This document shows, in pieces, positions 1-64,000 of a DNA stretch of 64,000 nt. The notes beneath the pieces were generated by a model. That model was not told the DNA's origin and made no database searches. It saw only the letters and a list, made by a program, of their open reading frames with translations. Each line of letters begins with the position of its first letter. Positions within the stretch are counted from its first letter, which is position 1. Origin of the DNA: Leadbettera azotonutricia ZAS-9 (GTDB lineage: Bacteria; Spirochaetota; Spirochaetia; Treponematales; Breznakiellaceae); assembly GCF_000214355.1 (NCBI RefSeq), contig NC_015577.1, forward strand, positions 3,525,389 to 3,589,388, read 5' to 3'. A program made the translations under genes and the position numbers.

Positions 1-1
1 C

Positions 2-400
2 ATGCGCGCGGGCGGCCCCGGCGGCCAGTGCGTCAACACCACAGACTCGGCAGTGCGCATCACCCATATCCCTTCGGGCCTGGTAGTCCACTGCCAGGAT
101 GAAAAGAGTCAGATAAAAAACAAGGCAAAGGCCATGCGCGTACTCCGGGCCCGCATCTACGAGATGGAAGAAGCCAAGGCGGCCTCGGAACGGGCGGAAG
201 CCCGCAAGAGCCAGGTTGGCACAGGGGATCGCTCCGAACGCATACGCACCTACAACTTCCCCCAGAACCGCCTTACGGATCACCGCATCAACCTCACCCT
301 TTACAAACTGGATCTCATCATGCAGGGTGATGTAGAGGAGCTGTTTGACGCCTTAAAGCTTTCTGCCCGGGAAGAATTGCTCAGGGCTACGGCGTCGTAG
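2..400 (+). CDS. prfA: Peptide chain release factor 1, C-terminal part
   Basis: This is the last 132 codons of RF1, which releases the nascent chain at UAA/UAG. The frame is open to the left edge, so the first codon seen is not the real start. The catalytic GGQ loop is at once visible ([14 protein letters not shown]), followed by the conserved stretches [27 protein letters not shown] and [11 protein letters not shown]. The last two separate class I release factors from ArfB-type proteins. The choice of RF1 over RF2 rests on similarity of this half and on the gene beside it: prmC, which methylates the GGQ glutamine, follows after 24 bases. The SPF/PxT specificity loop lies outside the window. 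Confidence 0.95.
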
Positions 401-424
401 ATACAGCAGTCAGGGCAGGAAGCT

Positions 425-1339
425 ATGACCATCCAAAACAGCCTGACCATTGAAACCGCCCGTTTACGTGCCGCTCATATTGACACCCCCGCCCTGGACG
501 CAGGCATCCTTCTCGCAGAAATCCTGCATACCGATAAAGCAGGTTTGATTCTCCATGGCCCTGATTCAATCCCGGAAGGAGACAATGAGAACTTCCGCAG
601 CCGCATTAACCGCCGCCTTGCCGGCGAACCTGTAGCCTATATCCTTGGGCGGAAGGAATTCCGGGGCCTTGATTTTACGGTAAGCCCCGATGTGCTTGTG
701 CCAAGGCCCGATACCGAGACCCTGGTCGAGGCTGCCCTGCAAGAGCTTGACTCTGTTCAATCCGGGGCAGATTCAAATTCCCGTATCAGCGTGCTCGACC
801 TCTGCACCGGTTCAGGCGCAATTGCCATTGCTTTGAAAAACGAATGTCCCGGACTTGAGGCATGGGCTTCCGACATATCCGGGGCAGCTCTCAGCATTGC
901 CAGGGCAAATTGCGCCCGGCTGCTTCACGATAACGCAGTGCATTTCATACAGGCGGATCTTTTTCAGCCCTTTCAAAATCCTTCCAGCCCCAATGCCGCC
1001 TTCCCAAAGCAATTCACCCTCATTGTGAGCAACCCTCCTTATATTCCCTCTGCAGAAATCGGGGGCCTTGCAAAAGAAGTGCGCATGGAGCCAAGCCTTG
1101 CCCTGGATGGGGGAAGGGATGGGCTGGATTTGATACGCAGAATTGCAAGGGAGGCAGGGCACTATCTAAAGGATAATGGAATACTCCTCATGGAAGCAGA
1201 CCCAAGGCAGATGGATGCAATTCGTGGTATACTATTGGATAATGGGTTCAGGGAGCCGCGGCTTTACAAAGACCTCGCGGGCCTGGACAGGGTTATAAGC
1301 GGTACACTCAATAGAGAAAGCAAAGATGGAACAGGATGA
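425..1339 (+). CDS. prmC: Release factor glutamine N5-methyltransferase PrmC/HemK
   Basis: This enzyme transfers a methyl group from SAM to the glutamine of the GGQ motif in release factors. The 304-residue length is normal for the family. A small helical N-terminal domain (to about 75) is followed by PRPDTE (93-98), the SAM-binding LDLCTGSGAIAI (124-135) and the substrate-glutamine-binding NPPY (203-206). An AGGA ribosome site sits 6-7 bases before the ATG. It lies directly downstream of its substrate gene prfA and its 3' end overlaps the next gene by 14 bases, so the three genes are probably cotranscribed. Confidence 0.96.
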   Translation: MTIQNSLTIETARLRAAHIDTPALDAGILLAEILHTDKAGLILHGPDSIPEGDNENFRSRINRRLAGEPVAYILGRKEFRGLDFTVSPDVLVPRPDTETLVEAALQELDSVQSGADSNSRISVLDLCTGSGAIAIALKNECPGLEAWASDISGAALSIARANCARLLHDNAVHFIQADLFQPFQNPSSPNAAFPKQFTLIVSNPPYIPSAEIGGLAKEVRMEPSLALDGGRDGLDLIRRIAREAGHYLKDNGILLMEADPRQMDAIRGILLDNGFREPRLYKDLAGLDRVISGTLNRESKDGTG

Positions 1340-3359
1340 TAAAAATACGGCCCCTCCCACGGGCGCTTTTTTAGAAAAGATACAAACCCTCGGCAAAAAG
1401 GATCAGGAGCTGATCCGCGAAGCCTTGAGCCTGGCCGACAAAAAAGGACGGGGCCATAGAATGGCATCCATACTTGCCGATCTCAGCCTCGACACCGACA
1501 CCCTTGTTTCGGCCCTGGTACTCGATTCTTTTGAAAAGGGCGATATCACCCTCGAAACGATAGATAAAAAATTCGGCAAAAACGCGGCAGCCTTGACCGG
1601 CGGGACTGCCCGCATTGCTGGGCTCCAGGCAAAAAACAAGACCATACAGGAAGCCGAAAATATACGCAAAATGCTCTTTGCCATGGCAAAGGACATCAGG
1701 GTCATCTTCATCAAGCTGGCGGACAAGCTTCAGGATCTTGAGGAGGCCAGCGACAAACCTGCCGACAAACGCAAGCAGGCAGCGCAGGAATGCCTCGACA
1801 TTTATGCGCCCCTTGCAGGCAGGCTGGGCATTTCGTGGATCAAGGATGAGCTTGAAGATCTGGCCCTCAAGGATATAAACCACGAAGCGTACATGCAGAT
1901 AAAAGAAATAGTTTCCGAAAAGCGGGGACAGCGCAGGATCTTCCTCGACAAGGTGCAGCACGATATTGAAAAGGAGGCCGAGGCGGCTGGAATCAATATC
2001 GAAGCCTCGAGCAGGGCAAAGCATTTTTATTCGATATACCAAAAGATGCGGAAGCGCAATAAAGCAGTTGGCGACCTCTACGATCTTTTCGGCATCAGGA
2101 TTATATGCGGCAATATCGAAAACTGCTACACCCTCCTGGGCCTTGTTCACCGGCTCTGGAAACCCCTGGACGGGCGTTTTAAGGATTATATAGCCATGCC
2201 CAAATCCAACGGCTACCAGAGCCTCCATACCACAGTCATGGCGGCCGGCGCCGGCCCGACTGACGACCGGATTGTGGAGATTCAAATCCGCACCGGGGAA
2301 ATGCACCACATTGCGGAAAACGGCATTGCCAGCCATTGGCTCTATAAAAAAGGCAGCTCCCGCGAGCTGGTGCGGCCAGTAGACATCTCCATTATCAACC
2401 GCCTCAAGGACTGGAAAGATACCGAGGGCACTAATACTCATAATGCCAATTCAAAAACTTTTCTTGAAGAAATCAAACGGGAAATTCTAAAGGATTCTAT
2501 CTATGTCTTTACCCCCCAGGGAAAAGTGATCGAACTCCCTATGGGCGCCACGCCCATCGATTTTGCCTATCAAATACACTCCACCATAGGCGATCACTGC
2601 GCAGGCGCCAAAGCGGATGGCGCGATTATCCCCCTGAGCTCCGAACTTGAAAATACCCAGGTAGTAGAAATACTCACCTCGGCCCAGGCGCGCCCCCACA
2701 TCAACTGGCTCAGGATAGTAAAAACCGCAAAGGCCAAAAGCAAAATACGCGCCTGGCTCCAGCAGAACGATGAAGCCCTGATCATCGAAAAAAATGTGGT
2801 CGCCAAAAAGAAAGCCTCTGAAACTCCTCCGCCCGAAAAGGAAACAGCAAAAAAGGGCAGCCCTCCGATTCAACGGGTCATTAATACAGAGGGGAATGAA
2901 ACCAACTTTTTCCATGTCAGGATTGCTTCGGGCGAGGGCATCACGGAAAAAAACATGATGATACGTTTTGCCCGCTGCTGCCGCCCCATCACAGGGGACC
3001 CCATTATAGGCTATGTCTCCAGGGGCAGGGGCATTATCATTCATCGCAAAAGCTGCACGAACCTCGCGAACCTCCCTGATTTTGAAGACCGCAAAATCGA
3101 TACGGAGTGGGAAAACGCAGGCACAGCCCTGGTCAAGCGCTTTAAAATCGAAGCCAGGAGTTCTGCGGATCTCTTTTCAGAGATTGAAGGGGCAGTGCGC
3201 AAAAACCAGGGCCACCTCATCGAAGGCCGTCTTGAAGAAACATCACAATCAAGGCTCACCGGCTTTTTTACAATACAGCTTGACCACCCCCGACGACGTA
3301 AAAAAAGTCATGAAGAACATCAGGGGCATTCCTTCAATACTGACTATACAGGGCCTTAA
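1326..3359 (+). CDS. rel: RelA/SpoT-family (p)ppGpp synthetase, hydrolase site degenerate, 3' end frameshifted
   Basis: This is a long RelA/SpoT homologue that makes the stringent-response alarmone. Order seen: HD-type hydrolase domain (about 40-180), synthetase domain (about 225-345) with the RAKxxxSIxxKM element, RFKD (284-287), NGYQSLHTT and EIQIRT (318-323), TGS (about 390-450), the Cys-rich FARCCRPITGDPIIG region, then an ACT domain. In the hydrolase domain the usual HDxxED reads LDSFEK (66-71) and the LADRLHN element reads LADKLQD, so ppGpp hydrolysis is probably lost. The ACT end is abnormal: after a run of five C at 3287-3291 the frame runs to a stop at 3359 in a basic, unrelated tail. 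The +1 frame continues a proper ACT end (PDDVKKVMKNIRGIPSILTI) to a TAG at 3361-3363. An indel, a sequencing error or programmed slippage are all possible. Confidence 0.93.
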   Translation: MEQDDKNTAPPTGAFLEKIQTLGKKDQELIREALSLADKKGRGHRMASILADLSLDTDTLVSALVLDSFEKGDITLETIDKKFGKNAAALTGGTARIAGLQAKNKTIQEAENIRKMLFAMAKDIRVIFIKLADKLQDLEEASDKPADKRKQAAQECLDIYAPLAGRLGISWIKDELEDLALKDINHEAYMQIKEIVSEKRGQRRIFLDKVQHDIEKEAEAAGINIEASSRAKHFYSIYQKMRKRNKAVGDLYDLFGIRIICGNIENCYTLLGLVHRLWKPLDGRFKDYIAMPKSNGYQSLHTTVMAAGAGPTDDRIVEIQIRTGEMHHIAENGIASHWLYKKGSSRELVRPVDISIINRLKDWKDTEGTNTHNANSKTFLEEIKREILKDSIYVFTPQGKVIELPMGATPIDFAYQIHSTIGDHCAGAKADGAIIPLSSELENTQVVEILTSAQARPHINWLRIVKTAKAKSKIRAWLQQNDEALIIEKNVVAKKKASETPPPEKETAKKGSPPIQRVINTEGNETNFFHVRIASGEGITEKNMMIRFARCCRPITGDPIIGYVSRGRGIIIHRKSCTNLANLPDFEDRKIDTEWENAGTALVKRFKIEARSSADLFSEIEGAVRKNQGHLIEGRLEETSQSRLTGFFTIQLDHPRRRKKSHEEHQGHSFNTDYTGP

Positions 3360-3362
3360 TTA

Positions 3363-4532
3363 GTGAAAAACAAAGCCCTGCTACTTCTCTTTATTCCTTT
3401 CCTGTTTTCCTGCGCCGGCGCCCCTGCTCCAATAATCGAAGATGAAATCCATGGGACCCCCCAAATCGCCGAGCCGCCGCAGCCTGTTATAGATTATCTT
3501 ACTATCATTGCTGCGGGGGACAACCTATTCCATCCCCCCATCCTGAAGGATTTTCTTAAGAATGGAACATATAACTTCGATCCCCTTTATAAACTGGTAA
3601 AACCCTACATAGAGCCTGCGGATATCGCCTTTGTAAACCAGGAGACAGTTTTGGGGAACGCCCCCTATTCAGGCTATCCTCTATTCAACACTCCAAAAGA
3701 AGCAGGCGCCGCGCTGGTGGCAGCAGGTTTTGACATAATAAACCAGGCTACCAACCATGTCATGGATCAGGGTGTGGATGGAATACTCAACACCCTGAAT
3801 TATTGGGATACTATCCCGGAGGTTCACTGCCTCGGCATACACCGCTCGGAAGAAAGCCGCAGCAACAATTTTTGCATCGTCGAAAAAAATAATATTCGGG
3901 TAGGCTTCCTTTCTTATACATACGGCACCAATTATATCCCCCTCCCTAAAGACAAGTCATACATGGTGTCCCTCATAGAAACAGAAAAAATGGCCCAGGA
4001 AATCGATGCCATAAGGCCCCTCTGCGATTTTCTTGCAGTCTCCATGCACTGGGGAATTGAATATGAACTTGAAGCTTCAGCGGCCCAGGAAAAACTGAGC
4101 GCCTTCCTTGCAGAGCACAATGTTGATGTCATCATAGGCCACCACCCCCATGTACTTCAGCCCATGGTTGTCCTGCCCAGGGCGGACGGGGGCAAAACCA
4201 TCTGTTACTATTCACTGGGGAATTTTGCATCAGCCCATGTTACGTCGGACAAAAACCTCCTCCTTGGAGGGCTCATGTACCTCAGGCTGAAAAAAGAGAA
4301 CGGGACGCTCAGCCTTGAAGAAACAGGTCTCATCCCCGTAATCACCCATTATGAAAAAGATCTCACCGGCTTCAAAATATACCCCCTCTCTGAATACAGC
4401 GACGATCTGGCCGCCAAACACTGGAAAAGGGCAGGAGACGAGGAAATGACTTATGAATACTATTATAAAATGACCGACGGCCTTTTTGGCACAGCCCTCA
4501 TGCTCAGGAACCCATTTGCCTCTATTGAATAA
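3363..4532 (+). CDS. CapA-like metallophosphoesterase-fold lipoprotein
   Basis: This is a 389-residue protein of the CapA family (poly-gamma-glutamate capsule biosynthesis type). The signals are AAGDNLFH near the N terminus, the NQETVLG and NQATNHVMDQG blocks, HWGIEYE, GHHPHVLQP and YSLGNF. These supply the Asn/His/Asp residues of the calcineurin-like metal site. The N terminus is a lipoprotein signal with LFSC (Cys17), so it is likely anchored in a membrane facing the periplasm. The start is GTG at 3363, overlapping by one base the TAG of the +1 rel frame, which suggests translational coupling. No capsule ligase (CapB/C) lies nearby, so the substrate is unknown. Family members also act on cell-wall or polyanionic polymers. 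Confidence 0.85.
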   Translation: MKNKALLLLFIPFLFSCAGAPAPIIEDEIHGTPQIAEPPQPVIDYLTIIAAGDNLFHPPILKDFLKNGTYNFDPLYKLVKPYIEPADIAFVNQETVLGNAPYSGYPLFNTPKEAGAALVAAGFDIINQATNHVMDQGVDGILNTLNYWDTIPEVHCLGIHRSEESRSNNFCIVEKNNIRVGFLSYTYGTNYIPLPKDKSYMVSLIETEKMAQEIDAIRPLCDFLAVSMHWGIEYELEASAAQEKLSAFLAEHNVDVIIGHHPHVLQPMVVLPRADGGKTICYYSLGNFASAHVTSDKNLLLGGLMYLRLKKENGTLSLEETGLIPVITHYEKDLTGFKIYPLSEYSDDLAAKHWKRAGDEEMTYEYYYKMTDGLFGTALMLRNPFASIE

Positions 4533-4533
4533 T

Positions 4534-4574
4534 CCCTTATTACCACATACCATTGTTTAAGGGAAATGCGGTAA
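4534..4574 (+). other. Interleaved inverted repeats (possible pseudoknot) in capA-MFS gap
   Basis: Two inverted repeats interlock. CCCTTA (4534-4539) pairs with TAAGGG (4558-4563), and TTACCACAT (4540-4548) pairs with ATGCGGTAA (4566-4574) with one mismatch. The a-b-a'-b' order is that of an H-type pseudoknot. The only SD-like sequence for the downstream gene (AAGGGA, about 14 bases before its ATG) lies in the second arm of the first stem, so folding could limit its translation. Structure and role are inferred from complementarity only. Confidence 0.4.
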
Positions 4575-4579
4575 TTTAG

Positions 4580-5797
4580 ATGTTCTCATCCTTACGCCTG
4601 GTGAAGAAACTGCCTATAAGCAGAAATAATATATTGTTTTTATGCGCTTTCTTTTACAGCTTTTCCATCAATATATTGTCTTTCACCCTGCTATACCTTT
4701 TGACTGATAAATTCGGCTTCAGCGCGGGCCAGGTGGGGGCTTCCCTTGCCCTGGGTACAGGTATTTATTTCCTGGGATGTACTATTTATCAACGTTTTGG
4801 AAACAAAGGAAAGCCAAAATATATACTTCCCGCGGCGGTGTTTTGCTCTTTTATTTCCACTTTCATTCTGGCCCTCACAACTAGCGGATCGGCAGCGGTG
4901 ATCACCTGGGGCTTTATACAGGGGGCCACAGGTTTTTTCTGGCCTCCCCTGATGGCATGGTTCACCCAGGGTCTCGACGAGACTGAACTTAACCATGATA
5001 TTTCATGGTATAACCGGGCATGGATGTCGGCCCTTTTGATTGGCCCCCTTGTAGGCGGCGCTCTTTATCGGGTAAGCACAGCCCTGGTATTTGCACTAGT
5101 ATGCCTTTGCCTTTTTTCAATCGTCGCCGTTCTGGTATTCCTGGCCTTCTTCACGGAACCGGGAAGGAAGGACAATACCACAGGCCAGCAGGACGAGGCA
5201 AAGACAGCAAAAAAGAACCCCCTCATACCTGAGAGGCTCGAAAAATCCATACAGTCCTATAAGATACGGGGATGGATCGGCGGCGTCTGTTCCAATTTAT
5301 TCAGCGGGGTGCTGGGAAATGTGGTGCCCCTCTATATCAGGGATACTTTGGGATATACAGAAAAAACCGCAGGCCTGGTGATGCTATTCAGGGGCATAGC
5401 GGGGGTACTCGCGTTCACTTTTTTTGCCAAATTCATTTTCTGGCATTTCAACAAGAAGTGGATACTCTTTCTCCATGGTTCGCTTATTGTTTCTTCGCTG
5501 ATACTCCTCTTTTCAGGAAAAATGATACTCCTCTATATGATCATTGCTTTTGCTTTCGGATTCATCAGCGCAGGCTGCTACAACAACAGCATTTTCCATT
5601 CGGGGGTGGACAAAAAAAATCCCGCGAAGAACATGGCTCTCCACGAGATTTTCCTTTCCATTGGCGGAGCCGCAGGCTCCCTTGGGGGAGGCTACTGCCT
5701 CCAGTTTTTCGGTATGGGCAGCACCTTTTTCATCCTGGCAATAATCCAGGGGGCAGGGCTGGCCGCCCAGTTTTACCTGGATCGCCGTCAGGCTTGA
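4580..5797 (+). CDS. Major facilitator superfamily permease
   Basis: This is a 405-residue polytopic membrane protein with about 12 hydrophobic segments arranged as two sets of six, separated by a charged central loop (about residues 190-225, rich in K/E/D). That is the pattern of MFS transporters. The loop after the second helix lacks a clean GxxxDRxGRR motif, and the nearest match is YQRFGNKGKPKY. Substrate cannot be told. It follows the CapA-like gene after 47 bases and is probably cotranscribed. Its 3' end overlaps by 10 bases the 3' end of the convergent zinc-ribbon gene, so no terminator separates the two transcripts. A drug or sugar exporter is equally possible. Confidence 0.8.
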   Translation: MFSSLRLVKKLPISRNNILFLCAFFYSFSINILSFTLLYLLTDKFGFSAGQVGASLALGTGIYFLGCTIYQRFGNKGKPKYILPAAVFCSFISTFILALTTSGSAAVITWGFIQGATGFFWPPLMAWFTQGLDETELNHDISWYNRAWMSALLIGPLVGGALYRVSTALVFALVCLCLFSIVAVLVFLAFFTEPGRKDNTTGQQDEAKTAKKNPLIPERLEKSIQSYKIRGWIGGVCSNLFSGVLGNVVPLYIRDTLGYTEKTAGLVMLFRGIAGVLAFTFFAKFIFWHFNKKWILFLHGSLIVSSLILLFSGKMILLYMIIAFAFGFISAGCYNNSIFHSGVDKKNPAKNMALHEIFLSIGGAAGSLGGGYCLQFFGMGSTFFILAIIQGAGLAAQFYLDRRQA

Positions 5798-6009
5798 GCG
5801 GTTTCTCCAGCAGCCTGAACACCGGTATCTATTACGCTTTTCTTGCCGTGCTTGATGGCAGCCTTGCAAGTTTTGCAGATCTTCACTTTCTGTCCGCCTG
5901 CATCCTGTTCGTAGAGGATCTTCACATTGTACCTTTTGCAGACCGGGCACTCACCCCGGCCATGGGCGGCAATTTCCCGTATTCCCTTACCTCTGTGGGC
6001 TTTTGACAT
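5788..6009 (-). CDS. Small zinc-ribbon protein at end of alpha operon
   Basis: A 73-residue protein with two cysteine knuckles, CPVC (about 22-25) and CKTC (about 46-49), in a basic context. This is a classic zinc-ribbon layout of the kind found in small ribosome-associated or RNA-binding proteins. I do not recognise a named family. The start codon abuts the stop of rplQ, so it is translated as the last gene of the ribosomal block, suggesting a role tied to ribosomes or RNA polymerase. The tail (about 55-73) is Ala/Gly-rich and probably disordered. Real-gene evidence is the operon position, a sensible start and the paired CxxC motifs. Confidence 0.75.
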   Translation of the reverse strand: MSKAHRGKGIREIAAHGRGECPVCKRYNVKILYEQDAGGQKVKICKTCKAAIKHGKKSVIDTGVQAAGETAQA

Positions 6010-6468
6010 CTATTTCTTCTCCTCTTTGGCCTTTTCGTTTTTGGCTTTCTTGGATGCGTCTTTTTTGGCATCTTTCTTGGCCTTCTTGTCCGAAGCCTCG
6101 CCGGTGTCAAGCTTGTAATCCACCAGTTCGAGGATCACAATTTCGGCAGCGTCGCCGGGCCTTTCGCCAAGCTTAAGTATGCGGGTATAACCGCCGGCCC
6201 TTTCCTTCATGCGTACCGCGATGTCGGTAAAGAGTTTGACAACCATGCCCTCGTCAAAGAGACGAGCCGAAACAAGACGGCGGTTATGGACACTGTCTAT
6301 CTTTGCCCGGGTGATGAGTTTTTCGGCGCTCCTGCGTATTTCCAGGGCCTTGGCCTTGGTAGTCCTGATCCGTTCGTACCGGAAAAGGGAGGTGACCATG
6401 TTACGGTGCAGGGCTTTCCGGTGGGCTGAACGGCGATCCAGGGGGTTAAAGCCTCTCCTATGCTTCAT
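6010..6468 (-). CDS. rplQ: 50S ribosomal protein L17
   Basis: L17 of the large subunit. The N-terminal [20 protein letters not shown] and the block [13 protein letters not shown] are diagnostic. At 152 residues it is longer than the usual 115-130. The extra is a C-terminal tail (about 120-152) made almost wholly of K, A, E and D, likely disordered and RNA-contacting. Its start overlaps the rpoA stop by 11 bases, implying coupled translation in the alpha operon. Confidence 0.97.
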
Positions 6469-7513
6469 CTTCTGCTTCCTTTTGAGGCGTAACCCTGACC
6501 GCGTTTTTCAGCACATTCAAGTCGGTTATCCCCAGGCTTAAATTCCACTCCTTGAGCTTTTCTTTGATCTCCTGGAGGGATTTCTTCCCGAAATTACGGG
6601 TCTTGGCGATATCGTCTTCGGTTTTTCGGGTCAATTCGCCTATAGTTTTAATATTCGCGTTCTTGAGACAGTTGGAGGAACGGACAGAAAGCTCCAGCTC
6701 TTCCACGGGGGTATTGAGGATCTGGCTGATCCTGATATCGTCGTCGTCAATGTCGTCGTCGGAACCAAAAGTGTTTTCATCAAAATTGATGAACATGGTG
6801 AGGTGTTCCTTGGCGATCTTGGCGGCTTCGGCCAGGGCGTCATCGGGTTTGATGGTCCCGTCTGTCCATATCTCGAGCACCAGCTTGTCATAATCCGAAC
6901 GCTGGCCAACCCGTGTGGGCTCCACCGCAAACTTGACCTTTTTTACCGGCGAGTATATGGCGTCCAGGGGGATAGTGCCAATGACATCAATATAGCGCTC
7001 ATTGGTTTCGGAAGGCACATAGCCCCTTCCAAGATCGATCTGGACTTCAAATTCGATCTTTGCATTCTCCATGAGGGTCATGATGTGCTGGCCGACGCTC
7101 AGGACTTCGACCTGCCCCTGGCGGGCAAAATCATTGCTCTTTATCTCGCCCTTGCCTGACCATTCGTAGATGAGGACATCCTGCTCCACATCGTCGGGGA
7201 GCTTGAGCCTAATCTGCTTGAGGTTGTTGATAACCTCGAGGGTGTCCTCCACGATATTGGGGATAGTCTCAAATTCGCTGGACACATTGTGGGCAACCCC
7301 GTCCGCGCCATAGGAATTGATCTTGACTGCGGTAATCGCATATCCCTGAATGGACGATAGAAGAACCCGGCGCAGGGTATTCCCCACGGTCGTTCCGAAT
7401 CCCGGTTCAAAGGGAGCCGCAATGAACCGGCCGTAATTCGGCTTAAGTTCACTATGCTCAAGAGTAATGGTCTTCGGACGTTTGAATCCTTTAAGGAGGT
7501 TCTTACGGGCCAT
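6458..7513 (-). CDS. rpoA: RNA polymerase alpha subunit
   Basis: 351 residues. The N-terminal dimerisation domain carries the [22 protein letters not shown] helix region that contacts beta/beta'. An acidic linker (about 235-255, including DDDIDDDD) joins it to the C-terminal domain with the helix-hairpin-helix [19 protein letters not shown] and [14 protein letters not shown], which binds UP elements and activators. It sits between rpsD and rplQ, the classic alpha-operon place. The acidic linker is more charged than in most bacteria. Confidence 0.98.
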
Positions 7514-7522
7514 GGGTTCTCC

Positions 7523-8158
7523 TTATTTAGAATATAATTCGACGATCATCTGTTCTTTGATATCCCCAAGATCGGTGATATCACCTCTCCGGGGCACTGC
7601 AAGGAACTTTCCTTTCATCGCATCAGGATCAAGCTGAAGCCATGGCATAACACCGGATTTGCCGAATTCCTTCAGCGCGTCTTTGATTATGATAAGGCCT
7701 TTGCTGGACTCTTCAATTTCGATTGTGTCTTCAGCCTTCACGAGATAGGAAGGTACATCGACCCTCTTGCCATTCACCGTTACATGCCCATGAAGCACGA
7801 TCTGCCGGGCCTGGCTGCGGCTTACAGCGAATCGCATGCGGTAGACCACATTGTCCAGCCGGCGTTCCAGCAGGGCAAAGAGGTTTTCACCGGTAATGCC
7901 GGGCATACGCAGAGCTCTTTCGAAGAAGAGGCTGAACTGCTTTTCCTGCATGCCGTAAATTCTCTTGAGCTTCTGCTTCTCCCTGAGCTGCACCCCGTAG
8001 TCGGACCTTTTGCCGGGCCGGGCTTTCGGATCCTTGCCGGGCGCGGGCCTTTTCTTGTTGATGGGGCATTTATCGCTCAGGCAGCGGTGGCCTTTGAGCA
8101 TCAGTTTTTTCTGTTCCGTCCGGCAGAGCCGGCAAACGGGGCCAGTATATCTTGCCAT
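7523..8158 (-). CDS. rpsD: 30S ribosomal protein S4
   Basis: 211 residues. The N-terminal zinc-type module has four cysteines (CRLCRTE near 9-12 and CLSDKCP near 27-32), so this is the C+ form of S4. An S4 RNA-binding domain follows (LERRLDNVVYRMRFAVSRSQARQIVLHGHVTVNGK). S4 nucleates 30S assembly and in many bacteria represses the alpha operon. It lies between rpsK and rpoA, ten bases upstream of the latter. Confidence 0.98.
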   Translation of the reverse strand: MARYTGPVCRLCRTEQKKLMLKGHRCLSDKCPINKKRPAPGKDPKARPGKRSDYGVQLREKQKLKRIYGMQEKQFSLFFERALRMPGITGENLFALLERRLDNVVYRMRFAVSRSQARQIVLHGHVTVNGKRVDVPSYLVKAEDTIEIEESSKGLIIIKDALKEFGKSGVMPWLQLDPDAMKGKFLAVPRRGDITDLGDIKEQMIVELYSK

Positions 8159-8174
8159 ATTTTCCCTTTCCCCC

Positions 8175-8558
8175 TTAGATGCGGCGTGTCTTCCGAGGCC
8201 GGCAGCCGTTATGCGGTATCGGAGTTACGTCATTGATGGATTTGACCTTTATACCCAGGGCGCCGAGCTGGCGTATTGCCGACTCGCGCCCTATGCCCGG
8301 GCCCTTCACGAAAACATGAACTTCCCGAAGCCCTACCTGCATGGCCTTCTGGGCGGCAGTCTCGGTTACAGTCTGCGCCGCAAAGGGGGTGGACTTCTTG
8401 GCGCCCCTGAACTGAAGCATACCCGAACTGGACCAGGAAATTGTGTTTCCCATAAGGTCGGTAATGGTTACGATAGTATTATTGAAGGTTGCCTGAATAT
8501 AGACATTCCCCTCATAAACGGACTTTTTCTCTTTCTTCTTTTTGGTAGTACCAGCCAC
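8175..8558 (-). CDS. rpsK: 30S ribosomal protein S11
   Basis: 127 residues, normal length. The blocks [33 protein letters not shown] and the end [18 protein letters not shown] are diagnostic for S11, which lines the mRNA exit side of the platform. The extreme N terminus is Lys-rich. It lies in rpmJ-rpsM-rpsK-rpsD order. Confidence 0.98.
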
Positions 8559-8570
8559 GCTATGCTCTCC

Positions 8571-8936
8571 TTACTTCTTCTTACCGGCAACGGTCTTTTT
8601 CTTGCCCTTGCGGGTGCGGGCATTGGTACGGGTGCGCTGGCCCCGGAGCGGAAGGCCCTTGCGGTGCCTCAAACCCCGGTAGCAGCCTATGTCCATGAGG
8701 CGCTTAATGTTGAGGGCAATCTCCGTACGGAGGCGGCCTTCGACCTTATAATCTGCCTCAAGGATAGTCCTGAGTTCGTTGAGTTCCTCCTGGGAAAGAT
8801 CGTTGATCTTCCTCATGGGATCGATTTTAGCCTTAACGCAAATTTCATCGGCACTGGATCTGCCAATGCCGTAGACATAGGTCAAGGCTATGTTCACATG
8901 CTTGTTCGGGAGGTCAACCCCCACTAGACGCGCCAT
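8571..8936 (-). CDS. rpsM: 30S ribosomal protein S13
   Basis: 121 residues. [28 protein letters not shown] at the N terminus and [28 protein letters not shown] at the C terminus are hallmark S13 sequences. S13 contacts the tRNA and the head of the 30S subunit. It begins the small-subunit part of the alpha operon, eight bases after rpmJ. Confidence 0.98.
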
Positions 8937-8944
8937 ACTGTCTC

Positions 8945-9058
8945 CTAACCCTGCTTCTGCTTATGCTTGGGATTCTGACAAACGATACGGACTATGCCGT
9001 TCCGCTTTATCACCTTGCACTTATCGCAAATAGGCTTCACACTTGTCCGGACTTTCAT
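8945..9058 (-). CDS. rpmJ: 50S ribosomal protein L36
   Basis: A 37-codon gene that reads [18 protein letters not shown], then [19 protein letters not shown]. The Cys/Cys/Cys/His set (CDKC near 11-14, C27, H32) is the zinc-binding form of L36. The start is supported by GAGGAG seven bases upstream. It is the first gene after an internal promoter (9096-9124), so the alpha operon can be expressed apart from the spc block. Confidence 0.97.
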
Positions 9059-9095
9059 CCATTTCTCCTCTTGCCTAAATCAAAGGCGAACTTTC

Positions 9096-9124
9096 ATTAA
9101 ACCAAATCTTTGAGCTTTGGTCAA
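9096..9124 (-). promoter_or_regulatory. Sigma-70-type promoter for rpmJ-rpsM-rpsK-rpsD-rpoA-rplQ
   Basis: On the minus strand TTGACC (-35, 9119-9124) lies 17 bases from TTTAAT (-10, 9096-9101), 30-40 bases upstream of the rpmJ start. It sits in the 75-base secY-rpmJ gap, the largest gap in the spc/alpha block. An inverted repeat ACCAAA...TTTGGT (9101-9106 with 9116-9121) spans the spacer and touches both elements, so the promoter itself is palindromic. Confidence 0.7.
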
Positions 9125-9133
9125 TCTTCAATA

Positions 9134-10462
9134 CTACAGGTTCCGTCCCCTGAGCCGTCCCTTCCTTGTGAGTCCCTCGTGATGATGCATCTTGAGAAGG
9201 CCCTCCACCTGGCTCATGGTATCGAGGTCAACGCCTACCAGGATGAGGAGGGAAGTGCCGCCCATGAGGTACGAAATGGACGAAGGGAAGTTAAAGGCCC
9301 ATTGGATAAAGGTCGGTATAACCGCAATAAGGGCCAAATAAAGCGAACCGGGAAGCACGATGCGGTTGAGGATCTTGGTAAGATATTCCTCAATACGCTC
9401 GGACCTGATGCCCGGTATGGAACCGCCGTTCTCCCTAATGTTCTTGGCAATTTCTATGGGATTCAAGCTTACCTGGGTATAGAAATAGGCGAAGAATATG
9501 ATGAGAATCACGTACAGGACATTGTACAGGGGACCTCGGGGAGTCAAAACATTGGAAACCGCCGCCAGCCAAGGCACATTCCCGCCTATAGTCGAAGCTA
9601 TTTGCAGGGGGAAAGTGAGAATAGAGGAAGCAAAAATGACGGGAATAACCCCTGAAGGATTGATCTTGAAGGGGATATATGTATTCTGGGCGCCGTACAT
9701 GCGGCGGCCCACAACCCGTTTGGCATAGTTCACCTGAATCTTGCGCTGTCCCTGCTGCTCAAACACGACCAGCGCGACAACCGCCACGAACATCACAAAA
9801 ACTACGATGACGAACACCAGGTTGAGGTCTCCGCTCCGCACCCGCTGCATGAGCTCCCACAATGCTTGGGGCAGACGAGCCACGATGCCGGCGAAGATGA
9901 GAAGGGAAATGCCATTCCCGATGCCCCGCTGGGTGATCTGCTCACCTATCCACATGAGGAACATAGTTCCTGTGGTTACCGTGAGCATAGCGATAAGCGT
10001 AAAGGGCACGATATTCATGGAAAGGAGGTTTTCAACGCTCCTTGAAATGCTCTGGGCATACTGGGTCACGGCAAAGGACTGAATCAGGCTGACCACTATG
10101 GTTCCCATTCGCTGGTAGGACTGGATCTTCTTCCGACCCCCCTCTTCCTGGGAGATTTTCTTCAGCCTGGGAAACACGATGATGAGAAGCTGCATGATGA
10201 TGGACATGGAGATATAGGGCATGATCCCCAGCATGAACACAGAAAAGTTGGAAAAAGCGCCGCCGGCAAAGAAGTCGAGGTAGTCCACGATGGCGTTCCC
10301 CGAATTCGCCTGGGAAAGGAAATAAGCGTTCAGCTCCTGCACGTTGATCCCGGGTATGGGAAGCACCGCGCCGACCCTGAACACCACCAGCATCAGAGCA
10401 GTAAAGATGATGCGCTCCCTGAGTTCCTTTACCCTGAAGATACCGACTAATGGATTAGCCAT
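9134..10462 (-). CDS. secY: Protein translocase subunit SecY
   Basis: 442 residues with ten hydrophobic spans, the channel of the Sec translocon. Typical blocks are the N-terminal FRVGAVLPIPGIN, FNFSVFMLGIMPYISMSIIMQL, the plug/TM region, YAKRVVGRRMYGAQNTYIPFKINPSGVIPVIFA and the cytoplasmic loop GGSIPGIRSERIEEYL. The start overlaps rplO by eight bases, as in other spc operons. No adk, map or infA lies between secY and rpmJ, unlike Firmicutes. Confidence 0.98.
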   Translation of the reverse strand: MANPLVGIFRVKELRERIIFTALMLVVFRVGAVLPIPGINVQELNAYFLSQANSGNAIVDYLDFFAGGAFSNFSVFMLGIMPYISMSIIMQLLIIVFPRLKKISQEEGGRKKIQSYQRMGTIVVSLIQSFAVTQYAQSISRSVENLLSMNIVPFTLIAMLTVTTGTMFLMWIGEQITQRGIGNGISLLIFAGIVARLPQALWELMQRVRSGDLNLVFVIVVFVMFVAVVALVVFEQQGQRKIQVNYAKRVVGRRMYGAQNTYIPFKINPSGVIPVIFASSILTFPLQIASTIGGNVPWLAAVSNVLTPRGPLYNVLYVILIIFFAYFYTQVSLNPIEIAKNIRENGGSIPGIRSERIEEYLTKILNRIVLPGSLYLALIAVIPTFIQWAFNFPSSISYLMGGTSLLILVGVDLDTMSQVEGLLKMHHHEGLTRKGRLRGRNL

Positions 10463-10895
10463 CTATGGTTCCCTCGGCCTTAAGGATTTTTTCTTTGGCA
10501 GATGCGGAAATGTGGGCGATTTTGAAGCTGAGCTTCTTGGTGAGATCCCCGTCGCCGAGGATCTTGACCGGGCTGGCGCCCTTAACGAGGCCGCTCTTAA
10601 GGAGAGAAGCTTCGTCCACCGTATCGCCTGAGTCAAAACGTTTGTCAATCTCGCCCAGGTTAACCACCTGGTAAGTTTTCTTGAAAGGATAGTTTGAGAA
10701 GCCCCGGTGGGCCAAGCGCCGGTAGAGGGGCATCTGGCCGCCTTCGAACCCGACATAGGTCTTTCCACCCGAACGGGATTTCTGCCCTTTGTTGCCTTTT
10801 CCGGCAGTGGTACCACGGCCTGAGCCCTGGCCCCGTCCTATGATACGCTTCTTTTTATTGGCGCCCTCGGGGGCGTGCAAATTAAAATCGTGCAT
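10455..10895 (-). CDS. rplO: 50S ribosomal protein L15
   Basis: 146 residues. The N-terminal KRIIGRGQGSGRGTTAGKGNKGQKSRSGG and the GFEGGQMPLYRRLAHRGFSN block are diagnostic of L15, a late-assembling large-subunit protein. The start overlaps the rpmD stop by one base. The C-terminal domain (about 75-146) is normal. Confidence 0.97.
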   Translation of the reverse strand: MHDFNLHAPEGANKKKRIIGRGQGSGRGTTAGKGNKGQKSRSGGKTYVGFEGGQMPLYRRLAHRGFSNYPFKKTYQVVNLGEIDKRFDSGDTVDEASLLKSGLVKGASPVKILGDGDLTKKLSFKIAHISASAKEKILKAEGTIDG

Positions 10896-11077
10896 TACTT
10901 TATCTCCTCAACAGAGACCAAATGGGAAACAACCTTCACCATGCCGAGAATTGCGGAGCTTGCCTCCTGCTCGGAGGAAGATCCTATCTTCCGCAAACCC
11001 AGGGCGCGGACAGTGGCCCGCTGTTTGGGCAGGGATCCTATAACACTCTTGACGAGCTTAATCCGTATTTTTGCCAT
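10895..11077 (-). CDS. rpmD: 50S ribosomal protein L30
   Basis: 60 residues, the normal bacterial size. MAKIRIKLVKSVIGSLPKQRATVRALGLRKIGS is the L30 ferredoxin-like fold with its conserved K/R-rich turn. The open frame extends further upstream, but that part is antisense-like sequence inside rpsE. The ATG at 11077 gives the right length and lies one base from the rpsE stop. Confidence 0.97.
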   Translation of the reverse strand: MAKIRIKLVKSVIGSLPKQRATVRALGLRKIGSSSEQEASSAILGMVKVVSHLVSVEEIK

Positions 11078-11078
11078 A

Positions 11079-11660
11079 TTATCCCCAGAATTCCTTGAGG
11101 GACTTGCCCCGGTTTTTGGATACGCTTCTGGCATCCAGCATCTTGCTGATGCAGTCGAAGGTAGCCTTGACCACGTTATACTGGCTCGAAGCGCCAATGG
11201 ACTTTGAAAGCACATCCGTAACGCCCCCAGCTTCCATGATGGCCCGCACAGGGCCGCCGGCTATGATACCGGTTCCTGAACAAGCGGGCTTTAAAAGCAC
11301 CCGCGAAGCCTTGAACACCCCCTCGATTTCGTGGGGGATGGTCCCGTTCTTCACCGGGAGGAGGATGAGGTTCCTCTTGGCCCTGTCTATGCTCTTGCGT
11401 ATGGCTTCGGAAACATCGTTGGCCTTGCCGAAGCCGAAGCCCACTTTGCCCTTCCTGTCGCCAATGACGGTGAGTGCGGAGAAGGAGAACCTGCGCCCGC
11501 CCTTCACGACCTTGGCGGTACGGTTGAGCTTGACAAGCTTCTCAATGAATTCTTTTTCGGCGGCGTCCCGGTCGCGATCGCGGTTTCTGTCCCGTCCTCC
11601 GCCCCTGCGGCCATCGCCCCTGCCTTCTCTTCCTTCGTCTCTACCCTGCGCGTTTTCCAT
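11079..11660 (-). CDS. rpsE: 30S ribosomal protein S5 with charged N-terminal extension
   Basis: 193 residues. The dsRNA-binding domain [23 protein letters not shown] and the C-terminal [23 protein letters not shown] are standard for S5. Ahead of them about 35 residues alternate G, R, D and E, including an RDRDRD run, and are longer than in most bacteria and likely disordered. S5 takes part in decoding fidelity and helicase activity at the mRNA entry. Confidence 0.97.
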
Positions 11661-11668
11661 TCCGCCCC

Positions 11669-12031
11669 CTAAAACTGGATCCCGGCTTTGCGGACTCCAT
11701 CGGCCATGGCCTTAACCACGCCGTGATACAAATAGCCGTTCCTGTCGAACACGACTGTCTTGATATTCTTTTCGATAAGGCGTTTTCCCATGATTTCGCC
11801 AAGCTGGGAAGCGCCGGTTATATTCGGCTTGAGGGCCTTAAACTCTTTTTCCAGAGTGGAGACAGAAGCCAAAGTGTTGCCTTTGTCATCGTCGATGATC
11901 TGGATGGAGAGGTTCTTATTGCTCCTGAAGACGCTCATCCTCGGGCGCTCGGCAGTGCCCGAAACCGCCTTGCGGATATGGGTCTTCCTCTTAAGCCGTT
12001 TTCTGTCTTTCTCGACCATTTTTCGCAGCAT
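11669..12031 (-). CDS. rplR: 50S ribosomal protein L18
   Basis: 120 residues, 5S rRNA-binding protein. [37 protein letters not shown] and the final blocks [28 protein letters not shown] are diagnostic. It sits between rplF and rpsE with eight bases on either side. Confidence 0.97.
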
Positions 12032-12039
12032 GATTTACC

Positions 12040-12579
12040 CTATTTAACGCCGGACTTGCCGACTTTCCTTCTGATCTGTTCGTTGTCATAACGGATGCCC
12101 TTGCCCTTGTAAGGCTCAGGAAGCCGGAGCTTGCGGATCTGGGAGGCAAGTTCGCCCACCCTCTGCTTGTCGATGCCGGTAACTGTTACCCTGCCATTGG
12201 CATCGGCAGTTACGGTAAGGTCCCCGGGTATGCCCACGAAAATATCGCTGGAATAGCCGAGGCTCATCACCAGGAGCTTGCCCTGCACTTCGGCGCGGTA
12301 ACCCACACCGGTGATAAGGAGCACCTTGGTGAACCCTGTGGATACCCCGGTAACCATATTATTGAGGAGATTGCGGTACAGCCCATGAAAGGACTTGGTC
12401 TGCTTTTCCTCATTGGGCCGGCTGACAACGATTTCATCGCCTTTATCCTCAAACTGGATAATGGGATGGTACTTTTGAGTGAGCTTTCCCTTGGGGCCTT
12501 CGACTGTCATCACTTCGTTGGCGAAGCTGACTTTGACGCCCTTGGGGACTTTCACCGGTATTCTTCCTATACGCGACAT
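12040..12579 (-). CDS. rplF: 50S ribosomal protein L6
   Basis: 179 residues, with two repeated L6 domains. [15 protein letters not shown] opens the protein, and the second domain ends in [27 protein letters not shown], the universal L6 signature. L6 lies near the sarcin-ricin loop and factor-binding site. Confidence 0.98.
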
Positions 12580-12591
12580 ACTTACAACCTC

Positions 12592-12990
12592 TTACCAGAC
12601 GGTACAGATTATTTCGCCGCCGACTTTCTTTTCGGCGGCCTTCTTGCCGGTGGTAACCCCCATCGAAGTTGAAACGATAAGGGTTCCGTAACCATTCAAC
12701 ACCCTGGGCATGGTTTTATAGCCCATATAAACCCGGCGTCCGGGTTTGGAAACTTTCTCTATGCCATGGATAATGGGGCCGGTCTTCTCATCGTATTTGA
12801 GGAAGACTCGGATCACATTGGCCCCTTCCTGGCTGGCCTTCTTGAAATTCTTGATATACCCTTCGGTCTTTAGGATCTTCACAATCTCAAGCTTGAGTTT
12901 GGAGGTGGGGATATCAACTTTTTCATGTCCTGCCATTCCGGCATTCCGGATTTTGGTCAGCATATCCGCAACGGGATCAGAAACGCTCAT
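12592..12990 (-). CDS. rpsH: 30S ribosomal protein S8
   Basis: 132 residues. The start [30 protein letters not shown] and the C-terminal [26 protein letters not shown] are diagnostic. S8 binds 16S helix 21 and in E. coli represses the spc operon; whether it does here cannot be read from sequence. Confidence 0.98.
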
Positions 12991-12999
12991 CCTATTCTC

Positions 13000-13185
13000 C
13001 TACCAACTTGATTTTGTAACGCCGGGAATAAGTCCCTCGCTCGCCAATTTGCGGAAGCAGAGACGGCACATCTCAAATTTCCTTAAATAGCCCCGGGCCC
13101 TGCCGCAGATACGGCAGCGGTTGACTTTCCTGGTTTTATATTTAGGCGTCCTGAGCGCCTTAATAATCATCGCTTTTCTTGCCAT
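13000..13185 (-). CDS. rpsN: 30S ribosomal protein S14, zinc (type Z)
   Basis: 61 residues. The short zinc form is shown by the CxxC...CxxC pair ([20 protein letters not shown]). The chosen start gives [11 protein letters not shown], the usual N terminus. The open frame continues upstream but without family similarity. It sits between rplE and rpsH. Confidence 0.97.
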
Positions 13186-13195
13186 TAACTCCCCC

Positions 13196-13747
13196 TTATT
13201 TCCTGAAGGGCATGCCGAATTTGGTGAGGAAGGCCTTGGCCTCCGCATCTGTCTTCGCCGTCGTTACGATGGCGATATTCAATCCGGCTACGCGCTCTAT
13301 TTTATCGAAGTCTATTTCCGGGAAAATGATCTGCTCTATGATGCCCATGGAATAATTGCCATGCCCGTCAAAAGCGTTCTGGTTGATGCCCCTGAAGTCC
13401 TTGACACGGGGAAGGGCCACATTCACCAGCCTGTCCATGAATTCGTACATCATGGTTCCCCTCAAGGTTACCCTGGCGCCGATTTCCTGGCCTGCCCTGA
13501 TCTTGAAGTTTGCGATGCTCTTCCTGGCCTTGGTCTTTACGGCCTTTTGCCCGGTGATGAGGGTAAGGTCGTCTATGGCCGCGTCCAGAAGCTTCTTGTT
13601 CACCAGGGCCTCGCCCACGCCCATGCTCACCACAATCTTGTGGAGCCTGGGTATCTGCATGACCGATTTGTAGGAAAAATCCTTCAACATCTCGGGGGCT
13701 ATAGTATCCCGGTATATCTTCTTGAGCCGGGGTTCATAACCTTTCAT
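13196..13747 (-). CDS. rplE: 50S ribosomal protein L5
   Basis: 183 residues, 5S rRNA-binding. [39 protein letters not shown] and [25 protein letters not shown] are family hallmarks. The ATG at 13747 shares one base with the rplX stop (TAATG). An in-frame start six codons upstream is possible but less likely. Confidence 0.97.
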
Positions 13748-14073
13748 TATAACGCCTCCCCGCATTTCCGGCAGACCCGTGTTTTGGTCTCGCCGCTGAT
13801 TTTATAGCCTATCCGGGTAGGTCCGCATTTTTTGCAGACCAAAGCCACATTGGAGATGTGGAGGGCCGCTTCGATTTCCACAATGCCGCCCCTGTCCTGC
13901 TGGTTCTTGCGCTTCTTCGCCTTTTTGACGATGTTGGCGCCTTCTACCACCACCCTGTCCTTGTCGCGGAGGATCTTGAGTATGCGCCCGCGCTTACCCT
14001 TGTCCTTGCCCGCGATAATCTCCACGGTGTCGTCTTTCTTCAGTTTAAATTTATGTTCCGCTGTTTCAGCCAT
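13747..14073 (-). CDS. rplX: 50S ribosomal protein L24
   Basis: 108 residues. The KOW motif [23 protein letters not shown] lies at the N terminus and the rest is the L24 extension. Two CxxC pairs at the end (CKKCG and CRKCG) could bind zinc, a feature seen in some but not all L24 proteins. L24 is one of the two assembly initiators of the 50S subunit. Confidence 0.97.
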
Positions 14074-14082
14074 AATCCGCTC

Positions 14083-14454
14083 CTATAACACCTCAGGGGC
14101 CAGGGAAACGATCTTCATATAATCGCCCTTTTCCCGAAGCTCCCGGGCCACAGGCCCGAAGATACGCTTTCCCTTGGGGTTAAGCGCCGCGTCAATGATG
14201 ACACAGGCGTTATCGTCAAACCTGATGTAGGTTCCGTCAGAACGGCGGTACTCTTTGTGAGTTCTGACCACTACCGCTTTTTCCACGGTTCCTTTCTTGA
14301 TTGCCGAGGTAGGCAGGGCATCTTTGACGGCCACCACGATAATATCGCCAATGCTGGCATATTTCCGCTTGGAGCCGCCGAGAACTTTGATGCACTGTAC
14401 TATCTTGGCTCCTGAATTGTCCGCCACATTCAGGTAACTCTCTACTTGAATCAT
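14083..14454 (-). CDS. rplN: 50S ribosomal protein L14
   Basis: 123 residues, standard. [33 protein letters not shown] and the end [25 protein letters not shown] are unmistakable L14. It forms part of intersubunit bridges B5/B8. Confidence 0.98.
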
Positions 14455-14469
14455 TGCTCTTGAACTCCC

Positions 14470-14742
14470 TTATTTGGCGCGTTCCAGGATTTCCGCCAGC
14501 TTCCAGCACTTTTCCTTGCTGATAGGCCGGCATTCAACCACCCGTACCCTGTCGCCGATCTTGGCGTCATTTTTCTCGTCATGGGCCTTGACCTTCTTGG
14601 TCTTGACCACGTACTTCTTGTAGAGGGGATGGAGGGCCGTGGTCTGAATAGTCACCACAATGGTCTTGTCCATCTTGTCGCTCTTTACGATGCCTACAAA
14701 TTCCTTTTTGCCGCTTTTGGCCTGTGCTGCTTCTTCTGCCAC
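14470..14742 (-). CDS. rpsQ: 30S ribosomal protein S17
   Basis: 90 residues. GIVKSDKMDKTIVVTIQT...HPLYKKYVVKTKKVKAHDE and the end VRVVECRPISKEKCWKLAEILERAK are S17. A short Ala/Gln-rich N-terminal extension (about 12 residues) precedes the OB fold. Spaced three bases after rpmC. Confidence 0.97.
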   Translation of the reverse strand: MAEEAAQAKSGKKEFVGIVKSDKMDKTIVVTIQTTALHPLYKKYVVKTKKVKAHDEKNDAKIGDRVRVVECRPISKEKCWKLAEILERAK

Positions 14743-14745
14743 GGT

Positions 14746-14973
14746 TTACTCCTTTGCCCCGCCCTGCGGCAGAGCCTTGCCCTGCTGGGCGATCTCCTGC
14801 GCGCGGATAAGGGTGTTAAGCCGGGCGATCTGACGGCGGAGAGTCCGTTTTTGAAGGGGATTCTCCACATGCCCGATAATCATCTGGAACCGGAAATCAT
14901 GGTACTTCCGGTTGAGTTCTTCCCGCTTTACCTTAAGCTCGGGGAACGAAAGGTTCTTGAATGAATTCTTCAT
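14746..14973 (-). CDS. rpmC: 50S ribosomal protein L29
   Basis: 75 residues. A two-helix protein with KREELNRKYHDFRFQMIIGHVENPLQKRTLRRQIARLNTLI, the L29 signature. It sits by the polypeptide exit tunnel, where trigger factor and SRP dock. About ten residues longer than usual at the C terminus. Confidence 0.96.
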   Translation of the reverse strand: MKNSFKNLSFPELKVKREELNRKYHDFRFQMIIGHVENPLQKRTLRRQIARLNTLIRAQEIAQQGKALPQGGAKE

Positions 14974-14982
14974 TGCTATCCC

Positions 14983-15408
14983 CTAGGCTCCCAGTTCCAT
15001 ATCGGAACGGGCAACGAATTTGGATTTGATGGGTAGCTTCGCGCCGGCTAATTTCATGGCCTGTTCAGCCAGGGCCTTGTCGATGCCGCCCAATTCAAAC
15101 ATAACGGTTCCGGGTTTTACCACGGCTACCCAGTATTCGGGAGCGCCCTTGCCTTTGCCCATGCGGGTTTCAGCGGGCTTCTTCGAATAGGGCTTGTCCG
15201 GGTAAATCCTGATCCAGAGCTTGCCGCCCCTCTTGATGTGCCTGTTCATGGCAATACGGGCGGCTTCGATCTGCCTGTTGGTGATCCACATACGATCAAG
15301 GGAAACAAGGGCAAAATCGCCAAAGGCTATCGTGTTTCCCCGGGTGGCATTCCCGGGCATATTCCCGCGCTGTACTTTTCGATGCTTAACGCGCTTTGGG
15401 CTTAACAT
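14983..15408 (-). CDS. rplP: 50S ribosomal protein L16
   Basis: 141 residues. [58 protein letters not shown] and [18 protein letters not shown] are diagnostic. L16 helps place A-site tRNA. Two bases separate its start from the rpsC stop. Confidence 0.98.
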
Positions 15409-15410
15409 GG

Positions 15411-16118
15411 TTAATTACTCCTCCCGGGGAACCTGTCCCTTCGCTTGCGCACCAATGCGCCGGCGTCTTCTTTCTGTTCCTTGCCGTATTTCATGCCGTT
15501 GTACACCCAGACCTTGACGCCGATGGCGCCGAAAGTGGTGTGGGCTTCGGCAAAACCGTAATCGATATCCGCCCTGAGGGTGTGGAGGGGTATGCGCCCT
15601 TCCTTGGCTTCCTCGGTGCGGGACATTTCAGCGCCACCGAGGCGGCCCGAAAGCCTGATCTTCACGCCCTGGGCATTGCCCTTCTTGATGGCGTTCTGAA
15701 TGGCCTGTTTCATAGTGCGCCTGAACGAGGAACGGGCCAAAAGCTGACGAGCCACATTCTGGGCTATGATCTGGGAATTGGCATCGGCATTGCGGACTTC
15801 TTTTATCTTGATCTGCACTTTTTTGGAAACGTGCTTCTGGAGATCCGCTCCGATTTTTTCGATGTTCGCGCCTTTGACGCCGATGATGACGCCGGGGCGG
15901 GCAGTGTGAATGGTGATGATAATGCGCTGGGGGTGCCTGATAATTTCAAGCTCCGCAATATCCGCTCCCTTGGTCTCGGGCAAGTCCATGATGAACTTGC
16001 GGAGCCTGAGATCTTCGTGAAGGGTATCGGCATATTCTTTGGGATCCACATACCAGATGGATGCCCAGGTCTTATTGATTCCCAAGCGAAGCCCAATAGG
16101 GTTTACTTTCTGTCCCAT
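15411..16118 (-). CDS. rpsC: 30S ribosomal protein S3
   Basis: 235 residues. The KH domain ([19 protein letters not shown]) is followed by the C-terminal domain ([21 protein letters not shown]...[19 protein letters not shown]). S3 lines the mRNA entry tunnel and has helicase activity. The final 20 residues are basic. Confidence 0.98.
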
Positions 16119-16487
16119 TTATTTCCCCGCCTTTGCAGTTTCGTCGATAACCACCGTGATATGGCACAAGCGTTTAAGGAGCATGTCGGCCCGGCCCCGT
16201 GCGCGGAACCATACCCGCTTCATGCGGGGGCCTTCGTCTATCATTATTTCCTTGACGTAAAGCATATCTTCTTCAAGCTGCTTGTTCTGGTTCAATGCGT
16301 TGGATGCGGCGGAAACCACGGTCTTCCGTATCAGCCTTGCGCCTTTGTGGGGCATATTCTCCAGAATGGAGACTGCCTCTGTATAGGGTTTCCGCCTGAT
16401 AAGGTCGGCCACAGGCCTGATCTTGAAAGGAGAAACGATGAGGTATTTGGTTACCGCTTTGTAGCCGCTCTTCTCTGTATTTGCCAT
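16119..16487 (-). CDS. rplV: 50S ribosomal protein L22
   Basis: 122 residues. The globular part KYLIVSPFKIRPVADLIRRKPYTEAVSIL and the hairpin region DEGPRMKRVWFRARGRADMLLKRLCHITVVI identify L22, which reaches into the exit tunnel and is a macrolide-resistance site. It directly abuts rpsC. Confidence 0.97.
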   Translation of the reverse strand: MANTEKSGYKAVTKYLIVSPFKIRPVADLIRRKPYTEAVSILENMPHKGARLIRKTVVSAASNALNQNKQLEEDMLYVKEIMIDEGPRMKRVWFRARGRADMLLKRLCHITVVIDETAKAGK

Positions 16488-16498
16488 TTTCCGCCCGC

Positions 16499-16780
16499 TT
16501 ACTTCGCTGCAGCCTTTTTGTCCGAACCGCCATGTCCCCGGAATATCCGGGTCGGTGAGAATTCGCCCAATTTATGGCCGACAAGATTTTCCGTGATATA
16601 CACGGGAATCCAGGTTTTTCCGTTATACACCGAGATAGTCCCTCCGACCATTTCGGGAATGATAGTTGAACAACGGGAATAGGTTTTAATCATCTTCCTT
16701 TCCCCGGACTTGCTCATATCCAGTACTTTTTTGTAGAGGCTCTTCTCAATGAAGGGCCCCTTCTTTATGGACCTTGACAC
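16499..16780 (-). CDS. rpsS: 30S ribosomal protein S19
   Basis: 93 residues. [18 protein letters not shown] and [30 protein letters not shown] are diagnostic. S19 forms the head with S13. Placed between rplB and rplV as in all S10 operons. Confidence 0.98.
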
Positions 16781-16791
16781 CTTTTATACCC

Positions 16792-17619
<828 letters not shown>

Positions 17620-17625
17620 TTTCTC

Positions 17626-17913
17626 TTACACTCCCTCGAAGACGGAAATCTTCTCGTCTTTTGCCAGGCGGACTATGGCTTTTTTCCAAGTGGCGGTATA
17701 GCCGGCCTTGTAGCGCTGCCGCTTGGGCTTGCCTCCCACTACCATAGTGGTACAGGCGATAGGGTGCACATTGTAAAGCTTGCGCACCGCTTCCTTTATC
17801 TGGATCTTGGTAGCCCTGGGGTCCACCTTGAAAACATATTTGCCTTCTTCACGGAGCACATTGGCTTTTTCAGAAAGAACCGGCTCTATCAGGATCTGCT
17901 CGTAGTTGATCAT
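17626..17913 (-). CDS. rplW: 50S ribosomal protein L23
   Basis: 95 residues. ILIEPVLSEKANVLREEGKYVFKVDPRATKIQIKEAVRKLYNV is L23, the chaperone and SRP docking protein at the tunnel exit. Its start overlaps the rplD stop by four bases (ATGA). Confidence 0.98.
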   Translation of the reverse strand: MINYEQILIEPVLSEKANVLREEGKYVFKVDPRATKIQIKEAVRKLYNVHPIACTTMVVGGKPKRQRYKAGYTATWKKAIVRLAKDEKISVFEGV

Positions 17914-18608
17914 TCAGCGGCCCCCTCAGCTTTTTCAGCGGCGTAAAAATCGTTGAGCTTTTTTGCCGCGCTTTCGGTCATGATAATACTGCGGCCGTAA
18001 AAGAGGTCGTGGGCCCTGAGCCGGTTATGCGAAAGGAAGGAGAGCCAGGAAATATTGTTCCCCGCCTGCTTTATCATCCTGACCCCTGGCAATACTTCGG
18101 CCCTGTCATCTTTTTCGGTCTTGACATCCACTTCTTCGCCCCGAAGGACCAGTACAGTCCGCAAGCCGGGGCCAAAGTTTTTGAGAATCCCAAGGAGATC
18201 CTTGGTCTTTCCCGATTCGACCGTAAAGTCCTCGACGATCTTAAGCATATCGCTCTGGACCTTCAGGCTGAGAATGGTTTTAATAGCCAATTGCTTTGCC
18301 TTTTTAGGCATGGAATAGGAAAAATCCCGGGGCTTGGGGCCGAATACAACGCCGCCGCCGACCATGATGGGGGATTTTTTGTCGCCCCGACGGGCGCGGC
18401 CTGTACCCTTCTGCTTGTAAGGCTTGGCATTGGAACCGTGGACTTCGCCGCGATCCTTGGTGCTTGCATTACCCTGCCTCTTGTTCGCCAGTTCGTTATT
18501 GATGGCGTACCAGATCACATCCTCGTTGATGGGGAGACCGAAAACGGCATCCGCCAATTCGATGCTTCTGACTTCTTTTCCGCCAGTGGAATATACTTTA
18601 CAATTCAT
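17910..18608 (-). CDS. rplD: 50S ribosomal protein L4
   Basis: 232 residues. The extended loop [41 protein letters not shown], which reaches the exit tunnel, is intact. In enterobacteria L4 also attenuates its own operon through an RNA leader. That is relevant here because hairpins lie two genes upstream, between rpsJ and rplC. The C terminus has a short Ala/Glu-rich tail. Confidence 0.97.
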
Positions 18609-18612
18609 TCCG

Positions 18613-19248
18613 TTACCTCTTCACCGCGGCTCTGACGACCACGAGGCCTTTATTTACCCCAGGAACCGCCCCGCGTATCATAACGAGATGCTTCTCGGTA
18701 TCCACCTTGATCACCTTGAGGCTCAAAACCGTGGTCTTTTCCCTGCCCATGCGACCGGGGAGTTTGACGTTCTTAAAGGTCTTGCCAGGATACGTTGACT
18801 GACCGGTGGAACCAGGTTCGCGGTGGAACTTGGAACCATGGGAGGCGCGGCCACCGGAAAAATTCCAGCGTTTTAAAACGCCCTGGAATCCTTTACCTTT
18901 GGAAACACCGCACACATCGACATAGCGGATACCTTCGAAGACTTCCGCCCCGAGGACATCCCCAACTGCCACTTCTTTTTCAAAATCCCTGAATTCCTTC
19001 ACCGTCTTTTTGGCGACGATGTTTTCCGGGAACTGTCCGGCATAAGGTTTGGACGTTTTGGGCTTGCCGTCTTTATCCAATTTTATGTCATCTATCCCGA
19101 GGAGCACGGCGTCATAGCCATCCTTTTCCCCGGTTTTCTGGGCAACAACCACGTTCGGATCGATGCGCACAACCGTTACAGGAACGAGATTGCCCACTTC
19201 GTCGAAGACCTGGGTCATACCCACTTTTCTGGCCATAAGACCTAACAT
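18613..19248 (-). CDS. rplC: 50S ribosomal protein L3
   Basis: 211 residues. LGLMARKVGMTQVFDEVGNLVPVTV opens the protein, and SHGSKFHREPGSTGQSTYPGKTFKNVKLPGRMG covers the Gln-methylation and W-finger region. The ATG has GGAG six bases upstream. It is separated from rpsJ by 124 bases holding three hairpins, an unusually long gap for this operon. Confidence 0.98.
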   Translation of the reverse strand: MLGLMARKVGMTQVFDEVGNLVPVTVVRIDPNVVVAQKTGEKDGYDAVLLGIDDIKLDKDGKPKTSKPYAGQFPENIVAKKTVKEFRDFEKEVAVGDVLGAEVFEGIRYVDVCGVSKGKGFQGVLKRWNFSGGRASHGSKFHREPGSTGQSTYPGKTFKNVKLPGRMGREKTTVLSLKVIKVDTEKHLVMIRGAVPGVNKGLVVVRAAVKR

Positions 19249-19299
19249 TGCTTACTCCAATTCATCGGCACGCTATCCCGGGTTCGGGGACCGTCTGCT

Positions 19300-19327
19300 G
19301 TTAAAAATCTGCAAGCAGATTTTTAAC
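19300..19327 (-). terminator. Perfect 13-bp hairpin upstream of rplC, terminator-like
   Basis: Arms at 19300-19312 and 19315-19327 are exact reverse complements (GTTAAAAATCTGC / GCAGATTTTTAAC) with a two-base centre. On the transcript the GC part (TCTGC/GCAGA) is followed by UUUUUAAC, which resembles an intrinsic terminator, yet it lies inside the S10 operon just before rplC. It could attenuate transcription or be an RNA processing site. Confidence 0.6.
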
Positions 19328-19328
19328 T

Positions 19329-19354
19329 TGGAGTTTTTCTAACGAAAAACTCCA
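19329..19354 (-). other. Perfect 11-bp hairpin between rpsJ and rplC
   Basis: TGGAGTTTTTC pairs exactly with GAAAAACTCCA around a four-base loop (19340-19343). It is separated from the neighbouring hairpin at 19300-19327 by one base, so coaxial stacking is possible. Middle member of a three-hairpin array. Confidence 0.65.
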
Positions 19355-19357
19355 CTA

Positions 19358-19374
19358 AAGGCTTAACAAGCCTT
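19358..19374 (-). other. Perfect 7-bp hairpin overlapping the rpsJ stop
   Basis: AAGGCTT (19358-19364) and AAGCCTT (19368-19374) with a three-base loop. The arm includes two of the three bases of the rpsJ stop codon (19373-19375), so a terminating ribosome would melt it. First hairpin of the array when read with the transcript. Confidence 0.55.
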
Positions 19375-19681
19375 ACTGTTTAATCTCTACATCTACTCCG
19401 GCGGGAAGCTCAAGCTTCATCAGGGCGTCCATCACCTCGGGTGAAGGATTTATGATGTCAATCAGCCTTTTGTGAGTCCGCATCTCGAACTGCTCCCTGG
19501 CTTTCTTGTTGACATGGGGGGAACGAAGCACCGTCACCTTGTTTATACGGGTCGGAAGGGGTATGGGGCCGGTCACTTTGGCTCCCGCCTTCTGCACGTT
19601 TTGAACGATGGACTTCGCGCTCTGATCTATCAATTCCACGTCGAAACCGCGCAGCCGCACGCGAATTCGTTCCTTAGTCAT
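19373..19681 (-). CDS. rpsJ: 30S ribosomal protein S10
   Basis: 102 residues. [23 protein letters not shown] and [28 protein letters not shown] are diagnostic. The ATG at 19681 gives MTKERIR, the usual start. The frame runs open upstream but that part has no similarity. S10 also works with NusB in antitermination. The gene sits between two hairpin-rich spacers. Confidence 0.97.
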
Positions 19682-19694
19682 TGTCCCTCCAGTG

Positions 19695-19782
19695 GGGAAC
19701 CTCAGCGCTTTGCGCTTCGGTGGAGATTCCCGTTTATAGACGGCAAAGCGTTTGACCCTGGCTGATACCAAAGCCAAACGCT
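19695..19782 (-). other. Two hairpins in the tuf-rpsJ spacer
   Basis: Just after tuf, AGCGTTT (19747-19753) pairs with AAACGCT (19776-19782), with an inner GGCT/AGCC stem and a six-base bulge. Nearer rpsJ, GGGAA...TTCCC (19695 to 19731) encloses an imperfect stem ending in AGCGC-TTT-GCGCT (19704-19716). Neither is followed by a good U tract, so they look like RNA stabilising or regulatory folds rather than terminators. Confidence 0.45.
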
Positions 19783-19800
19783 CGCATCAATAAAAAGCGT

Positions 19801-21000
19801 TTACTCTATGATCTCGACAACCTGTCCGGAAGCTACGGTCTTGCCGCCTTCGCGGATAGCGAACTTAAGCCCCTTTTCCATTGCGATAGGGTGAATCAGC
19901 TCGCCGAAAATCTCGGTGTTGTCGCCGGGCATTACCATTTCCTTGCCTTCGGGAAGTTTGACTGTGCCGGTAATGTCGGTGGTCCTGAAATAGAACTGGG
20001 GACGGTAGCCGGTGAAGAAGGGGCTGTGTCGGCCGCCTTCAGTCTGGGACAGACAGTAGATCTGGCCCTTGAACTTGCTGTGGGGGGTGATAGTACCGGG
20101 CTTGGCAAGCACTTGGCCGCGCTCGACTTCTTTCTTGTCTATACCGCGAAGCAGGGCACCGATGTTATCGCCGGCCTGGCCTTCGTCGAGGAGCTTGTTG
20201 AACATTTCGATACCGGTAATAACCGTCTTTTTGGTGGGCTTGATACCGATGATTTCGAGTTCTTCGTTCAGCTTGACGATACCGCGATCCACCTTGCCGG
20301 TTACTACAGTACCGCGGCCGGAAATCGTGAATACGTCTTCGATGGGCATAAGGAAGGGTTTGTCCGAATCGCGGACAGGATCGGGGAAATAGGCGTCCAT
20401 GGCGTCCAGGAGTTCCTGGATGCACTTGGAGTTTTCGGTTTCCTCGCCCTTATTGAGGTCTTCCATGGCCTTGAAGGCAGAACCCTTGATAATGGGGATC
20501 TCTCCGCCCGGGAAGCCGTTGGCATTGAGCACGTCCTTGATTTCCTCTTCAACCAGTTCGAGGAGTTCAGGATCGTCCACCAGGTCTATCTTGTTGAGGA
20601 AGACAATGATGTTGGGCACGCCTACCTGGCGGGCAAGAATGATATGCTCCCTGGTCTGGGGCATAACCGAGTCGGGGGCTGACACCACGAGAACGGCGCC
20701 GTCCATCTGGGCAGCACCAGTGATCATGTTTTTAATGTAGTCGGCATGTCCGGGACAGTCGATGTGGGCATAGTGCCTCTTTTCGGACTGGTACTCCAGG
20801 TGCCTGGTATTGATGGTGATACCGCGGGCTTTCTCTTCAGGCGCGTTATCAATATCATCAAACTTCATGATCTTGTCGCCGTATTTTTTACCACAATACA
20901 TAGTGATAGCGGCGGAGAGGGTGGTTTTCCCATGGTCGACGTGACCGATGGTCCCGACATTCATGTGGATCTTTGTTCGATTGAACTTATCCTTGGCCAT
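19801..21000 (-). CDS. tuf: Elongation factor Tu
   Basis: 399 residues. The GTPase motifs are complete: GHVDHGKT (about 19-26), the switch RGITI, DCPGH and NKID. Domains 2 and 3 end in VVEIIE. EF-Tu carries aminoacyl-tRNA to the A site. AAGGAGG lies eight bases before the ATG. It opens the S10 block, behind a near-consensus promoter and a 300-base structured leader. No fusA accompanies it, and none is elsewhere in the window. Confidence 0.98.
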
Positions 21001-21300
21001 TACGTGTCCTCCTTACTCTTTGGGCACACAAAATGATTCTGCTTCACTGCATCCTCGCGCCATCCGCGAAGCATGCTTAAACCCGCATACCGCAGGCTGT
21101 TTTCTTTTTAACGGGAATATAGATTATGAAAGGATTGAACGAAAGCGCAAGGAAGATCCTTGCAGATAAAAAACCGGAGGGTTTTCTACGTTCCACCTAT
21201 CTCATCTATAAATCCGCTGGGGAGTACCCAAGGGCATTCCCCGATGATCGGTTTGGAAACCTAAATGGTTTCAAAGATCGCTGGGTTCAGCAGAACCCTG
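21001..21300 (-). promoter_or_regulatory. Long structured 5' leader of tuf/S10 operon
   Basis: Between the predicted start site (about 21300) and tuf, perfect hairpins occur in series: GGGTTC/GAACCC (21283-21298) at the very 5' end, GAAACC/GGTTTC (21256-21272), GGGGA/TCCCC with inner CCC/GGG (21219-21242), AAAACC/GGTTTT followed by U (21168-21185, terminator-like) and GCAAGGA/TCCTTGC (21147-21163). No convincing coding frame is present. The density of hairpins suggests an RNA control element for translation genes; no known family is recognised. Confidence 0.55.
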
Positions 21301-21307
21301 AAAAGCC

Positions 21308-21336
21308 AATATACAGGCTTTTCTAAAAAGTGTCAA
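21308..21336 (-). promoter_or_regulatory. Strong sigma-70 promoter of tuf-S10-spc operon
   Basis: TTGACA (-35, 21331-21336) and TATATT (-10, 21308-21313) are separated by exactly 17 bases on the minus strand. This is near-consensus, lies directly after the rpsG terminator, and is the only clear promoter before tuf. It would start transcription near 21300. Confidence 0.85.
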
Positions 21337-21376
21337 GTGCAATTTGCACAATACGGCTTGCTTTGGCAAACCGCTT

Positions 21377-21397
21377 AAAAAAACCCAGAGGTTTTTT
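21377..21397 (-). terminator. Rho-independent terminator after rpsG
   Basis: AAAAAACC (21390-21397) pairs with GGTTTTTT (21378-21385) around a TCTG loop, giving a U tract at the 3' side. It starts three bases after the rpsG stop and precedes the tuf promoter, so rpsL-rpsG form their own unit. Confidence 0.75.
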
Positions 21398-21399
21398 CT

Positions 21400-21870
21400 C
21401 TACCACCTATAGTGGGCGAAGGCTTTGTTGGCTTCGGCCATCTTGTGGGTATCTTCCTTCTTTTTGAAGGCAGTACCGGTATTATTAAAGGCATCCAGGA
21501 GCTCGGCAGCCAGGCGGTCGCCCATGCCGTGACCCGAGCGGGCCCGGGCGGCATTGATTATCCAACGCATGCCCAGGGCTTCGCGGCGGGTTTCCCGGAT
21601 TTCCACAGGAACCTGGTAAGTAGCGCCGCCGACCCGGCGGGATTTTACCTCGATCATGGGTTTTACGTTGTCCAGGGCCTTGAGGAAGACCTCGAGGGGC
21701 TCCTTGTCAGCCTTTTTCTGGAGAATTCCAAGAGCCTCGTGGACTATGCGGAGGCCTATGGAGCGTTTGCCCTGCCACATCATGCGGTTCACGAATTTGG
21801 AAACAACAACGCTGTTGTATTTCGGATCCGGGAGTATGCCCCGGTCAATTGTCTTTTTTTTGCGTCCCAT
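21400..21870 (-). CDS. rpsG: 30S ribosomal protein S7
   Basis: 156 residues. [51 protein letters not shown] and the end [14 protein letters not shown] are S7 hallmarks. S7 nucleates the 30S head and contacts E-site tRNA. Follows rpsL after 12 bases; fusA, which usually comes next, is absent. Confidence 0.98.
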
Positions 21871-21882
21871 CTTATAAACCCC

Positions 21883-22257
21883 TTAAGCCTTGGGCCTTTT
21901 AGCGCCGTACTTGGACCGGCCCCGCTTGCGATCTTCTACACCCAGGGTATCTTTGGTACCCCTGATGATATGATAACGGACACCAGGAAGATCCTTGACA
22001 CGTCCGCCGCGCACCAGCACCACCGAGTGCTCCTGGAGGTTGTGGCCGATGCCGGGGATATAGGCAGTAACTTCAGTACCATGGGAAAGCCGAACACGGG
22101 CTACCTTGCGGAGAGCCGAATTGGGCTTTTTGGGGGTCATGGTCATAACACGGGTACAGACTCCCCTTTTCTGGGGGCAGGACCTGAGGGCCGGGGACTT
22201 CGTCTTTGAGCCGACTTGTTGCCGTCCAAAACGAACCAGCTGGTTGATAGTAGGCAT
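21883..22257 (-). CDS. rpsL: 30S ribosomal protein S12
   Basis: 124 residues with the chosen start [12 protein letters not shown]. The decoding loops [17 protein letters not shown] (K43-equivalent present) and [29 protein letters not shown] are intact, the positions where streptomycin-resistance changes arise. The SD AAGGAG lies about 11 bases upstream. An in-frame start 13 codons upstream is less likely. Confidence 0.98.
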
Positions 22258-22322
22258 ATATGCAAAAAACTCCTTAAAATTGCAAATCTCAAACACACTA
22301 AACCCTGTAGACAGGGATTAAC

Positions 22323-22351
22323 AATTTATCAGACATTAAAAAAAAGGTCAA
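22323..22351 (-). promoter_or_regulatory. Promoter of rpsL-rpsG
   Basis: TTGACC (-35, 22346-22351) and TAAATT (-10, 22323-22328) with a 17-base spacer that is T-rich (eight T in a row). The predicted start is near 22316, giving a leader of about 60 bases that holds a small CCCTG/CAGGG hairpin. Confidence 0.75.
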
Positions 22352-22369
22352 TAGCCCTGAAAAAGAATT

Positions 22370-23218
22370 TTAACCTTTTACCCCGCCCTCGGTCAATCCT
22401 GCCACAATGTACTTTTGGCCTATGGCAAAAATAACCATGGTAGGGATAAGGGCCATTACAATCCCGGCGCTCATGATGTCCCAGCTGATGCCCGCCTTGG
22501 AGATAAAGGAGTTGAGGGCAACCGGGACGGTCATCTTTTTGTCCGAGGACATGAACATCACCGCCAGGAAAAGCTCGTTCCATACATTTACAAAGGAAAA
22601 ACTGAAAATAGCCACCAGCCCCGGGAGGCTCACCGGCAGTATGACCCGGAAAAGGGCGGTCTTGGGGTCGCAGCCATCAATGAGTGCCGCCTCTTCCAGG
22701 GAAGCGGGGATATGATCAAAAAAACTCTTGGCCATGATGGCCCCAAAAGCCACAGTGGTGGCTGCATACACAATGGCAAGGACCATGCGGTTATTGGTAA
22801 AGTGGAGCTTGGAAAGGGTAAAAAAGAGGGGCGCCATGAGGATGAAGGTAGGGACCATCTGGGTAAAGTAGAGCACCAGGAGCAGCCCCCGTATGCCGCG
22901 GCTGAACCTGAGCCGTGAAAGGGAAAACCCTGCCAGCACGCTGGCGATAAGCCCCCCGATGGAGGCCAGGAGGGAAATCCAGAGGGAATTTAGAAAATAA
23001 GTCCCGAATTTTGCAAAACCAAGGAGCTTTTCATACCCGGCCAGGCTGATCCGGGAGGGAAAGTAGCGCAGGGGGAAGGTGAAGATCTCCTGGGTCGGCT
23101 TCAGGGAGGTGACGAAGATCCAAAAAAGGGGCAGCACCGCAAAGGCCAAAAAGCAGGCCAGGGCAAGGAACCGGAAGAAAACCCCCGCGCTATGGAGCAT
23201 CCTGCGGCGGAAGGTCAT
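22370..23218 (-). CDS. Sugar ABC transporter permease (MalG type)
   Basis: 282 residues, six hydrophobic spans. The EAA-loop is present: EEAALIDGCDPKTALFRVILPVSLPGL near 185-210, which docks the ATPase. It belongs to the carbohydrate uptake CUT1 permeases. The start overlaps the partner permease gene by four bases. The operon reads binding protein, MalF-type, MalG-type and stops, with no ATPase, so it likely shares a MalK/UgpC-type ATPase encoded elsewhere. Confidence 0.92.
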   Translation of the reverse strand: MTFRRRMLHSAGVFFRFLALACFLAFAVLPLFWIFVTSLKPTQEIFTFPLRYFPSRISLAGYEKLLGFAKFGTYFLNSLWISLLASIGGLIASVLAGFSLSRLRFSRGIRGLLLVLYFTQMVPTFILMAPLFFTLSKLHFTNNRMVLAIVYAATTVAFGAIMAKSFFDHIPASLEEAALIDGCDPKTALFRVILPVSLPGLVAIFSFSFVNVWNELFLAVMFMSSDKKMTVPVALNSFISKAGISWDIMSAGIVMALIPTMVIFAIGQKYIVAGLTEGGVKG

Positions 23219-24123
23219 AGGGACAGTTCCTTTTTTGCCACTACCCGAAGGTAGAAAAAGGCAAAGATGAAAAGGATGACAACAATGATGAGGCCCACTG
23301 CCGATCCCTGGCCGAAATCGTAGCTCTTGGTGATTTTATTGATCATCTCGGTAGCCAGGATATTGGTGGAATTGGCAGGCCCGCCGCCGGTCATCCCATA
23401 GATTACATCGGGGAAATTCATGATCCACATAAAGCGGAGCAGGATGGTGGTAGTAATGGTAGACTTTATATAGGGAATGGTTATCTGAAAAAGCTGCCGG
23501 GCTTTACCGGCGCCGTCTATTTCCGCAGACTCATAGAGTTCCCGGGGCACAGACTGGAGGGCCGCCAGGAGCATGATGGCAAAGAAGGGTATGCCGTACC
23601 AGATATTGGCAACAATCACCGAGGGGAGCGCATATCTGGGGTTTGAAAGGAAGCCTACAGGGGTCTTAAGCAGCCCCGCCTTCATAAAAAGATCATTGAC
23701 AATGCCGAATTGGCCGTTGAAGAGCCAGGACCAAAGAAGCCCTATGGCAAAGCCCGAAAGGGCCCAGGTATAAAAAACGCAGCCCGTGTAAACGCCTCTG
23801 CCTTTAAAGGGCTTTCGCAGCAGCAGTGCCAGGGTAAAACCCAGGATGAATTGGCCCGCCAGGGAAAATACCACCCACAAGGCAGTATTGCCAAGGATCT
23901 GCAGGAATTTAATATTCGGATTGGCAAAAATAGCCACAAAATTCTCTAACCCGTTAAACCGGGTTAGAGAAAGATTCATCATGGTATAGTGCATAAAGGC
24001 AGTGCCCATCCCCCGGACTATCGGGTAATAGATGAACAACAGTAAAAGTACAGCCATAGGCAGGAGCATTGCATAATACCCCCTGCCGGTAACTTTCTTC
24101 TGTAAACCCATATGCACCTGCAC
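23215..24123 (-). CDS. Sugar ABC transporter permease (MalF type)
   Basis: About 302 residues with six membrane spans and the EAA-loop ELYESAEIDGAGKARQLFQITIPYIKS. The first of two permeases of a CUT1 importer. The start could be the ATG at 24123 or the one four codons in (MGLQKK). Eleven bases separate it from the binding-protein gene. Likely substrate is an oligosaccharide or an arabinose-type sugar, judging only from the divergent GH127 gene. Confidence 0.92.
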   Translation of the reverse strand: MQVHMGLQKKVTGRGYYAMLLPMAVLLLLFIYYPIVRGMGTAFMHYTMMNLSLTRFNGLENFVAIFANPNIKFLQILGNTALWVVFSLAGQFILGFTLALLLRKPFKGRGVYTGCVFYTWALSGFAIGLLWSWLFNGQFGIVNDLFMKAGLLKTPVGFLSNPRYALPSVIVANIWYGIPFFAIMLLAALQSVPRELYESAEIDGAGKARQLFQITIPYIKSTITTTILLRFMWIMNFPDVIYGMTGGGPANSTNILATEMINKITKSYDFGQGSAVGLIIVVILFIFAFFYLRVVAKKELSL

Positions 24124-24134
24124 CCCGTTCTTGC

Positions 24135-25406
24135 TTATTTCCAGTAGTCAGCCCAGGCTTTGGCAGCCTGTTCAGGCGTAGTCTGCCCCAGAAGGGTGGA
24201 CTGGATGTACTGTTCCTGGATTTGGGCCCAGCCGGCGAATTTCGGCGAATCATAAGGATATTTAATGAAGGTGAACAGCCCAGGGGTATTCATTTCCTTC
24301 TGCCACGCCTGGTATACGCCAGTGCTGAAATAGGGATCAGAAGTATATGAAGTGGTATGGATAGGCAGAGCGCCATAGGCCTTGCAGAAAGCCGAATTCT
24401 GGGAATAAGAAGACAGGAAGGCGATGAATTCCCAGGCTGCGTCCTTGTTCTTTGAATAATTGGGGATGCCATAACCGGCGTATCCATAGTCCAGGTAGGA
24501 GGTATTGGAACGGCCTTTGGGCATGGGGATCACGGTATATTGATCCCGCGAGAGGCTTTCGTCGAGGAGGGGCACTGTATCGGGATCCTGTACCAGGATG
24601 GGGGTAATGCCCGAGACAAAAGCATTGATCTGCTCATTGAAACCCCAATTGATGGAATCCGAGGGGGTGGCGTTCTTGTAAAGATCCACATAGCTCTTGA
24701 GTCCTGCCAAAAATTCGGGGCTGTCATACACACTGGTCCCATTCTTCAGCTTATAGAGGTTTTCTATATCCACATTGCTTACATCAGAAATAATCAGAGG
24801 ATCCGAAGACTTGAACGGGTTCCCTTTGCCCCGGAGGGTAAAGCCGAATTGGTTCTGGGCGGGATTGGTGATGCGCTTCGCCAGGGCATAGAGTTCATCC
24901 TGGGTCTCCGGGTTCTTGGAAACCCCAAGCTTGGCGAGGATATCAGTCCTAAGGAAGAGAGCCTTGATCATGAACCACTGGGGAACGAAATAGGGCTTGC
25001 CCCCGACAGCGGTGGCCGCTTCTTTGGTTACTGACAGGAGAGAGCTTGCTTCATTCCAGCTGTTGAAGTAGGAAGTGAGATCCGTGAGCCAGCCGTTGTT
25101 CACATAGCCGGTAACAGTCAGATCCCGGACTTCTACTACATCCAGGGGTTCCTGGGCATTGAGGCTCATGGCCAGGCGGCTATCTGCCTGCTCATAGGGC
25201 GGAGAGATCAGGTTGATCGTAACATTGGGATGGGATTTCTCATACTCGGCGATCATGCCTTTCAACACTTCGGTCCGGCCGGGACTGGTCATAACTTCAA
25301 GGAAATTGAGTTCAATTTTTCCCGATGAAGCCTGCTGTTTGCCCCCGGCAAAGGCGAAGCCTAAAACCGTAAGGGCGATCAAAAGAGATGCTAGTAATTT
25401 TTTCAT
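24135..25406 (-). CDS. Extracellular sugar-binding protein (family 1)
   Basis: 423 residues. A Sec signal (MKKLLASLLIALTVLGFAFAGG) without a lipobox Cys is followed by a family 1 solute-binding fold: MTSPGRTEVLKGMIAEYEKSHPNVTINLI and later AWEFIAFLSSYSQNSAFCK. It captures a sugar in the periplasm for the two permeases downstream. It has an AGGAGG site six bases before the ATG and is divergent from the GH127 gene. Confidence 0.92.
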   Translation of the reverse strand: MKKLLASLLIALTVLGFAFAGGKQQASSGKIELNFLEVMTSPGRTEVLKGMIAEYEKSHPNVTINLISPPYEQADSRLAMSLNAQEPLDVVEVRDLTVTGYVNNGWLTDLTSYFNSWNEASSLLSVTKEAATAVGGKPYFVPQWFMIKALFLRTDILAKLGVSKNPETQDELYALAKRITNPAQNQFGFTLRGKGNPFKSSDPLIISDVSNVDIENLYKLKNGTSVYDSPEFLAGLKSYVDLYKNATPSDSINWGFNEQINAFVSGITPILVQDPDTVPLLDESLSRDQYTVIPMPKGRSNTSYLDYGYAGYGIPNYSKNKDAAWEFIAFLSSYSQNSAFCKAYGALPIHTTSYTSDPYFSTGVYQAWQKEMNTPGLFTFIKYPYDSPKFAGWAQIQEQYIQSTLLGQTTPEQAAKAWADYWK

Positions 25407-25481
25407 CGTTCCTCCTATAAAATAAATTGCCTCTTCAATATAATGGGTATATCAAAGTTTGTAAATATTTGCGGAGAAAAA
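25407..25481. promoter_or_regulatory. Divergent control region between ABC operon and GH127 gene
   Basis: A 75-base AT-rich gap serving both directions. For the plus gene, TTGCCT (25427-25432), 17 bases, then TATCAA (25450-25455) is a plausible weak promoter, with GCGGAG as SD before the ATG at 25482. A TATAAT (25439-25444) is also present but lacks a partner. For the minus side nothing near consensus was found. The sharing suggests co-control of import and hydrolysis. Confidence 0.4.
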
Positions 25482-27392
25482 ATGAAAACCGATAAACTTC
25501 ACAATGCCCTTTCAGCCTTTCCCTTGACTGCGGTGGAACCCAAAGGCTGGCTGCTCAGACAGCTGGAAATTCAGATGAAAGGGCTGACAGGGATCCTCCA
25601 TGAAGCCTGGGACAGTGTCGGATCGTATTCCGGATGGCTGGGGGGAACCGGAGAAAACTGGGAGCGGTGCCCCTATTACCTGGACGGGCTTCTTCCCCTC
25701 TCCTATTACCTGGATGACGGGAAACACCGGGAGCTTTGCGATAGGTTCATTGCCTGGGCGCTGAAAAGCCAGGACAAGGAGGGCAACTTTGGGCCTGCCG
25801 CATCAAAGGATGATTATTGGTCCCGGTTTGTCATGCTTAAGGTCCTCATTCAATATGCTGAAATTACCGGTGATCCCCAGGTTAACGTTCTTTGCAAAGG
25901 GTACTTCAAATATGCTGCCAAGAGCCTGGACCAGCGGCCCCTGGCGCAGTGGGGCAAAGCCCGGGCCGGGGATCTGCTTTATTGCATAAAATGGCTTTAT
26001 GAGCAGGAACCGGATGCCGCGCTTATTGATCTTGCCCAAAAAGTCTCTTCCCAGGCATTGGACTGGGGCGGCCTTTATACAAACTTCCCGTTTACCCGTG
26101 CAACAAGCTTCTATTATAATTGGGACAAGGTAAAGGCAAATAATACCTGGAGCCAATTTGATGTCGCAATGGCTTTCCATGCTACTCATATTGTGAATGT
26201 TGCCATGGGGCTGAAATTCCCTGCCATGCAATACTGTTTCGATCACAACAAAGATCATTATGCCGCGCTTAAGGCCGGGCTTGAGGCTTTGGCAAAATAC
26301 CATGGGACCGCCGCCGGGATATTCAACGGGGACGAGCATCTTTCCGGCAATTCCCCCTCCCAGGGGGCTGAACTCTGTTCTGTGGTGGAACTCATGTTCA
26401 GCCTTCAATGCATGCTCGAAAGTTTTGGCGATCCTGCCTGGGGGGATCTTTTGGAGCGAATTGCTTACAATAGCCTGCCTGCTACCATCAGCGAGGATTT
26501 TATGTCCCACCAGTATCTGCAGCAAGCCAATCAAGTCCTGGCCACTGTGGCAAAACGGAATTGGTTCAATAACGACGATACTTCCAATACCTTTGGGCTG
26601 GAGCCGAATTTTGGCTGCTGCACTGCCAATATGCACCAGGGCTGGCCTAAATTCCTTAAAAGCCTTTGGTTCAGGGAGGGGGAGGACACCCTGGTTTCCA
26701 TGGTATTTGCCCCCTCGGCAGTCAAATTGGTTTTCGAAGGCTGCCCCTACAAACTGGAATTAGGGACCAGCTATCCATTCAGGGATATCTTGAACTACAA
26801 GGTGGTTGAAGGAAGGGGCAAAGAATTTACCCTGAAGATCCGCCATCCCCAGTGGGCTTCGAATTTTGATGTACGGATCAACGGGAAGCCAGAAGCTGTC
26901 ACATCAGTAGACAATTTTTTGGTTATAAAGCGCATTTGGGATTGCGGGGATATTCTGAATTGCCATTTTGCCATGCCCATAGCCAAAAGCCGCTGGTTTA
27001 ACAACAGCCTCGCGGTCGAACGGGGGCCCCTGGTTTTCGGCCTGGATATAGCTGAAAAATGGACAGCCTTCCGGGAAACAGGGGGCATAAAGGATTATGA
27101 GATCCGCCCGGAATCGGAATGGAATTATGCCCTTGACGAGGGGGGAACTATCGAAGCAAAGGAAAAAGAGATAGCTGACCTGCCATTTTCCAAGAAAAGC
27201 CCACCGGTAATCCTGGAAGCCCCCGCCCGGAAGCTTCCCTCCTGGGGCCTGGAGAACAACAGCGCAGCCCCTCCGCCCCTAAGCCCTGTGCAAACTGCGG
27301 AACCAGTGGAGATTATACGCCTTATACCTTATGGCTGTGCAAAACTCAGGATTTCCCAATTTCCCTATTATTCGGAAGCAAGCCTGAAATAG
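25482..27392 (+). CDS. GH127-type beta-L-arabinofuranosidase (DUF1680)
   Basis: 636 residues, no signal peptide, so cytoplasmic. The fold is the (alpha/alpha)6 barrel of PF07944: ENWERCPYYLDGLLPLSYYL near the N terminus, then an ELC triplet (E297, C299) and the CC pair (C379, C380) in GCCTANMHQGWPKF. By family knowledge (GH127 HypBA1) the Glu and three Cys hold zinc and one Cys is the nucleophile. E285 could be the acid/base. It would release L-arabinofuranose from oligosaccharides brought in by the adjacent transporter. An in-frame ATG 13 codons upstream exists, but the SD GCGGAG favours 25482. The exact substrate is inferred. Confidence 0.82.
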   Translation: MKTDKLHNALSAFPLTAVEPKGWLLRQLEIQMKGLTGILHEAWDSVGSYSGWLGGTGENWERCPYYLDGLLPLSYYLDDGKHRELCDRFIAWALKSQDKEGNFGPAASKDDYWSRFVMLKVLIQYAEITGDPQVNVLCKGYFKYAAKSLDQRPLAQWGKARAGDLLYCIKWLYEQEPDAALIDLAQKVSSQALDWGGLYTNFPFTRATSFYYNWDKVKANNTWSQFDVAMAFHATHIVNVAMGLKFPAMQYCFDHNKDHYAALKAGLEALAKYHGTAAGIFNGDEHLSGNSPSQGAELCSVVELMFSLQCMLESFGDPAWGDLLERIAYNSLPATISEDFMSHQYLQQANQVLATVAKRNWFNNDDTSNTFGLEPNFGCCTANMHQGWPKFLKSLWFREGEDTLVSMVFAPSAVKLVFEGCPYKLELGTSYPFRDILNYKVVEGRGKEFTLKIRHPQWASNFDVRINGKPEAVTSVDNFLVIKRIWDCGDILNCHFAMPIAKSRWFNNSLAVERGPLVFGLDIAEKWTAFRETGGIKDYEIRPESEWNYALDEGGTIEAKEKEIADLPFSKKSPPVILEAPARKLPSWGLENNSAAPPPLSPVQTAEPVEIIRLIPYGCAKLRISQFPYYSEASLK

Positions 27393-27395
27393 GGC

Positions 27396-28403
27396 CTACC
27401 CTGCTAGCTCTACCCGGTTCCTTCCCATGTCTTTGGCTTTGCGGAGGGCGCTGTCTGTGGAGAGGAAAAGACCTTCGCAGCCGCTGGCATACTTTGGGGC
27501 AACGGATATGCCTATGCTGGTATGTATTTCGATTTCGATCTTGTCCACCACATCGGGAGTACGGGGCACTGAGACCTTGCAGTTGGCTATGGTTTCCCGT
27601 ATGCGTTCAGCAATATTCATGGCTTCAGTTTCAGCTGTGTCCGGGAGAAGGATAGCGAATTCGTCCCCTGCCAGGCGGGCGCAGATGTCGCCGGAGCGGG
27701 TGCAGGAGCGGAGTATTTCGGCTACCACCACAAAGACTTTATCCCCGGCGGGAGGGCCGTGGCGGTCGTTGATTTCATGGATACGGTCGAGGTCGAGCAT
27801 GAGGAAGGACATGATCCTGATGCCCACAGAGCCATGCTCAAAACGGTCCTTGATGGACTCTTCGAGGAAACGGCGGTTGTACAGGCCCGTAAGCTCGTCG
27901 GTAATCGCCCTGCGGCGGGCTGATTCGCCCCACCGGGTAAGGTCTCCAAGGTGTTTGGAAGACTGGTTCAGCCAGGTAGTCTGGATGTGGCAGATGGCTG
28001 TGAGGAGCTTGATGCCTATCATGGGGTATTCGAAGACTATGCGGTAAAAATCTATGCCCTGGAGCACCATAATGACTGTTTCTTCCTTGGCTGTAAGAGT
28101 GGCTGAACGGGTTTCACCGGCTATGATGGACATTTCGCCAAAGAAGTCGCCGGGTTTTATCTCGAACATCCAACGCTGGGTACCGTCGGACTGGCTCACA
28201 TAGGCGCTGAGCTTTCCTGAGAGGAGTATATACATATCTTCGCCAGGGTCGCCTTCTTTAAAAACAGTCTGGCCATTTGGAATGTGCCTCCGCTCAAGGA
28301 AGGCAGCTATGGCATTGTATTCCAGCTCGCTCATTCCGGTAAAAAGAGGGGAATGAAGCAATGCCGGGTCATTTATCGGAGAAAAAGGCTGGGCATCGCT
28401 CAT
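27396..28403 (-). CDS. Cyclic-nucleotide-binding domain plus GGDEF diguanylate cyclase
   Basis: 335 residues. A cNMP-binding domain (about 18-125, with EGDPGEDMYILLSGKL and PGDFFGEMSIIAGETRSATL) precedes a GGDEF domain. The catalytic site reads AGDEF (245-249), an accepted active variant, with DELTGLYNRR at the start and an inhibitory RxxD site (RSGD, 236-239) placed five residues before it. It therefore probably makes c-di-GMP under control of a bound nucleotide or a small ligand. No membrane segment. Translation is coupled to the upstream gene by an ATGA overlap. Confidence 0.9.
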   Translation of the reverse strand: MSDAQPFSPINDPALLHSPLFTGMSELEYNAIAAFLERRHIPNGQTVFKEGDPGEDMYILLSGKLSAYVSQSDGTQRWMFEIKPGDFFGEMSIIAGETRSATLTAKEETVIMVLQGIDFYRIVFEYPMIGIKLLTAICHIQTTWLNQSSKHLGDLTRWGESARRRAITDELTGLYNRRFLEESIKDRFEHGSVGIRIMSFLMLDLDRIHEINDRHGPPAGDKVFVVVAEILRSCTRSGDICARLAGDEFAILLPDTAETEAMNIAERIRETIANCKVSVPRTPDVVDKIEIEIHTSIGISVAPKYASGCEGLFLSTDSALRKAKDMGRNRVELAG

Positions 28404-29440
28404 TTAGCATCCCCTTTTTGGTAATGGACTATCCGATTCCCGCCCTGCTTCCAGGTTTCGAGGAGAAGATGGTAGTTTCCCTGCAAAAGGCTGTCCCAGA
28501 CGTCATCGTCCTGGGGCCAGACGCCCCAGCTTATGGTGCCGGTAAAAGAAAATGCAGGAATATCGCCCTGGGCAGGGACCGAAGGCAGGCTTGCCATGGA
28601 AGCGGCAAGCTCCTCGGCAATGGCCTCGGCCTGGGCAGGGGCGCATTTATTGAGGAGTATGCCGGTTTCATTACTTTTGAAACGGATGGGCCAGCCCCTG
28701 CCCTGGCGGCGGGTGATGTTCTTGAGAAGCAGGGCTATGTGTATCATGGCCTCGTCCCCTGCTGAATGCCCACGGGTATCTACCAGGATCTTGAAGCGGT
28801 CGGGCTTGAGCATGATAAGAGCCATGGGATCTTCGAGGATGCGGTTGATTTCATCTGTCAGGAAAGTTTGCTTCCAGAGGCCGGTGCCGGGATCTTCATA
28901 GGCTTTGCGGTGAAGCTCCTGCACCCAGGACATGTTCTCCACGATTATCCTCCTCGTGGATTTAATACGTCCGGTCATCATTATAATAGAACAAAGGAGG
29001 ATTTTTGAAACTGTATGGGGTGATTCCATGGCAAGGGCATCCAGGGCCAGGCCATAGCCGGGGAATGTGACGAGTATGGAATCCTCGGTAGCCTCGGCAA
29101 AGGCATCGTAATCGGCATTGCTGGCAAAGTCAAAATCGCCAATAGTGTCGCCTGCGGTAAAGCGGGCAACCTCGTCCTCGCTCGCATCATCGGCGCGGAT
29201 TTTGAAAACCCTGACAGCCCCTTCGAGGAGCATATAAAAATGCTTTGCCTTCTGGTTCGGGGCAAAAAGGAGCCCCCCCTTCCGAAGCTGAAACAGGCTC
29301 GAACGGGAGACAACAAATTCCTGTTCGCCCTCAAGGAGCGTAGAAAAGAGCTCGGCCCGTAGTATGGGTTTGCAGTCCAGGACCTGCCTAAGGGAAATTT
29401 TTCCTGTTGTAGCAGAATTCGATTTTTTTTCAGGCATCAT
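28400..29440 (-). CDS. Cyclic-nucleotide-binding domain plus degenerate GGDEF protein
   Basis: 346 residues. The N-terminal cNMP-like domain (about 40-140, FYMLLEGAVRVFKI...FTAGDTIGDFDFAS) is followed by a GGDEF-fold domain. There the signature is replaced by KSNETG (255-260), and the metal-binding Asp region reads LKPDRFKILVDTRGHSAGDEA. It cannot be a normal cyclase and may bind GTP or c-di-GMP or regulate its partner. It overlaps the active cyclase gene by four bases. The ATG at 29440 has no SD, and the likely promoter sits so close that the message may be leaderless. Confidence 0.8.
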   Translation of the reverse strand: MMPEKKSNSATTGKISLRQVLDCKPILRAELFSTLLEGEQEFVVSRSSLFQLRKGGLLFAPNQKAKHFYMLLEGAVRVFKIRADDASEDEVARFTAGDTIGDFDFASNADYDAFAEATEDSILVTFPGYGLALDALAMESPHTVSKILLCSIIMMTGRIKSTRRIIVENMSWVQELHRKAYEDPGTGLWKQTFLTDEINRILEDPMALIMLKPDRFKILVDTRGHSAGDEAMIHIALLLKNITRRQGRGWPIRFKSNETGILLNKCAPAQAEAIAEELAASMASLPSVPAQGDIPAFSFTGTISWGVWPQDDDVWDSLLQGNYHLLLETWKQGGNRIVHYQKGDAK

Positions 29441-29444
29441 TTAC

Positions 29445-29473
29445 AGTATAACCTATGGCAGAGAAAAAAACAA
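29445..29473 (-). promoter_or_regulatory. Promoter of the CNB-GGDEF pair, possibly leaderless
   Basis: TTGTTT (-35, 29468-29473) and TATACT (-10, 29445-29450) with a 17-base spacer on the minus strand. The -10 ends five bases before the ATG, so the predicted start site falls at or inside ATGATG. Either the transcript is leaderless or the true start lies further in. Confidence 0.5.
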
Positions 29474-29568
29474 TGTATTAAAGGCCCTCGGCCAGGACTC
29501 GCCATTGAACACCTCTTGATATACAAGATTGTATGTTCCAAAATAAGCCTATTAAGCAGGAGATTAGA

Positions 29569-30306
29569 ATGGATTATCATATCAGGCGCCAAAAAATTGC
29601 CATGAAGGATGGCCTCTGCTGCTGGGAAACCATCGAGGAAGAAATTCAATACCCTGCCTCCGAAACAGCCCTGGTCATTGTGGATATGTGGGACAAGCAC
29701 TGGTGCACCGGCGCCAATATACGCGGGGCGCCTATCGCAGAAAAGATAAACGCTGCTGCCAACAGGGCAAGGGATAAGGGCATACTGGTCGTCCATGCCC
29801 CCTCGGACACCATGGATTTTTATGAAGGGACTGAAGCGCGGAAGCGGATTCTTTCAGTGCCCAGGCTGAATACAATCCCTGAGCCGGTACCTGTAGCCGA
29901 GCAGCCCCTGCCCATTGATGATACTGACGGCGGCAGCGATACAGCCGACCAATATGCGCCCAACACCAAGGTCTGGACGCGGCAGACTGACAAGATCAAG
30001 ATCGATCAAGGCCATGATATAATCTGCGGCGATGAAGGGGATCTGCTTTTTTCTTATTTATATGCCAAGGGGATAAAGCTCATCATCTATATGGGGGTTC
30101 ATACCAATATGTGCATATTGAACCGTTCATTCGCCATCAAGAAGATGCTGAAACGGGGTATGCTCCCCTTGCTGGTACGGGATCTTACCGATGCCATGTA
30201 TAACCCCGCAATGCTCCCCTATGTGAGCCACGACGAAGGCACGGTCCTGGTGATTAACTACATCGAGAAATTTTATTGCCCTACTATAGACAGTTCCCAA
30301 CTATAA
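29569..30306 (+). CDS. Isochorismatase-family cysteine hydrolase
   Basis: 245 residues. The Rossmann-like alpha/beta hydrolase of the isochorismatase/nicotinamidase family: VIVDMWDKHWC supplies the catalytic Asp, and GVHTNMCILNRSFAIKKM holds the nucleophilic Cys. The long form with HAPSDTMDFYEG and RDLTDAMYNP resembles versions I recall from Planctomycetes next to sugar-degrading genes, rather than classical nicotinamidase. Substrate unknown. The start at 29569 has AGGAG nine bases upstream; an in-frame ATG twelve codons earlier has none. First gene of a three-gene unit with two dehydrogenases. Confidence 0.8.
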   Translation: MDYHIRRQKIAMKDGLCCWETIEEEIQYPASETALVIVDMWDKHWCTGANIRGAPIAEKINAAANRARDKGILVVHAPSDTMDFYEGTEARKRILSVPRLNTIPEPVPVAEQPLPIDDTDGGSDTADQYAPNTKVWTRQTDKIKIDQGHDIICGDEGDLLFSYLYAKGIKLIIYMGVHTNMCILNRSFAIKKMLKRGMLPLLVRDLTDAMYNPAMLPYVSHDEGTVLVINYIEKFYCPTIDSSQL

Positions 30307-30316
30307 GGAAATTTTT

Positions 30317-31351
30317 ATGAAAGCATTGTTGATGGAAGAATACAAAAAACTGAAGTACACGGATTTTCCCGATCCCAAAATCGAAGGCAGCCATGATCTC
30401 CTGGTGAGGATCAAAGCTGTGGCGATCTGCGGTTCCGATGTCCATGGTTTTGACGGATCTACAGGCAGGCGCAAGCCTCCCATAGTCATGGGCCACGAAG
30501 CGGCGGGTGAAATTATCGAAACCGGTTCTGATGTCCATCATTTCAGGAAGGGCGATCGCATCACCTTTGATTCCACCATCTCCTGCGGTGAATGTTATTA
30601 CTGCAGCAATGGACAGGTGAATCTTTGCGATCACCGCATGGTGCTGGGCGTATCCTGCGATGAGTACCGCCGCCACGGCTGTTTCGCGGAATATGTGGTG
30701 ATCCCCGAACGTATTGCCGTTCTTCTTCCCCAGGGCCTTAGCTACGAAGAAGCAGCCTGTACCGAGCCCGTAGGCGTCGCAGCCCATGCAATACGAAATA
30801 CCCCCATCGCCATGAACGATACTGTCGCGGTGGTGGGCTCCGGCCTCATCGGGAACCTTGCAATCCAGCTTTTGAAAATTTCCGTTTCAGGGAAAATCAT
30901 AGCCCTTGATACAGACCCCTCGCGGAGAGAAGTGGCAAAATCTTTCGGCGCCGATGCGGTCCTCGATCCTGCGGACCCGGAATTGGACAAAAAGATCAAG
31001 GAATTGACCGGCGGCCGGGGTGCCGACAGGGTAATCGAAGCAGTAGGCGCCACAGCCCCTATTAGAACCGCCATTTCCATTGTGAGGAAAGGCGGCTCTG
31101 TGACCCTCGTGGGCAATGTGAGCCCCAGCGTGGACATACCCCTCCAGGCCGTGGTCTCAAGGGAAATACGGCTCCAGGGTTCCTGCGCCATCTCCGGGGA
31201 ATATCCCATAGCCCTGGATCTCATGGGCAGGAAAAGGATAGATGTAAAACCCCTCATAAGCGCCAAAGCCCCCTTAAGCGAAGGCGAAATCTGGATGAAC
31301 AAACTTTACAACCGCGAGGGGAATCTCCTCAAAGTAGTATTACTACCATAG
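30317..31351 (+). CDS. Zinc-dependent alcohol/polyol dehydrogenase (MDR family)
   Basis: 344 residues. The catalytic zinc ligands are in AICGSDVHGF and GHEAAGEI, the structural zinc site is CGECYYCSNGQVNLC, and a Rossmann GSGLIGN follows. The subset resembles sorbitol/threonine dehydrogenases. It oxidises a sugar alcohol or reduces a ketose with NAD(P). It starts ten bases after the hydrolase and ends seven bases before the Gfo/Idh gene, so an operon is clear. Substrate cannot be read from sequence. Confidence 0.9.
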   Translation: MKALLMEEYKKLKYTDFPDPKIEGSHDLLVRIKAVAICGSDVHGFDGSTGRRKPPIVMGHEAAGEIIETGSDVHHFRKGDRITFDSTISCGECYYCSNGQVNLCDHRMVLGVSCDEYRRHGCFAEYVVIPERIAVLLPQGLSYEEAACTEPVGVAAHAIRNTPIAMNDTVAVVGSGLIGNLAIQLLKISVSGKIIALDTDPSRREVAKSFGADAVLDPADPELDKKIKELTGGRGADRVIEAVGATAPIRTAISIVRKGGSVTLVGNVSPSVDIPLQAVVSREIRLQGSCAISGEYPIALDLMGRKRIDVKPLISAKAPLSEGEIWMNKLYNREGNLLKVVLLP

Positions 31352-31358
31352 GCGCATC

Positions 31359-32426
31359 ATGGAAAATAAAGTACGAATAGGTTTAATGGGATACGGAAAA
31401 GTTGCGGAGCTTCATGCCCAGGCGATCAAGGAATTGGGCAATGCGGAACTGGTATCGGTCTCGGGCAGAAATCGCGAAAGGCGGGACAAATTTGCCGCCA
31501 AATGGAATATCGCTTCACGGGACACTGCGGGCGATATGGCCCGCCTCGATCATGCTGATTTGGCGATAATTTCCACGCCGCACCCCCGGCACCGGGACAG
31601 CGCCCTCGAAGCCTTTGCCGCAGGCTGCCATGTGCTGGTAGAAAAACCCATGGCTGTAACAACTGCCGAATGTGATGAGATGATTGCAGCCGCAAAAAAA
31701 GCAGGAAAACTGCTAATGGTGGTGAGCCAGCGCCGCTGGTTCCCCGCATGCGCGCGCATCAAAAAAGCGATTGACGACGGCAAATTGGGAAAGCCCTGTC
31801 TGCTTCAGCTTACTATACTGGGCTGGCGGGATGAAGCCTATTACCAGAGTGATCCCTGGCGTGGGAAATGGGACGCTGAAGGCGGAGGCATACTTATCAA
31901 CCAGGCTGCCCACCAGATTGATTTGATGAACTGGTTCATGGGGCCTATTGCGGAAATTCAGGGCTACTGGGATAACTTCAACCATCCCTACATAAAAGTC
32001 GAAGACAGCGCAGTTGCAGTGGTCAAATTTAAAAGCGGAGCTATCGCCTCGGTACTGGCAAGTAATTCACAAAAACCGGGCATCTATGCCAAGGTTCATG
32101 TCCATGGCACAAGCGGCGCCTCCGCCGGCGTGCAGACCGACGGCGGCGCCATGTTCATTGCCGGCATGAGTACCATTACCGAGCCGCCCCTGAACGATCT
32201 TTGGACCATACCGGGAGAAGAAAAACTCCTGGATATCTACAAAGCCGAAGACGAGGCCTTCTTTAAAACCATCAATGCAACAGTTTATTTTTTTGCCCGC
32301 CAAATTGATGATGTCTGCAAGGCGATTCTTGAAGGAAAGGCTCCGCCCACTACAGGAGAGGACGGCAGGGAGACGGTCAAATTTATCGAAACCATGTACA
32401 AGTTAGGCCATGCGCCGGGGTATTAA
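31359..32426 (+). CDS. Gfo/Idh/MocA-family oxidoreductase
   Basis: 355 residues. The N-terminal Rossmann fold (GLMGYGKVAELHAQ) carries the EKP motif (VEKPMAVT, near 94-96), whose Lys is catalytic in the family. A GGGILINQAAHQIDLMNW block and the C-terminal beta-sheet domain follow. These enzymes oxidise or reduce sugars, inositols or their acids with NAD(P). It closes the hydrolase-dehydrogenase operon and is likely to act on the same compound. Confidence 0.88.
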   Translation: MENKVRIGLMGYGKVAELHAQAIKELGNAELVSVSGRNRERRDKFAAKWNIASRDTAGDMARLDHADLAIISTPHPRHRDSALEAFAAGCHVLVEKPMAVTTAECDEMIAAAKKAGKLLMVVSQRRWFPACARIKKAIDDGKLGKPCLLQLTILGWRDEAYYQSDPWRGKWDAEGGGILINQAAHQIDLMNWFMGPIAEIQGYWDNFNHPYIKVEDSAVAVVKFKSGAIASVLASNSQKPGIYAKVHVHGTSGASAGVQTDGGAMFIAGMSTITEPPLNDLWTIPGEEKLLDIYKAEDEAFFKTINATVYFFARQIDDVCKAILEGKAPPTTGEDGRETVKFIETMYKLGHAPGY

Positions 32427-32715
32427 CCCCCTCGCCACGAAAAGGACGCGAAACTTCCCCTGGCTCGGCCCTTTTGCCGGGACAGATGAAAAACCAAATT
32501 CCGGCACTGGTTTTGAAATAATCCTTGTTAAAAGATATTTTATGCAATATACTATTGTTAATTAGGGTGATTTTACGATTTTTTATTTGTGAATGCCTTA
32601 AAATTTTTTCTGTGGGTTAATTAGTAAAAGTGCTATATACAAATTTTAGTATACTACCCCACCCCCGACATCCGTATAGTATAATTCAATTTTCTATTTT
32701 TTATCTTCCCGCTTT
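32427..32715. other. AT-rich intergenic region before the lipoprotein pair
   Basis: A possible terminator for the preceding gene is seen (AAAACCA, 32490-32496, with TGGTTTT, 32508-32514, 11-base loop), preceded by a small CGGC/GCCG stem. The rest to about 32700 is strongly AT-rich with several TATA-like words, the best being TATAAT at 32680-32685, which lacks a good -35. No gene, tRNA or known riboswitch is recognised. Confidence 0.4.
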
Positions 32716-32717
32716 TT

Positions 32718-32770
32718 GTACCAGGAGAATTGGTACTTTTTTTCGTGTCCTGCCGCAATCTCCATTGCGG
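32718..32770 (+). promoter_or_regulatory. Two tandem hairpins in the leader of the repeat lipoprotein
   Basis: Hairpin 1 is GTACCA (32718-32723) with TGGTAC (32731-32736), followed by seven T, thus terminator-like. Hairpin 2 is CCGCAAT (32753-32759) with ATTGCGG (32764-32770). The loop of the first reads GGAGAAT and the loop of the second CTCC, which are complementary. The SD AAGGAG (32793-32798) is complementary to the second loop as well. A loop-loop or loop-SD switch is possible but unproven. Confidence 0.45.
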
Positions 32771-32805
32771 AAAAAATACTTGGCGCTCTATTAAGGAGTT
32801 ATGAT

Positions 32806-34527
32806 ATGCGAAAAGGTACTTTTACAAAAATGCTTATACCGGCAGTGCTGGTTATGGGCATGATGGCCTTGATCGGCTGCGGCAACCCGGCAGGAGACGA
32901 CCCCGATGGAGGCAACAACCCTCCTGGCGGCGATATTATAGTAAGCAACCTGAATCTTACCGCCTTTGTTACTCCTCCTGCGAAAAACGAGCCGCCCCTT
33001 GCCGCCGGGTTCAGTACTGCCCAATATAACGGTTCCCTTGCCTGGCAAACGGGCGGAGAAGCCTTTACCGGCAGTACTTTCGCTCCTGCTGCGGTGTATG
33101 AAGCGGTAATAACCCTGAGCGCCAAAAACGGGTACACCTTTAGCGGAGTGGGGAGTTTTAGCTATTCCGGCGCAACACTGGTAAGCAAAACGAACAATAC
33201 TGGGACGGAGATTATAGTTACTATTACCTTCCCGGCGACAGCTGCGGCAGACGCAGACACAACAGTAAATGCCCTGGCTTTGGACAGTCTGGTTACATCT
33301 CCGGTAAAGGGATCAGCCCCGGTCAGCGGGACGATTGACCGAACCCAATATACCGGAAGCGTGGCGTGGACTGACAATGGGGGAAACCCAGTTACCGGAA
33401 ATTTTGCTGCGTCCACGGTGTACAAGGCGGTTCTTAGCCTTAGCGTCAAAGGCGGGTACACCTTTACAGGAGCGGGGAGCTTTAGCTATTCCGGTTCGAC
33501 ATCAGTAAATGCAGCAAATAACACCGGATCAGCGGTTACAGTTACGATTACCTTCCCGGCTACGGCAGTTGAAATATCTGACACGGTTATAAACGCTCTG
33601 GCTTTGGACAGTCTGGTTACGGCTCCGGCAAAAGGAGCAACTCCGGTTATCACAGGGATAAACAGCGTCCAATATACCGGAAATGTGATGTGGACTGACA
33701 ATGGGGGGAATCCAGTTACCGGAAATTTTGCCGCGTCCACGGTGTACAAGGCGGTTCTGACCTTGACGGCCGGGAGCGGGTACACCTTTAGCGGAGTGGG
33801 GAGTTTTAGCTATTCCGGCGCAACATTGGTAAGCAAAACGAACAATACCGGGACGGAGATTATGGTTACTATTACCTTCCCGGCGACAGCCGCGGCAGAC
33901 GCAGACACAATAGTAAACGCCCTGGCTTTAGACAGTCTGGTTACGGTTCCGGTAAAGGGCTCAGCCCCGGTCAGCGGGGCGGTTGACCGAACCCAATATA
34001 CCGGAAATGTGGTGTGGACTGACAATGGGGGAAACCCGGTTACCGGAAATTTTGCTGCGTCCACGGTGTACAAGGCGGTTCTTAGCCTTAGCGTCAAAGG
34101 TGGATACACCTTCACAGGAGCGGGGAGCTTCACCTATTCCGGTTCGACATCAGTAAATGCAGCAAATAACACCGGGGCAACGGTTACAGTTACTATTACC
34201 TTCCCGGCTACGGGCATTGAAACCAATACGGATATTATCATCGGGAATCCCTCGGTAAAACTCTACCTGAACAACGGGGAAACCGCGCTGGAACATGACG
34301 GAACAACCCCGCTGGGCAGTCCCGAGGCAGGAACCTATACGGTCGGCATTGCGGTCGGTAGTTATACGGAAATTATCTGGTATGTGAACAGTACGGAAAT
34401 GAATTCGCTCCAGGGGGAAACTTCGATTACCCTGTCGAAGCGAAGGGCAGGTACCTACCGGGTAACCGTGGAAGCGACAACAGGCGGGCAGAAAAACAGC
34501 GGCGCGCATAGCTTTGTGATCCAATAA
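32806..34527 (+). CDS. Repeat lipoprotein with four tandem 108-residue domains
   Basis: 573 residues from the ATG at 32806, which has AAGGAG seven bases upstream. An earlier in-frame ATG at 32716 lacks an SD and would bury the signal. The N terminus is a lipoprotein signal with LIGC (near Cys20), so the protein is membrane anchored. Four 108-residue units follow, each reading roughly NALALDSLVT...QYTG.V.WTDNGGNP.TGNFA..TVYKAVL.L....GYTF.G.GSF.YSG, an Ig/fibronectin-like beta pattern. A different C-terminal domain (about 480-573, YTVGIAVGSYTEIIWYVN) closes it. Function unknown. It lies 12 bases before a larger surface protein and was likely made with it. Confidence 0.8.
   Translation: MRKGTFTKMLIPAVLVMGMMALIGCGNPAGDDPDGGNNPPGGDIIVSNLNLTAFVTPPAKNEPPLAAGFSTAQYNGSLAWQTGGEAFTGSTFAPAAVYEAVITLSAKNGYTFSGVGSFSYSGATLVSKTNNTGTEIIVTITFPATAAADADTTVNALALDSLVTSPVKGSAPVSGTIDRTQYTGSVAWTDNGGNPVTGNFAASTVYKAVLSLSVKGGYTFTGAGSFSYSGSTSVNAANNTGSAVTVTITFPATAVEISDTVINALALDSLVTAPAKGATPVITGINSVQYTGNVMWTDNGGNPVTGNFAASTVYKAVLTLTAGSGYTFSGVGSFSYSGATLVSKTNNTGTEIMVTITFPATAAADADTIVNALALDSLVTVPVKGSAPVSGAVDRTQYTGNVVWTDNGGNPVTGNFAASTVYKAVLSLSVKGGYTFTGAGSFTYSGSTSVNAANNTGATVTVTITFPATGIETNTDIIIGNPSVKLYLNNGETALEHDGTTPLGSPEAGTYTVGIAVGSYTEIIWYVNSTEMNSLQGETSITLSKRRAGTYRVTVEATTGGQKNSGAHSFVIQ
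32944..34215 (+). repeat. Four tandem 324-bp coding repeats with 648-bp higher-order pattern
   Basis: The block GCCCTGGCTTTGGACAGTCT (or near copy) recurs at 33271, 33595 and 33919, exactly 324 bases apart, and a more diverged first unit starts near 32947. The span 33135-33590 is almost the same as 33783-34240, so the pattern is A-B-A'-B', pointing to a recent 648-base duplication. Such repeats can expand or contract by recombination. Confidence 0.85.
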
Positions 34528-34539
34528 GGAAGGGAAAAA

Positions 34540-37500
34540 ATGAAAACTAACCCCATAAAAATAATGAAAAAGGTTTTGGCGGTTTTTGGAACAGTGAGCC
34601 TGCTGGGATTTTTCCTGGCCGGGTGCAGCAATTTGTTTGAACCGGATAGGGATATCCCGAACAGCCAGAAGGACGGCGGGCTGGTGGGCATTTATATAGG
34701 CGGGGAAACTCCAAGGACTTTGCAGCCTTCATGGGACGCGCTGGCGGGATATCAACTGACCTTTAGCGGGGGCCACGTTCCGGTGAGCATTACCGAAGGG
34801 AACTATGCGGAGGTCTACCTGGCGGATGGTACCTATACAATTACCGCTGCGGCATACAGGGCCGGGGGCGTTATCGGCAACGCAGGGGATGAAGCTGCCA
34901 GGGGCAGCGTAAGCGTAACCCTTGCGGGCGGAATTATCACCAGCAACGGCGGCAGGGTTCCGCCTATTATCCTGGAAGCTATAGGGGAAGGGCTGGGGAC
35001 TTTCCATTATGAAATTGCCAAAGGAAATTCGGTTTCAGGTTACCTGAAACTATGGCAGACAGACGGGACCGGGCCGGTAAGCGGTTTTGGGACCGATGGC
35101 GAACTTCCCATAGACAGCGCTGAAGTAACAGGGGATTATACCCTGGAAAAGGGGCGCTATATTGCGGAGATACGGCTTACCAACAGCGCGGGTAAAGTAG
35201 CGTTCTACCGGGAAGTGATAGAGCTTTGGCCAGGGGCTAGTACGGCTCTCGTATACGAACCTGAGATATATCTTGACCCCTCGGCTATTTTGCCAAACAG
35301 CGAAGCAGTGCTGGCAGCCTCTACCGTAATAGGCGGCAATGCAATAGGAGCAAAGATAAGTGGAACCGGGGATAGTGAAAGCGATCCGGTTCGCTATAAG
35401 CTGGCGGTACAGAATATTGCGAATGTATCCGCTGAATTTGTTACGGAAGGCGATTCCCTTTTTGCAAATCTTTTCTGGATAGCCAATAACGGAAGCGCCC
35501 CCGGCGGGACAGGATACAATCCTGCCCCCATTGGGGTTACTAATTTTTCTGCCAATAACACCCTTTGGATAAAGGTTGTTTCGGAAGACGGTTCGACGAC
35601 AATGTACTATAAGTTTGAATTATTCCCACCCCCTCCGACCAAGGGCGCTTTTACCGATACAAATACCGCAGTGAATACACTCAGCGGAACCATTACCTGG
35701 ACCCCACCGAGTCTTCCCAGCGGCATCAAGGGTTACCATGTTTATTACGGCTCCGATGAGAATACCATATTGGCAGGTTGGGAAAGTACACCCCGTTATG
35801 AAATAGATGATGCATTCACCGGCAGCCAAACGGTCAGCGCCTTAAGCCCGCCTGCGGGTACGAACTATTTCCTGATTTACAGCTATAAGACCGGGGGTGA
35901 GGATTATCCCGTCTGCCTTGCGATACCTATTGTGGATATTATCTTTAGCGCCAATTACGGGGCGTTTACGGTACGGAGCACCAATCCCAGCGCTTCTGCA
36001 GTGTCCTATTCGGATTCTGTGCTTACCATCAGCCAAAGCGGCATCTATTTTATTACCGGAACCGGCAGCGCCGCAACGGATCGTATCAGAATTTCCTCCA
36101 GCGCCCCGCTGGAGGTCGATATTATCCTAAAAAATGTACATATTGATGTAAGCGGAACAAGCGGAGCATGCGCATTGGAGACCAATTATAATAATAATTC
36201 CGTAAAGACGGTAAACCTGACCATTGAAGGGACGAATACCCTTATAAGCGGTGAAAACCAGGCGGGGATCAATGTCCCTTCCCAGACAAGCCTGGTAATA
36301 ACTAAATCCAGTACCGGGACGCTTACCGCTACTGGCGGCGGCAACGGCGCAGGGATAGGAGGCGGCGGCAGCAGTTCGTCTTGGGGACAAGGCAGCGATG
36401 GAGGCGCTATCACAATTACGGGGGGTACGGTTACCGCTACTAGCAGTAGGAACGGCGCAGGTATCGGTGGTGGCGGCAGCAGTGGGGAAGGCAGCTATGG
36501 TGGCAGTGGTGGCACTATCTCGATAACAGGGGGTACGGTTACCGCTACTGGCAGCAGTAACAGCGCAGGTATCGGCGGCGGCAGCAGCAGTGGCAGTGGT
36601 GGCTATGGTGGCAGTGGTGGCACTATCTCGATAACGAGTGGTACGGTTACCGCTACTGGCAGCAGCAACAGCGCAGGTATCGGCGGCGGAGGCGGTTACA
36701 GCGGTGGCAACGGTGGCACTATCTCGATAACGGGGGGTACGGTTACCGCTACTGGCGGTGACGGCGCAGGCATCGGTGGCGGCCGCGGCAGCCTCTGGGG
36801 CGGCGGCAGCGGTGGCATTATCTCGATAACGGGGGGTACGGTTACCGCTACTAGCGGTTACAGCTACGGCGCAGGTATCGGCGGCGGAGGCGGCGTATAT
36901 GGTAGCGGCGGCGACGGCAGCTATGGTAAAGGCAACGGCGGCAGCGGCGGCACTATCTCGATAACAGGGGGTACGGTTACAGCTACTAGCGGTAGCGGCG
37001 CAGGTATCGGCGGCGGCGGCGGCTACTATGACAGCAGCAGCGGCGGTGGTATCGGCGGCAGCGGCGGCACTATCTCGATAACGGGGGGTACGGTTACCGC
37101 TACTGGCAGTTCCGGCGCAGGTATCGGTGGCGGCGGCAGCTATAGCGGCAACAGCAGCAGCAGCGGCGGGAGCGGCGGTACTATCTCGATAACGGGGGGT
37201 ATGATTACCACTACAAGCAGTTCCGGCGCAGGTATCGGCGGCGGCGGCCATAGGTACAATGGCAGCGACGGCAGCGCGGGAACCATTACATCCTTTTCGG
37301 GCGGCGCGGTGATAATTGCTTCATCCATACAGCCAACGCTTATTGAAGGCGGTAACGCAAATAATGCAATCGCTTTTAATGGTACTACCGGAACCATGTA
37401 CGGCAATGTTACCCTGGGGACGGATACAACGATCCCCGTAGGCAGATTGTTACCTGTTGTGCCGGGTAAGACCTTGATCATTCCAATGGAAATAACCCTT

Positions 37501-39243
37501 ACAAATAACGGAACGATCTTTGTCGACAACGGCGGGCTTATTATAGGAAGCGTTACCGGTAATCAGCCGGGATACCCTGCCCTGACAATTTCGGGCAGCG
37601 CCCCCTATACTTATGCTAACGGGGTTTTAACCATTACCGACAGCGGGACCGCCGCCATAGGTATGAAAAATGGCGTTACCCTTACCAATGTGGATCGCCT
37701 CGTAATAAGCTCCGGTAAAAACGTCGATATTACCCTTTCGGGTGTAAACATTGAGGTGAGCAGCTTATCTGATATATGTGCCTTTGATATGACCGGAGCT
37801 ACGGTAAATCTGACCCTTACGGGGAACAATGCCCTAAAGAGCGGATCAAATAAGGCGGGCTTACAGGTTCCCGCAGGGGCTACGCTTATTATAACCGGGA
37901 ACAGTACCGGGATACTTGAAGCTGCAGGGGGACAATACGGCGCAGGTATCGGCGGCGGTAATGGCGACAATGGCGGTACTATCACGATTGCGGGGGGTAC
38001 AGTTACCGCTACAGGTGGCGGCGCGGGCGCGGGTATCGGCGGTGGCTATAATGGCAACGGCGGCACTATCTCAATTAACGGAGGTATGATTACTACAGGC
38101 CGTTACGGCGGCACCGGTATCGGCGGCGGCTATAATGGCAGCCCAGGAACCATTACATCCCTTTCTGGCAATGCAATAGTATTTGCATCCTCCATACAGC
38201 CTGCGATAACGGATGGAGTGAATGCTACCAGTGGGATTGTCTTTAACAGCACTAATGGGATCATGTACGGCGATGTTATCCTGTTTCAGGATTTGACAAT
38301 TACCAGTGATAAGAAGCTACTTATCCGATCGACCAACGCCCTGACCATTCCGGCAGGCATAACGTTGCAGAATAACGGGGTTATTTATGTCTTTAACGAC
38401 AGTATAATTAACGGCACAATAACAGAAAACCAACCAGTATTTTCTGATTTGAAAGTTTCCGGCAGCAATTCACTTGATTATAGTCCGGGGGTTTTAACTA
38501 TCAATGGTAGTGGAACCTACACCATCGGCATGAAAAACAGTATAACCAGTACTACCGAACGGATAGTAGTGAATAGCGGAGTAAGCGCCAATATCACCTT
38601 TTCGGGAATAACTATTGATGTAAGTGGTACAGCAGGCACCTGCGCCTTTGATATGACTGGAGCAACAGTAAACCTGACCATTACTGGGAATAATGCTCTT
38701 AAAAGCGGTTTATATGAGGCGGGCCTGCGAGTTCCCAATGGGGCTACGCTTACTATTACCGGAAGTAGTACCGGGACGCTTACCGCCACCGGTGGATACA
38801 ACGGCGCGGGAATTGGTGGGCGCTACGAAGAAAGCGGTGGTACTTTCTCAATTAATGGAGGTACGGTTACCGCCATAGGCAATAACGGCTTTGGTATCGG
38901 AGGTGGTAGCTGGGGCAGCGCAGGAACCATTACATCCCTTTCTGGCAATGCAATAGTATTTACATCCTCCATACAGCCTGCGATAACGGATGGAGTGAAC
39001 GCTACGGAAGCTATCGTTTTTAACGGCGACACCGGAACCCAATACGGCAATGTTACCCTGAGGACGAACGTTACCTTCCCGGTGAATAAGACCCTGACCA
39101 TTCCCTCAGATCATACGCTGACTATCCCGGAAGCGATAACCCTGACAAACAACGGGACTATCAATAACCAGGGAACCATAGACCAATACGGCGTCATTGA
39201 TGGAAGCGGGTCTGTTACTGGAAATCCTGTTGCTGTTCATTAG
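34540..39243 (+). CDS. Giant Gly-rich beta-helix surface lipoprotein
   Basis: 1567 residues. A lipoprotein signal ends in FLAGC (Cys29). The N-terminal part (about 30-470) holds Ig-like or fibronectin-like modules. Then three large units of beta-helix type follow, each opening with VLTI...SG and NVHIDVSG/NLTI.G.N.L.SG and leading to short coils ISITGGTVTATxxxGAGIGGGG. The first unit (about 480-960) has nine coils, the second three and the third two. The coils resemble the Cthe_2159 polysaccharide-binding beta-helix proteins (PF14262), so binding of plant polysaccharide at the cell surface is a fair guess. It is the second gene of a two-lipoprotein unit. The SD is AAGGAAGGG. Confidence 0.78.
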   Translation: MKTNPIKIMKKVLAVFGTVSLLGFFLAGCSNLFEPDRDIPNSQKDGGLVGIYIGGETPRTLQPSWDALAGYQLTFSGGHVPVSITEGNYAEVYLADGTYTITAAAYRAGGVIGNAGDEAARGSVSVTLAGGIITSNGGRVPPIILEAIGEGLGTFHYEIAKGNSVSGYLKLWQTDGTGPVSGFGTDGELPIDSAEVTGDYTLEKGRYIAEIRLTNSAGKVAFYREVIELWPGASTALVYEPEIYLDPSAILPNSEAVLAASTVIGGNAIGAKISGTGDSESDPVRYKLAVQNIANVSAEFVTEGDSLFANLFWIANNGSAPGGTGYNPAPIGVTNFSANNTLWIKVVSEDGSTTMYYKFELFPPPPTKGAFTDTNTAVNTLSGTITWTPPSLPSGIKGYHVYYGSDENTILAGWESTPRYEIDDAFTGSQTVSALSPPAGTNYFLIYSYKTGGEDYPVCLAIPIVDIIFSANYGAFTVRSTNPSASAVSYSDSVLTISQSGIYFITGTGSAATDRIRISSSAPLEVDIILKNVHIDVSGTSGACALETNYNNNSVKTVNLTIEGTNTLISGENQAGINVPSQTSLVITKSSTGTLTATGGGNGAGIGGGGSSSSWGQGSDGGAITITGGTVTATSSRNGAGIGGGGSSGEGSYGGSGGTISITGGTVTATGSSNSAGIGGGSSSGSGGYGGSGGTISITSGTVTATGSSNSAGIGGGGGYSGGNGGTISITGGTVTATGGDGAGIGGGRGSLWGGGSGGIISITGGTVTATSGYSYGAGIGGGGGVYGSGGDGSYGKGNGGSGGTISITGGTVTATSGSGAGIGGGGGYYDSSSGGGIGGSGGTISITGGTVTATGSSGAGIGGGGSYSGNSSSSGGSGGTISITGGMITTTSSSGAGIGGGGHRYNGSDGSAGTITSFSGGAVIIASSIQPTLIEGGNANNAIAFNGTTGTMYGNVTLGTDTTIPVGRLLPVVPGKTLIIPMEITLTNNGTIFVDNGGLIIGSVTGNQPGYPALTISGSAPYTYANGVLTITDSGTAAIGMKNGVTLTNVDRLVISSGKNVDITLSGVNIEVSSLSDICAFDMTGATVNLTLTGNNALKSGSNKAGLQVPAGATLIITGNSTGILEAAGGQYGAGIGGGNGDNGGTITIAGGTVTATGGGAGAGIGGGYNGNGGTISINGGMITTGRYGGTGIGGGYNGSPGTITSLSGNAIVFASSIQPAITDGVNATSGIVFNSTNGIMYGDVILFQDLTITSDKKLLIRSTNALTIPAGITLQNNGVIYVFNDSIINGTITENQPVFSDLKVSGSNSLDYSPGVLTINGSGTYTIGMKNSITSTTERIVVNSGVSANITFSGITIDVSGTAGTCAFDMTGATVNLTITGNNALKSGLYEAGLRVPNGATLTITGSSTGTLTATGGYNGAGIGGRYEESGGTFSINGGTVTAIGNNGFGIGGGSWGSAGTITSLSGNAIVFTSSIQPAITDGVNATEAIVFNGDTGTQYGNVTLRTNVTFPVNKTLTIPSDHTLTIPEAITLTNNGTINNQGTIDQYGVIDGSGSVTGNPVAVH
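36330..37250 (+). repeat. Tandem G-rich coding repeats (beta-helix coils)
   Basis: Nine units share a near-constant 36-base core, ACTATCTCGATAACGGGG then GGTACGGTTACCGCTACT, separated by Gly/Ser-coding segments of 45 to 110 bases. The core stays constant while the linkers vary in length in multiples of three. The strand bias (G on plus, C on minus) also creates a spurious long frame on the other strand. Unequal crossover can change copy number without loss of frame. Confidence 0.85.
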
Positions 39244-39251
39244 TACTGTAT

Positions 39252-40394
39252 TTACTGTCGATCCAACGGAAGCACAACAGGCTTGCCGGTTTTGGAAGAT
39301 TTCTCTATAGCCAACACCAGCTCCTGATCCAGCCGGGCCTGATAAGGCCCGTAACTGGGGCTGGTGTTGTTCTTTACCGCATTCACGAGGCTCATGATGC
39401 AGCCGGCCACTGCAAGTTCGTCATCTTCCCAAATATGGCCCCTGCCGTCTGCCTTTGAAGCGAAGGGATTGTCCCAGCGCACCACCGGATGCTTTTCGTC
39501 CCCCGTATGGGCTTCAAGGTACTGGAGATTCCCGCCATCCACCCGTTCAAGTCTTTTGGCAATGGCAACAGGCCGGGGCGCGGCGCCATCCTTTTCAAGG
39601 AGCGTGAGGTTCAGGGAATAGTCGCCCGCAGTAAAACTGGTAAGACCCATGCCCTTTTGGGCAAGGAAACGCGCACTTCTCCACCAGCGGAGGGGGTCGT
39701 TGTAGCCCACGCTGGTCCAGTGGTAGATACCCAGCCTGCCATCATCGTATTCGATGATCCCATGTTCCTGGGTTTCCTTCCGCATGCCATATTGGCCCGC
39801 ATCAGCGGAGAAACCCGAACCTGCCATGGTGGGACCAATGTCAAAATCCCTGACTGATCCCAGAACCCGTACAGGTTTTGCGTCAAAGCCCAGAAAAGCG
39901 CGCATAACGCTTATGCCGTGGTATCCATGGCCGCCAAAATCGTTAAAGGACGTATACACGGGGCCGAAGACACCGGTTTCGAGAAGCTTGAGGATGATCT
40001 GCATGTGGGGCCTTCGGTGAAACTGTTCCGATACTTCTATTTTAAGCTTTTGCCTTTCTGCCGCAGCGATGATGGCATCTGCTTCTTTTAAGGTGGGGGC
40101 AATAGGGGTTTCCATAAGCACATTGAGGCCGTGCTCAACCGCCATAAGGGCCGCTTCTCCGTTGGCGGCATAGGAGACTGCCACAATGCCGATTACCGGA
40201 CTGGTTTCTTTTATCAGTTTATCCAGATCCGTATACCAGGGTACTCCGAACAGTTCGCCTGATATTTTTGCCGATTCAGCGCTGCGCCCCCAAACGATCA
40301 CGAGTTTAACTTCGTCTCCAAGCTTGCGCAGTAATGGTTCATAATAGTACCTTGAACGCTTGCCGGTTCCGATGATTGCGACTTTTAATGCCAT
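39252..40394 (-). CDS. Gfo/Idh/MocA-family protein with altered EKP motif
   Basis: 380 residues. A Rossmann start (VAIIGTGKRSRYYYEPLL) and the family's C-terminal sheet are seen. The catalytic EKP is METP (around 96-98), so the usual Lys is missing and a Thr stands in its place. It may have lost dehydrogenase activity, use another base, or bind a sugar nucleotide. Last gene of the split-transketolase operon, 35 bases after the SDR gene. It converges with the beta-helix gene with eight bases between stops and no terminator seen. Confidence 0.78.
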   Translation of the reverse strand: MALKVAIIGTGKRSRYYYEPLLRKLGDEVKLVIVWGRSAESAKISGELFGVPWYTDLDKLIKETSPVIGIVAVSYAANGEAALMAVEHGLNVLMETPIAPTLKEADAIIAAAERQKLKIEVSEQFHRRPHMQIILKLLETGVFGPVYTSFNDFGGHGYHGISVMRAFLGFDAKPVRVLGSVRDFDIGPTMAGSGFSADAGQYGMRKETQEHGIIEYDDGRLGIYHWTSVGYNDPLRWWRSARFLAQKGMGLTSFTAGDYSLNLTLLEKDGAAPRPVAIAKRLERVDGGNLQYLEAHTGDEKHPVVRWDNPFASKADGRGHIWEDDELAVAGCIMSLVNAVKNNTSPSYGPYQARLDQELVLAIEKSSKTGKPVVLPLDRQ

Positions 40395-40429
40395 ATTGGG
40401 CCCCTTTTACTTTTACTGCTAATACAAAA

Positions 40430-41182
40430 TTAATCCGCTGTTGTTCCGCCATCCACAGGAAAGGCAACGCCGTTGATAAAAGCCGCTTCATCGCTGGCAA
40501 GAAAGAGCGCTGCATTGGCTACATCAGTATCGCCGGCAAGCCTGCCCAGAGGAACTTCGCCTAAACGATCTTCCCTGAATTTGGGATCCTTTAAACGCTC
40601 TGCCACAAGGGCTGTTTCCACCGTACTGGGATGGAGACTGTTGCAGCGTATATTGTCTTTGGCGAAACGCACAGCAATAGTTTTAGTTAACAGTGTTACT
40701 GCGCCTTTGGTGACTGTATAGGCCTCGGGGGTATATTTATGGCCCACAAGACCGCAAACAGACGACATATTGATAATTGAACCGCCCCCTGATTTGCGCA
40801 ACGCCGGTATGGAATGCTTACAGCCAAGGAACGGGCCTTTGACATTTACTGCCAGCATAGCGTCAAGGTTTTCAACCTTCATTTCCTCTATGGGCTCCCG
40901 TATATTGATGCCCGCATTATTCACCAACACATCCAGGCGGCCGCATTCTTTTTCCACTGTTGCTACGGCGTCTATCCAGCTTTTTTCGCTCGTAACATCC
41001 AGGGTAAGGAAAAATGCTTTGCCGCCCTGGGCCCTGATACCTTCGACCGCCGCATTTCCTGTTTCAGCCTTGAGATCCCCGATAAATACCACTGCACCTT
41101 CCCGGGTAAAACGTTTTGCAATAGCCTCTCCAAGACCTTGGGCGCCCCCGGTGATGAGTACAACTTTATCCTTGAGCCTCAT
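40430..41182 (-). CDS. SDR-family oxidoreductase
   Basis: 250 residues, classical short-chain dehydrogenase. TGGAQGLGEA (11-20) is the nucleotide-binding glycine motif, NNAG (about 88-91) stabilises the sheet, Ser in NMSSVCG and YTVTK (about 155-159) form the catalytic set, and PVDGGTTAD closes it. It oxidises or reduces a sugar, polyol or hydroxyacid with NAD(P). It abuts the preceding gene with no gap, so translation is likely coupled. Confidence 0.9.
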   Translation of the reverse strand: MRLKDKVVLITGGAQGLGEAIAKRFTREGAVVFIGDLKAETGNAAVEGIRAQGGKAFFLTLDVTSEKSWIDAVATVEKECGRLDVLVNNAGINIREPIEEMKVENLDAMLAVNVKGPFLGCKHSIPALRKSGGGSIINMSSVCGLVGHKYTPEAYTVTKGAVTLLTKTIAVRFAKDNIRCNSLHPSTVETALVAERLKDPKFREDRLGEVPLGRLAGDTDVANAALFLASDEAAFINGVAFPVDGGTTAD

Positions 41183-42064
41183 CTATTTTCTCACTTCGAT
41201 CTTCGCAAGCTTTTCGTAGTACCGCACAATGGCGCTGTGATCATTGGCCGAAAACCCATCAGTTTTAAGGGCCTGGAGAGTTTCCATTACCGAAGCGGTA
41301 AGAGGAATGGGGGCGCCGAGGCTGTGGGCTGTATCCAGAGCATTCTGAAGATCTTTAATATGAAGCTCAATTCTGAAGCCGGGCTTAAAGTTGCCCTCCA
41401 GGATCATGGGAATTTTGGCGTTCATCACCGTGGAACCTGCAAGGCCGCCTTTAATGGCGTCGAACACCGACACAGGGTTCACCCCTGCCTTGGTCGCCAG
41501 GGTAAAGGCTTCGGAAACAGCGGCTATATTGAGGGCTACGATGATCTGGTTCGCAAGTTTTGTTACATTTCCTGCGCCTATATCACCAACCAGCACAACT
41601 GAAGATCCCATCTTTTCCAATATGGGCTTTACCGTGTCAAAAACCTGCTTATCGCCCCCAACCATGATTGCAAGAGTCCCGTCTATGGCTTTGGGCTCTC
41701 CCCCCGAAACCGGGGCATCCAGAAAGCTTACATCCTTTGCCTTGAGGGCGGCCCCCACTTCCTGGGATACGGCAGGAGCAATGGAACTCATATCCACTAC
41801 TATGCTTCCGCTCTTAATTCCTTCGATGACTCCGCCTGAACCGAGTATGGCTTCTTTCACATGAGGTGAATTGGGAAGCATAGTGATAATCAGGTCTGTC
41901 TTTGAAGCTACTTCTTTATTGGAAGAAGCCTTTTCAGCGCCCAGAGCAATTATATCATCCGACTTTGCGAACTTGTCATACACAATGAGTTTATACCCCG
42001 CCTTGATCAAGTTCTTTGCCATGGGCCTTCCCATGATACCGAGTCCAATAAATCCTATTACCAT
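41183..42064 (-). CDS. Beta-hydroxyacid dehydrogenase, tartronate-semialdehyde-reductase-like
   Basis: 293 residues. GFIGLGIMGRPMAKNLIKAG binds NAD(P), DAPVSGGEPKAIDGTLAIMVGG is the substrate loop and GNVTKLANQ holds the catalytic Lys (about 170). The closest match I can recall is GarR (tartronate semialdehyde to D-glycerate), with the typical ALDTAHSLGAPIPLTASVME and ADHSAIVRYYEKLA tail. 3-hydroxyisobutyrate dehydrogenase or YihU-type enzymes are alternatives. It sits 16 bases after the transketolase C-subunit gene. Confidence 0.85.
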   Translation of the reverse strand: MVIGFIGLGIMGRPMAKNLIKAGYKLIVYDKFAKSDDIIALGAEKASSNKEVASKTDLIITMLPNSPHVKEAILGSGGVIEGIKSGSIVVDMSSIAPAVSQEVGAALKAKDVSFLDAPVSGGEPKAIDGTLAIMVGGDKQVFDTVKPILEKMGSSVVLVGDIGAGNVTKLANQIIVALNIAAVSEAFTLATKAGVNPVSVFDAIKGGLAGSTVMNAKIPMILEGNFKPGFRIELHIKDLQNALDTAHSLGAPIPLTASVMETLQALKTDGFSANDHSAIVRYYEKLAKIEVRK

Positions 42065-42080
42065 CTGTTATCTCCTTTAA

Positions 42081-43031
42081 TTATTTACCTTTGTTAAGAG
42101 CTTTCTTTACTGCTTTATACACATCTTCAGACATAAGACCATAACGTGTAAGGAGTTCATCATAATTGCGGGCTGATGTTCCAAAATCATCGTTGATGGC
42201 AACTTCTTCAAAGGCCAATGGTCCATTAGCCATGAGTATGGAAGCTATTGCCTGTCCAAGTCCCCCGGTCCTCACTGCTTCTTCAGCAGTAACCGCTGCT
42301 TTTTTACCTGCTGCATACTTTAGCACTTCTTCTTTTAAGAGAGGCTTTAAGGTGCTGACATTCACTACCTGCGCAATAATACCTTCGCTCTTAAGCCTTT
42401 CCGCTGCTTCCATGGCCTTGCTTACCATTATACCTGTAGCATAAATTATTGCATCACTTTTTTCAGTATCTTTGGTAACAGGAAAAATTTTGCCAATCTG
42501 AAATTTTTCGTTCGGAGATGTATACACAGGAAGATCATTGCGGTTAATGCGTATATACACAGGGCCCTTGTAGTTAATAACTACAGGCATCATCTTTTTT
42601 ACTTCCACTGCGTCCAGGGGATTTAATACCACCATATTTGGGATTGCCCTGATGATATTACCGTCTTCCACAGACTGGTGAGTCTTGCCGTCGCCGTAAT
42701 CGGAAAGCCCGCAGCTTGAACCGATTATTTTTACATTGGCTCGGGGTATAGCCACTGCGCAGCGTATCTGATCATAGGCCCTGCCGGCAGCGAAAACCGC
42801 GAAGGTTCCGGTAAAAGGTATCTTCCCTGCCAATGCAAAACCTGCGGCAGTGGAAGTCATATTCTGCTCCGCTATACCCATCTCAAAAAAACGATCCGGA
42901 AAGGCTTCTTTAAAAAGGGCCGACATGGTTGACTTGCTGAGATCCGCTTCCAGCACCACAATGTCCTTGTTTGTTTTGCCCGCTTCTACCAGGGCTTCGC
43001 CATAGGCTTTGCGTAAATTTGCCGTTTCCAT
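42081..43031 (-). CDS. Transketolase, C-terminal subunit
   Basis: 316 residues. It contains the pyrimidine-binding domain and the C-terminal domain of a transketolase: EADLSKSTMSALFKEAFPDRFFEMGIAEQNMTSTAAGFALAGKIPF includes the glutamate that activates thiamine diphosphate (GIAEQ). It works with the adjacent N-terminal subunit to shift two-carbon units between ketose and aldose phosphates. The start overlaps the partner's stop by one base. Split transketolases accompany several rare-sugar pathways. Confidence 0.92.
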   Translation of the reverse strand: METANLRKAYGEALVEAGKTNKDIVVLEADLSKSTMSALFKEAFPDRFFEMGIAEQNMTSTAAGFALAGKIPFTGTFAVFAAGRAYDQIRCAVAIPRANVKIIGSSCGLSDYGDGKTHQSVEDGNIIRAIPNMVVLNPLDAVEVKKMMPVVINYKGPVYIRINRNDLPVYTSPNEKFQIGKIFPVTKDTEKSDAIIYATGIMVSKAMEAAERLKSEGIIAQVVNVSTLKPLLKEEVLKYAAGKKAAVTAEEAVRTGGLGQAIASILMANGPLAFEEVAINDDFGTSARNYDELLTRYGLMSEDVYKAVKKALNKGK

Positions 43032-43867
43032 TATAAACCTGCCTTTGCAGCATTGAGTTCTTCTACCGCTTTTTTATAGGTTTCGTCGGTCAGGGCGCCG
43101 TTGTGGTAGGCGGCGTTTCCCTCTGCAAAAGAGAAGCCCTTGCCTTTTACGGTATCCAGAATTATCACCGAAGGCTTGCCCTTTACCTTTTCTGCGGATT
43201 CTACGGCTTCGATGATTTTAGCAGGATCGTGACCGTCAGCGGGGATCACATTCCAGCCGAAGGCTTTCCATTTTTCATCCAATGCGGGAATGCTGAAAAT
43301 ATCCCTGGTAGGCCCCGTGGCCTGGATCTTGTTCCAGTCGATAAAGGCAGTAAGATTATCAACCTTGAAATTGGCTGCCGCCTGGGAAGCCTCCCAGAGC
43401 TGGCCTTCGGACTGTTCGCCATCGCCCATAATCACATAAACCCTGGCCGGACTCTTGTCCAGCCTTAAGGCCAGGGCCATACCGACGCCGATGGAAAGTC
43501 CCTGCCCCAGGGATCCTGTCACCGCTTCTATTCCCGGTATGGTAAGATCAGGATGCCCCTGCAGCAAGCCGTCAAGGGCTTTTACCCGCTTAAGCTCGGA
43601 CCTTGGGAAAAAACCCTTTTCGCAGAGAGCCGCATACTGAATAAGCGCAGCATGGCCCTTGGATAATACGAGCCTGTCCCTGTCTGGCTTTTGTGGATAA
43701 TTATTATCCACATTCATCTTGTAGAAATAAAGAACCGCCATGGCCTCGGCCAGAGAACTTGAACCTCCCAGGTGGCCCGGGTTCCCGATACCGATCATTT
43801 CGAGAATATCAAAACGAAGCTGTATTGCTTCAGCCTTGAGTTCCCTGATGACGCTTTCACTAATCAT
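43031..43867 (-). CDS. Transketolase, N-terminal subunit
   Basis: 278 residues. It carries the thiamine-diphosphate-binding part: GNPGHLGGSSSLAEAMAVLYF, LSKGHAALIQYA, and the metal-binding GDGEQSEGQLWEASQAAANFKVDNLTAFIDWNKIQ. The chosen ATG at 43867 has GGAGG eight bases upstream, and the frame extends ten codons further. One base overlap with the C-subunit gene shows a stoichiometric pair. Distinct from a single-chain housekeeping TktA. Confidence 0.92.
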   Translation of the reverse strand: MISESVIRELKAEAIQLRFDILEMIGIGNPGHLGGSSSLAEAMAVLYFYKMNVDNNYPQKPDRDRLVLSKGHAALIQYAALCEKGFFPRSELKRVKALDGLLQGHPDLTIPGIEAVTGSLGQGLSIGVGMALALRLDKSPARVYVIMGDGEQSEGQLWEASQAAANFKVDNLTAFIDWNKIQATGPTRDIFSIPALDEKWKAFGWNVIPADGHDPAKIIEAVESAEKVKGKPSVIILDTVKGKGFSFAEGNAAYHNGALTDETYKKAVEELNAAKAGL

Positions 43868-43884
43868 GAATATGCCTCCAAAAT

Positions 43885-45375
43885 TCATTTCTCCCAATAC
43901 CGTAAAAATATTCTTATCAGGCGGGGAATCGCCTTAACACGCGTAACAAAACCGGGTCCTGCCAGGAAATCCGCTATGGCACCGATGCCTTTATAAACCT
44001 TTTCGGAATAGGGCTGCCACCAGATATCCCGTTTTGCGCCGGGGAGTATGTCATCCACAATCACCTGGGTTTTCAGCATCTCCTTAAAGCCATTTTCGCC
44101 ATGGGTCTTCCCAAGGCCGGAATCGCCAAACCCGCCCCAGGGTGTTTCCGAAAGCCCATGGGACATAAGATGATCGTTTATCATTACAGCCCCTGCATTA
44201 ATGCGGGCCGCCAGTTTTTTCGCCTTTGAATGATTACGGGACCACACTGAAGACGTGAGGCTGTAGGAAGAAGCATTGGCAATACGCACTGCTTCTTCAT
44301 CATCAGTAAAAGGAACAACAGCGGCAACAGGTCCGAATACTTCTCCTGCCAAAATCGGCATTTCAGAATTTACATTGATGAGAACCATGGCCGGTGCATA
44401 TAAACTTTCATCATCAAAGCTTCCCGGGCTTTGGGCCGCGATTTGAGCTCCCTTATCAAGGCAGGTATCAACCGATTTTTTTACTGCAACTTTTTGCTTA
44501 AGGGAAACCATGGGCCCTAAATCGCAATCAAAATTATCACCCGGCCGCAGAGCTTTAACTTTTCCGCAGAATTTCTCCATAAAGGCAGTATATATATCCC
44601 GGTGTACCAGTATGCGCTGAATGCCGCCGCAGGATTGGCCTGTATTGGAAAAAGCCGCCCAAATTATGCCGGACGCGGTGCGATCAAGATCCGCATCAGC
44701 GCAGACTATGGCTGCATCGGCGCCGCCCAATTCCAGCACCAGAGGAAGCAGCCTGGGCGCAGCCAGGGCCATGAGCTCCCTACCCACTGCAGTTGAACCG
44801 GTGAAGAAAAGCTTATCCACACCGCCGCTGATAAAGGCAGGGCCCGCCTCGCTGCCCGGAAGTTCAATGTACCCGAAAAGCCCTTCGGGGAGTTCGGCAG
44901 CTTTAAAAATTTCATCCAAAGCCCGTCCAACCCCGGGGGTAGCGGAAGCCACCTTCAGCATAACCCCGTTACCCGCAAGCAGAGCCATGACAACTTCGGA
45001 AAAAGGTATGGAAAAGGGATAGTTCCAGGGGGAGATAATTCCTACCACCCCCCAGGGTTTATAAACAAGGCGGCTTCTTTTGTTGAACATGAGAATATTT
45101 CCGCCCCCCACAGAACGGGAGGCCATAAGAGGCCGTCCTCGTTTGGTATAGTAGGGGATAGCCATGAGGGCAGGAATTATTTCAGCTGCAAGGGCATCCA
45201 TGAGGAGTTTGCCGTTTTCTTTGTGTATGATTTGAGTTATTGCGTCGCGATGATTTCCAAGATAACGTGCTGCCTTTTTAAGGCGCTCTGCCCGTTCCTT
45301 GAAGGACAATTCTCCCCAGATCGCCTGGGCTTTCCGGGCTTTTTCGATCAGGGCCGGTATATCCAAAGTGCTCAT
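43885..45375 (-). CDS. Aldehyde dehydrogenase
   Basis: 496 residues from the ATG at 45375. NAD-binding ISPWNYPFSIPFSEV, FTGSTAVGREL, the catalytic Glu in LELGGADAAIV and the catalytic Cys in SNTGQSCGGIQRI are present. About 40 extra residues at the C terminus (GIGAIADFLAGPGFVTRVKAIPRLIRIF) form an amphipathic, partly hydrophobic tail that may touch the membrane. It oxidises an aldehyde to an acid, or a semialdehyde of the operon's substrate. Seventeen bases separate it from the transketolase gene. Confidence 0.9.
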   Translation of the reverse strand: MSTLDIPALIEKARKAQAIWGELSFKERAERLKKAARYLGNHRDAITQIIHKENGKLLMDALAAEIIPALMAIPYYTKRGRPLMASRSVGGGNILMFNKRSRLVYKPWGVVGIISPWNYPFSIPFSEVVMALLAGNGVMLKVASATPGVGRALDEIFKAAELPEGLFGYIELPGSEAGPAFISGGVDKLFFTGSTAVGRELMALAAPRLLPLVLELGGADAAIVCADADLDRTASGIIWAAFSNTGQSCGGIQRILVHRDIYTAFMEKFCGKVKALRPGDNFDCDLGPMVSLKQKVAVKKSVDTCLDKGAQIAAQSPGSFDDESLYAPAMVLINVNSEMPILAGEVFGPVAAVVPFTDDEEAVRIANASSYSLTSSVWSRNHSKAKKLAARINAGAVMINDHLMSHGLSETPWGGFGDSGLGKTHGENGFKEMLKTQVIVDDILPGAKRDIWWQPYSEKVYKGIGAIADFLAGPGFVTRVKAIPRLIRIFLRYWEK

Positions 45376-45405
45376 GACTGCCCGCCGATATCTTTCATAA
45401 GCAGG

Positions 45406-45414
45406 ATTATACCA
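45406..45414 (-). promoter_or_regulatory. Extended -10 promoter candidate before the aldehyde dehydrogenase
   Basis: TGGTATAAT on the minus strand is an extended -10 motif (TGn followed by TATAAT, -10 at 45406-45411). The -35 region is poor. It falls 31 bases upstream of the ALDH start, in the only sizeable gap of the downstream operon, and would allow the catabolic genes to be expressed apart from the importer. Confidence 0.35.
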
Positions 45415-45454
45415 TTGGTTGAAAAAAAGCGAAACCATGCCGGAACATTTCGTG

Positions 45455-46303
45455 TCATCCCTTCAATCCGGTGGTGGCGATACCCTCGATAAAATACCTT
45501 TGGCAGAGGAAGAACAAAATGACAACGGGCAATACTGCCAAACAAGACATGGCCATTATATTTTTCCAAATTATCACGGTTTCCGCATCCATGGTCAGCC
45601 GTAACGCCAAAGAAACGGGGAATTTCTTCACGCTGTTGACATAAATCAGGGGATTGAAATAGTCGTTGTATGTCCATAAAAACTGCAGCAAACCCGCCGA
45701 GAACAGGGCAGGTTTAAGCAGAGGCAGCAAAATGCTTATAAGAGTCCTAAAAGAACCGCAGCCATCCATACGCGCCGATTCATCAAGCTCCCGCGGAATG
45801 CCGCGTATAAACTGCACCAGCATATAGGTGAAGAATGGATAACAGGCAAAAACAGCCATCAGATAAAAGGGGCTGAAACTGTCGAGCGTATTGAGGGTAA
45901 GAAAAATAGAATAACGGGGAATAAGCAAAATGGAATTGGGAAGCATAAGCGTTGAAAGTAAAACAAGGAACATAATCCTTTTCCCTTTGAACTCGAAACG
46001 GGCAAAGCCATAAGCGACAAGGGTGCTTGATATGACCGTAAGCAATGCGGTTGGTATTACAAGCAGAAATGAATTGCTAAAGAATCTGGTAAAAGTATTG
46101 TTGGCAACGCCTTTCCAGCCATCGCGGTACGCATTAAAGTTAAATTCCCGGGGGAACAAATTGATCTCTGAAAATATTTCACTATTTGTTTTAAAACTGG
46201 CAAAAAACATCCACAACAGAGGATAACACAGTATAACCGCAACAAGGATCAAAATGATATACGAATATGCTTCCTTTATATATTTCTTCGATTTTGACGT
46301 CAT
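45455..46303 (-). CDS. Sugar ABC transporter permease (MalG type)
   Basis: 282 residues from the ATG at 46303, with GGAGG ten bases upstream. Six hydrophobic spans and the EAA-loop ELDESARMDGCGSFRTLISILLPLLKP. Partner of the next permease in a CUT1 importer. The frame extends 52 codons upstream through unrelated sequence. No ATPase is encoded in the operon. Confidence 0.92.
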   Translation of the reverse strand: MTSKSKKYIKEAYSYIILILVAVILCYPLLWMFFASFKTNSEIFSEINLFPREFNFNAYRDGWKGVANNTFTRFFSNSFLLVIPTALLTVISSTLVAYGFARFEFKGKRIMFLVLLSTLMLPNSILLIPRYSIFLTLNTLDSFSPFYLMAVFACYPFFTYMLVQFIRGIPRELDESARMDGCGSFRTLISILLPLLKPALFSAGLLQFLWTYNDYFNPLIYVNSVKKFPVSLALRLTMDAETVIIWKNIMAMSCLAVLPVVILFFLCQRYFIEGIATTGLKG

Positions 46304-46325
46304 CGCGGTTTTACCTCCGTCCCCT

Positions 46326-47216
46326 TTAGCTTTGATCGCTGTAGAAAACCCAGTATTTCTGGCTGGAGAATAATCCCAGGGTAAAAAGGGCCACCAATAA
46401 AAAGATAAGCCATGATGTCGCGCTGGCGTATCCCATTCTCCAGAACACGAATCCGTCATTGTACAGCTTTAATCCAAGCATATAGGTGGATTTCAGCGGC
46501 CCGCCGCGGGTAATCACGAAGGCAGAAGTAAAATTCTGCAAGGCGTTAATTGTCTGAATGATAATACAGAAAAAAAGGATAGGCGAGATATACGGCAGGG
46601 TAATACTGAAAAAACTCTTTACTCTGCCGGCGCCGTCAATGCGCGCGGCCTCATACAGAGCGGAGGGCACTTGCTTCAGCGCGGCCAGAAACATGACCAT
46701 TGAAGAACCGAACTGCCATACCTCCAGCAGGCTCAATGTCGGAAGGGCTGTTTTGGGATTACCCAAAAACGAAACGGTGGGAAAACCAAATAAGTTTATC
46801 CAGCTATTAACCATTCCCTGATCCATAAACATAACCCGCCAAAGGATGGAAACCGCGACGCTGCCTCCAAATAAGGAAGGTAGATAGTAGGCGGTGCGCA
46901 ATATGCCGATTCCTTTTTTGGCTTTGTTCAGCAGCATGGCAATGAATAACGACATAAGCAGTTTGAACGGCACTGTGTAGATCACATAGAGCAGGGTTAC
47001 CTTTAAGGATATCCAAAACTCGGCGTCTTTGGTAAACAGTTCGATATAGTTGCCAATACCGGAAAATCCGGGCTTTCTTAATGGATTATAATCGCAAAGA
47101 GCATAATAAAACGAAATGACAAAGGGATACAACTGCAGTACCACTGTGCCGACAAGCCACGGCAGCAAATAAAGATAAGCTGCATTATTCATCCTGGTCA
47201 GGCTTCTGGCTTTCAC
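46326..47216 (-). CDS. Sugar ABC transporter permease (MalF type)
   Basis: 296 residues, six spans, EAA-loop ALYEAARIDGAGRVKSFFSITLPYISP. Its start is 74 bases after the binding-protein stop, and that gap is mostly one large hairpin, which would favour a lower level of permease than of binding protein. Confidence 0.92.
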   Translation of the reverse strand: MKARSLTRMNNAAYLYLLPWLVGTVVLQLYPFVISFYYALCDYNPLRKPGFSGIGNYIELFTKDAEFWISLKVTLLYVIYTVPFKLLMSLFIAMLLNKAKKGIGILRTAYYLPSLFGGSVAVSILWRVMFMDQGMVNSWINLFGFPTVSFLGNPKTALPTLSLLEVWQFGSSMVMFLAALKQVPSALYEAARIDGAGRVKSFFSITLPYISPILFFCIIIQTINALQNFTSAFVITRGGPLKSTYMLGLKLYNDGFVFWRMGYASATSWLIFLLVALFTLGLFSSQKYWVFYSDQS

Positions 47217-47238
47217 AATGGCTTCCTTATCTCCAATT

Positions 47239-47293
47239 TAACCGGTCTCATGAAGGGGCGCCAGGTTTGGGAACCCCTTCATGGCCCCGGTTA
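47239..47293 (-). other. Large nested hairpin between binding-protein and permease genes
   Basis: TAACCGG/CCGGTTA (47239-47245, 47287-47293) encloses CATGAAGGGG/CCCCTTCATG (47249-47258, 47274-47283). The outer 3' boundary contains the binding-protein stop codon. No U tract follows, so it is not a full terminator. By analogy with malE-malF spacers it probably stabilises the upstream message or partly blocks read-through. Confidence 0.7.
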
Positions 47294-48574
47294 TCTACTG
47301 CGCGCGAGGAAGGCGTTGAGCTGTTCAACTACATCCCTGGCAGCTGTGGCAGGGGTTTTTGATCCGTAGGAAACCGCCTCGTAAGCGTCGAGCAGAATCT
47401 TTGTGGGTTCGGCGGACGTGGTCAGTCCGGCATCGCTTCGGCCATTGTAGGTGATACTCCTTGCCACGGAAGCTGCTGTAAGCTTATTGAGTACCCCTGA
47501 GTCGGTCACAATTTTTTGCGCCATAGCTGTGGGCGGTACGGACCGGACTGTCCCGAGTATCTTGGCGGCCTCTTCCGAATTAAAGAAGAAATCCAGGAAC
47601 TTGGCAGCTTCCTCAGGGTATTTGGTATTCGCGTAAATGCCCATATACTGGGGAGTGTCGTTAAACCAGGCGTCGCTCTTGCGGTTTGCCAAAAGCGGCA
47701 AGGCTCCCGCAACATACTCAACAGAAGGATTGGCGGCTTGCACTACTTCGGCGCTGGATGAGTAACCAACATGGGCGACATATTTACCGGCAATCCAGTT
47801 GGGATCATTCTGATCCTGGTTGCCGAAAGGCGCCTTGTAGGCGGCAGGCGCGGCGGTTCCTGACTTATACAAGCGGTCAATGAGATCAAAGCACTGGGTA
47901 AACTGCGCTTCGGTCATATTGAGAACCTTCTTCGCGTCGTCAATTATTGGGGCACCGTTGAGCTGACGGGCATAAGCGCGGACAAAAAAAGGCATCGAAT
48001 GCTCGGCATTGGCTGACAGCAGGTAAATCGTTGGATCGTAGGCGCGCACTTGCTGGCCCCAGACGATTAGCTGTTCCCAATCAAACTGTTTGGTAAGATC
48101 GATGCCGATCTTATCGGCCAGCGTCTTGTTGACAACGAGGGCGGTACCCGCCATGCCGGTCGGGATCGCATACTGGCTGCCCGTACCGAATTGACCGTTT
48201 GTTACCAGAAAATTGCTGTCAAATTTATCGAATTTGATGGAAGAAAGCTTGGAGAGGTTATTCAGAACCCCCAGCTTTTGATATTCCGGACCGGCTCCGG
48301 TTTCAATTTGAAAAATATCCGGAGCGGTTCTCGAGGCAAATTCCGTTGTTTTTTTCTCGTTGTAGCCGGTTTGCGCGCCGTACTCGGGCTCGATCTTGAT
48401 GTTGGGATTGGCTTTTTCAAACGCAGAAATAACAGCCAATGTGGCTTCATGGCGCGCATCGGTGCCCCACCATGAAAAGCGTAATGTAACCGGCCCGTTC
48501 TGGCTGCTGCCGCTGGCAAACACCACACCGGCGGCCATAATAAGGACTAGTACCAAAAAAAGCGTCTTTTTCAT
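47291..48574 (-). CDS. Extracellular sugar-binding protein (family 1)
   Basis: 427 residues. The start is the ATG at 48574; AGGAGG lies within the five codons before it, so the longer version is ruled out. A Sec signal MKKTLFLVLVLIMAAGVVFASG is followed by RFSWWGTDARHEATLAVISAFEKANPNIKIEPEY, typical of family 1 binding proteins. It delivers the operon's substrate to the two permeases. First gene of the nine-gene operon. Confidence 0.92.
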   Translation of the reverse strand: MKKTLFLVLVLIMAAGVVFASGSSQNGPVTLRFSWWGTDARHEATLAVISAFEKANPNIKIEPEYGAQTGYNEKKTTEFASRTAPDIFQIETGAGPEYQKLGVLNNLSKLSSIKFDKFDSNFLVTNGQFGTGSQYAIPTGMAGTALVVNKTLADKIGIDLTKQFDWEQLIVWGQQVRAYDPTIYLLSANAEHSMPFFVRAYARQLNGAPIIDDAKKVLNMTEAQFTQCFDLIDRLYKSGTAAPAAYKAPFGNQDQNDPNWIAGKYVAHVGYSSSAEVVQAANPSVEYVAGALPLLANRKSDAWFNDTPQYMGIYANTKYPEEAAKFLDFFFNSEEAAKILGTVRSVPPTAMAQKIVTDSGVLNKLTAASVARSITYNGRSDAGLTTSAEPTKILLDAYEAVSYGSKTPATAARDVVEQLNAFLARSR

Positions 48575-48635
48575 AAACTTCCTCCTCAAAAGAAAAAATG
48601 AAAAATTTTCAACCCATTACAAGGCTGTCCTGATA

Positions 48636-48664
48636 ATTATGAGGTCGCTCATCTGTTCTGTCAA
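48636..48664 (-). promoter_or_regulatory. Promoter and palindromic operator of the nine-gene operon
   Basis: TTGACA (-35, 48659-48664) and CATAAT (-10, 48636-48641) are 17 bases apart. Inside the spacer and reaching the -10 lies the inverted repeat ATGAG-CGAC-CTCAT (48639-48652). A palindrome here would let a repressor block RNA polymerase, as LacI/GalR or GntR members do. No regulator gene lies next to it. Confidence 0.75.
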
Positions 48665-48704
48665 GTTTTTTCTCGCATTTTAGTTGTAGGAAATAGTGCG
48701 AAAT

Positions 48705-50129
48705 CTATTCCCAGGGGAAACCTTCACCCCCAGCTATCCAGTCCACGTATTGGGTTGCTGTCCTTGGAGACCGCCCGTTGAACCAGCGCTCCCAGCGCAA
48801 AGCATTTTCGCGGAAGAACCTGCGCTTTTCGTCAGCTACAGGGGAAGGATCATCGGCCTGGCTCTTGAGGAGTCCCCGTCTTTGGGCGATGAAGGCTGCG
48901 ATGGAAATATACTCCTCCTGATCAGGGGTGGTGTAAACCACGGTGAGTCCAAAACGGTCTGCCAGGGAAAGCTGTTCCTGCATGGTATCGAAGCTCCTGG
49001 GGTCCCCGCTCGGCGGCCTGTCCGCATTGTTCTCTTTTACCAGATGTCGCCGGTTGGTGGTTGCGTAGATCACTGTATTTGAAGGGCGGGTTTCTACAGC
49101 TCCTTCGAGCAGGGCTTTGAGGTTGGTAAAAGAATCATCCATATTCTCGAAGGCAAGGTCATCAATAAAAATGATGAATTTAAGCCCCCTGCCTGAAAGG
49201 CAATCCATGATGGCCGGAAGTTCATCAAGCTGTTCTTTGTGAACTTCAAGCAGCCTCAACCCCATATCCGCATATTCGCTGCACACCGCTTTGACTGTGG
49301 CGGACTTGCCTGTCCCCCTGTCGCCGTAGAGGAGAAGATTATTGGCAGGTTTCCCGCTGATAAAGCGCCTAGTATTGGAAACCACTATTGAACGCTGATC
49401 CTCATAGCCCGAAAGATGGGACAGCCTTATGGGATCGGGCTTTGCAATGGGCCGCATATTCTGACATTCTGAAACCCAGCGGAAGCAGGAATTAAAGCCC
49501 AACTCCCCTGCGCCATGATTTTGAAGATGCTCTGCAAAGGCAGGGAGGGATGCAGCCCAATCTTTATCCCAGGGGAATATTCCGGGGATCTGAATCAACT
49601 CGTCTTTATCGGCAGCTCCGGCCTTTTCAGGCTTACCCAATACCGCGCCCTCGGCTTCAAGGGCGTCAGCCTGTACCACAAGACCTCCGGCACGCAGCAA
49701 TACTGCAATATAGAAAGCAAGAGCCGGTATGTCAAAAACAGCAATTCTGCCAAGCCGGGAAAGATCATTGGCAGCCGCAACAGCAAGAACGCTGTTCTGT
49801 TTGCCGGACGAAAACCGGGAATTTTCCGCATTAAGCGTAAAAGTGTTTTCATCTTTCAGTATTAAGCGTATTACTGCGGAAGAGAAAGAGCCATGCCCGC
49901 TCTTTATAAAAAAATCCAAAAATTCTGCCCAGGTCCCAATGATTTTCAGCATGATTTTTTTAACGTTAAAAAATCTGCCCTCCGGGGATTCGGACATATC
50001 ATATTTTTCCAGGGCAGCAAGCAGCCTTCCAAAAGAGCGGATCAATGGATCGTGCCGCAGATTGCTAAACACCGAGAGGCCGGAAATATCCGCCAATGTC
50101 CTTGAGACAGAATCTATAACATCCATCAA
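48705..50129 (-). CDS. DUF815-type AAA ATPase
   Basis: 474 residues. The N-terminal half (about 1-230) has no recognised domain. The C-terminal half is an AAA module: Walker A GDRGTGKSATVKA (about 275), Walker B IIFIDDLAFE (about 330), sensor-like YATTNRRHLV. This matches PF05673 (DUF815), a broadly distributed ATPase of unknown role. Its start overlaps the rnfB stop by four bases, so it is the last gene of the rnf operon. A role in assembling or maintaining the Rnf complex is only a guess. Confidence 0.82.
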   Translation of the reverse strand: MMDVIDSVSRTLADISGLSVFSNLRHDPLIRSFGRLLAALEKYDMSESPEGRFFNVKKIMLKIIGTWAEFLDFFIKSGHGSFSSAVIRLILKDENTFTLNAENSRFSSGKQNSVLAVAAANDLSRLGRIAVFDIPALAFYIAVLLRAGGLVVQADALEAEGAVLGKPEKAGAADKDELIQIPGIFPWDKDWAASLPAFAEHLQNHGAGELGFNSCFRWVSECQNMRPIAKPDPIRLSHLSGYEDQRSIVVSNTRRFISGKPANNLLLYGDRGTGKSATVKAVCSEYADMGLRLLEVHKEQLDELPAIMDCLSGRGLKFIIFIDDLAFENMDDSFTNLKALLEGAVETRPSNTVIYATTNRRHLVKENNADRPPSGDPRSFDTMQEQLSLADRFGLTVVYTTPDQEEYISIAAFIAQRRGLLKSQADDPSPVADEKRRFFRENALRWERWFNGRSPRTATQYVDWIAGGEGFPWE

Positions 50130-50944
50130 GCTGTTACTATAATATCTTTTTCGATAAGCTTAATCGCCTTGGTTGGGCATTTTGCAACACAGGTACCGCA
50201 GCTTGTGCAGCGGGTATAATCAACAACAGGAATTCCGTTCTGCATGACAATGCACTGCTCGGGACAATTCTTGACGCAGAGTTCGCATTTGATGCACCCT
50301 GCCTTGCAGGCCTTGATGACCGCGCCTTTGGCAAGGGTATGGTTGGAACAAAGGGTCATGGCGCCCTTGCCGCTGGAGGGGACGCCCCGGAGCAGCCACT
50401 GGGGGCACTCGGCAATACAGCGCTTGCAATGGGTGCATTTGCTGTAATCGATCTTGGGAAGCCCGTCTTCACCTATGCTGAGGGCGCCGAATTTGCAAAC
50501 TTTTACGCAATCGCCGAAGCCTATGCAGCCCCAGGGACATATCTTGCTGCCTCCTGCTGCTACTTTAGCGGCCCTGCAGCTTTTTGCGCCTACATATTCA
50601 CCCTTGAGCTTGGCTTTCTCTTTTGTTCCCTGGCAGGCAAGGACCGTTACCATGGGGATCATGTTGGCCTCAACCCCCAAAAGAGCCGACAGTTTTTCTG
50701 CTACTGCCTTGCCGCCCACTGAACAGCTGTTGATGCCCGCTGTTTTGGATGCTATTGCCGCTGCGTAGCCATCGCAGCCGGGGAAGCCGCAGGCCCCGCA
50801 GTTGGCGCCAGGAAGCGCTTCACGCACCTGAAGCTTGAGGGGATCTTCGGAGATCGCGAAGACCTTCTTGAAGAAGCCCAAAGCTACGCCGAGTATAAAA
50901 GCAAGGAGAGCCGCAAAAATAGCGGTTATAAGTACTATGTTCAT
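50126..50944 (-). CDS. rnfB: Rnf complex subunit B (ferredoxin-like)
   Basis: 272 residues. A single N-terminal membrane helix (about 3-25) anchors it. CGACGFPGCDGY with its downstream Cys forms the Rnf/NQR-type [4Fe-4S] site, and three further ferredoxin-type clusters follow (CPWGC...C...C, CTHCKRCIAECP, CIKCELCVKNCP and CTSCGTCVAKCP). It receives electrons from ferredoxin and passes them towards the membrane subunits. Confidence 0.96.
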   Translation of the reverse strand: MNIVLITAIFAALLAFILGVALGFFKKVFAISEDPLKLQVREALPGANCGACGFPGCDGYAAAIASKTAGINSCSVGGKAVAEKLSALLGVEANMIPMVTVLACQGTKEKAKLKGEYVGAKSCRAAKVAAGGSKICPWGCIGFGDCVKVCKFGALSIGEDGLPKIDYSKCTHCKRCIAECPQWLLRGVPSSGKGAMTLCSNHTLAKGAVIKACKAGCIKCELCVKNCPEQCIVMQNGIPVVDYTRCTSCGTCVAKCPTKAIKLIEKDIIVTA

Positions 50945-50954
50945 ATCAATATCC

Positions 50955-51539
50955 TTATTTTACCAAACCGCTGAAGCCCATAAAGGCCATGGAAATGAGG
51001 CATGCGCAAACAAACAGTATGGGCGTACCTTTTAAAAATGCCGGAATGGGACTGGTTCTGATACGCCGCCGTATTCCTGAAAGGAGGAGCAGGGCCAGGA
51101 GAAAACCAAGGGCAACACCGACTGCATATACCAGAGATTCAACAAACGTAAAATCTTTGGAGATATTGGCCAGAGTTACATAGAGTATGGCGCAGTTAGT
51201 GGTGATGAGGGCCAGGTATATGCCCATGGAATTGTAAAGGCCCGGCGCGCTCTTTTTAAGGTAGAACTCCACAAGCTGCACCAATGCGGCTATAACCAGA
51301 ATAAAAGCCAGAGTCTCCAAAAATTTGAGGCCCAGGGGTTCAAGGATGAAACGATAAATAGGCCAGGTAACGCAGGTCGCAAGAACCGTAACAAAGGTAA
51401 CTGCAAGACCCATTCCTATTGATTTATCTTCATCGGTACTCATTCCGATAAAAGGACAGAGGGCAAGAAAGCTCATAAAAACAATATTGTCGATGAGAAA
51501 GGCCTTGATAAAAATGCTGAAGAGGTTCATCAGTGGCAC
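50955..51539 (-). CDS. rnfA: Rnf complex subunit A
   Basis: 194 residues with six membrane spans. LFSIFIKAFLIDNIVFMSFLALCPFIGMSTD and NCAILYVTL are the RnfA/NqrE hallmarks. RnfA and RnfE hold a [2Fe-2S] cluster between them within the membrane. The start overlaps rnfE by ten bases. Confidence 0.96.
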   Translation of the reverse strand: MPLMNLFSIFIKAFLIDNIVFMSFLALCPFIGMSTDEDKSIGMGLAVTFVTVLATCVTWPIYRFILEPLGLKFLETLAFILVIAALVQLVEFYLKKSAPGLYNSMGIYLALITTNCAILYVTLANISKDFTFVESLVYAVGVALGFLLALLLLSGIRRRIRTSPIPAFLKGTPILFVCACLISMAFMGFSGLVK

Positions 51540-52159
51540 CCCGCTTTATTCTGATCAACAGTATTACTGCTAATTCTCGATCTAAGGAAAAGACCAAAGC
51601 TCATAAAAAGGCCGAAAACAAGAAATCCGCCGGGAGGCAGAGCAAAGAAAAGTATGGGCGTATAGCCCGAGCCCAGCACATTGTAGCCCAGTATGGAACC
51701 GTTGCCCAAAATTTCGCGGACCAGCGAGATTGCCACCAGCACCCAGGTGTAGCCAAGACCCATGCCCAGACCATCGGGAATAACGTCAATAATGGGCTGC
51801 TGGGAGGCAAATGCCTCGACACGCCCCATGATAATGCAGTTTACCACGATAAGGGGGATAAAAAGCCCCATACTCGCCGACAGATCGGGAAAATACGCCT
51901 GAAGCACATAATCAATGATCGTGGTAAAAGCTGCGATTATAATGATGAAAATCGGGATACGCACCGACGAAGGAATCAATTTCCTGAAAAGGGAAATAAA
52001 CAGTTCAGACATCATCAGGACAAAGGTCATGGAAAGCCCCATGCCGATACCGTTGGCAACATTGGTGGTAACTGCCAGGGAAGAACAGAGGCCAATCATG
52101 AGAACCAAAAGGGGATTCTCGTTTACAAGGCCGTTGGTAAATATCTTCCAGAATTTCAT
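51530..52159 (-). CDS. rnfE: Rnf complex subunit E
   Basis: 209 residues, six spans. MKFWKIFTNGLVNENPLLVLMIGLCSSLAVTTNV and ADLSASMGLFIPLIVVNCIIMGR-like sequence identify RnfE/NqrD. Partner of RnfA in the ion-translocating core. The start overlaps rnfG by four bases. Confidence 0.96.
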   Translation of the reverse strand: MKFWKIFTNGLVNENPLLVLMIGLCSSLAVTTNVANGIGMGLSMTFVLMMSELFISLFRKLIPSSVRIPIFIIIIAAFTTIIDYVLQAYFPDLSASMGLFIPLIVVNCIIMGRVEAFASQQPIIDVIPDGLGMGLGYTWVLVAISLVREILGNGSILGYNVLGSGYTPILFFALPPGGFLVFGLFMSFGLFLRSRISSNTVDQNKAGCH

Positions 52160-52764
52160 TTTAAAGCCCCCTCGGCCTCAAGCCACTTCCTGCCTGTTTC
52201 CCCCGCCACATTCACCAGGAGGGAAACAGCCCTGCTTGTAATGGTTGCGGCGGTTATGGCTTCCACTGCGCCTCCATCTTTCGTGACCTTGATGCCGCCG
52301 TCAGCAGCCATGCCCGTGAACTGCCCATAAAAGGTCTTTTGGTTCGCGGGCTTGTCCACAAAATACCCCGGAGAAGCAGCATTGGCGCCAAGCCCCGGAG
52401 TGTCCGTATCTTTGAGTATCCTCACACCCGTGATTTCCCCGTCGGAACCTATGCCTACAAGGGCCTGAATGACATCGCTAAAACCATTGTCCTGAGCAAT
52501 AAGGGCTATGCCGGCAACAGTATTCCCCTTCCTGGCTCTATAAGCCGAAGTAAAAGCAACAGCGCTATCACCGCTCCCTGGAATATTCGTGATTTCTTCA
52601 AACTCAGAGTTTTCGCCAAAAACAGCTTTTAGGGCAATATTGAGCTGGGCAGTCTGGTTCGCTCTGATCTGCGCTTCGGTTCCTGCATATACAAAAGCAA
52701 GGCCGACGCAGGCAACAGTGGCAAAAACCATGAGGGTCAGGGCCAGCTTTAATATGTCTTTCAC
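52156..52764 (-). CDS. rnfG: Rnf complex subunit G
   Basis: 202 residues. One N-terminal membrane helix and a periplasmic FMN-binding domain ending in AITAATITSRAV, where the Thr carries covalent FMN. The usual SGAT is AAT here, but the Thr is kept. It passes electrons to RnfD. The start overlaps rnfD by four bases. Confidence 0.94.
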   Translation of the reverse strand: MKDILKLALTLMVFATVACVGLAFVYAGTEAQIRANQTAQLNIALKAVFGENSEFEEITNIPGSGDSAVAFTSAYRARKGNTVAGIALIAQDNGFSDVIQALVGIGSDGEITGVRILKDTDTPGLGANAASPGYFVDKPANQKTFYGQFTGMAADGGIKVTKDGGAVEAITAATITSRAVSLLVNVAGETGRKWLEAEGALK

Positions 52765-53774
52765 TTGGCGCCTGCCTTTGCCGCATCGGCGGCAGCCGGC
52801 TTCCTGGGCTGAACCCAGCCGTACTTCTTCTGAATCAGCCTGTTAAGGAACGGGGTAGCGGCATTCATAATGAGTATTCCGTAGCTGACCCCCTCGGGGT
52901 AATTGCCCCACTGGCGTATCAGCACCGTGATGAGGCCCGCGCCAAACCCGAAAATAAGCTTGCCTGTGGCGGTAACCGGCGCGGATACATAATCGGTCGC
53001 CATAAAGACTGCGCCGAAAACAACGCCGCCGCTCAGTATTGCTGCCAAGGGGTCTCTTCCCAACAGAAACGAAAACGCAAACACTGTCGCTGTCATAACA
53101 ACAGGAGCCCGCCAGTCGATTATCTTTTTTAACAGCAATACTGCGAAACCTAACAGTATTAGTACTATCGAGGATTCACCGATGCTGCCCGCATGGGTTC
53201 CGAGAAAGAGGGTTTTTACAATAGCGCCGTAACTATCCCCCAGGACGGAAAGGCTCCCCCCTGACTTGATGATCCTCAAGGGTGTTGCAGCGCCCACCGC
53301 ATCCACTGCCCCAAAAAAAGAGGGGTTCTGCCAAGTAGTGGCGGCAGCAGGAAAGCTCATAAGGAGGAAGGCCCTGCCAATCAGGGCCGGGTTAAACACA
53401 TTCGCCCCAAGGCCGCCGAAAAATTCCTTGGCTACGACAATGGCGAAAATTGACCCCAGGGCGGTCATCCACAGGGGAAGGCCCGGCGGAATTATCAGGG
53501 CCAGCAGCAATCCCGTTACCGCGGCAGAAAGATCCCCGTTGCGCAGTTCCTGTTTGGTTATCTTGCGGAAGGCAAATTCAGCGAACTCTGCGGCCGCTAT
53601 GGAAACCACTATGTTCAACAGGGCCGGGATGCCAAAAAGCGCAACCCCGAAGATCGCCGCAGGGGCAATTGCCGCCAAAACCCAGGCCATGATGACACGG
53701 CCGCCGACAGGCGAAGCAATGTGGGGGCTTGAAGATAGAAGCAGAAGAGGCGCTTCAGCCTTGGTATCGGACAT
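52761..53774 (-). CDS. rnfD: Rnf complex subunit D
   Basis: 337 residues, about nine spans. SSSPHIASPVGGRVIMAWVLAAIAPA opens it, and DAVGAATPLR contains the covalent FMN Thr. GREPLAAILSGGVVFGAVFMATD-like sequence is typical of RnfD/NqrB. It carries the ion-pump core. C-terminal tail Ala-rich. Confidence 0.95.
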   Translation of the reverse strand: MSDTKAEAPLLLLSSSPHIASPVGGRVIMAWVLAAIAPAAIFGVALFGIPALLNIVVSIAAAEFAEFAFRKITKQELRNGDLSAAVTGLLLALIIPPGLPLWMTALGSIFAIVVAKEFFGGLGANVFNPALIGRAFLLMSFPAAATTWQNPSFFGAVDAVGAATPLRIIKSGGSLSVLGDSYGAIVKTLFLGTHAGSIGESSIVLILLGFAVLLLKKIIDWRAPVVMTATVFAFSFLLGRDPLAAILSGGVVFGAVFMATDYVSAPVTATGKLIFGFGAGLITVLIRQWGNYPEGVSYGILIMNAATPFLNRLIQKKYGWVQPRKPAAADAAKAGAK

Positions 53775-53786
53775 AAGAATATCTCC

Positions 53787-55193
53787 TTAGGATTTTGCGT
53801 TTGAAGCCGGGGCGGCCGGCGCCGCAGCAGTCTGGGCCTTGGTCTGAGCCGCCTGGGCAGCCTGTACCTTAAGGCGAAGCCTCTGCTTGCCCACACGGAA
53901 ACGCTGGGTCAGCTTGATCCTGGCAGGGCACACATAGGTGCAGGCCCCGCATTCAAAACAATCCATGAGGCCCACCTTAACCGCTTCGTCCAGGTCTCCG
54001 GCCTCGATGGCATTGTTCATGATCACCGGGCTCAGCTTGCAGGAACAGTTGCGTATGCAGCGCCCGCAGCGCAGACAAGGCCCCTCGGCATCCAGCCAGG
54101 TTTCTTCTTCGGTCATGAGGATGATACCGCTGGTGTTCTTCTGAATGGGTATGTTGAGAGTAGGAACCGCAGTGCCCATCATGGGGCCGCCAAAGAGGAC
54201 TTTCCTCAATTTTGAATAATCAATATCCATAAATTGGGGCGGAAGGTCGGTCAGTATAGTGCCAATGGGCGCCCGGATGTTTTTGGGCAGCTTGCATGCC
54301 CCGCCCGACACGGTGAGATCCCGGTCGATAAGGGGCTTCCCAAGGGTAAAGGCCTCGGCGATGGCCACGAGGGAGCCTACATTGGAAACGATGCAGCCGG
54401 CATCCATGGGGAGGCCGCCCGAAGGCACTTCCCTGCCCATGAGGGCTTTAATAAGGAGCTTTTCACTGCCCTGGGGATAGAGAGTCCTGCAAAGGCCCAG
54501 GGAAATGTCCCCGCCGTATCCGCCAAGCCTCAGTTCCTGTTCCAGCATGGGGATAAGCTTGGCCTTGTTGTCTTCCATGCCAATAATGGCTTTGCCCACG
54601 CCGGTCAACTTCATCACGATGGCGAGGCCCTTTATCAAAAGGTCGGGCTTCTCGGTCATCAAGGCTTCGTCGGTGGTGAGGTAAGGTTCGCACTCGGCGC
54701 CGTCGGCAATAATCACATCGATGGGCTTGTTTGGGGGAGGCGAAAGCTTGACATGGGTGGGGAATCCTGCGCCGCCCATGCCCGTAATCCCCGCGTCCCG
54801 TATGCGCTGAAGAGCTTCTTCCTTTGTACAGGCAAAGGGGTCCAGAGGGGGCATAAAATCAGTTTCATCCGAAACCCCCTCCTCTGCTTCGATTATGATG
54901 CAGGGCCCCTCGGTATTATTGGACTGGAGCCGGTTTTCAATCTTTTTGACTATGCCGCTGATGGACGCATGAACCGGCACAGTCATGGGGCCCGGGGCGG
55001 CGCCTTCGGCTATACGCTGGCCCCGCTTCACTTTGTCGCCCACGTTTACAAGGCTTTTGTTGGGGGCGCCAAAATGCTGATTGATGGGAATCACCACTTG
55101 TTTGGGCAGGGGCGCCAGTTCTACCGGAAAGCCCTCAGTGGCATGCTTCCGGGTATTGAGCCTCAATCCCCGTTTAAATGTACTTACCGCCAT
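53787..55193 (-). CDS. rnfC: Rnf complex subunit C
   Basis: 468 residues. It has an NADH/FMN-binding N-terminal half (AGITGMGGAGFPTHVKLSPP) and two ferredoxin-type clusters, CLRCGRCIRNC and CFECGACTYVCP. The first lacks the usual Pro after its last Cys. It exchanges electrons with NAD. AAGGAG sits nine bases before the ATG. First gene of the operon; the order C-D-G-E-A-B matches acetogenic and fermentative anaerobes. The C terminus is an Ala/Gln-rich tail. Confidence 0.96.
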   Translation of the reverse strand: MAVSTFKRGLRLNTRKHATEGFPVELAPLPKQVVIPINQHFGAPNKSLVNVGDKVKRGQRIAEGAAPGPMTVPVHASISGIVKKIENRLQSNNTEGPCIIIEAEEGVSDETDFMPPLDPFACTKEEALQRIRDAGITGMGGAGFPTHVKLSPPPNKPIDVIIADGAECEPYLTTDEALMTEKPDLLIKGLAIVMKLTGVGKAIIGMEDNKAKLIPMLEQELRLGGYGGDISLGLCRTLYPQGSEKLLIKALMGREVPSGGLPMDAGCIVSNVGSLVAIAEAFTLGKPLIDRDLTVSGGACKLPKNIRAPIGTILTDLPPQFMDIDYSKLRKVLFGGPMMGTAVPTLNIPIQKNTSGIILMTEEETWLDAEGPCLRCGRCIRNCSCKLSPVIMNNAIEAGDLDEAVKVGLMDCFECGACTYVCPARIKLTQRFRVGKQRLRLKVQAAQAAQTKAQTAAAPAAPASNAKS

Positions 55194-55249
55194 TCACGGC
55201 TTCTCCTTGAACCTTCGGTGGAGGTTCCCTCTAAATCAACATCGAATGT

Positions 55250-55277
55250 TTGCCTATTATAATGAATGTGCTATACT
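55250..55277 (+). promoter_or_regulatory. Promoter candidate of addBA
   Basis: TTGCCT (-35, 55250-55255) and TATACT (-10, 55272-55277) with a 16-base spacer. The -35 abuts the -10 of the rnf promoter, so both polymerases would compete. The start site near 55284 places an ATG (55286) at the very 5' end, which opens a seven-codon frame (MKGEINR) ending five bases before addB. Confidence 0.5.
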
Positions 55278-55284
55278 TTTTCAA
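55256..55284 (-). promoter_or_regulatory. Promoter of the rnf operon
   Basis: TTGAAA (-35, 55279-55284) and TATAAT (-10, 55256-55261), spacer 17 bases, minus strand. The leader of about 55 bases holds a GAACCT/AGGTTC hairpin. The site is interlocked with the opposing addB promoter. Confidence 0.8.
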
Positions 55285-55313
55285 TATGAAAGGTGAAATA
55301 AACAGATAAAAAA

Positions 55314-58172
55314 ATGAATATAATAGTAGAAACTATTAAAAGGGAAATCGCCAACCAGGAAGTCCGCTTCGTGTTTCCTTCGGGACTCGCTGCGGATCTC
55401 TGGGCACGCAGGACCTGTACCCTGGGTCTGGCCCGCTCTATAGCGGGGAACCGTTTCCTGGCCTGGGACTATTTCAAGGAAGAAGTGATACGGGAGGAAG
55501 TGAAAGACAAATCCCCGGCCTCCCAGGTTGTGCGGAAACTTTTTGCAGAGCTCCTGGTGAAAAAAAACGCAGAGGCCACAATTTTAGAAAATGCTGACAA
55601 AATAAGGCAGAATGTTGATTCCGCCGGAAGGCCCAGGCGCGGAGCTTCGGGGTTCCCCCTGCTTGCGGTGATCCCACCTGAACATGCCAAGGGAGGGAGC
55701 GTCTTTACCGCTTCCATAGCCCAGGCCCTCCCCTCCCTCGCGTACTGGGAAAATTTAAAAAGCAATACCCGCAGGGAAAATGATGACGAGGACAAGGATT
55801 ATGAAATCATTAAAAAAGAATACAAAGAATTTTTGGATCATTACAAATTTTTTGAACCCTCCTGGGAAAAAGCAAAGATCAAAACCGGGAAAATCCGGTA
55901 CATCATTTTTTTTCCTGAACTCATCGAAGACTTTCAGGAATATGCAGAATTGCTAAAGCCGCCTCTGGCGACCAAAATACTTCTGGACAGTCTGGAGCCT
56001 GCAAGGCCCGAACTTCTGCTGTATAAATCGGTAAGGGAAGAAATACGCAGCGCTGTCTTGGAAATACGCCGCCTCCATCAAGAGCAAAAAATCCCTTATG
56101 AAAAAATAGCCATAAGCCTGCCGGGGCTTGAAGATATGGAGCCCTGCTTGATCCGTGAATTATCGCTTTTCCATATTCCATATATCAGACGGGCAGGGAA
56201 AAAACTGGGGGAAAACAGCATAGGCAGGCTTTTTTCACGCATCAATGACTGCGCTGCCAACAGTTTTTCGTTTAACAGCCTTAAAGCCCTGATCTTAAGC
56301 GACCTGCCCTGGAAAAACCCTGAAAGCAATGACGCCCTCATTAATTTTGGCATTGTGAATAACTGTGTTTCCCCTTATTCCCAGGGAAAGGATCTTATAG
56401 ATGTCTGGGAAAGCGCTTTCAAAGATGCCTATAAAGACGAAGAAAAAAAATTGGCTTCCTATTATTGGGATTTAAAAAGAAAGATAAACGATCTTGCAGG
56501 ATCAAAAACGCTAAAAGACATACGGAAATACTATTTTGCCTTCCGCCGGCTTCTGGACATGGATAAAATTTCGGATGCAGACAATGCAGTATTGGGCCGC
56601 TGTATTGAGGAGCTCAATTCCCTTATCGAACTTGAAGACAAGCTTGGAGATGCGATTCTCCAGTCGCCCTTGAATTTTTACATTTCCCTGCTTGGAGAAA
56701 AATCCTATGTGCCTGCAGGGCAAAAGCCCGGGGTGAACATCTTCCCCTGGAGGGTTGCCGCCGCCTCTCCGTTCCAATATCATTTTGTGCTTAATGCATC
56801 GCAGAACGATTCCATGGTGCTTTACCAGTCCCTGAAATTCCTGGGCCAGGACAAGCGCAAATTGCTTAATCTTGAAGACCATGATGCCACCCCTGCATTT
56901 TTCCTGCTCTGCAATGCCGGCAGAATCAGCGCGTCAACCCAGACCTTTTCAGGCTGGACTATACCGCACAGCTTTTTTGCCGGAGGAAAAGGCCTGACTG
57001 TAAAGCCCCCAGCCACCCCTGATGATCCCTACCGCCATGAACGGCAATGGTGGGCAGGGGACAGGGCGGGAAAAGATTTTGCCAAAGAAATTTTTGCCCT
57101 GCAGAAAGAAGGCTTTGATCATTGGAGCAGGATCCTTGCCCTGCGCGGCGGCAAAAGTTTTTCATTTTTCATCAGCCCGTTAATAGAAAACGGAATTCCC
57201 CGGGAATTGCTTGACAAGAGAATCTGGAGACAGGACGAAAAAAGCAGCGATCCCCTCCTGATTGCAACGCCCACAAAAGATCTCAACGACTTTTTTAAAT
57301 GCCCTGTGCTCTGGCTTTACAAACGGATATTCGGCGTAGAAGAATTCTACCTCGAAGCCAAGCTGCTGGACGATGAATCATTAGGCATATTATATCATAA
57401 TATACTAAAAGAGCTTTTTGAAAAAATCAAAAAGGAAGATCATTCTTTTAAGGCAGCCAGGCTGAAGGAATATAAAAAGTGGGTTATAGATATCGCTAAA
57501 ACCTGCATAAAAAAAGACAGGACATTCAAAGGCCCTCTTGCCCTCCCCCTTCTTACTTCACAGGCAGCGGGAATCTCAAATAAGATAAATGTTCTGCTGG
57601 AAGCGGAGGCAAATTACTTTAACAATTATGCCGTGGCGGAACTTGAAGTGCCTCTGGAATTGCGTAAAAACAATGTGCTTATCAAAGGAACACTCGACAG
57701 GGTTTCCCTGCATCCTGACGGCTATCCTGTAATCATTGATTATAAAACCGGCGAGGCCCCAAAACAAACCGAAAAGAAGAATATTGAAAAACAGCCCCTT
57801 AAGGATTTCCAGATGCCCCTTTATATCAAGCTTTATGAGGAGCTGCTCAAAGCCGATGAAACAAAAAAGGGCAAAAAGGTTGAAGGCGCTTTTTATTTCA
57901 GCATAAACAAGCACAGCGCCACCCCGGTAATCGGGAATCTGCCGAGAAAAAAAACAAACTCTACCCGTGAGGATTACGAGCCCTTCCTTAAAGCCGCAGA
58001 CGGCAACCTTGAAATTTTTTATCAGGCTGTAGCAAACTGCCGTTTTATCCCCAGGGAAATCAATTTTAAGGACTGCGGTTCCTGCAAATATAAAACAGCA
58101 TGCCGTTCAGTGTATTTCCTGAACCCCGGCGAACTTCCGGCAAGAAAGAACGGGGAAGAGGAGGAACCATGA
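55314..58172 (+). CDS. addB: AddB-type nuclease/helicase subunit with [4Fe-4S] nuclease domain
   Basis: 952 residues. The C-terminal PD-(D/E)XK nuclease shows VIIDYKTGEAP (D809, K811). Four cysteines, C663 at the nuclease start and C921, C924 and C930 (CGSCKYKTAC), form the iron-sulfur staple of AddB-type and related nucleases. The N-terminal part is a diverged, probably inactive helicase-like fold with no Walker A. With AddA it processes double-strand ends for recombination. No good SD is seen; a leader mini-frame precedes it. The stop overlaps the addA start by four bases. Confidence 0.82.
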   Translation: MNIIVETIKREIANQEVRFVFPSGLAADLWARRTCTLGLARSIAGNRFLAWDYFKEEVIREEVKDKSPASQVVRKLFAELLVKKNAEATILENADKIRQNVDSAGRPRRGASGFPLLAVIPPEHAKGGSVFTASIAQALPSLAYWENLKSNTRRENDDEDKDYEIIKKEYKEFLDHYKFFEPSWEKAKIKTGKIRYIIFFPELIEDFQEYAELLKPPLATKILLDSLEPARPELLLYKSVREEIRSAVLEIRRLHQEQKIPYEKIAISLPGLEDMEPCLIRELSLFHIPYIRRAGKKLGENSIGRLFSRINDCAANSFSFNSLKALILSDLPWKNPESNDALINFGIVNNCVSPYSQGKDLIDVWESAFKDAYKDEEKKLASYYWDLKRKINDLAGSKTLKDIRKYYFAFRRLLDMDKISDADNAVLGRCIEELNSLIELEDKLGDAILQSPLNFYISLLGEKSYVPAGQKPGVNIFPWRVAAASPFQYHFVLNASQNDSMVLYQSLKFLGQDKRKLLNLEDHDATPAFFLLCNAGRISASTQTFSGWTIPHSFFAGGKGLTVKPPATPDDPYRHERQWWAGDRAGKDFAKEIFALQKEGFDHWSRILALRGGKSFSFFISPLIENGIPRELLDKRIWRQDEKSSDPLLIATPTKDLNDFFKCPVLWLYKRIFGVEEFYLEAKLLDDESLGILYHNILKELFEKIKKEDHSFKAARLKEYKKWVIDIAKTCIKKDRTFKGPLALPLLTSQAAGISNKINVLLEAEANYFNNYAVAELEVPLELRKNNVLIKGTLDRVSLHPDGYPVIIDYKTGEAPKQTEKKNIEKQPLKDFQMPLYIKLYEELLKADETKKGKKVEGAFYFSINKHSATPVIGNLPRKKTNSTREDYEPFLKAADGNLEIFYQAVANCRFIPREINFKDCGSCKYKTACRSVYFLNPGELPARKNGEEEEP

Positions 58173-61100
58173 AAAATCTCCTGAAAGCTCTCGACCCTGG
58201 ACAATGCGATGCAGCCACCTTGTTCTCTAATGGCATTGCCGCAGCCGGAGCAGGTTCGGGAAAGACCAAAGTCCTTGCCACCCGCTATGCCTGGCTTATA
58301 ATGGAAAAAAACCTTAAGCCCGAAGAAATCCTGGCCCTCACCTTCACCAACAAAGCGGTAAGCGAAATGTACAGCCGCATTTATAACTTTCTCCTTGAGG
58401 AACAAAAAGACAACCCCAAGGCACAGGAAGCGTTAAAGCTCTTTCACAAAGCCCGGATAAGCACCCTGGATTCATTTTCGGCCCAGGTAGGGCGCATTGC
58501 ATCGCGCCGTTACGGCATAAGCCCTGACTTTTCGAGCGACGACCAGGGCATAAAGGAATTGGCAAGGGATTCGGCTCTGCGTTTTGTCCTGGACCATTTG
58601 AATGATCCTGCAATTCAGAGGCTTCTTGAAGAAAATAAAATAAAAAAGATTGCCGAAGATATTTTCGCAGAAATAGTGCTGGAATACAGCCCCATATCAA
58701 GCCCCCTTGATTTCAACGAGGAGCTGGAGCTTCAAAAGAAAGAAATAACCCTCGCATGGAAAGAAAAATCAGGCGCGGCTGATGCAATCATAGAACTACT
58801 GATCAGCGAAACAGATCGCCTGGGAAGCTCTGTAAAGAGCATCAAGGCCAGCCAAAAACTGACGGAAATTTTTGCAGGAAAGAGTCCGCCAAAAACGCCC
58901 GATATAAACCCCTTGCTGGAAGATAAATCCCCGTCTCCTGAATCAAGGCAGGAAATAGCCGAATACTTTGCATACCTTTCGGAAATAATCGCCGTTGCTG
59001 CCAATTTCGGCAATTCAAGCGATTTCACCCTTATAGAGGAAAATTTTAAAACCCTTAAAGGCAACATTGCAAAAAAAGACGGCCTGTATTTTGAACTTGA
59101 ATCTATAGCCAATTATGCCCTGCAATTCAGCATCACTTCCGGGATTTTCAGGCTGCTTAAAATATTCCAGGAAGAATTCAATGAAAAAAAACGTGCTTCA
59201 GGGAAGCTGACCTTTAATGACATTGCCCATCTTGCTGTTGACGCCCTCAAAGATCATCCTGATATACGGAAGGTTTATAAAGATTCCGTTGCCAGGATCA
59301 TGATCGACGAATTCCAGGACAACAACAAACTGCAACGGGATTTGATTTACCTGTTGGCTGAAGATCCCAAAAGGGAAGAAAAAGGCATCCCGCCCATTGA
59401 ATGCCTTAATCCGGACAAGATGTTTTTTGTGGGCGACGAGAAACAGTCAATTTACCGCTTCCGGGGTGCGGATGTAGCGGTCTTTCGGGGCTTGGGCAAC
59501 GACATTTTCAAAGGCGAAGCCAAAGCGCAGGGCAGCATCAGCCTGAATCACAATTACCGGTCCCGGCCAAATCTCATCGCTGCTTTCAATAAAATCTTTG
59601 GCAACCTGGACGAGGGTGAGGATGATGAAGAGGGGAAAGCCGGAGGCGTCTTTCTTCCCATAAACGATTCTTTGCCCGATTATGAAGCCATATACCGCCG
59701 CATAAAGCCCCCTGAAGGTTCGGCGAAAGAAACTGAAAGCCTGGTTCACTTTTGTTTTCTCGATTCCGGCCGCCTGGCTGATAACGATCCTGACGGCACG
59801 AGTTCCCAGGATCTTGAAGCGGCTTTTATTGCGAATAAGATACAGACCCTTATTCAAAACAAGGAAAAAATCCCGGAACGCGCAAAAGAAGGCGCTATTG
59901 CCTGGCGGCAATGCAGATACAGCGATTTTGCCATCCTTGAACGTTCTTATACCCACCAGCAGGCATTGGAAAAACAATTCCGTAATTTCGGCATTCCTTA
60001 CAACACGGATCGCCCTGCGGGACTTTTCAGCGACGGCCCTGTTAACGATCTCAAATCTTATCTGAGACTTTTGGTTTACCCCCAGGATCGGATTGCATAT
60101 GCAGCATTGCTGCGTTCGCCGTTTATGCGCTTAAGCGATCTTGCCCTTTCAATCTGCATGCTCAGCCCTGTTAAAGAGCCTTTCAGCGAAGAACTGGACA
60201 AAGATATCCCCAAAGAAGATTTGCAGCTCTATCAGTCGGCCAGAGAGCATTACCGGGCGATGAAAGAGGCAAGCCGGAGCCTTCCCCTTACAGAATTGCT
60301 GACAAAGCTTTGGTACCAGGAAGGCTACCGTTACGAAACCCTGTGGCAGGAATCCTCGCAGGTTTACGAGGGATTATTCGATCTCTTTTTTGAATTTGCC
60401 CGGAATATTGAAGGCAGGGGGAAGAGCCTTGCCGAATTTCTCGATTATCTTGAAGACGTGATCAGCAAGGAAGAAAAGCCTGATGATATGGATATTCCCA
60501 GCGAAGACGGTACAGGCGTGCGCATCATGTCCATACACAAAAGCAAGGGCCTGGAATTCCCCATAGTTTTCCTCTTTGACTGCGCCAATTCGGGAAACAA
60601 CAAGGCAAGCTCCGGTCTGATTACCAACCATGAAAAATGGGGCATAAGCCTTAAACTGCCCCAGGCTAATGAATTGCCCCTTGAAGGGGACAACTATTTC
60701 CGCCGGCTCCAAAGAGCGGAGGAAAAACTAAAAAGCACAGCGGAACTGCGAAGGCTTCTGTATGTAGCCATGACCCGGGCAGAAAGCCGCCTGTTCCTTA
60801 CCCTTGCACTGCCAAAGCAGAATAACGGAGAAAGAGAAGCAAACAATCTGACGAATAATGAATGGAACGCTGATAAAATCAGGGAAAGGCTTTCCCAGCT
60901 CAATGCCAAAGACAGCGACAGCCAATCCAGCTTCCTTAAACTCCTGACCCCTATAGCAGCCAAAGACTTAGGTTCCCTCTGCACAATCGAGGCTATTCAG
61001 GTTTTATCCCGGAAAGAAATCCTTTTCCTCGCCGCGCCCTTTAGGGACAAATCCAGGTCCGATGCTGACAAAACAAAAGCCGCAGCCGATGCCCGGCCCT

Positions 61101-61789
61101 TTTATGAACATGCAACCCTTATTGAAAAAGAAGAAGTGCAGCCCGAAACCCTCTCGGCAAGCAAACTCCACATCAGTACTAAAACTCATGAGCCTGCAGA
61201 AAACAATGCCCCTCCTGCAACAGATGCCGGTAATTACAGCATTAGCCTGCTGGAAAAAGCCGGCCTTAACGCTGCCGATTTCGGAACCATAGTGCATGCC
61301 GTATTGGAAGGAACCCTTAACAAACACCAACCCTTCATCCCCTCGCGCATTGTTTCCCGGCTGGAGGATGAAAAGGATTTAGCCGTCATACTTGAAGAAG
61401 CGGGCCGCATGGCGGACAAATTCCTGGCCTCCGGACTTGGCATAAAGTGCCTGGCCTCTGGCTTTTGTGAACCTGAATACCCCATTATTACCGCGGTCAC
61501 GATTGGAGATCGCAGCATTCCCATTACCGGGCAGATCGACCTTCTCTATGAAGACAGCGCAAGCATGGTCATTGTCGATTTTAAAACCGATAAGGTTGAA
61601 AACCCCGAAGACCATTACGAGCAGCTCGCTGTTTACCAGCGGGCCGTCTCGGATATCTTTGGAAAACCCGTTAAATCCTGGCTCTATTACCTGCGCAGCG
61701 GCAATGCGGTGGATGTCAGCGATCAGGCTGAGATGATTTCAATTGAGAAGGCGGCTGAGGCTTACTGCGCGGAAGTTATGCTTCGCTAA
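58169..61789 (+). CDS. addA: AddA-type UvrD-like helicase/nuclease
   Basis: 1206 residues from the ATG at 58169, which overlaps the addB stop (ATGA); GAGGAGG lies just upstream. An earlier in-frame ATG is inside addB. Superfamily 1 helicase motifs: GAGSGKT (27-33), ALTFTNKAVSEM, RIMIDEFQDNNKLQRD (DEFQD), FVGDEKQSIYRFRGAD, LNHNYRSRP, RIMSIHKSKGLEFP and YVAMTRAESRLF. The C-terminal nuclease has IVDFKTDKVENPEDHYEQLAVYQ (D1137, K1139). It unwinds and degrades DNA ends with AddB. Complete and apparently functional. Confidence 0.92.
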   Translation: MKNLLKALDPGQCDAATLFSNGIAAAGAGSGKTKVLATRYAWLIMEKNLKPEEILALTFTNKAVSEMYSRIYNFLLEEQKDNPKAQEALKLFHKARISTLDSFSAQVGRIASRRYGISPDFSSDDQGIKELARDSALRFVLDHLNDPAIQRLLEENKIKKIAEDIFAEIVLEYSPISSPLDFNEELELQKKEITLAWKEKSGAADAIIELLISETDRLGSSVKSIKASQKLTEIFAGKSPPKTPDINPLLEDKSPSPESRQEIAEYFAYLSEIIAVAANFGNSSDFTLIEENFKTLKGNIAKKDGLYFELESIANYALQFSITSGIFRLLKIFQEEFNEKKRASGKLTFNDIAHLAVDALKDHPDIRKVYKDSVARIMIDEFQDNNKLQRDLIYLLAEDPKREEKGIPPIECLNPDKMFFVGDEKQSIYRFRGADVAVFRGLGNDIFKGEAKAQGSISLNHNYRSRPNLIAAFNKIFGNLDEGEDDEEGKAGGVFLPINDSLPDYEAIYRRIKPPEGSAKETESLVHFCFLDSGRLADNDPDGTSSQDLEAAFIANKIQTLIQNKEKIPERAKEGAIAWRQCRYSDFAILERSYTHQQALEKQFRNFGIPYNTDRPAGLFSDGPVNDLKSYLRLLVYPQDRIAYAALLRSPFMRLSDLALSICMLSPVKEPFSEELDKDIPKEDLQLYQSAREHYRAMKEASRSLPLTELLTKLWYQEGYRYETLWQESSQVYEGLFDLFFEFARNIEGRGKSLAEFLDYLEDVISKEEKPDDMDIPSEDGTGVRIMSIHKSKGLEFPIVFLFDCANSGNNKASSGLITNHEKWGISLKLPQANELPLEGDNYFRRLQRAEEKLKSTAELRRLLYVAMTRAESRLFLTLALPKQNNGEREANNLTNNEWNADKIRERLSQLNAKDSDSQSSFLKLLTPIAAKDLGSLCTIEAIQVLSRKEILFLAAPFRDKSRSDADKTKAAADARPFYEHATLIEKEEVQPETLSASKLHISTKTHEPAENNAPPATDAGNYSISLLEKAGLNAADFGTIVHAVLEGTLNKHQPFIPSRIVSRLEDEKDLAVILEEAGRMADKFLASGLGIKCLASGFCEPEYPIITAVTIGDRSIPITGQIDLLYEDSASMVIVDFKTDKVENPEDHYEQLAVYQRAVSDIFGKPVKSWLYYLRSGNAVDVSDQAEMISIEKAAEAYCAEVMLR

Positions 61790-63165
61790 ACCGTCAAATT
61801 CCTCACCCACCGCTCCTTATTGTAAAAATAACGGGCGATGAAGCATTTGAGTATGTCCGTGGATTTAATAATGCCGAACATGCCCACAGGCCCCACATCG
61901 GTGAAATGGGCGAGGAGGAAGGCGCCGGGAATGACGATGCCGACATTCACCGTGGTATCGGTACAGAAACCCATGAAGGTATCGCCGCCGGCGCGGCACA
62001 CGGCAAACTGGGCGTTGAGAACGGCCCATATCGGAAAATAGCAAAGTATCACCAGGACAAGCCCAAGGCCTATGCCCCGCGCTTCGAGGGTAAGGTTGGA
62101 AAAGACCAGGGGTATGAGAAAATATGCGGCGGCAGCTCCAACAATACTGATGACCGCGCCTGCAATTAATCCACCTGACAGTATCCATTTGCCCCGGCTG
62201 CGGGCCTCGTCCAGTTTGCCTGCCCCGAGGCTTCCACCGACCAGTACAGCTGCGGTAGTCCATATCCCTCCAAAAAGGAGAAAGAAGATATTGGCAATGG
62301 TACTGCCCGCGGACATACCCGCCATGGTTTCCGCCCCTCCCCTGCCGTTGTAGAGGGCGACCATGATGGTCTCGGAAGCGACCCACGAAGCTTCGGAGAT
62401 GAACATCATCACGGATTTGGAAATTATCTTCCTTACCAAAGACCGGTCCACTTTGAGGATATATCTGAAGGGGCTATAAAAGGCTATCTTTTTTCTGTTT
62501 GCATAAATGATGAAGGCCGCTGCTTCAAAGGTCCTCGCAGCGATAGTAGCAATGGCAGCGCCGCTTATTTCAAGCCGCGGCGCCCCGAGATTCCCGTAAA
62601 TCAGGAACCAGTTGCCAATAGTGTTAATCACCGTAGCGATAGCGGAAATATAAAGCGGAACCTTTGTCTCGCCTGTTTCCCTGAGGGACGATCCGATGGC
62701 AGTCGAAATAACCATGGGCACAAGGGTAAACGAAATCAGCCTGAGATAATTGGCGCCCCTTGGGATAACTTCATCCCTCGCAGCATTCCCCACGGTCATC
62801 ATTCCGATAAGCCCTTCGGGGATAATCCAAAACAGAACAAAGAACGCCAAAGCCCCCGCAAGGCCGAAGAGCACCTTGAAACGGTACGCATGCTTCATGC
62901 CCTCGGGATCATTCGCGCCCCTGAACTGGGCAAGGTAGATGCCCCCCGCCTGGCAGGTGATGTTCACGAAGACAATATAAATAAAGAGCATTTGGTTTGC
63001 CACATTTACTGCGGCCATACTGGCGTCCCCAAGGCCCGCGACCATGAAGTTGTCGATGAGGGAGACCATGCTCATAATGAACTGCTGGAGCATTACCGGG
63101 AGGGCGATACTCAGGGCTTCCCGGTAAAAACTAAGAGGACCCAAACGTTTAACACGGAACGGCAA
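61786..63165 (-). CDS. MATE-family efflux transporter
   Basis: 459 residues, twelve hydrophobic spans in two halves. IALPVMLQQFIMSMVSLIDNFMVAGLGDASMAAVNVANQ is the family opening, with similar spacing in the second half (FISEASWVASETIMVALYNGRGGAETMAGMSAG). It exports cationic compounds or drugs using Na+ or H+. Its stop overlaps the addA stop by three bases tail to tail. Substrate unknown. Confidence 0.92.
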   Translation of the reverse strand: MPFRVKRLGPLSFYREALSIALPVMLQQFIMSMVSLIDNFMVAGLGDASMAAVNVANQMLFIYIVFVNITCQAGGIYLAQFRGANDPEGMKHAYRFKVLFGLAGALAFFVLFWIIPEGLIGMMTVGNAARDEVIPRGANYLRLISFTLVPMVISTAIGSSLRETGETKVPLYISAIATVINTIGNWFLIYGNLGAPRLEISGAAIATIAARTFEAAAFIIYANRKKIAFYSPFRYILKVDRSLVRKIISKSVMMFISEASWVASETIMVALYNGRGGAETMAGMSAGSTIANIFFLLFGGIWTTAAVLVGGSLGAGKLDEARSRGKWILSGGLIAGAVISIVGAAAAYFLIPLVFSNLTLEARGIGLGLVLVILCYFPIWAVLNAQFAVCRAGGDTFMGFCTDTTVNVGIVIPGAFLLAHFTDVGPVGMFGIIKSTDILKCFIARYFYNKERWVRNLTV

Positions 63166-63276
63166 TCTAGGCGTCCTGCTCGACTGCCAATGCTGCTATC
63201 AAAACATCCGCCATTTTTTCAAACCGCCATGCCTGAATACTAGCCTACAAAGGGCGATTATGCTAGGATCTTTTGA

Positions 63277-63289
63277 CCCCTTGGAGGGG
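63277..63289 (+). other. Small GC hairpin upstream of the decarboxylase gene
   Basis: CCCCT (63277-63281) with AGGGG (63285-63289), three-base loop, then GTTTTG. It lies 45 bases before the gene start. Too weak to call a terminator. A TTGACC at 63273-63278 has no fitting -10. Confidence 0.25.
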
Positions 63290-63333
63290 GTTTTGAGGAT
63301 TTAATCCCCATCTTATTCACAAGGCGGCGCCTC

Positions 63334-64000
63334 ATGGTTAACAAGGGTGAATATGTTTCAGATGAAGACTGGCGGCGGTTCCTGGAGTTCTCCAGGGATC
63401 TTGAAACTCCCTGTATAGTGGTTAATCTTCAAACTATACGGAACAACTTTACCCGGCTTAAAGGGCTTTTCCCCTACGCCGACATTTACTACGCGGTCAA
63501 AGCCAATCCCGAAGAAGAAATAATATCCCTGCTTGCGGAGCTCGGTTCCTGCTTTGACATAGCCTCCCGCCCCGAACTGGACAAGGTTCTCGCCCTGGGC
63601 ATCTCCCCCGAAAGGCTTTCCTACGGCAATACCATCAAAAAGGCCAGGGACATAGCCTACTTCCGCGAGAAGGGCGTCCCCATGTTCGCCACGGACAGCA
63701 AAGAAGATCTCAAAAACATAGCCCAGCAAGCCCCCGGCGCCCGCATCTACGTCCGTATATTGGTAGAAAACTCCACCACCGCCGACTGGCCCCTTTCCCG
63801 CAAATTCGGCTGCCACCCCGACATGGCCTACGACCTTCTCATCATGGCGCGGGATCTGGGCCTTACCCCCTACGGAATAAGCTTCCATGTAGGAAGCCAG
63901 CAGCGCGACATAGGCCAGTGGGACGACGCCATCGCCAAGACCAGGTATCTTTTCACTTCCCTGGAAGAAGACGAGGGCATAAGGCTTTCGATGATAAACA
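63334..64000 (+). CDS. Ornithine/diaminopimelate-type PLP decarboxylase, N-terminal part
   Basis: 222 codons up to the window edge, frame still open. Fold-type III alanine-racemase barrel: YYAVKANPEEEI (about 52-63) supplies the PLP Lys, CFDIASRPELDKVLALG and SYGNTIKKARDI are typical of the group, and SFHVGSQ (near 190) binds PLP phosphate. The opening ETPCIVVNLQTIRNNF matches ornithine, lysine or arginine-type decarboxylases more than LysA. Product is likely a polyamine. No good SD is seen; the ATG gives the expected N-terminal length. Confidence 0.85.
   Translation, partial: MVNKGEYVSDEDWRRFLEFSRDLETPCIVVNLQTIRNNFTRLKGLFPYADIYYAVKANPEEEIISLLAELGSCFDIASRPELDKVLALGISPERLSYGNTIKKARDIAYFREKGVPMFATDSKEDLKNIAQQAPGARIYVRILVENSTTADWPLSRKFGCHPDMAYDLLIMARDLGLTPYGISFHVGSQQRDIGQWDDAIAKTRYLFTSLEEDEGIRLSMIN

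Follow-up and report, generated by a model that had tools for sequence, protein, structure and literature searches.

The S10 operon of Escherichia coli is preceded by a structured leader, at which the ribosomal protein uL4, and not uL22, regulates the operon by controlling both attenuation and translation (PMC10931766). Leaders of the rpsL or str operon are likewise r-protein leaders with attenuator-like parts, some of them in operons that hold tuf (PMC2965389; PMC2704228). In the spirochaetes themselves, the Treponema candidates HMP2_2105, located before L7/L12, and HMP2_3043, located before L20, have been proposed as r-protein leaders (PMC8040213). The leader described here, found ahead of the tuf-S10 operon of Leadbettera azotonutricia ZAS-9, resembles that of E. 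coli in being structured and in standing ahead of the S10 operon, but it precedes tuf rather than rpsJ; and whereas E. coli uL4 binds domain I of 23S rRNA, the spirochaete leader resembles a hairpin of domain III. It also differs from the rpsL/str leaders, which precede rpsL, as its conserved motif is located downstream of rpsG in genomes with an adjacent rpsG and persists where no rpsG is found upstream. The two Treponema candidates precede other genes, and the main text of PMC8040213 names no elongation factor genes. Rfam 15 returned no family above its curated cut-off for the window, the leader or its relatives, and with no match of any kind the leader has no detectable relation to the catalogued ones. 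A search of the openly accessible literature, main texts only, found no description of the motif.

Location, promoter and folding of the tuf leader

The window, i.e. the whole stretch of 64,000 nucleotides that was analysed, covers positions 3525389-3589388 of the 3,855,671-bp genome. On its minus strand, rpsL and rpsG (21870-21400) are followed by a gap of 399 nt, by tuf and then by rpsJ, rplC, rplD, rplW, rplB, rpsS and rplV (Table 1). The sequence-only reading of this DNA had proposed a near-consensus promoter ahead of the tuf leader, and this is borne out; the site is the best of four within 3 kb, where shuffled sequences average 2.2 sites. Judged from this promoter, transcription would start at about 21301, with a leader RNA of about 300 nt ahead of tuf. 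Promoter-like sites upstream of the motif are also enriched in relatives, with matches of at least 9/12 in 58% of them vs 15% of shuffles. The same reading had described a hairpin-rich leader, with its first stem at the 5' end and one stem followed by U's. Such stems were found, and the leader (21302-20990) folds with an energy of -111.4 kcal/mol; 100 shuffles average -88.0 kcal/mol (sd 5.7), which gives z = -4.1, and none of them is as stable. The individual hairpins that it listed are present in the sequence, but mostly they are not the conserved ones, which consist of longer-range pairing seen only across relatives.

Other features of this region were noted. A 66-aa plus-strand ORF within the leader (21126-21326) has no NCBIfam match and was taken as chance. 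After rpsG stands a terminator-like A-tract/U-tract hairpin, AAAAAACC-UCUG-GGUUUUUU (21398-21372, minus strand), in a style resembling the leader's own. One lineage (L018, L020, L023) has a further promoter-like site, TTGC...GGTATACTG, downstream of the motif and no more than about 100 nt from tuf; transcripts started there would lack the leader.

Table 1. Features of the tuf leader and operon, in window coordinates
Feature	Position	Strand	Basis and remarks
Sigma-70-type promoter TTGACA-17-TATATT	21336-21308	minus	-35 at 21336, -10 at 21308; 11/12 consensus match
5'-terminal hairpin GGGUUC-UGCU-GAACCC	21298-21283	minus	stem search; conservation among relatives not established
boxA-like GATCTTTGAAACC	21279-21267	minus	close to rrn spacer sequence GTTCTTTGAAACA of the same genome; weak
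Local stem, perfect or near-perfect	21275-21253	minus	stem search
Conserved leader motif 5' UCC-AA-ACC-GA-(hairpin P3)-GAUA-GGU-GGA	21257-21192	minus	covariance models, covariation, comparison of relatives
Near-invariant 5' strand CCAAACC	21256-21250	minus	leader comparison
GGGGA/UCCCC stem	21242-21219	minus	leader folding
3' strand AUAGGUGG, AGGUGG part near-invariant	21200-21193	minus	leader comparison
Terminator-like hairpin UAGAAAACC-CUCC-GGUUUUUUA, with U's, directly after the motif (P4 position)	21188-21167	minus	stem search
Local stem, perfect or near-perfect	21163-21147	minus	stem search
Possible Shine-Dalgarno hairpin GUGCCC/GGACAC around AAGGAGG (21014-21008)	21027-21004	minus	possible pairing, next to tuf start codon
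tuf (EF-Tu), first gene of the operon	21000-19801	minus	ORF/NCBIfam annotation
rpsJ, rplC, rplD, rplW, rplB, rpsS, rplV, rpsC, rplP	19680-14983	minus	order kept in 12/12 genomes

A conserved and covarying motif

Comparison of the gap before tuf among relatives gave the consensus UCCAAACCGAUCAUC, followed by a loop of highly variable length and then by GAUGRGAYAGGUGGA. In this consensus, helix P2 is formed by UCC/GGA and, past an AA bulge, by ACC/GGU; an internal loop of GA/GAYA separates it from helix P3 (UCAUC/GAUGR). The ZAS-9 motif has the same parts, with GAUA in the loop, UCAUC/GAUGA as P3 and a variable apical hairpin. Its outer P2 pairs are U21257-A21192, C21256-G21193 and C21255-G21194, its inner ones A21252-U21195, C21251-G21196 and C21250-G21197, and P3 extends from U21247-A21202 through C21243-G21206. 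This key pairing of 21257-21243 with 21206-21192 is none of the local stems and was revealed only by comparing relatives. When the whole leader is folded, the optimum is without the motif, and enforcing it costs 10 kcal/mol; within the first 112 nt of the transcript, the motif fold and the optimum have the same energy (-36.3 each). When folded locally in 142 leaders, the motif shows P2 in 138 and P3 in 112; the five inner P2 pairs are invariant in this set, and P3 varies while mostly remaining paired.

The sequence-only reading had looked to covariation as a check on the leader, and conserved covarying structure was indeed found among relatives. In a MAFFT alignment of 25 of them, 10 of the 17 pairs show double changes, and none of 500 shuffles reached the covariation score. 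Among 39 members of the class, both sides have changed in 9/14 pairs, no shuffle in 500 reached any of five measures and sliding of the partner abolishes the pairing; this alignment, unlike that of the 25 relatives, was fitted to a covariance model, so its counts lean towards structure. Covariation within the eight sequences of model R2 (see below) was not significant by itself. Further out, a helix P1 (GUCUCG/CGRGAC) can be recognised clearly in just some of the lineages, with 68% of cells paired. An upstream alternative hairpin, GAUGAUC/GAUCAUC, was considered as a switch and rejected as a general one, since it occurs in some relatives only, has another form here and is missing in many.

Distribution across Spirochaetia and operon context

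Covariance models find about one copy of the motif per genome. Model R1 detects it in 142 of 200 genomes of the same family, which includes Breznakiella homolactica RmG30 (NZ_CP067089.2), and in 40 of the 45 near-complete ones, normally as one copy. Practically all of these copies lie 65-370 nt before tuf, at measured distances of 65-366 nt, normally with rpsG upstream. The five near-complete genomes that it missed comprise three with lower-scoring variants (G029, G032, G180) and two whose assembly holds no tuf (G066, G067), as is also the case for G068. The misses are mostly technical, and one genome (G013) appears to be truly without the motif. Differing tuf leaders, two or three per metagenome bin, were seen on separate contigs (L084/L085 in G159, L086-L088 in G150 and L089/L090 in G145), which suggests mixed strains.

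In the Treponema-type family, R1 gave faint matches only, yet eight of them stood before tuf. Model R2, built from these eight, detects the motif in 136/195 Treponema-type genomes, including one of 1,139,633 bp and others of 2.8 Mb. With the class-level model R3, built from sequences of other orders, a search of 393 genomes of the phylum gave 63 matches, all of them inside the class Spirochaetia. Class-level matches stand before tuf in 27 of 28 cases with resolved context, and in 30/30 in another set. R1 matches in the phylum outside the class fall within ORFs that have nothing to do with tuf, or between such ORFs, and were rejected as chance. A pattern scan of contigs returned 70, nearly all titled Treponema or spirochaete, the two exceptions being metagenome bins; the motif-bearing contigs titled Desulfovibrio (L229) and Brevinematales (L270) are probably misbinned or misnamed spirochaete DNA.

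The motif immediately precedes tuf, on its coding strand; in every genome examined the operon begins with tuf, and the order tuf-rpsJ-rplC-rplD-rplW-rplB-rpsS-rplV-rpsC-rplP follows it in all 12 genomes compared, spread over the class. rpsG and rpsL were not found upstream in every genome, e.g. in that of 1.14 Mb, while the tuf-S10 order is constant; therefore the motif belongs to the tuf-S10 unit. As in r-protein leaders, a conserved structured element is found in the untranslated region at the 5' end of an operon of r-protein genes, taking the transcription start predicted from the promoter.

Possible levels of control

In many relatives, a helix P4 lies directly 3' of the motif and is followed by a U-rich stretch. 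Each arm of P4 fits the partner arm of its own species better than arms taken from other species (12/5000, against 1487/5000 for a control pairing); the same self-against-cross test gave 122/5000 for P1 which, where present, has a strand in common with P4 in an attenuator-like arrangement. Stable terminator-like hairpins occur between the motif and tuf in 61% of leaders vs 22% of shuffles at -8 kcal/mol. These observations lend some substance to the early terminator that had been suspected near 21168, but at the P4 position of ZAS-9 itself the stem is weak and A/U-rich. Near the tuf start codon, the GUGCCC/GGACAC form of the Shine-Dalgarno hairpin is present in 62/141 relatives and other forms mostly keep the pairing, the excess over shuffled controls being modest. 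Both the terminator and the Shine-Dalgarno hairpin vary among relatives, and control at either level, transcription attenuation or translation through the Shine-Dalgarno hairpin, is possible.

Likeness to a 23S rRNA hairpin and candidate binders

The invariant core of the motif is similar to AAACCGACACAGGU, a short 23S rRNA segment that the Rfam model shows folded into a hairpin. This sequence is unchanged in the ZAS-9 genome and three relatives, and its E. coli counterpart is CCAAACCGACACAGGUGG. In this hairpin (H49a/H59a), the AAACC...GGU closing pairs, the GA and the A-pyrimidine-A come in the same order as in the leader; the rRNA has a hexaloop, GACACA, whereas the leader inserts P3 after the GA and adds closing CC/GG pairs. 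We assume an E. coli numbering of about 1608-1621 for the hairpin, set via the position of m6A1618. This numbering agrees with the passage on A1614 in PMC9687910. The likeness is post hoc, and about 1-3% of randomised controls equal the match of the 14-nt core in ZAS-9 rRNA. For an 18-nt form compared with E. coli 23S, none of 500 controls was as good; this match is near-perfect in E. coli-type 23S only, the spirochaete 23S being GUAAACC...GGUAGG. Some Treponema-type leaders have CCAGACC, or GAUC before GGUGG, which breaks the mimicry at the mimicked positions. The sequence GGAUAGGUGGGAGG of 23S rRNA, close to the uL1 site, also has 10 nt in common with the 3' strand of the motif and was set aside, as the match involves one strand only and pairs differently.

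We treat the hairpin likeness as a lead towards the binder and not as proof. A1614 of the hairpin contacts the loop of uL22, and extensions of uL2, uL22 and bL34 hold this part of the rRNA in place (PMC9687910; also PMC6685948). Both uL22 and uL2 are encoded in the tuf-S10 operon. Assembly can, however, proceed without the uL22 loop (PMC2672003), which counts against the proposal. It is a tentative suggestion that, across Spirochaetia, the motif may form an RNA family whose mimic of this tunnel-wall hairpin is bound by uL22 (or uL2), would be autoregulatory and would place EF-Tu under feedback from ribosome assembly. As far as we found, no autoregulatory circuit through either protein has been described.

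Function of the motif

Our results point to a cis-regulatory leader of the tuf-S10 operon in Spirochaetia, and we consider an autoregulatory role of the r-protein type reasonably probable. Against it weigh the post hoc nature of the 23S likeness and its breaks in some Treponema-type leaders, the role of uL4 rather than uL22 in E. coli, the variation of the terminator and the Shine-Dalgarno hairpin among relatives and the absence of the motif from the optimal fold of the whole ZAS-9 leader. The class-wide conservation, the covariation, the constant tuf-S10 position and the 23S-like core all support the r-protein-type leader that the sequence-only reading had suggested before tuf, while its alternative, that the leader senses charging or growth rate, found no support in the analysis. 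The unpaired AA and GA/GAYA nucleotides, highly conserved across leaders, would also suit a riboswitch or another trans-factor target, with a small molecule, EF-Tu or some RNA-binding protein from outside the ribosome as the ligand of the internal loop; this is unlikely, as the same r-protein operon always comes next in resolved contexts, with no association with metabolic genes and no Rfam match. We consider it more doubtful that the leader works through Nus factors, with the boxA-like site recruiting NusB-S10 (S10 being NusE, encoded by rpsJ, second in the operon) for antitermination or autoregulation and the conserved structure as an accessory. In gamma-proteobacteria, autoregulation of Nus factors through boxA has been proposed, with sites ahead of rpsJ among those concerned (PMC5725501), and the site in the tuf leader resembles GTTCTTTG, found in both rrn leaders (L221/L222) and in the 16S-23S spacer of the ZAS-9 genome. 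However, a strict boxA-like TCTTTGA is present in only 19/151 relatives, at a highly variable distance, too patchy for a main element, whereas the structured motif is near-universal. A constitutive stabiliser of the mRNA 5' end, with no role in feedback, would agree with the 5' position, the stable structure and the strong expression expected of tuf; such an element would not need the strong conservation of bulge and internal-loop nucleotides in addition to the stems, and we find it improbable indeed. The reading of the leader as a plain intergenic region with hairpins by chance, to which the several unconserved local stems and the failure of energy models alone to select the motif might point, is refuted by covariation, synteny and class-wide distribution to the extent that we give it practically no credence.

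In the r-protein-type reading, the leader would act as a feedback sensor that matches r-protein production to ribosome assembly: a putative operon-encoded ribosomal protein, perhaps one of the candidates above, would bind the motif RNA, and control would be exerted through attenuation at P4 or through the Shine-Dalgarno hairpin. The motif is a previously uncatalogued structured leader, class-wide in occurrence, which most likely works like the known r-protein leaders.

The motif is therefore a candidate class-wide RNA regulator, absent from Rfam 15, from a class where the control of r-protein synthesis has been little studied, and it supplies a testable binding site together with candidate regulators. 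Should the mimicry of 23S rRNA hold, a different r-protein and a different rRNA site would have replaced the uL4 system of E. coli in the control of the S10 operon, and the supply of EF-Tu would be tied to ribosome assembly.
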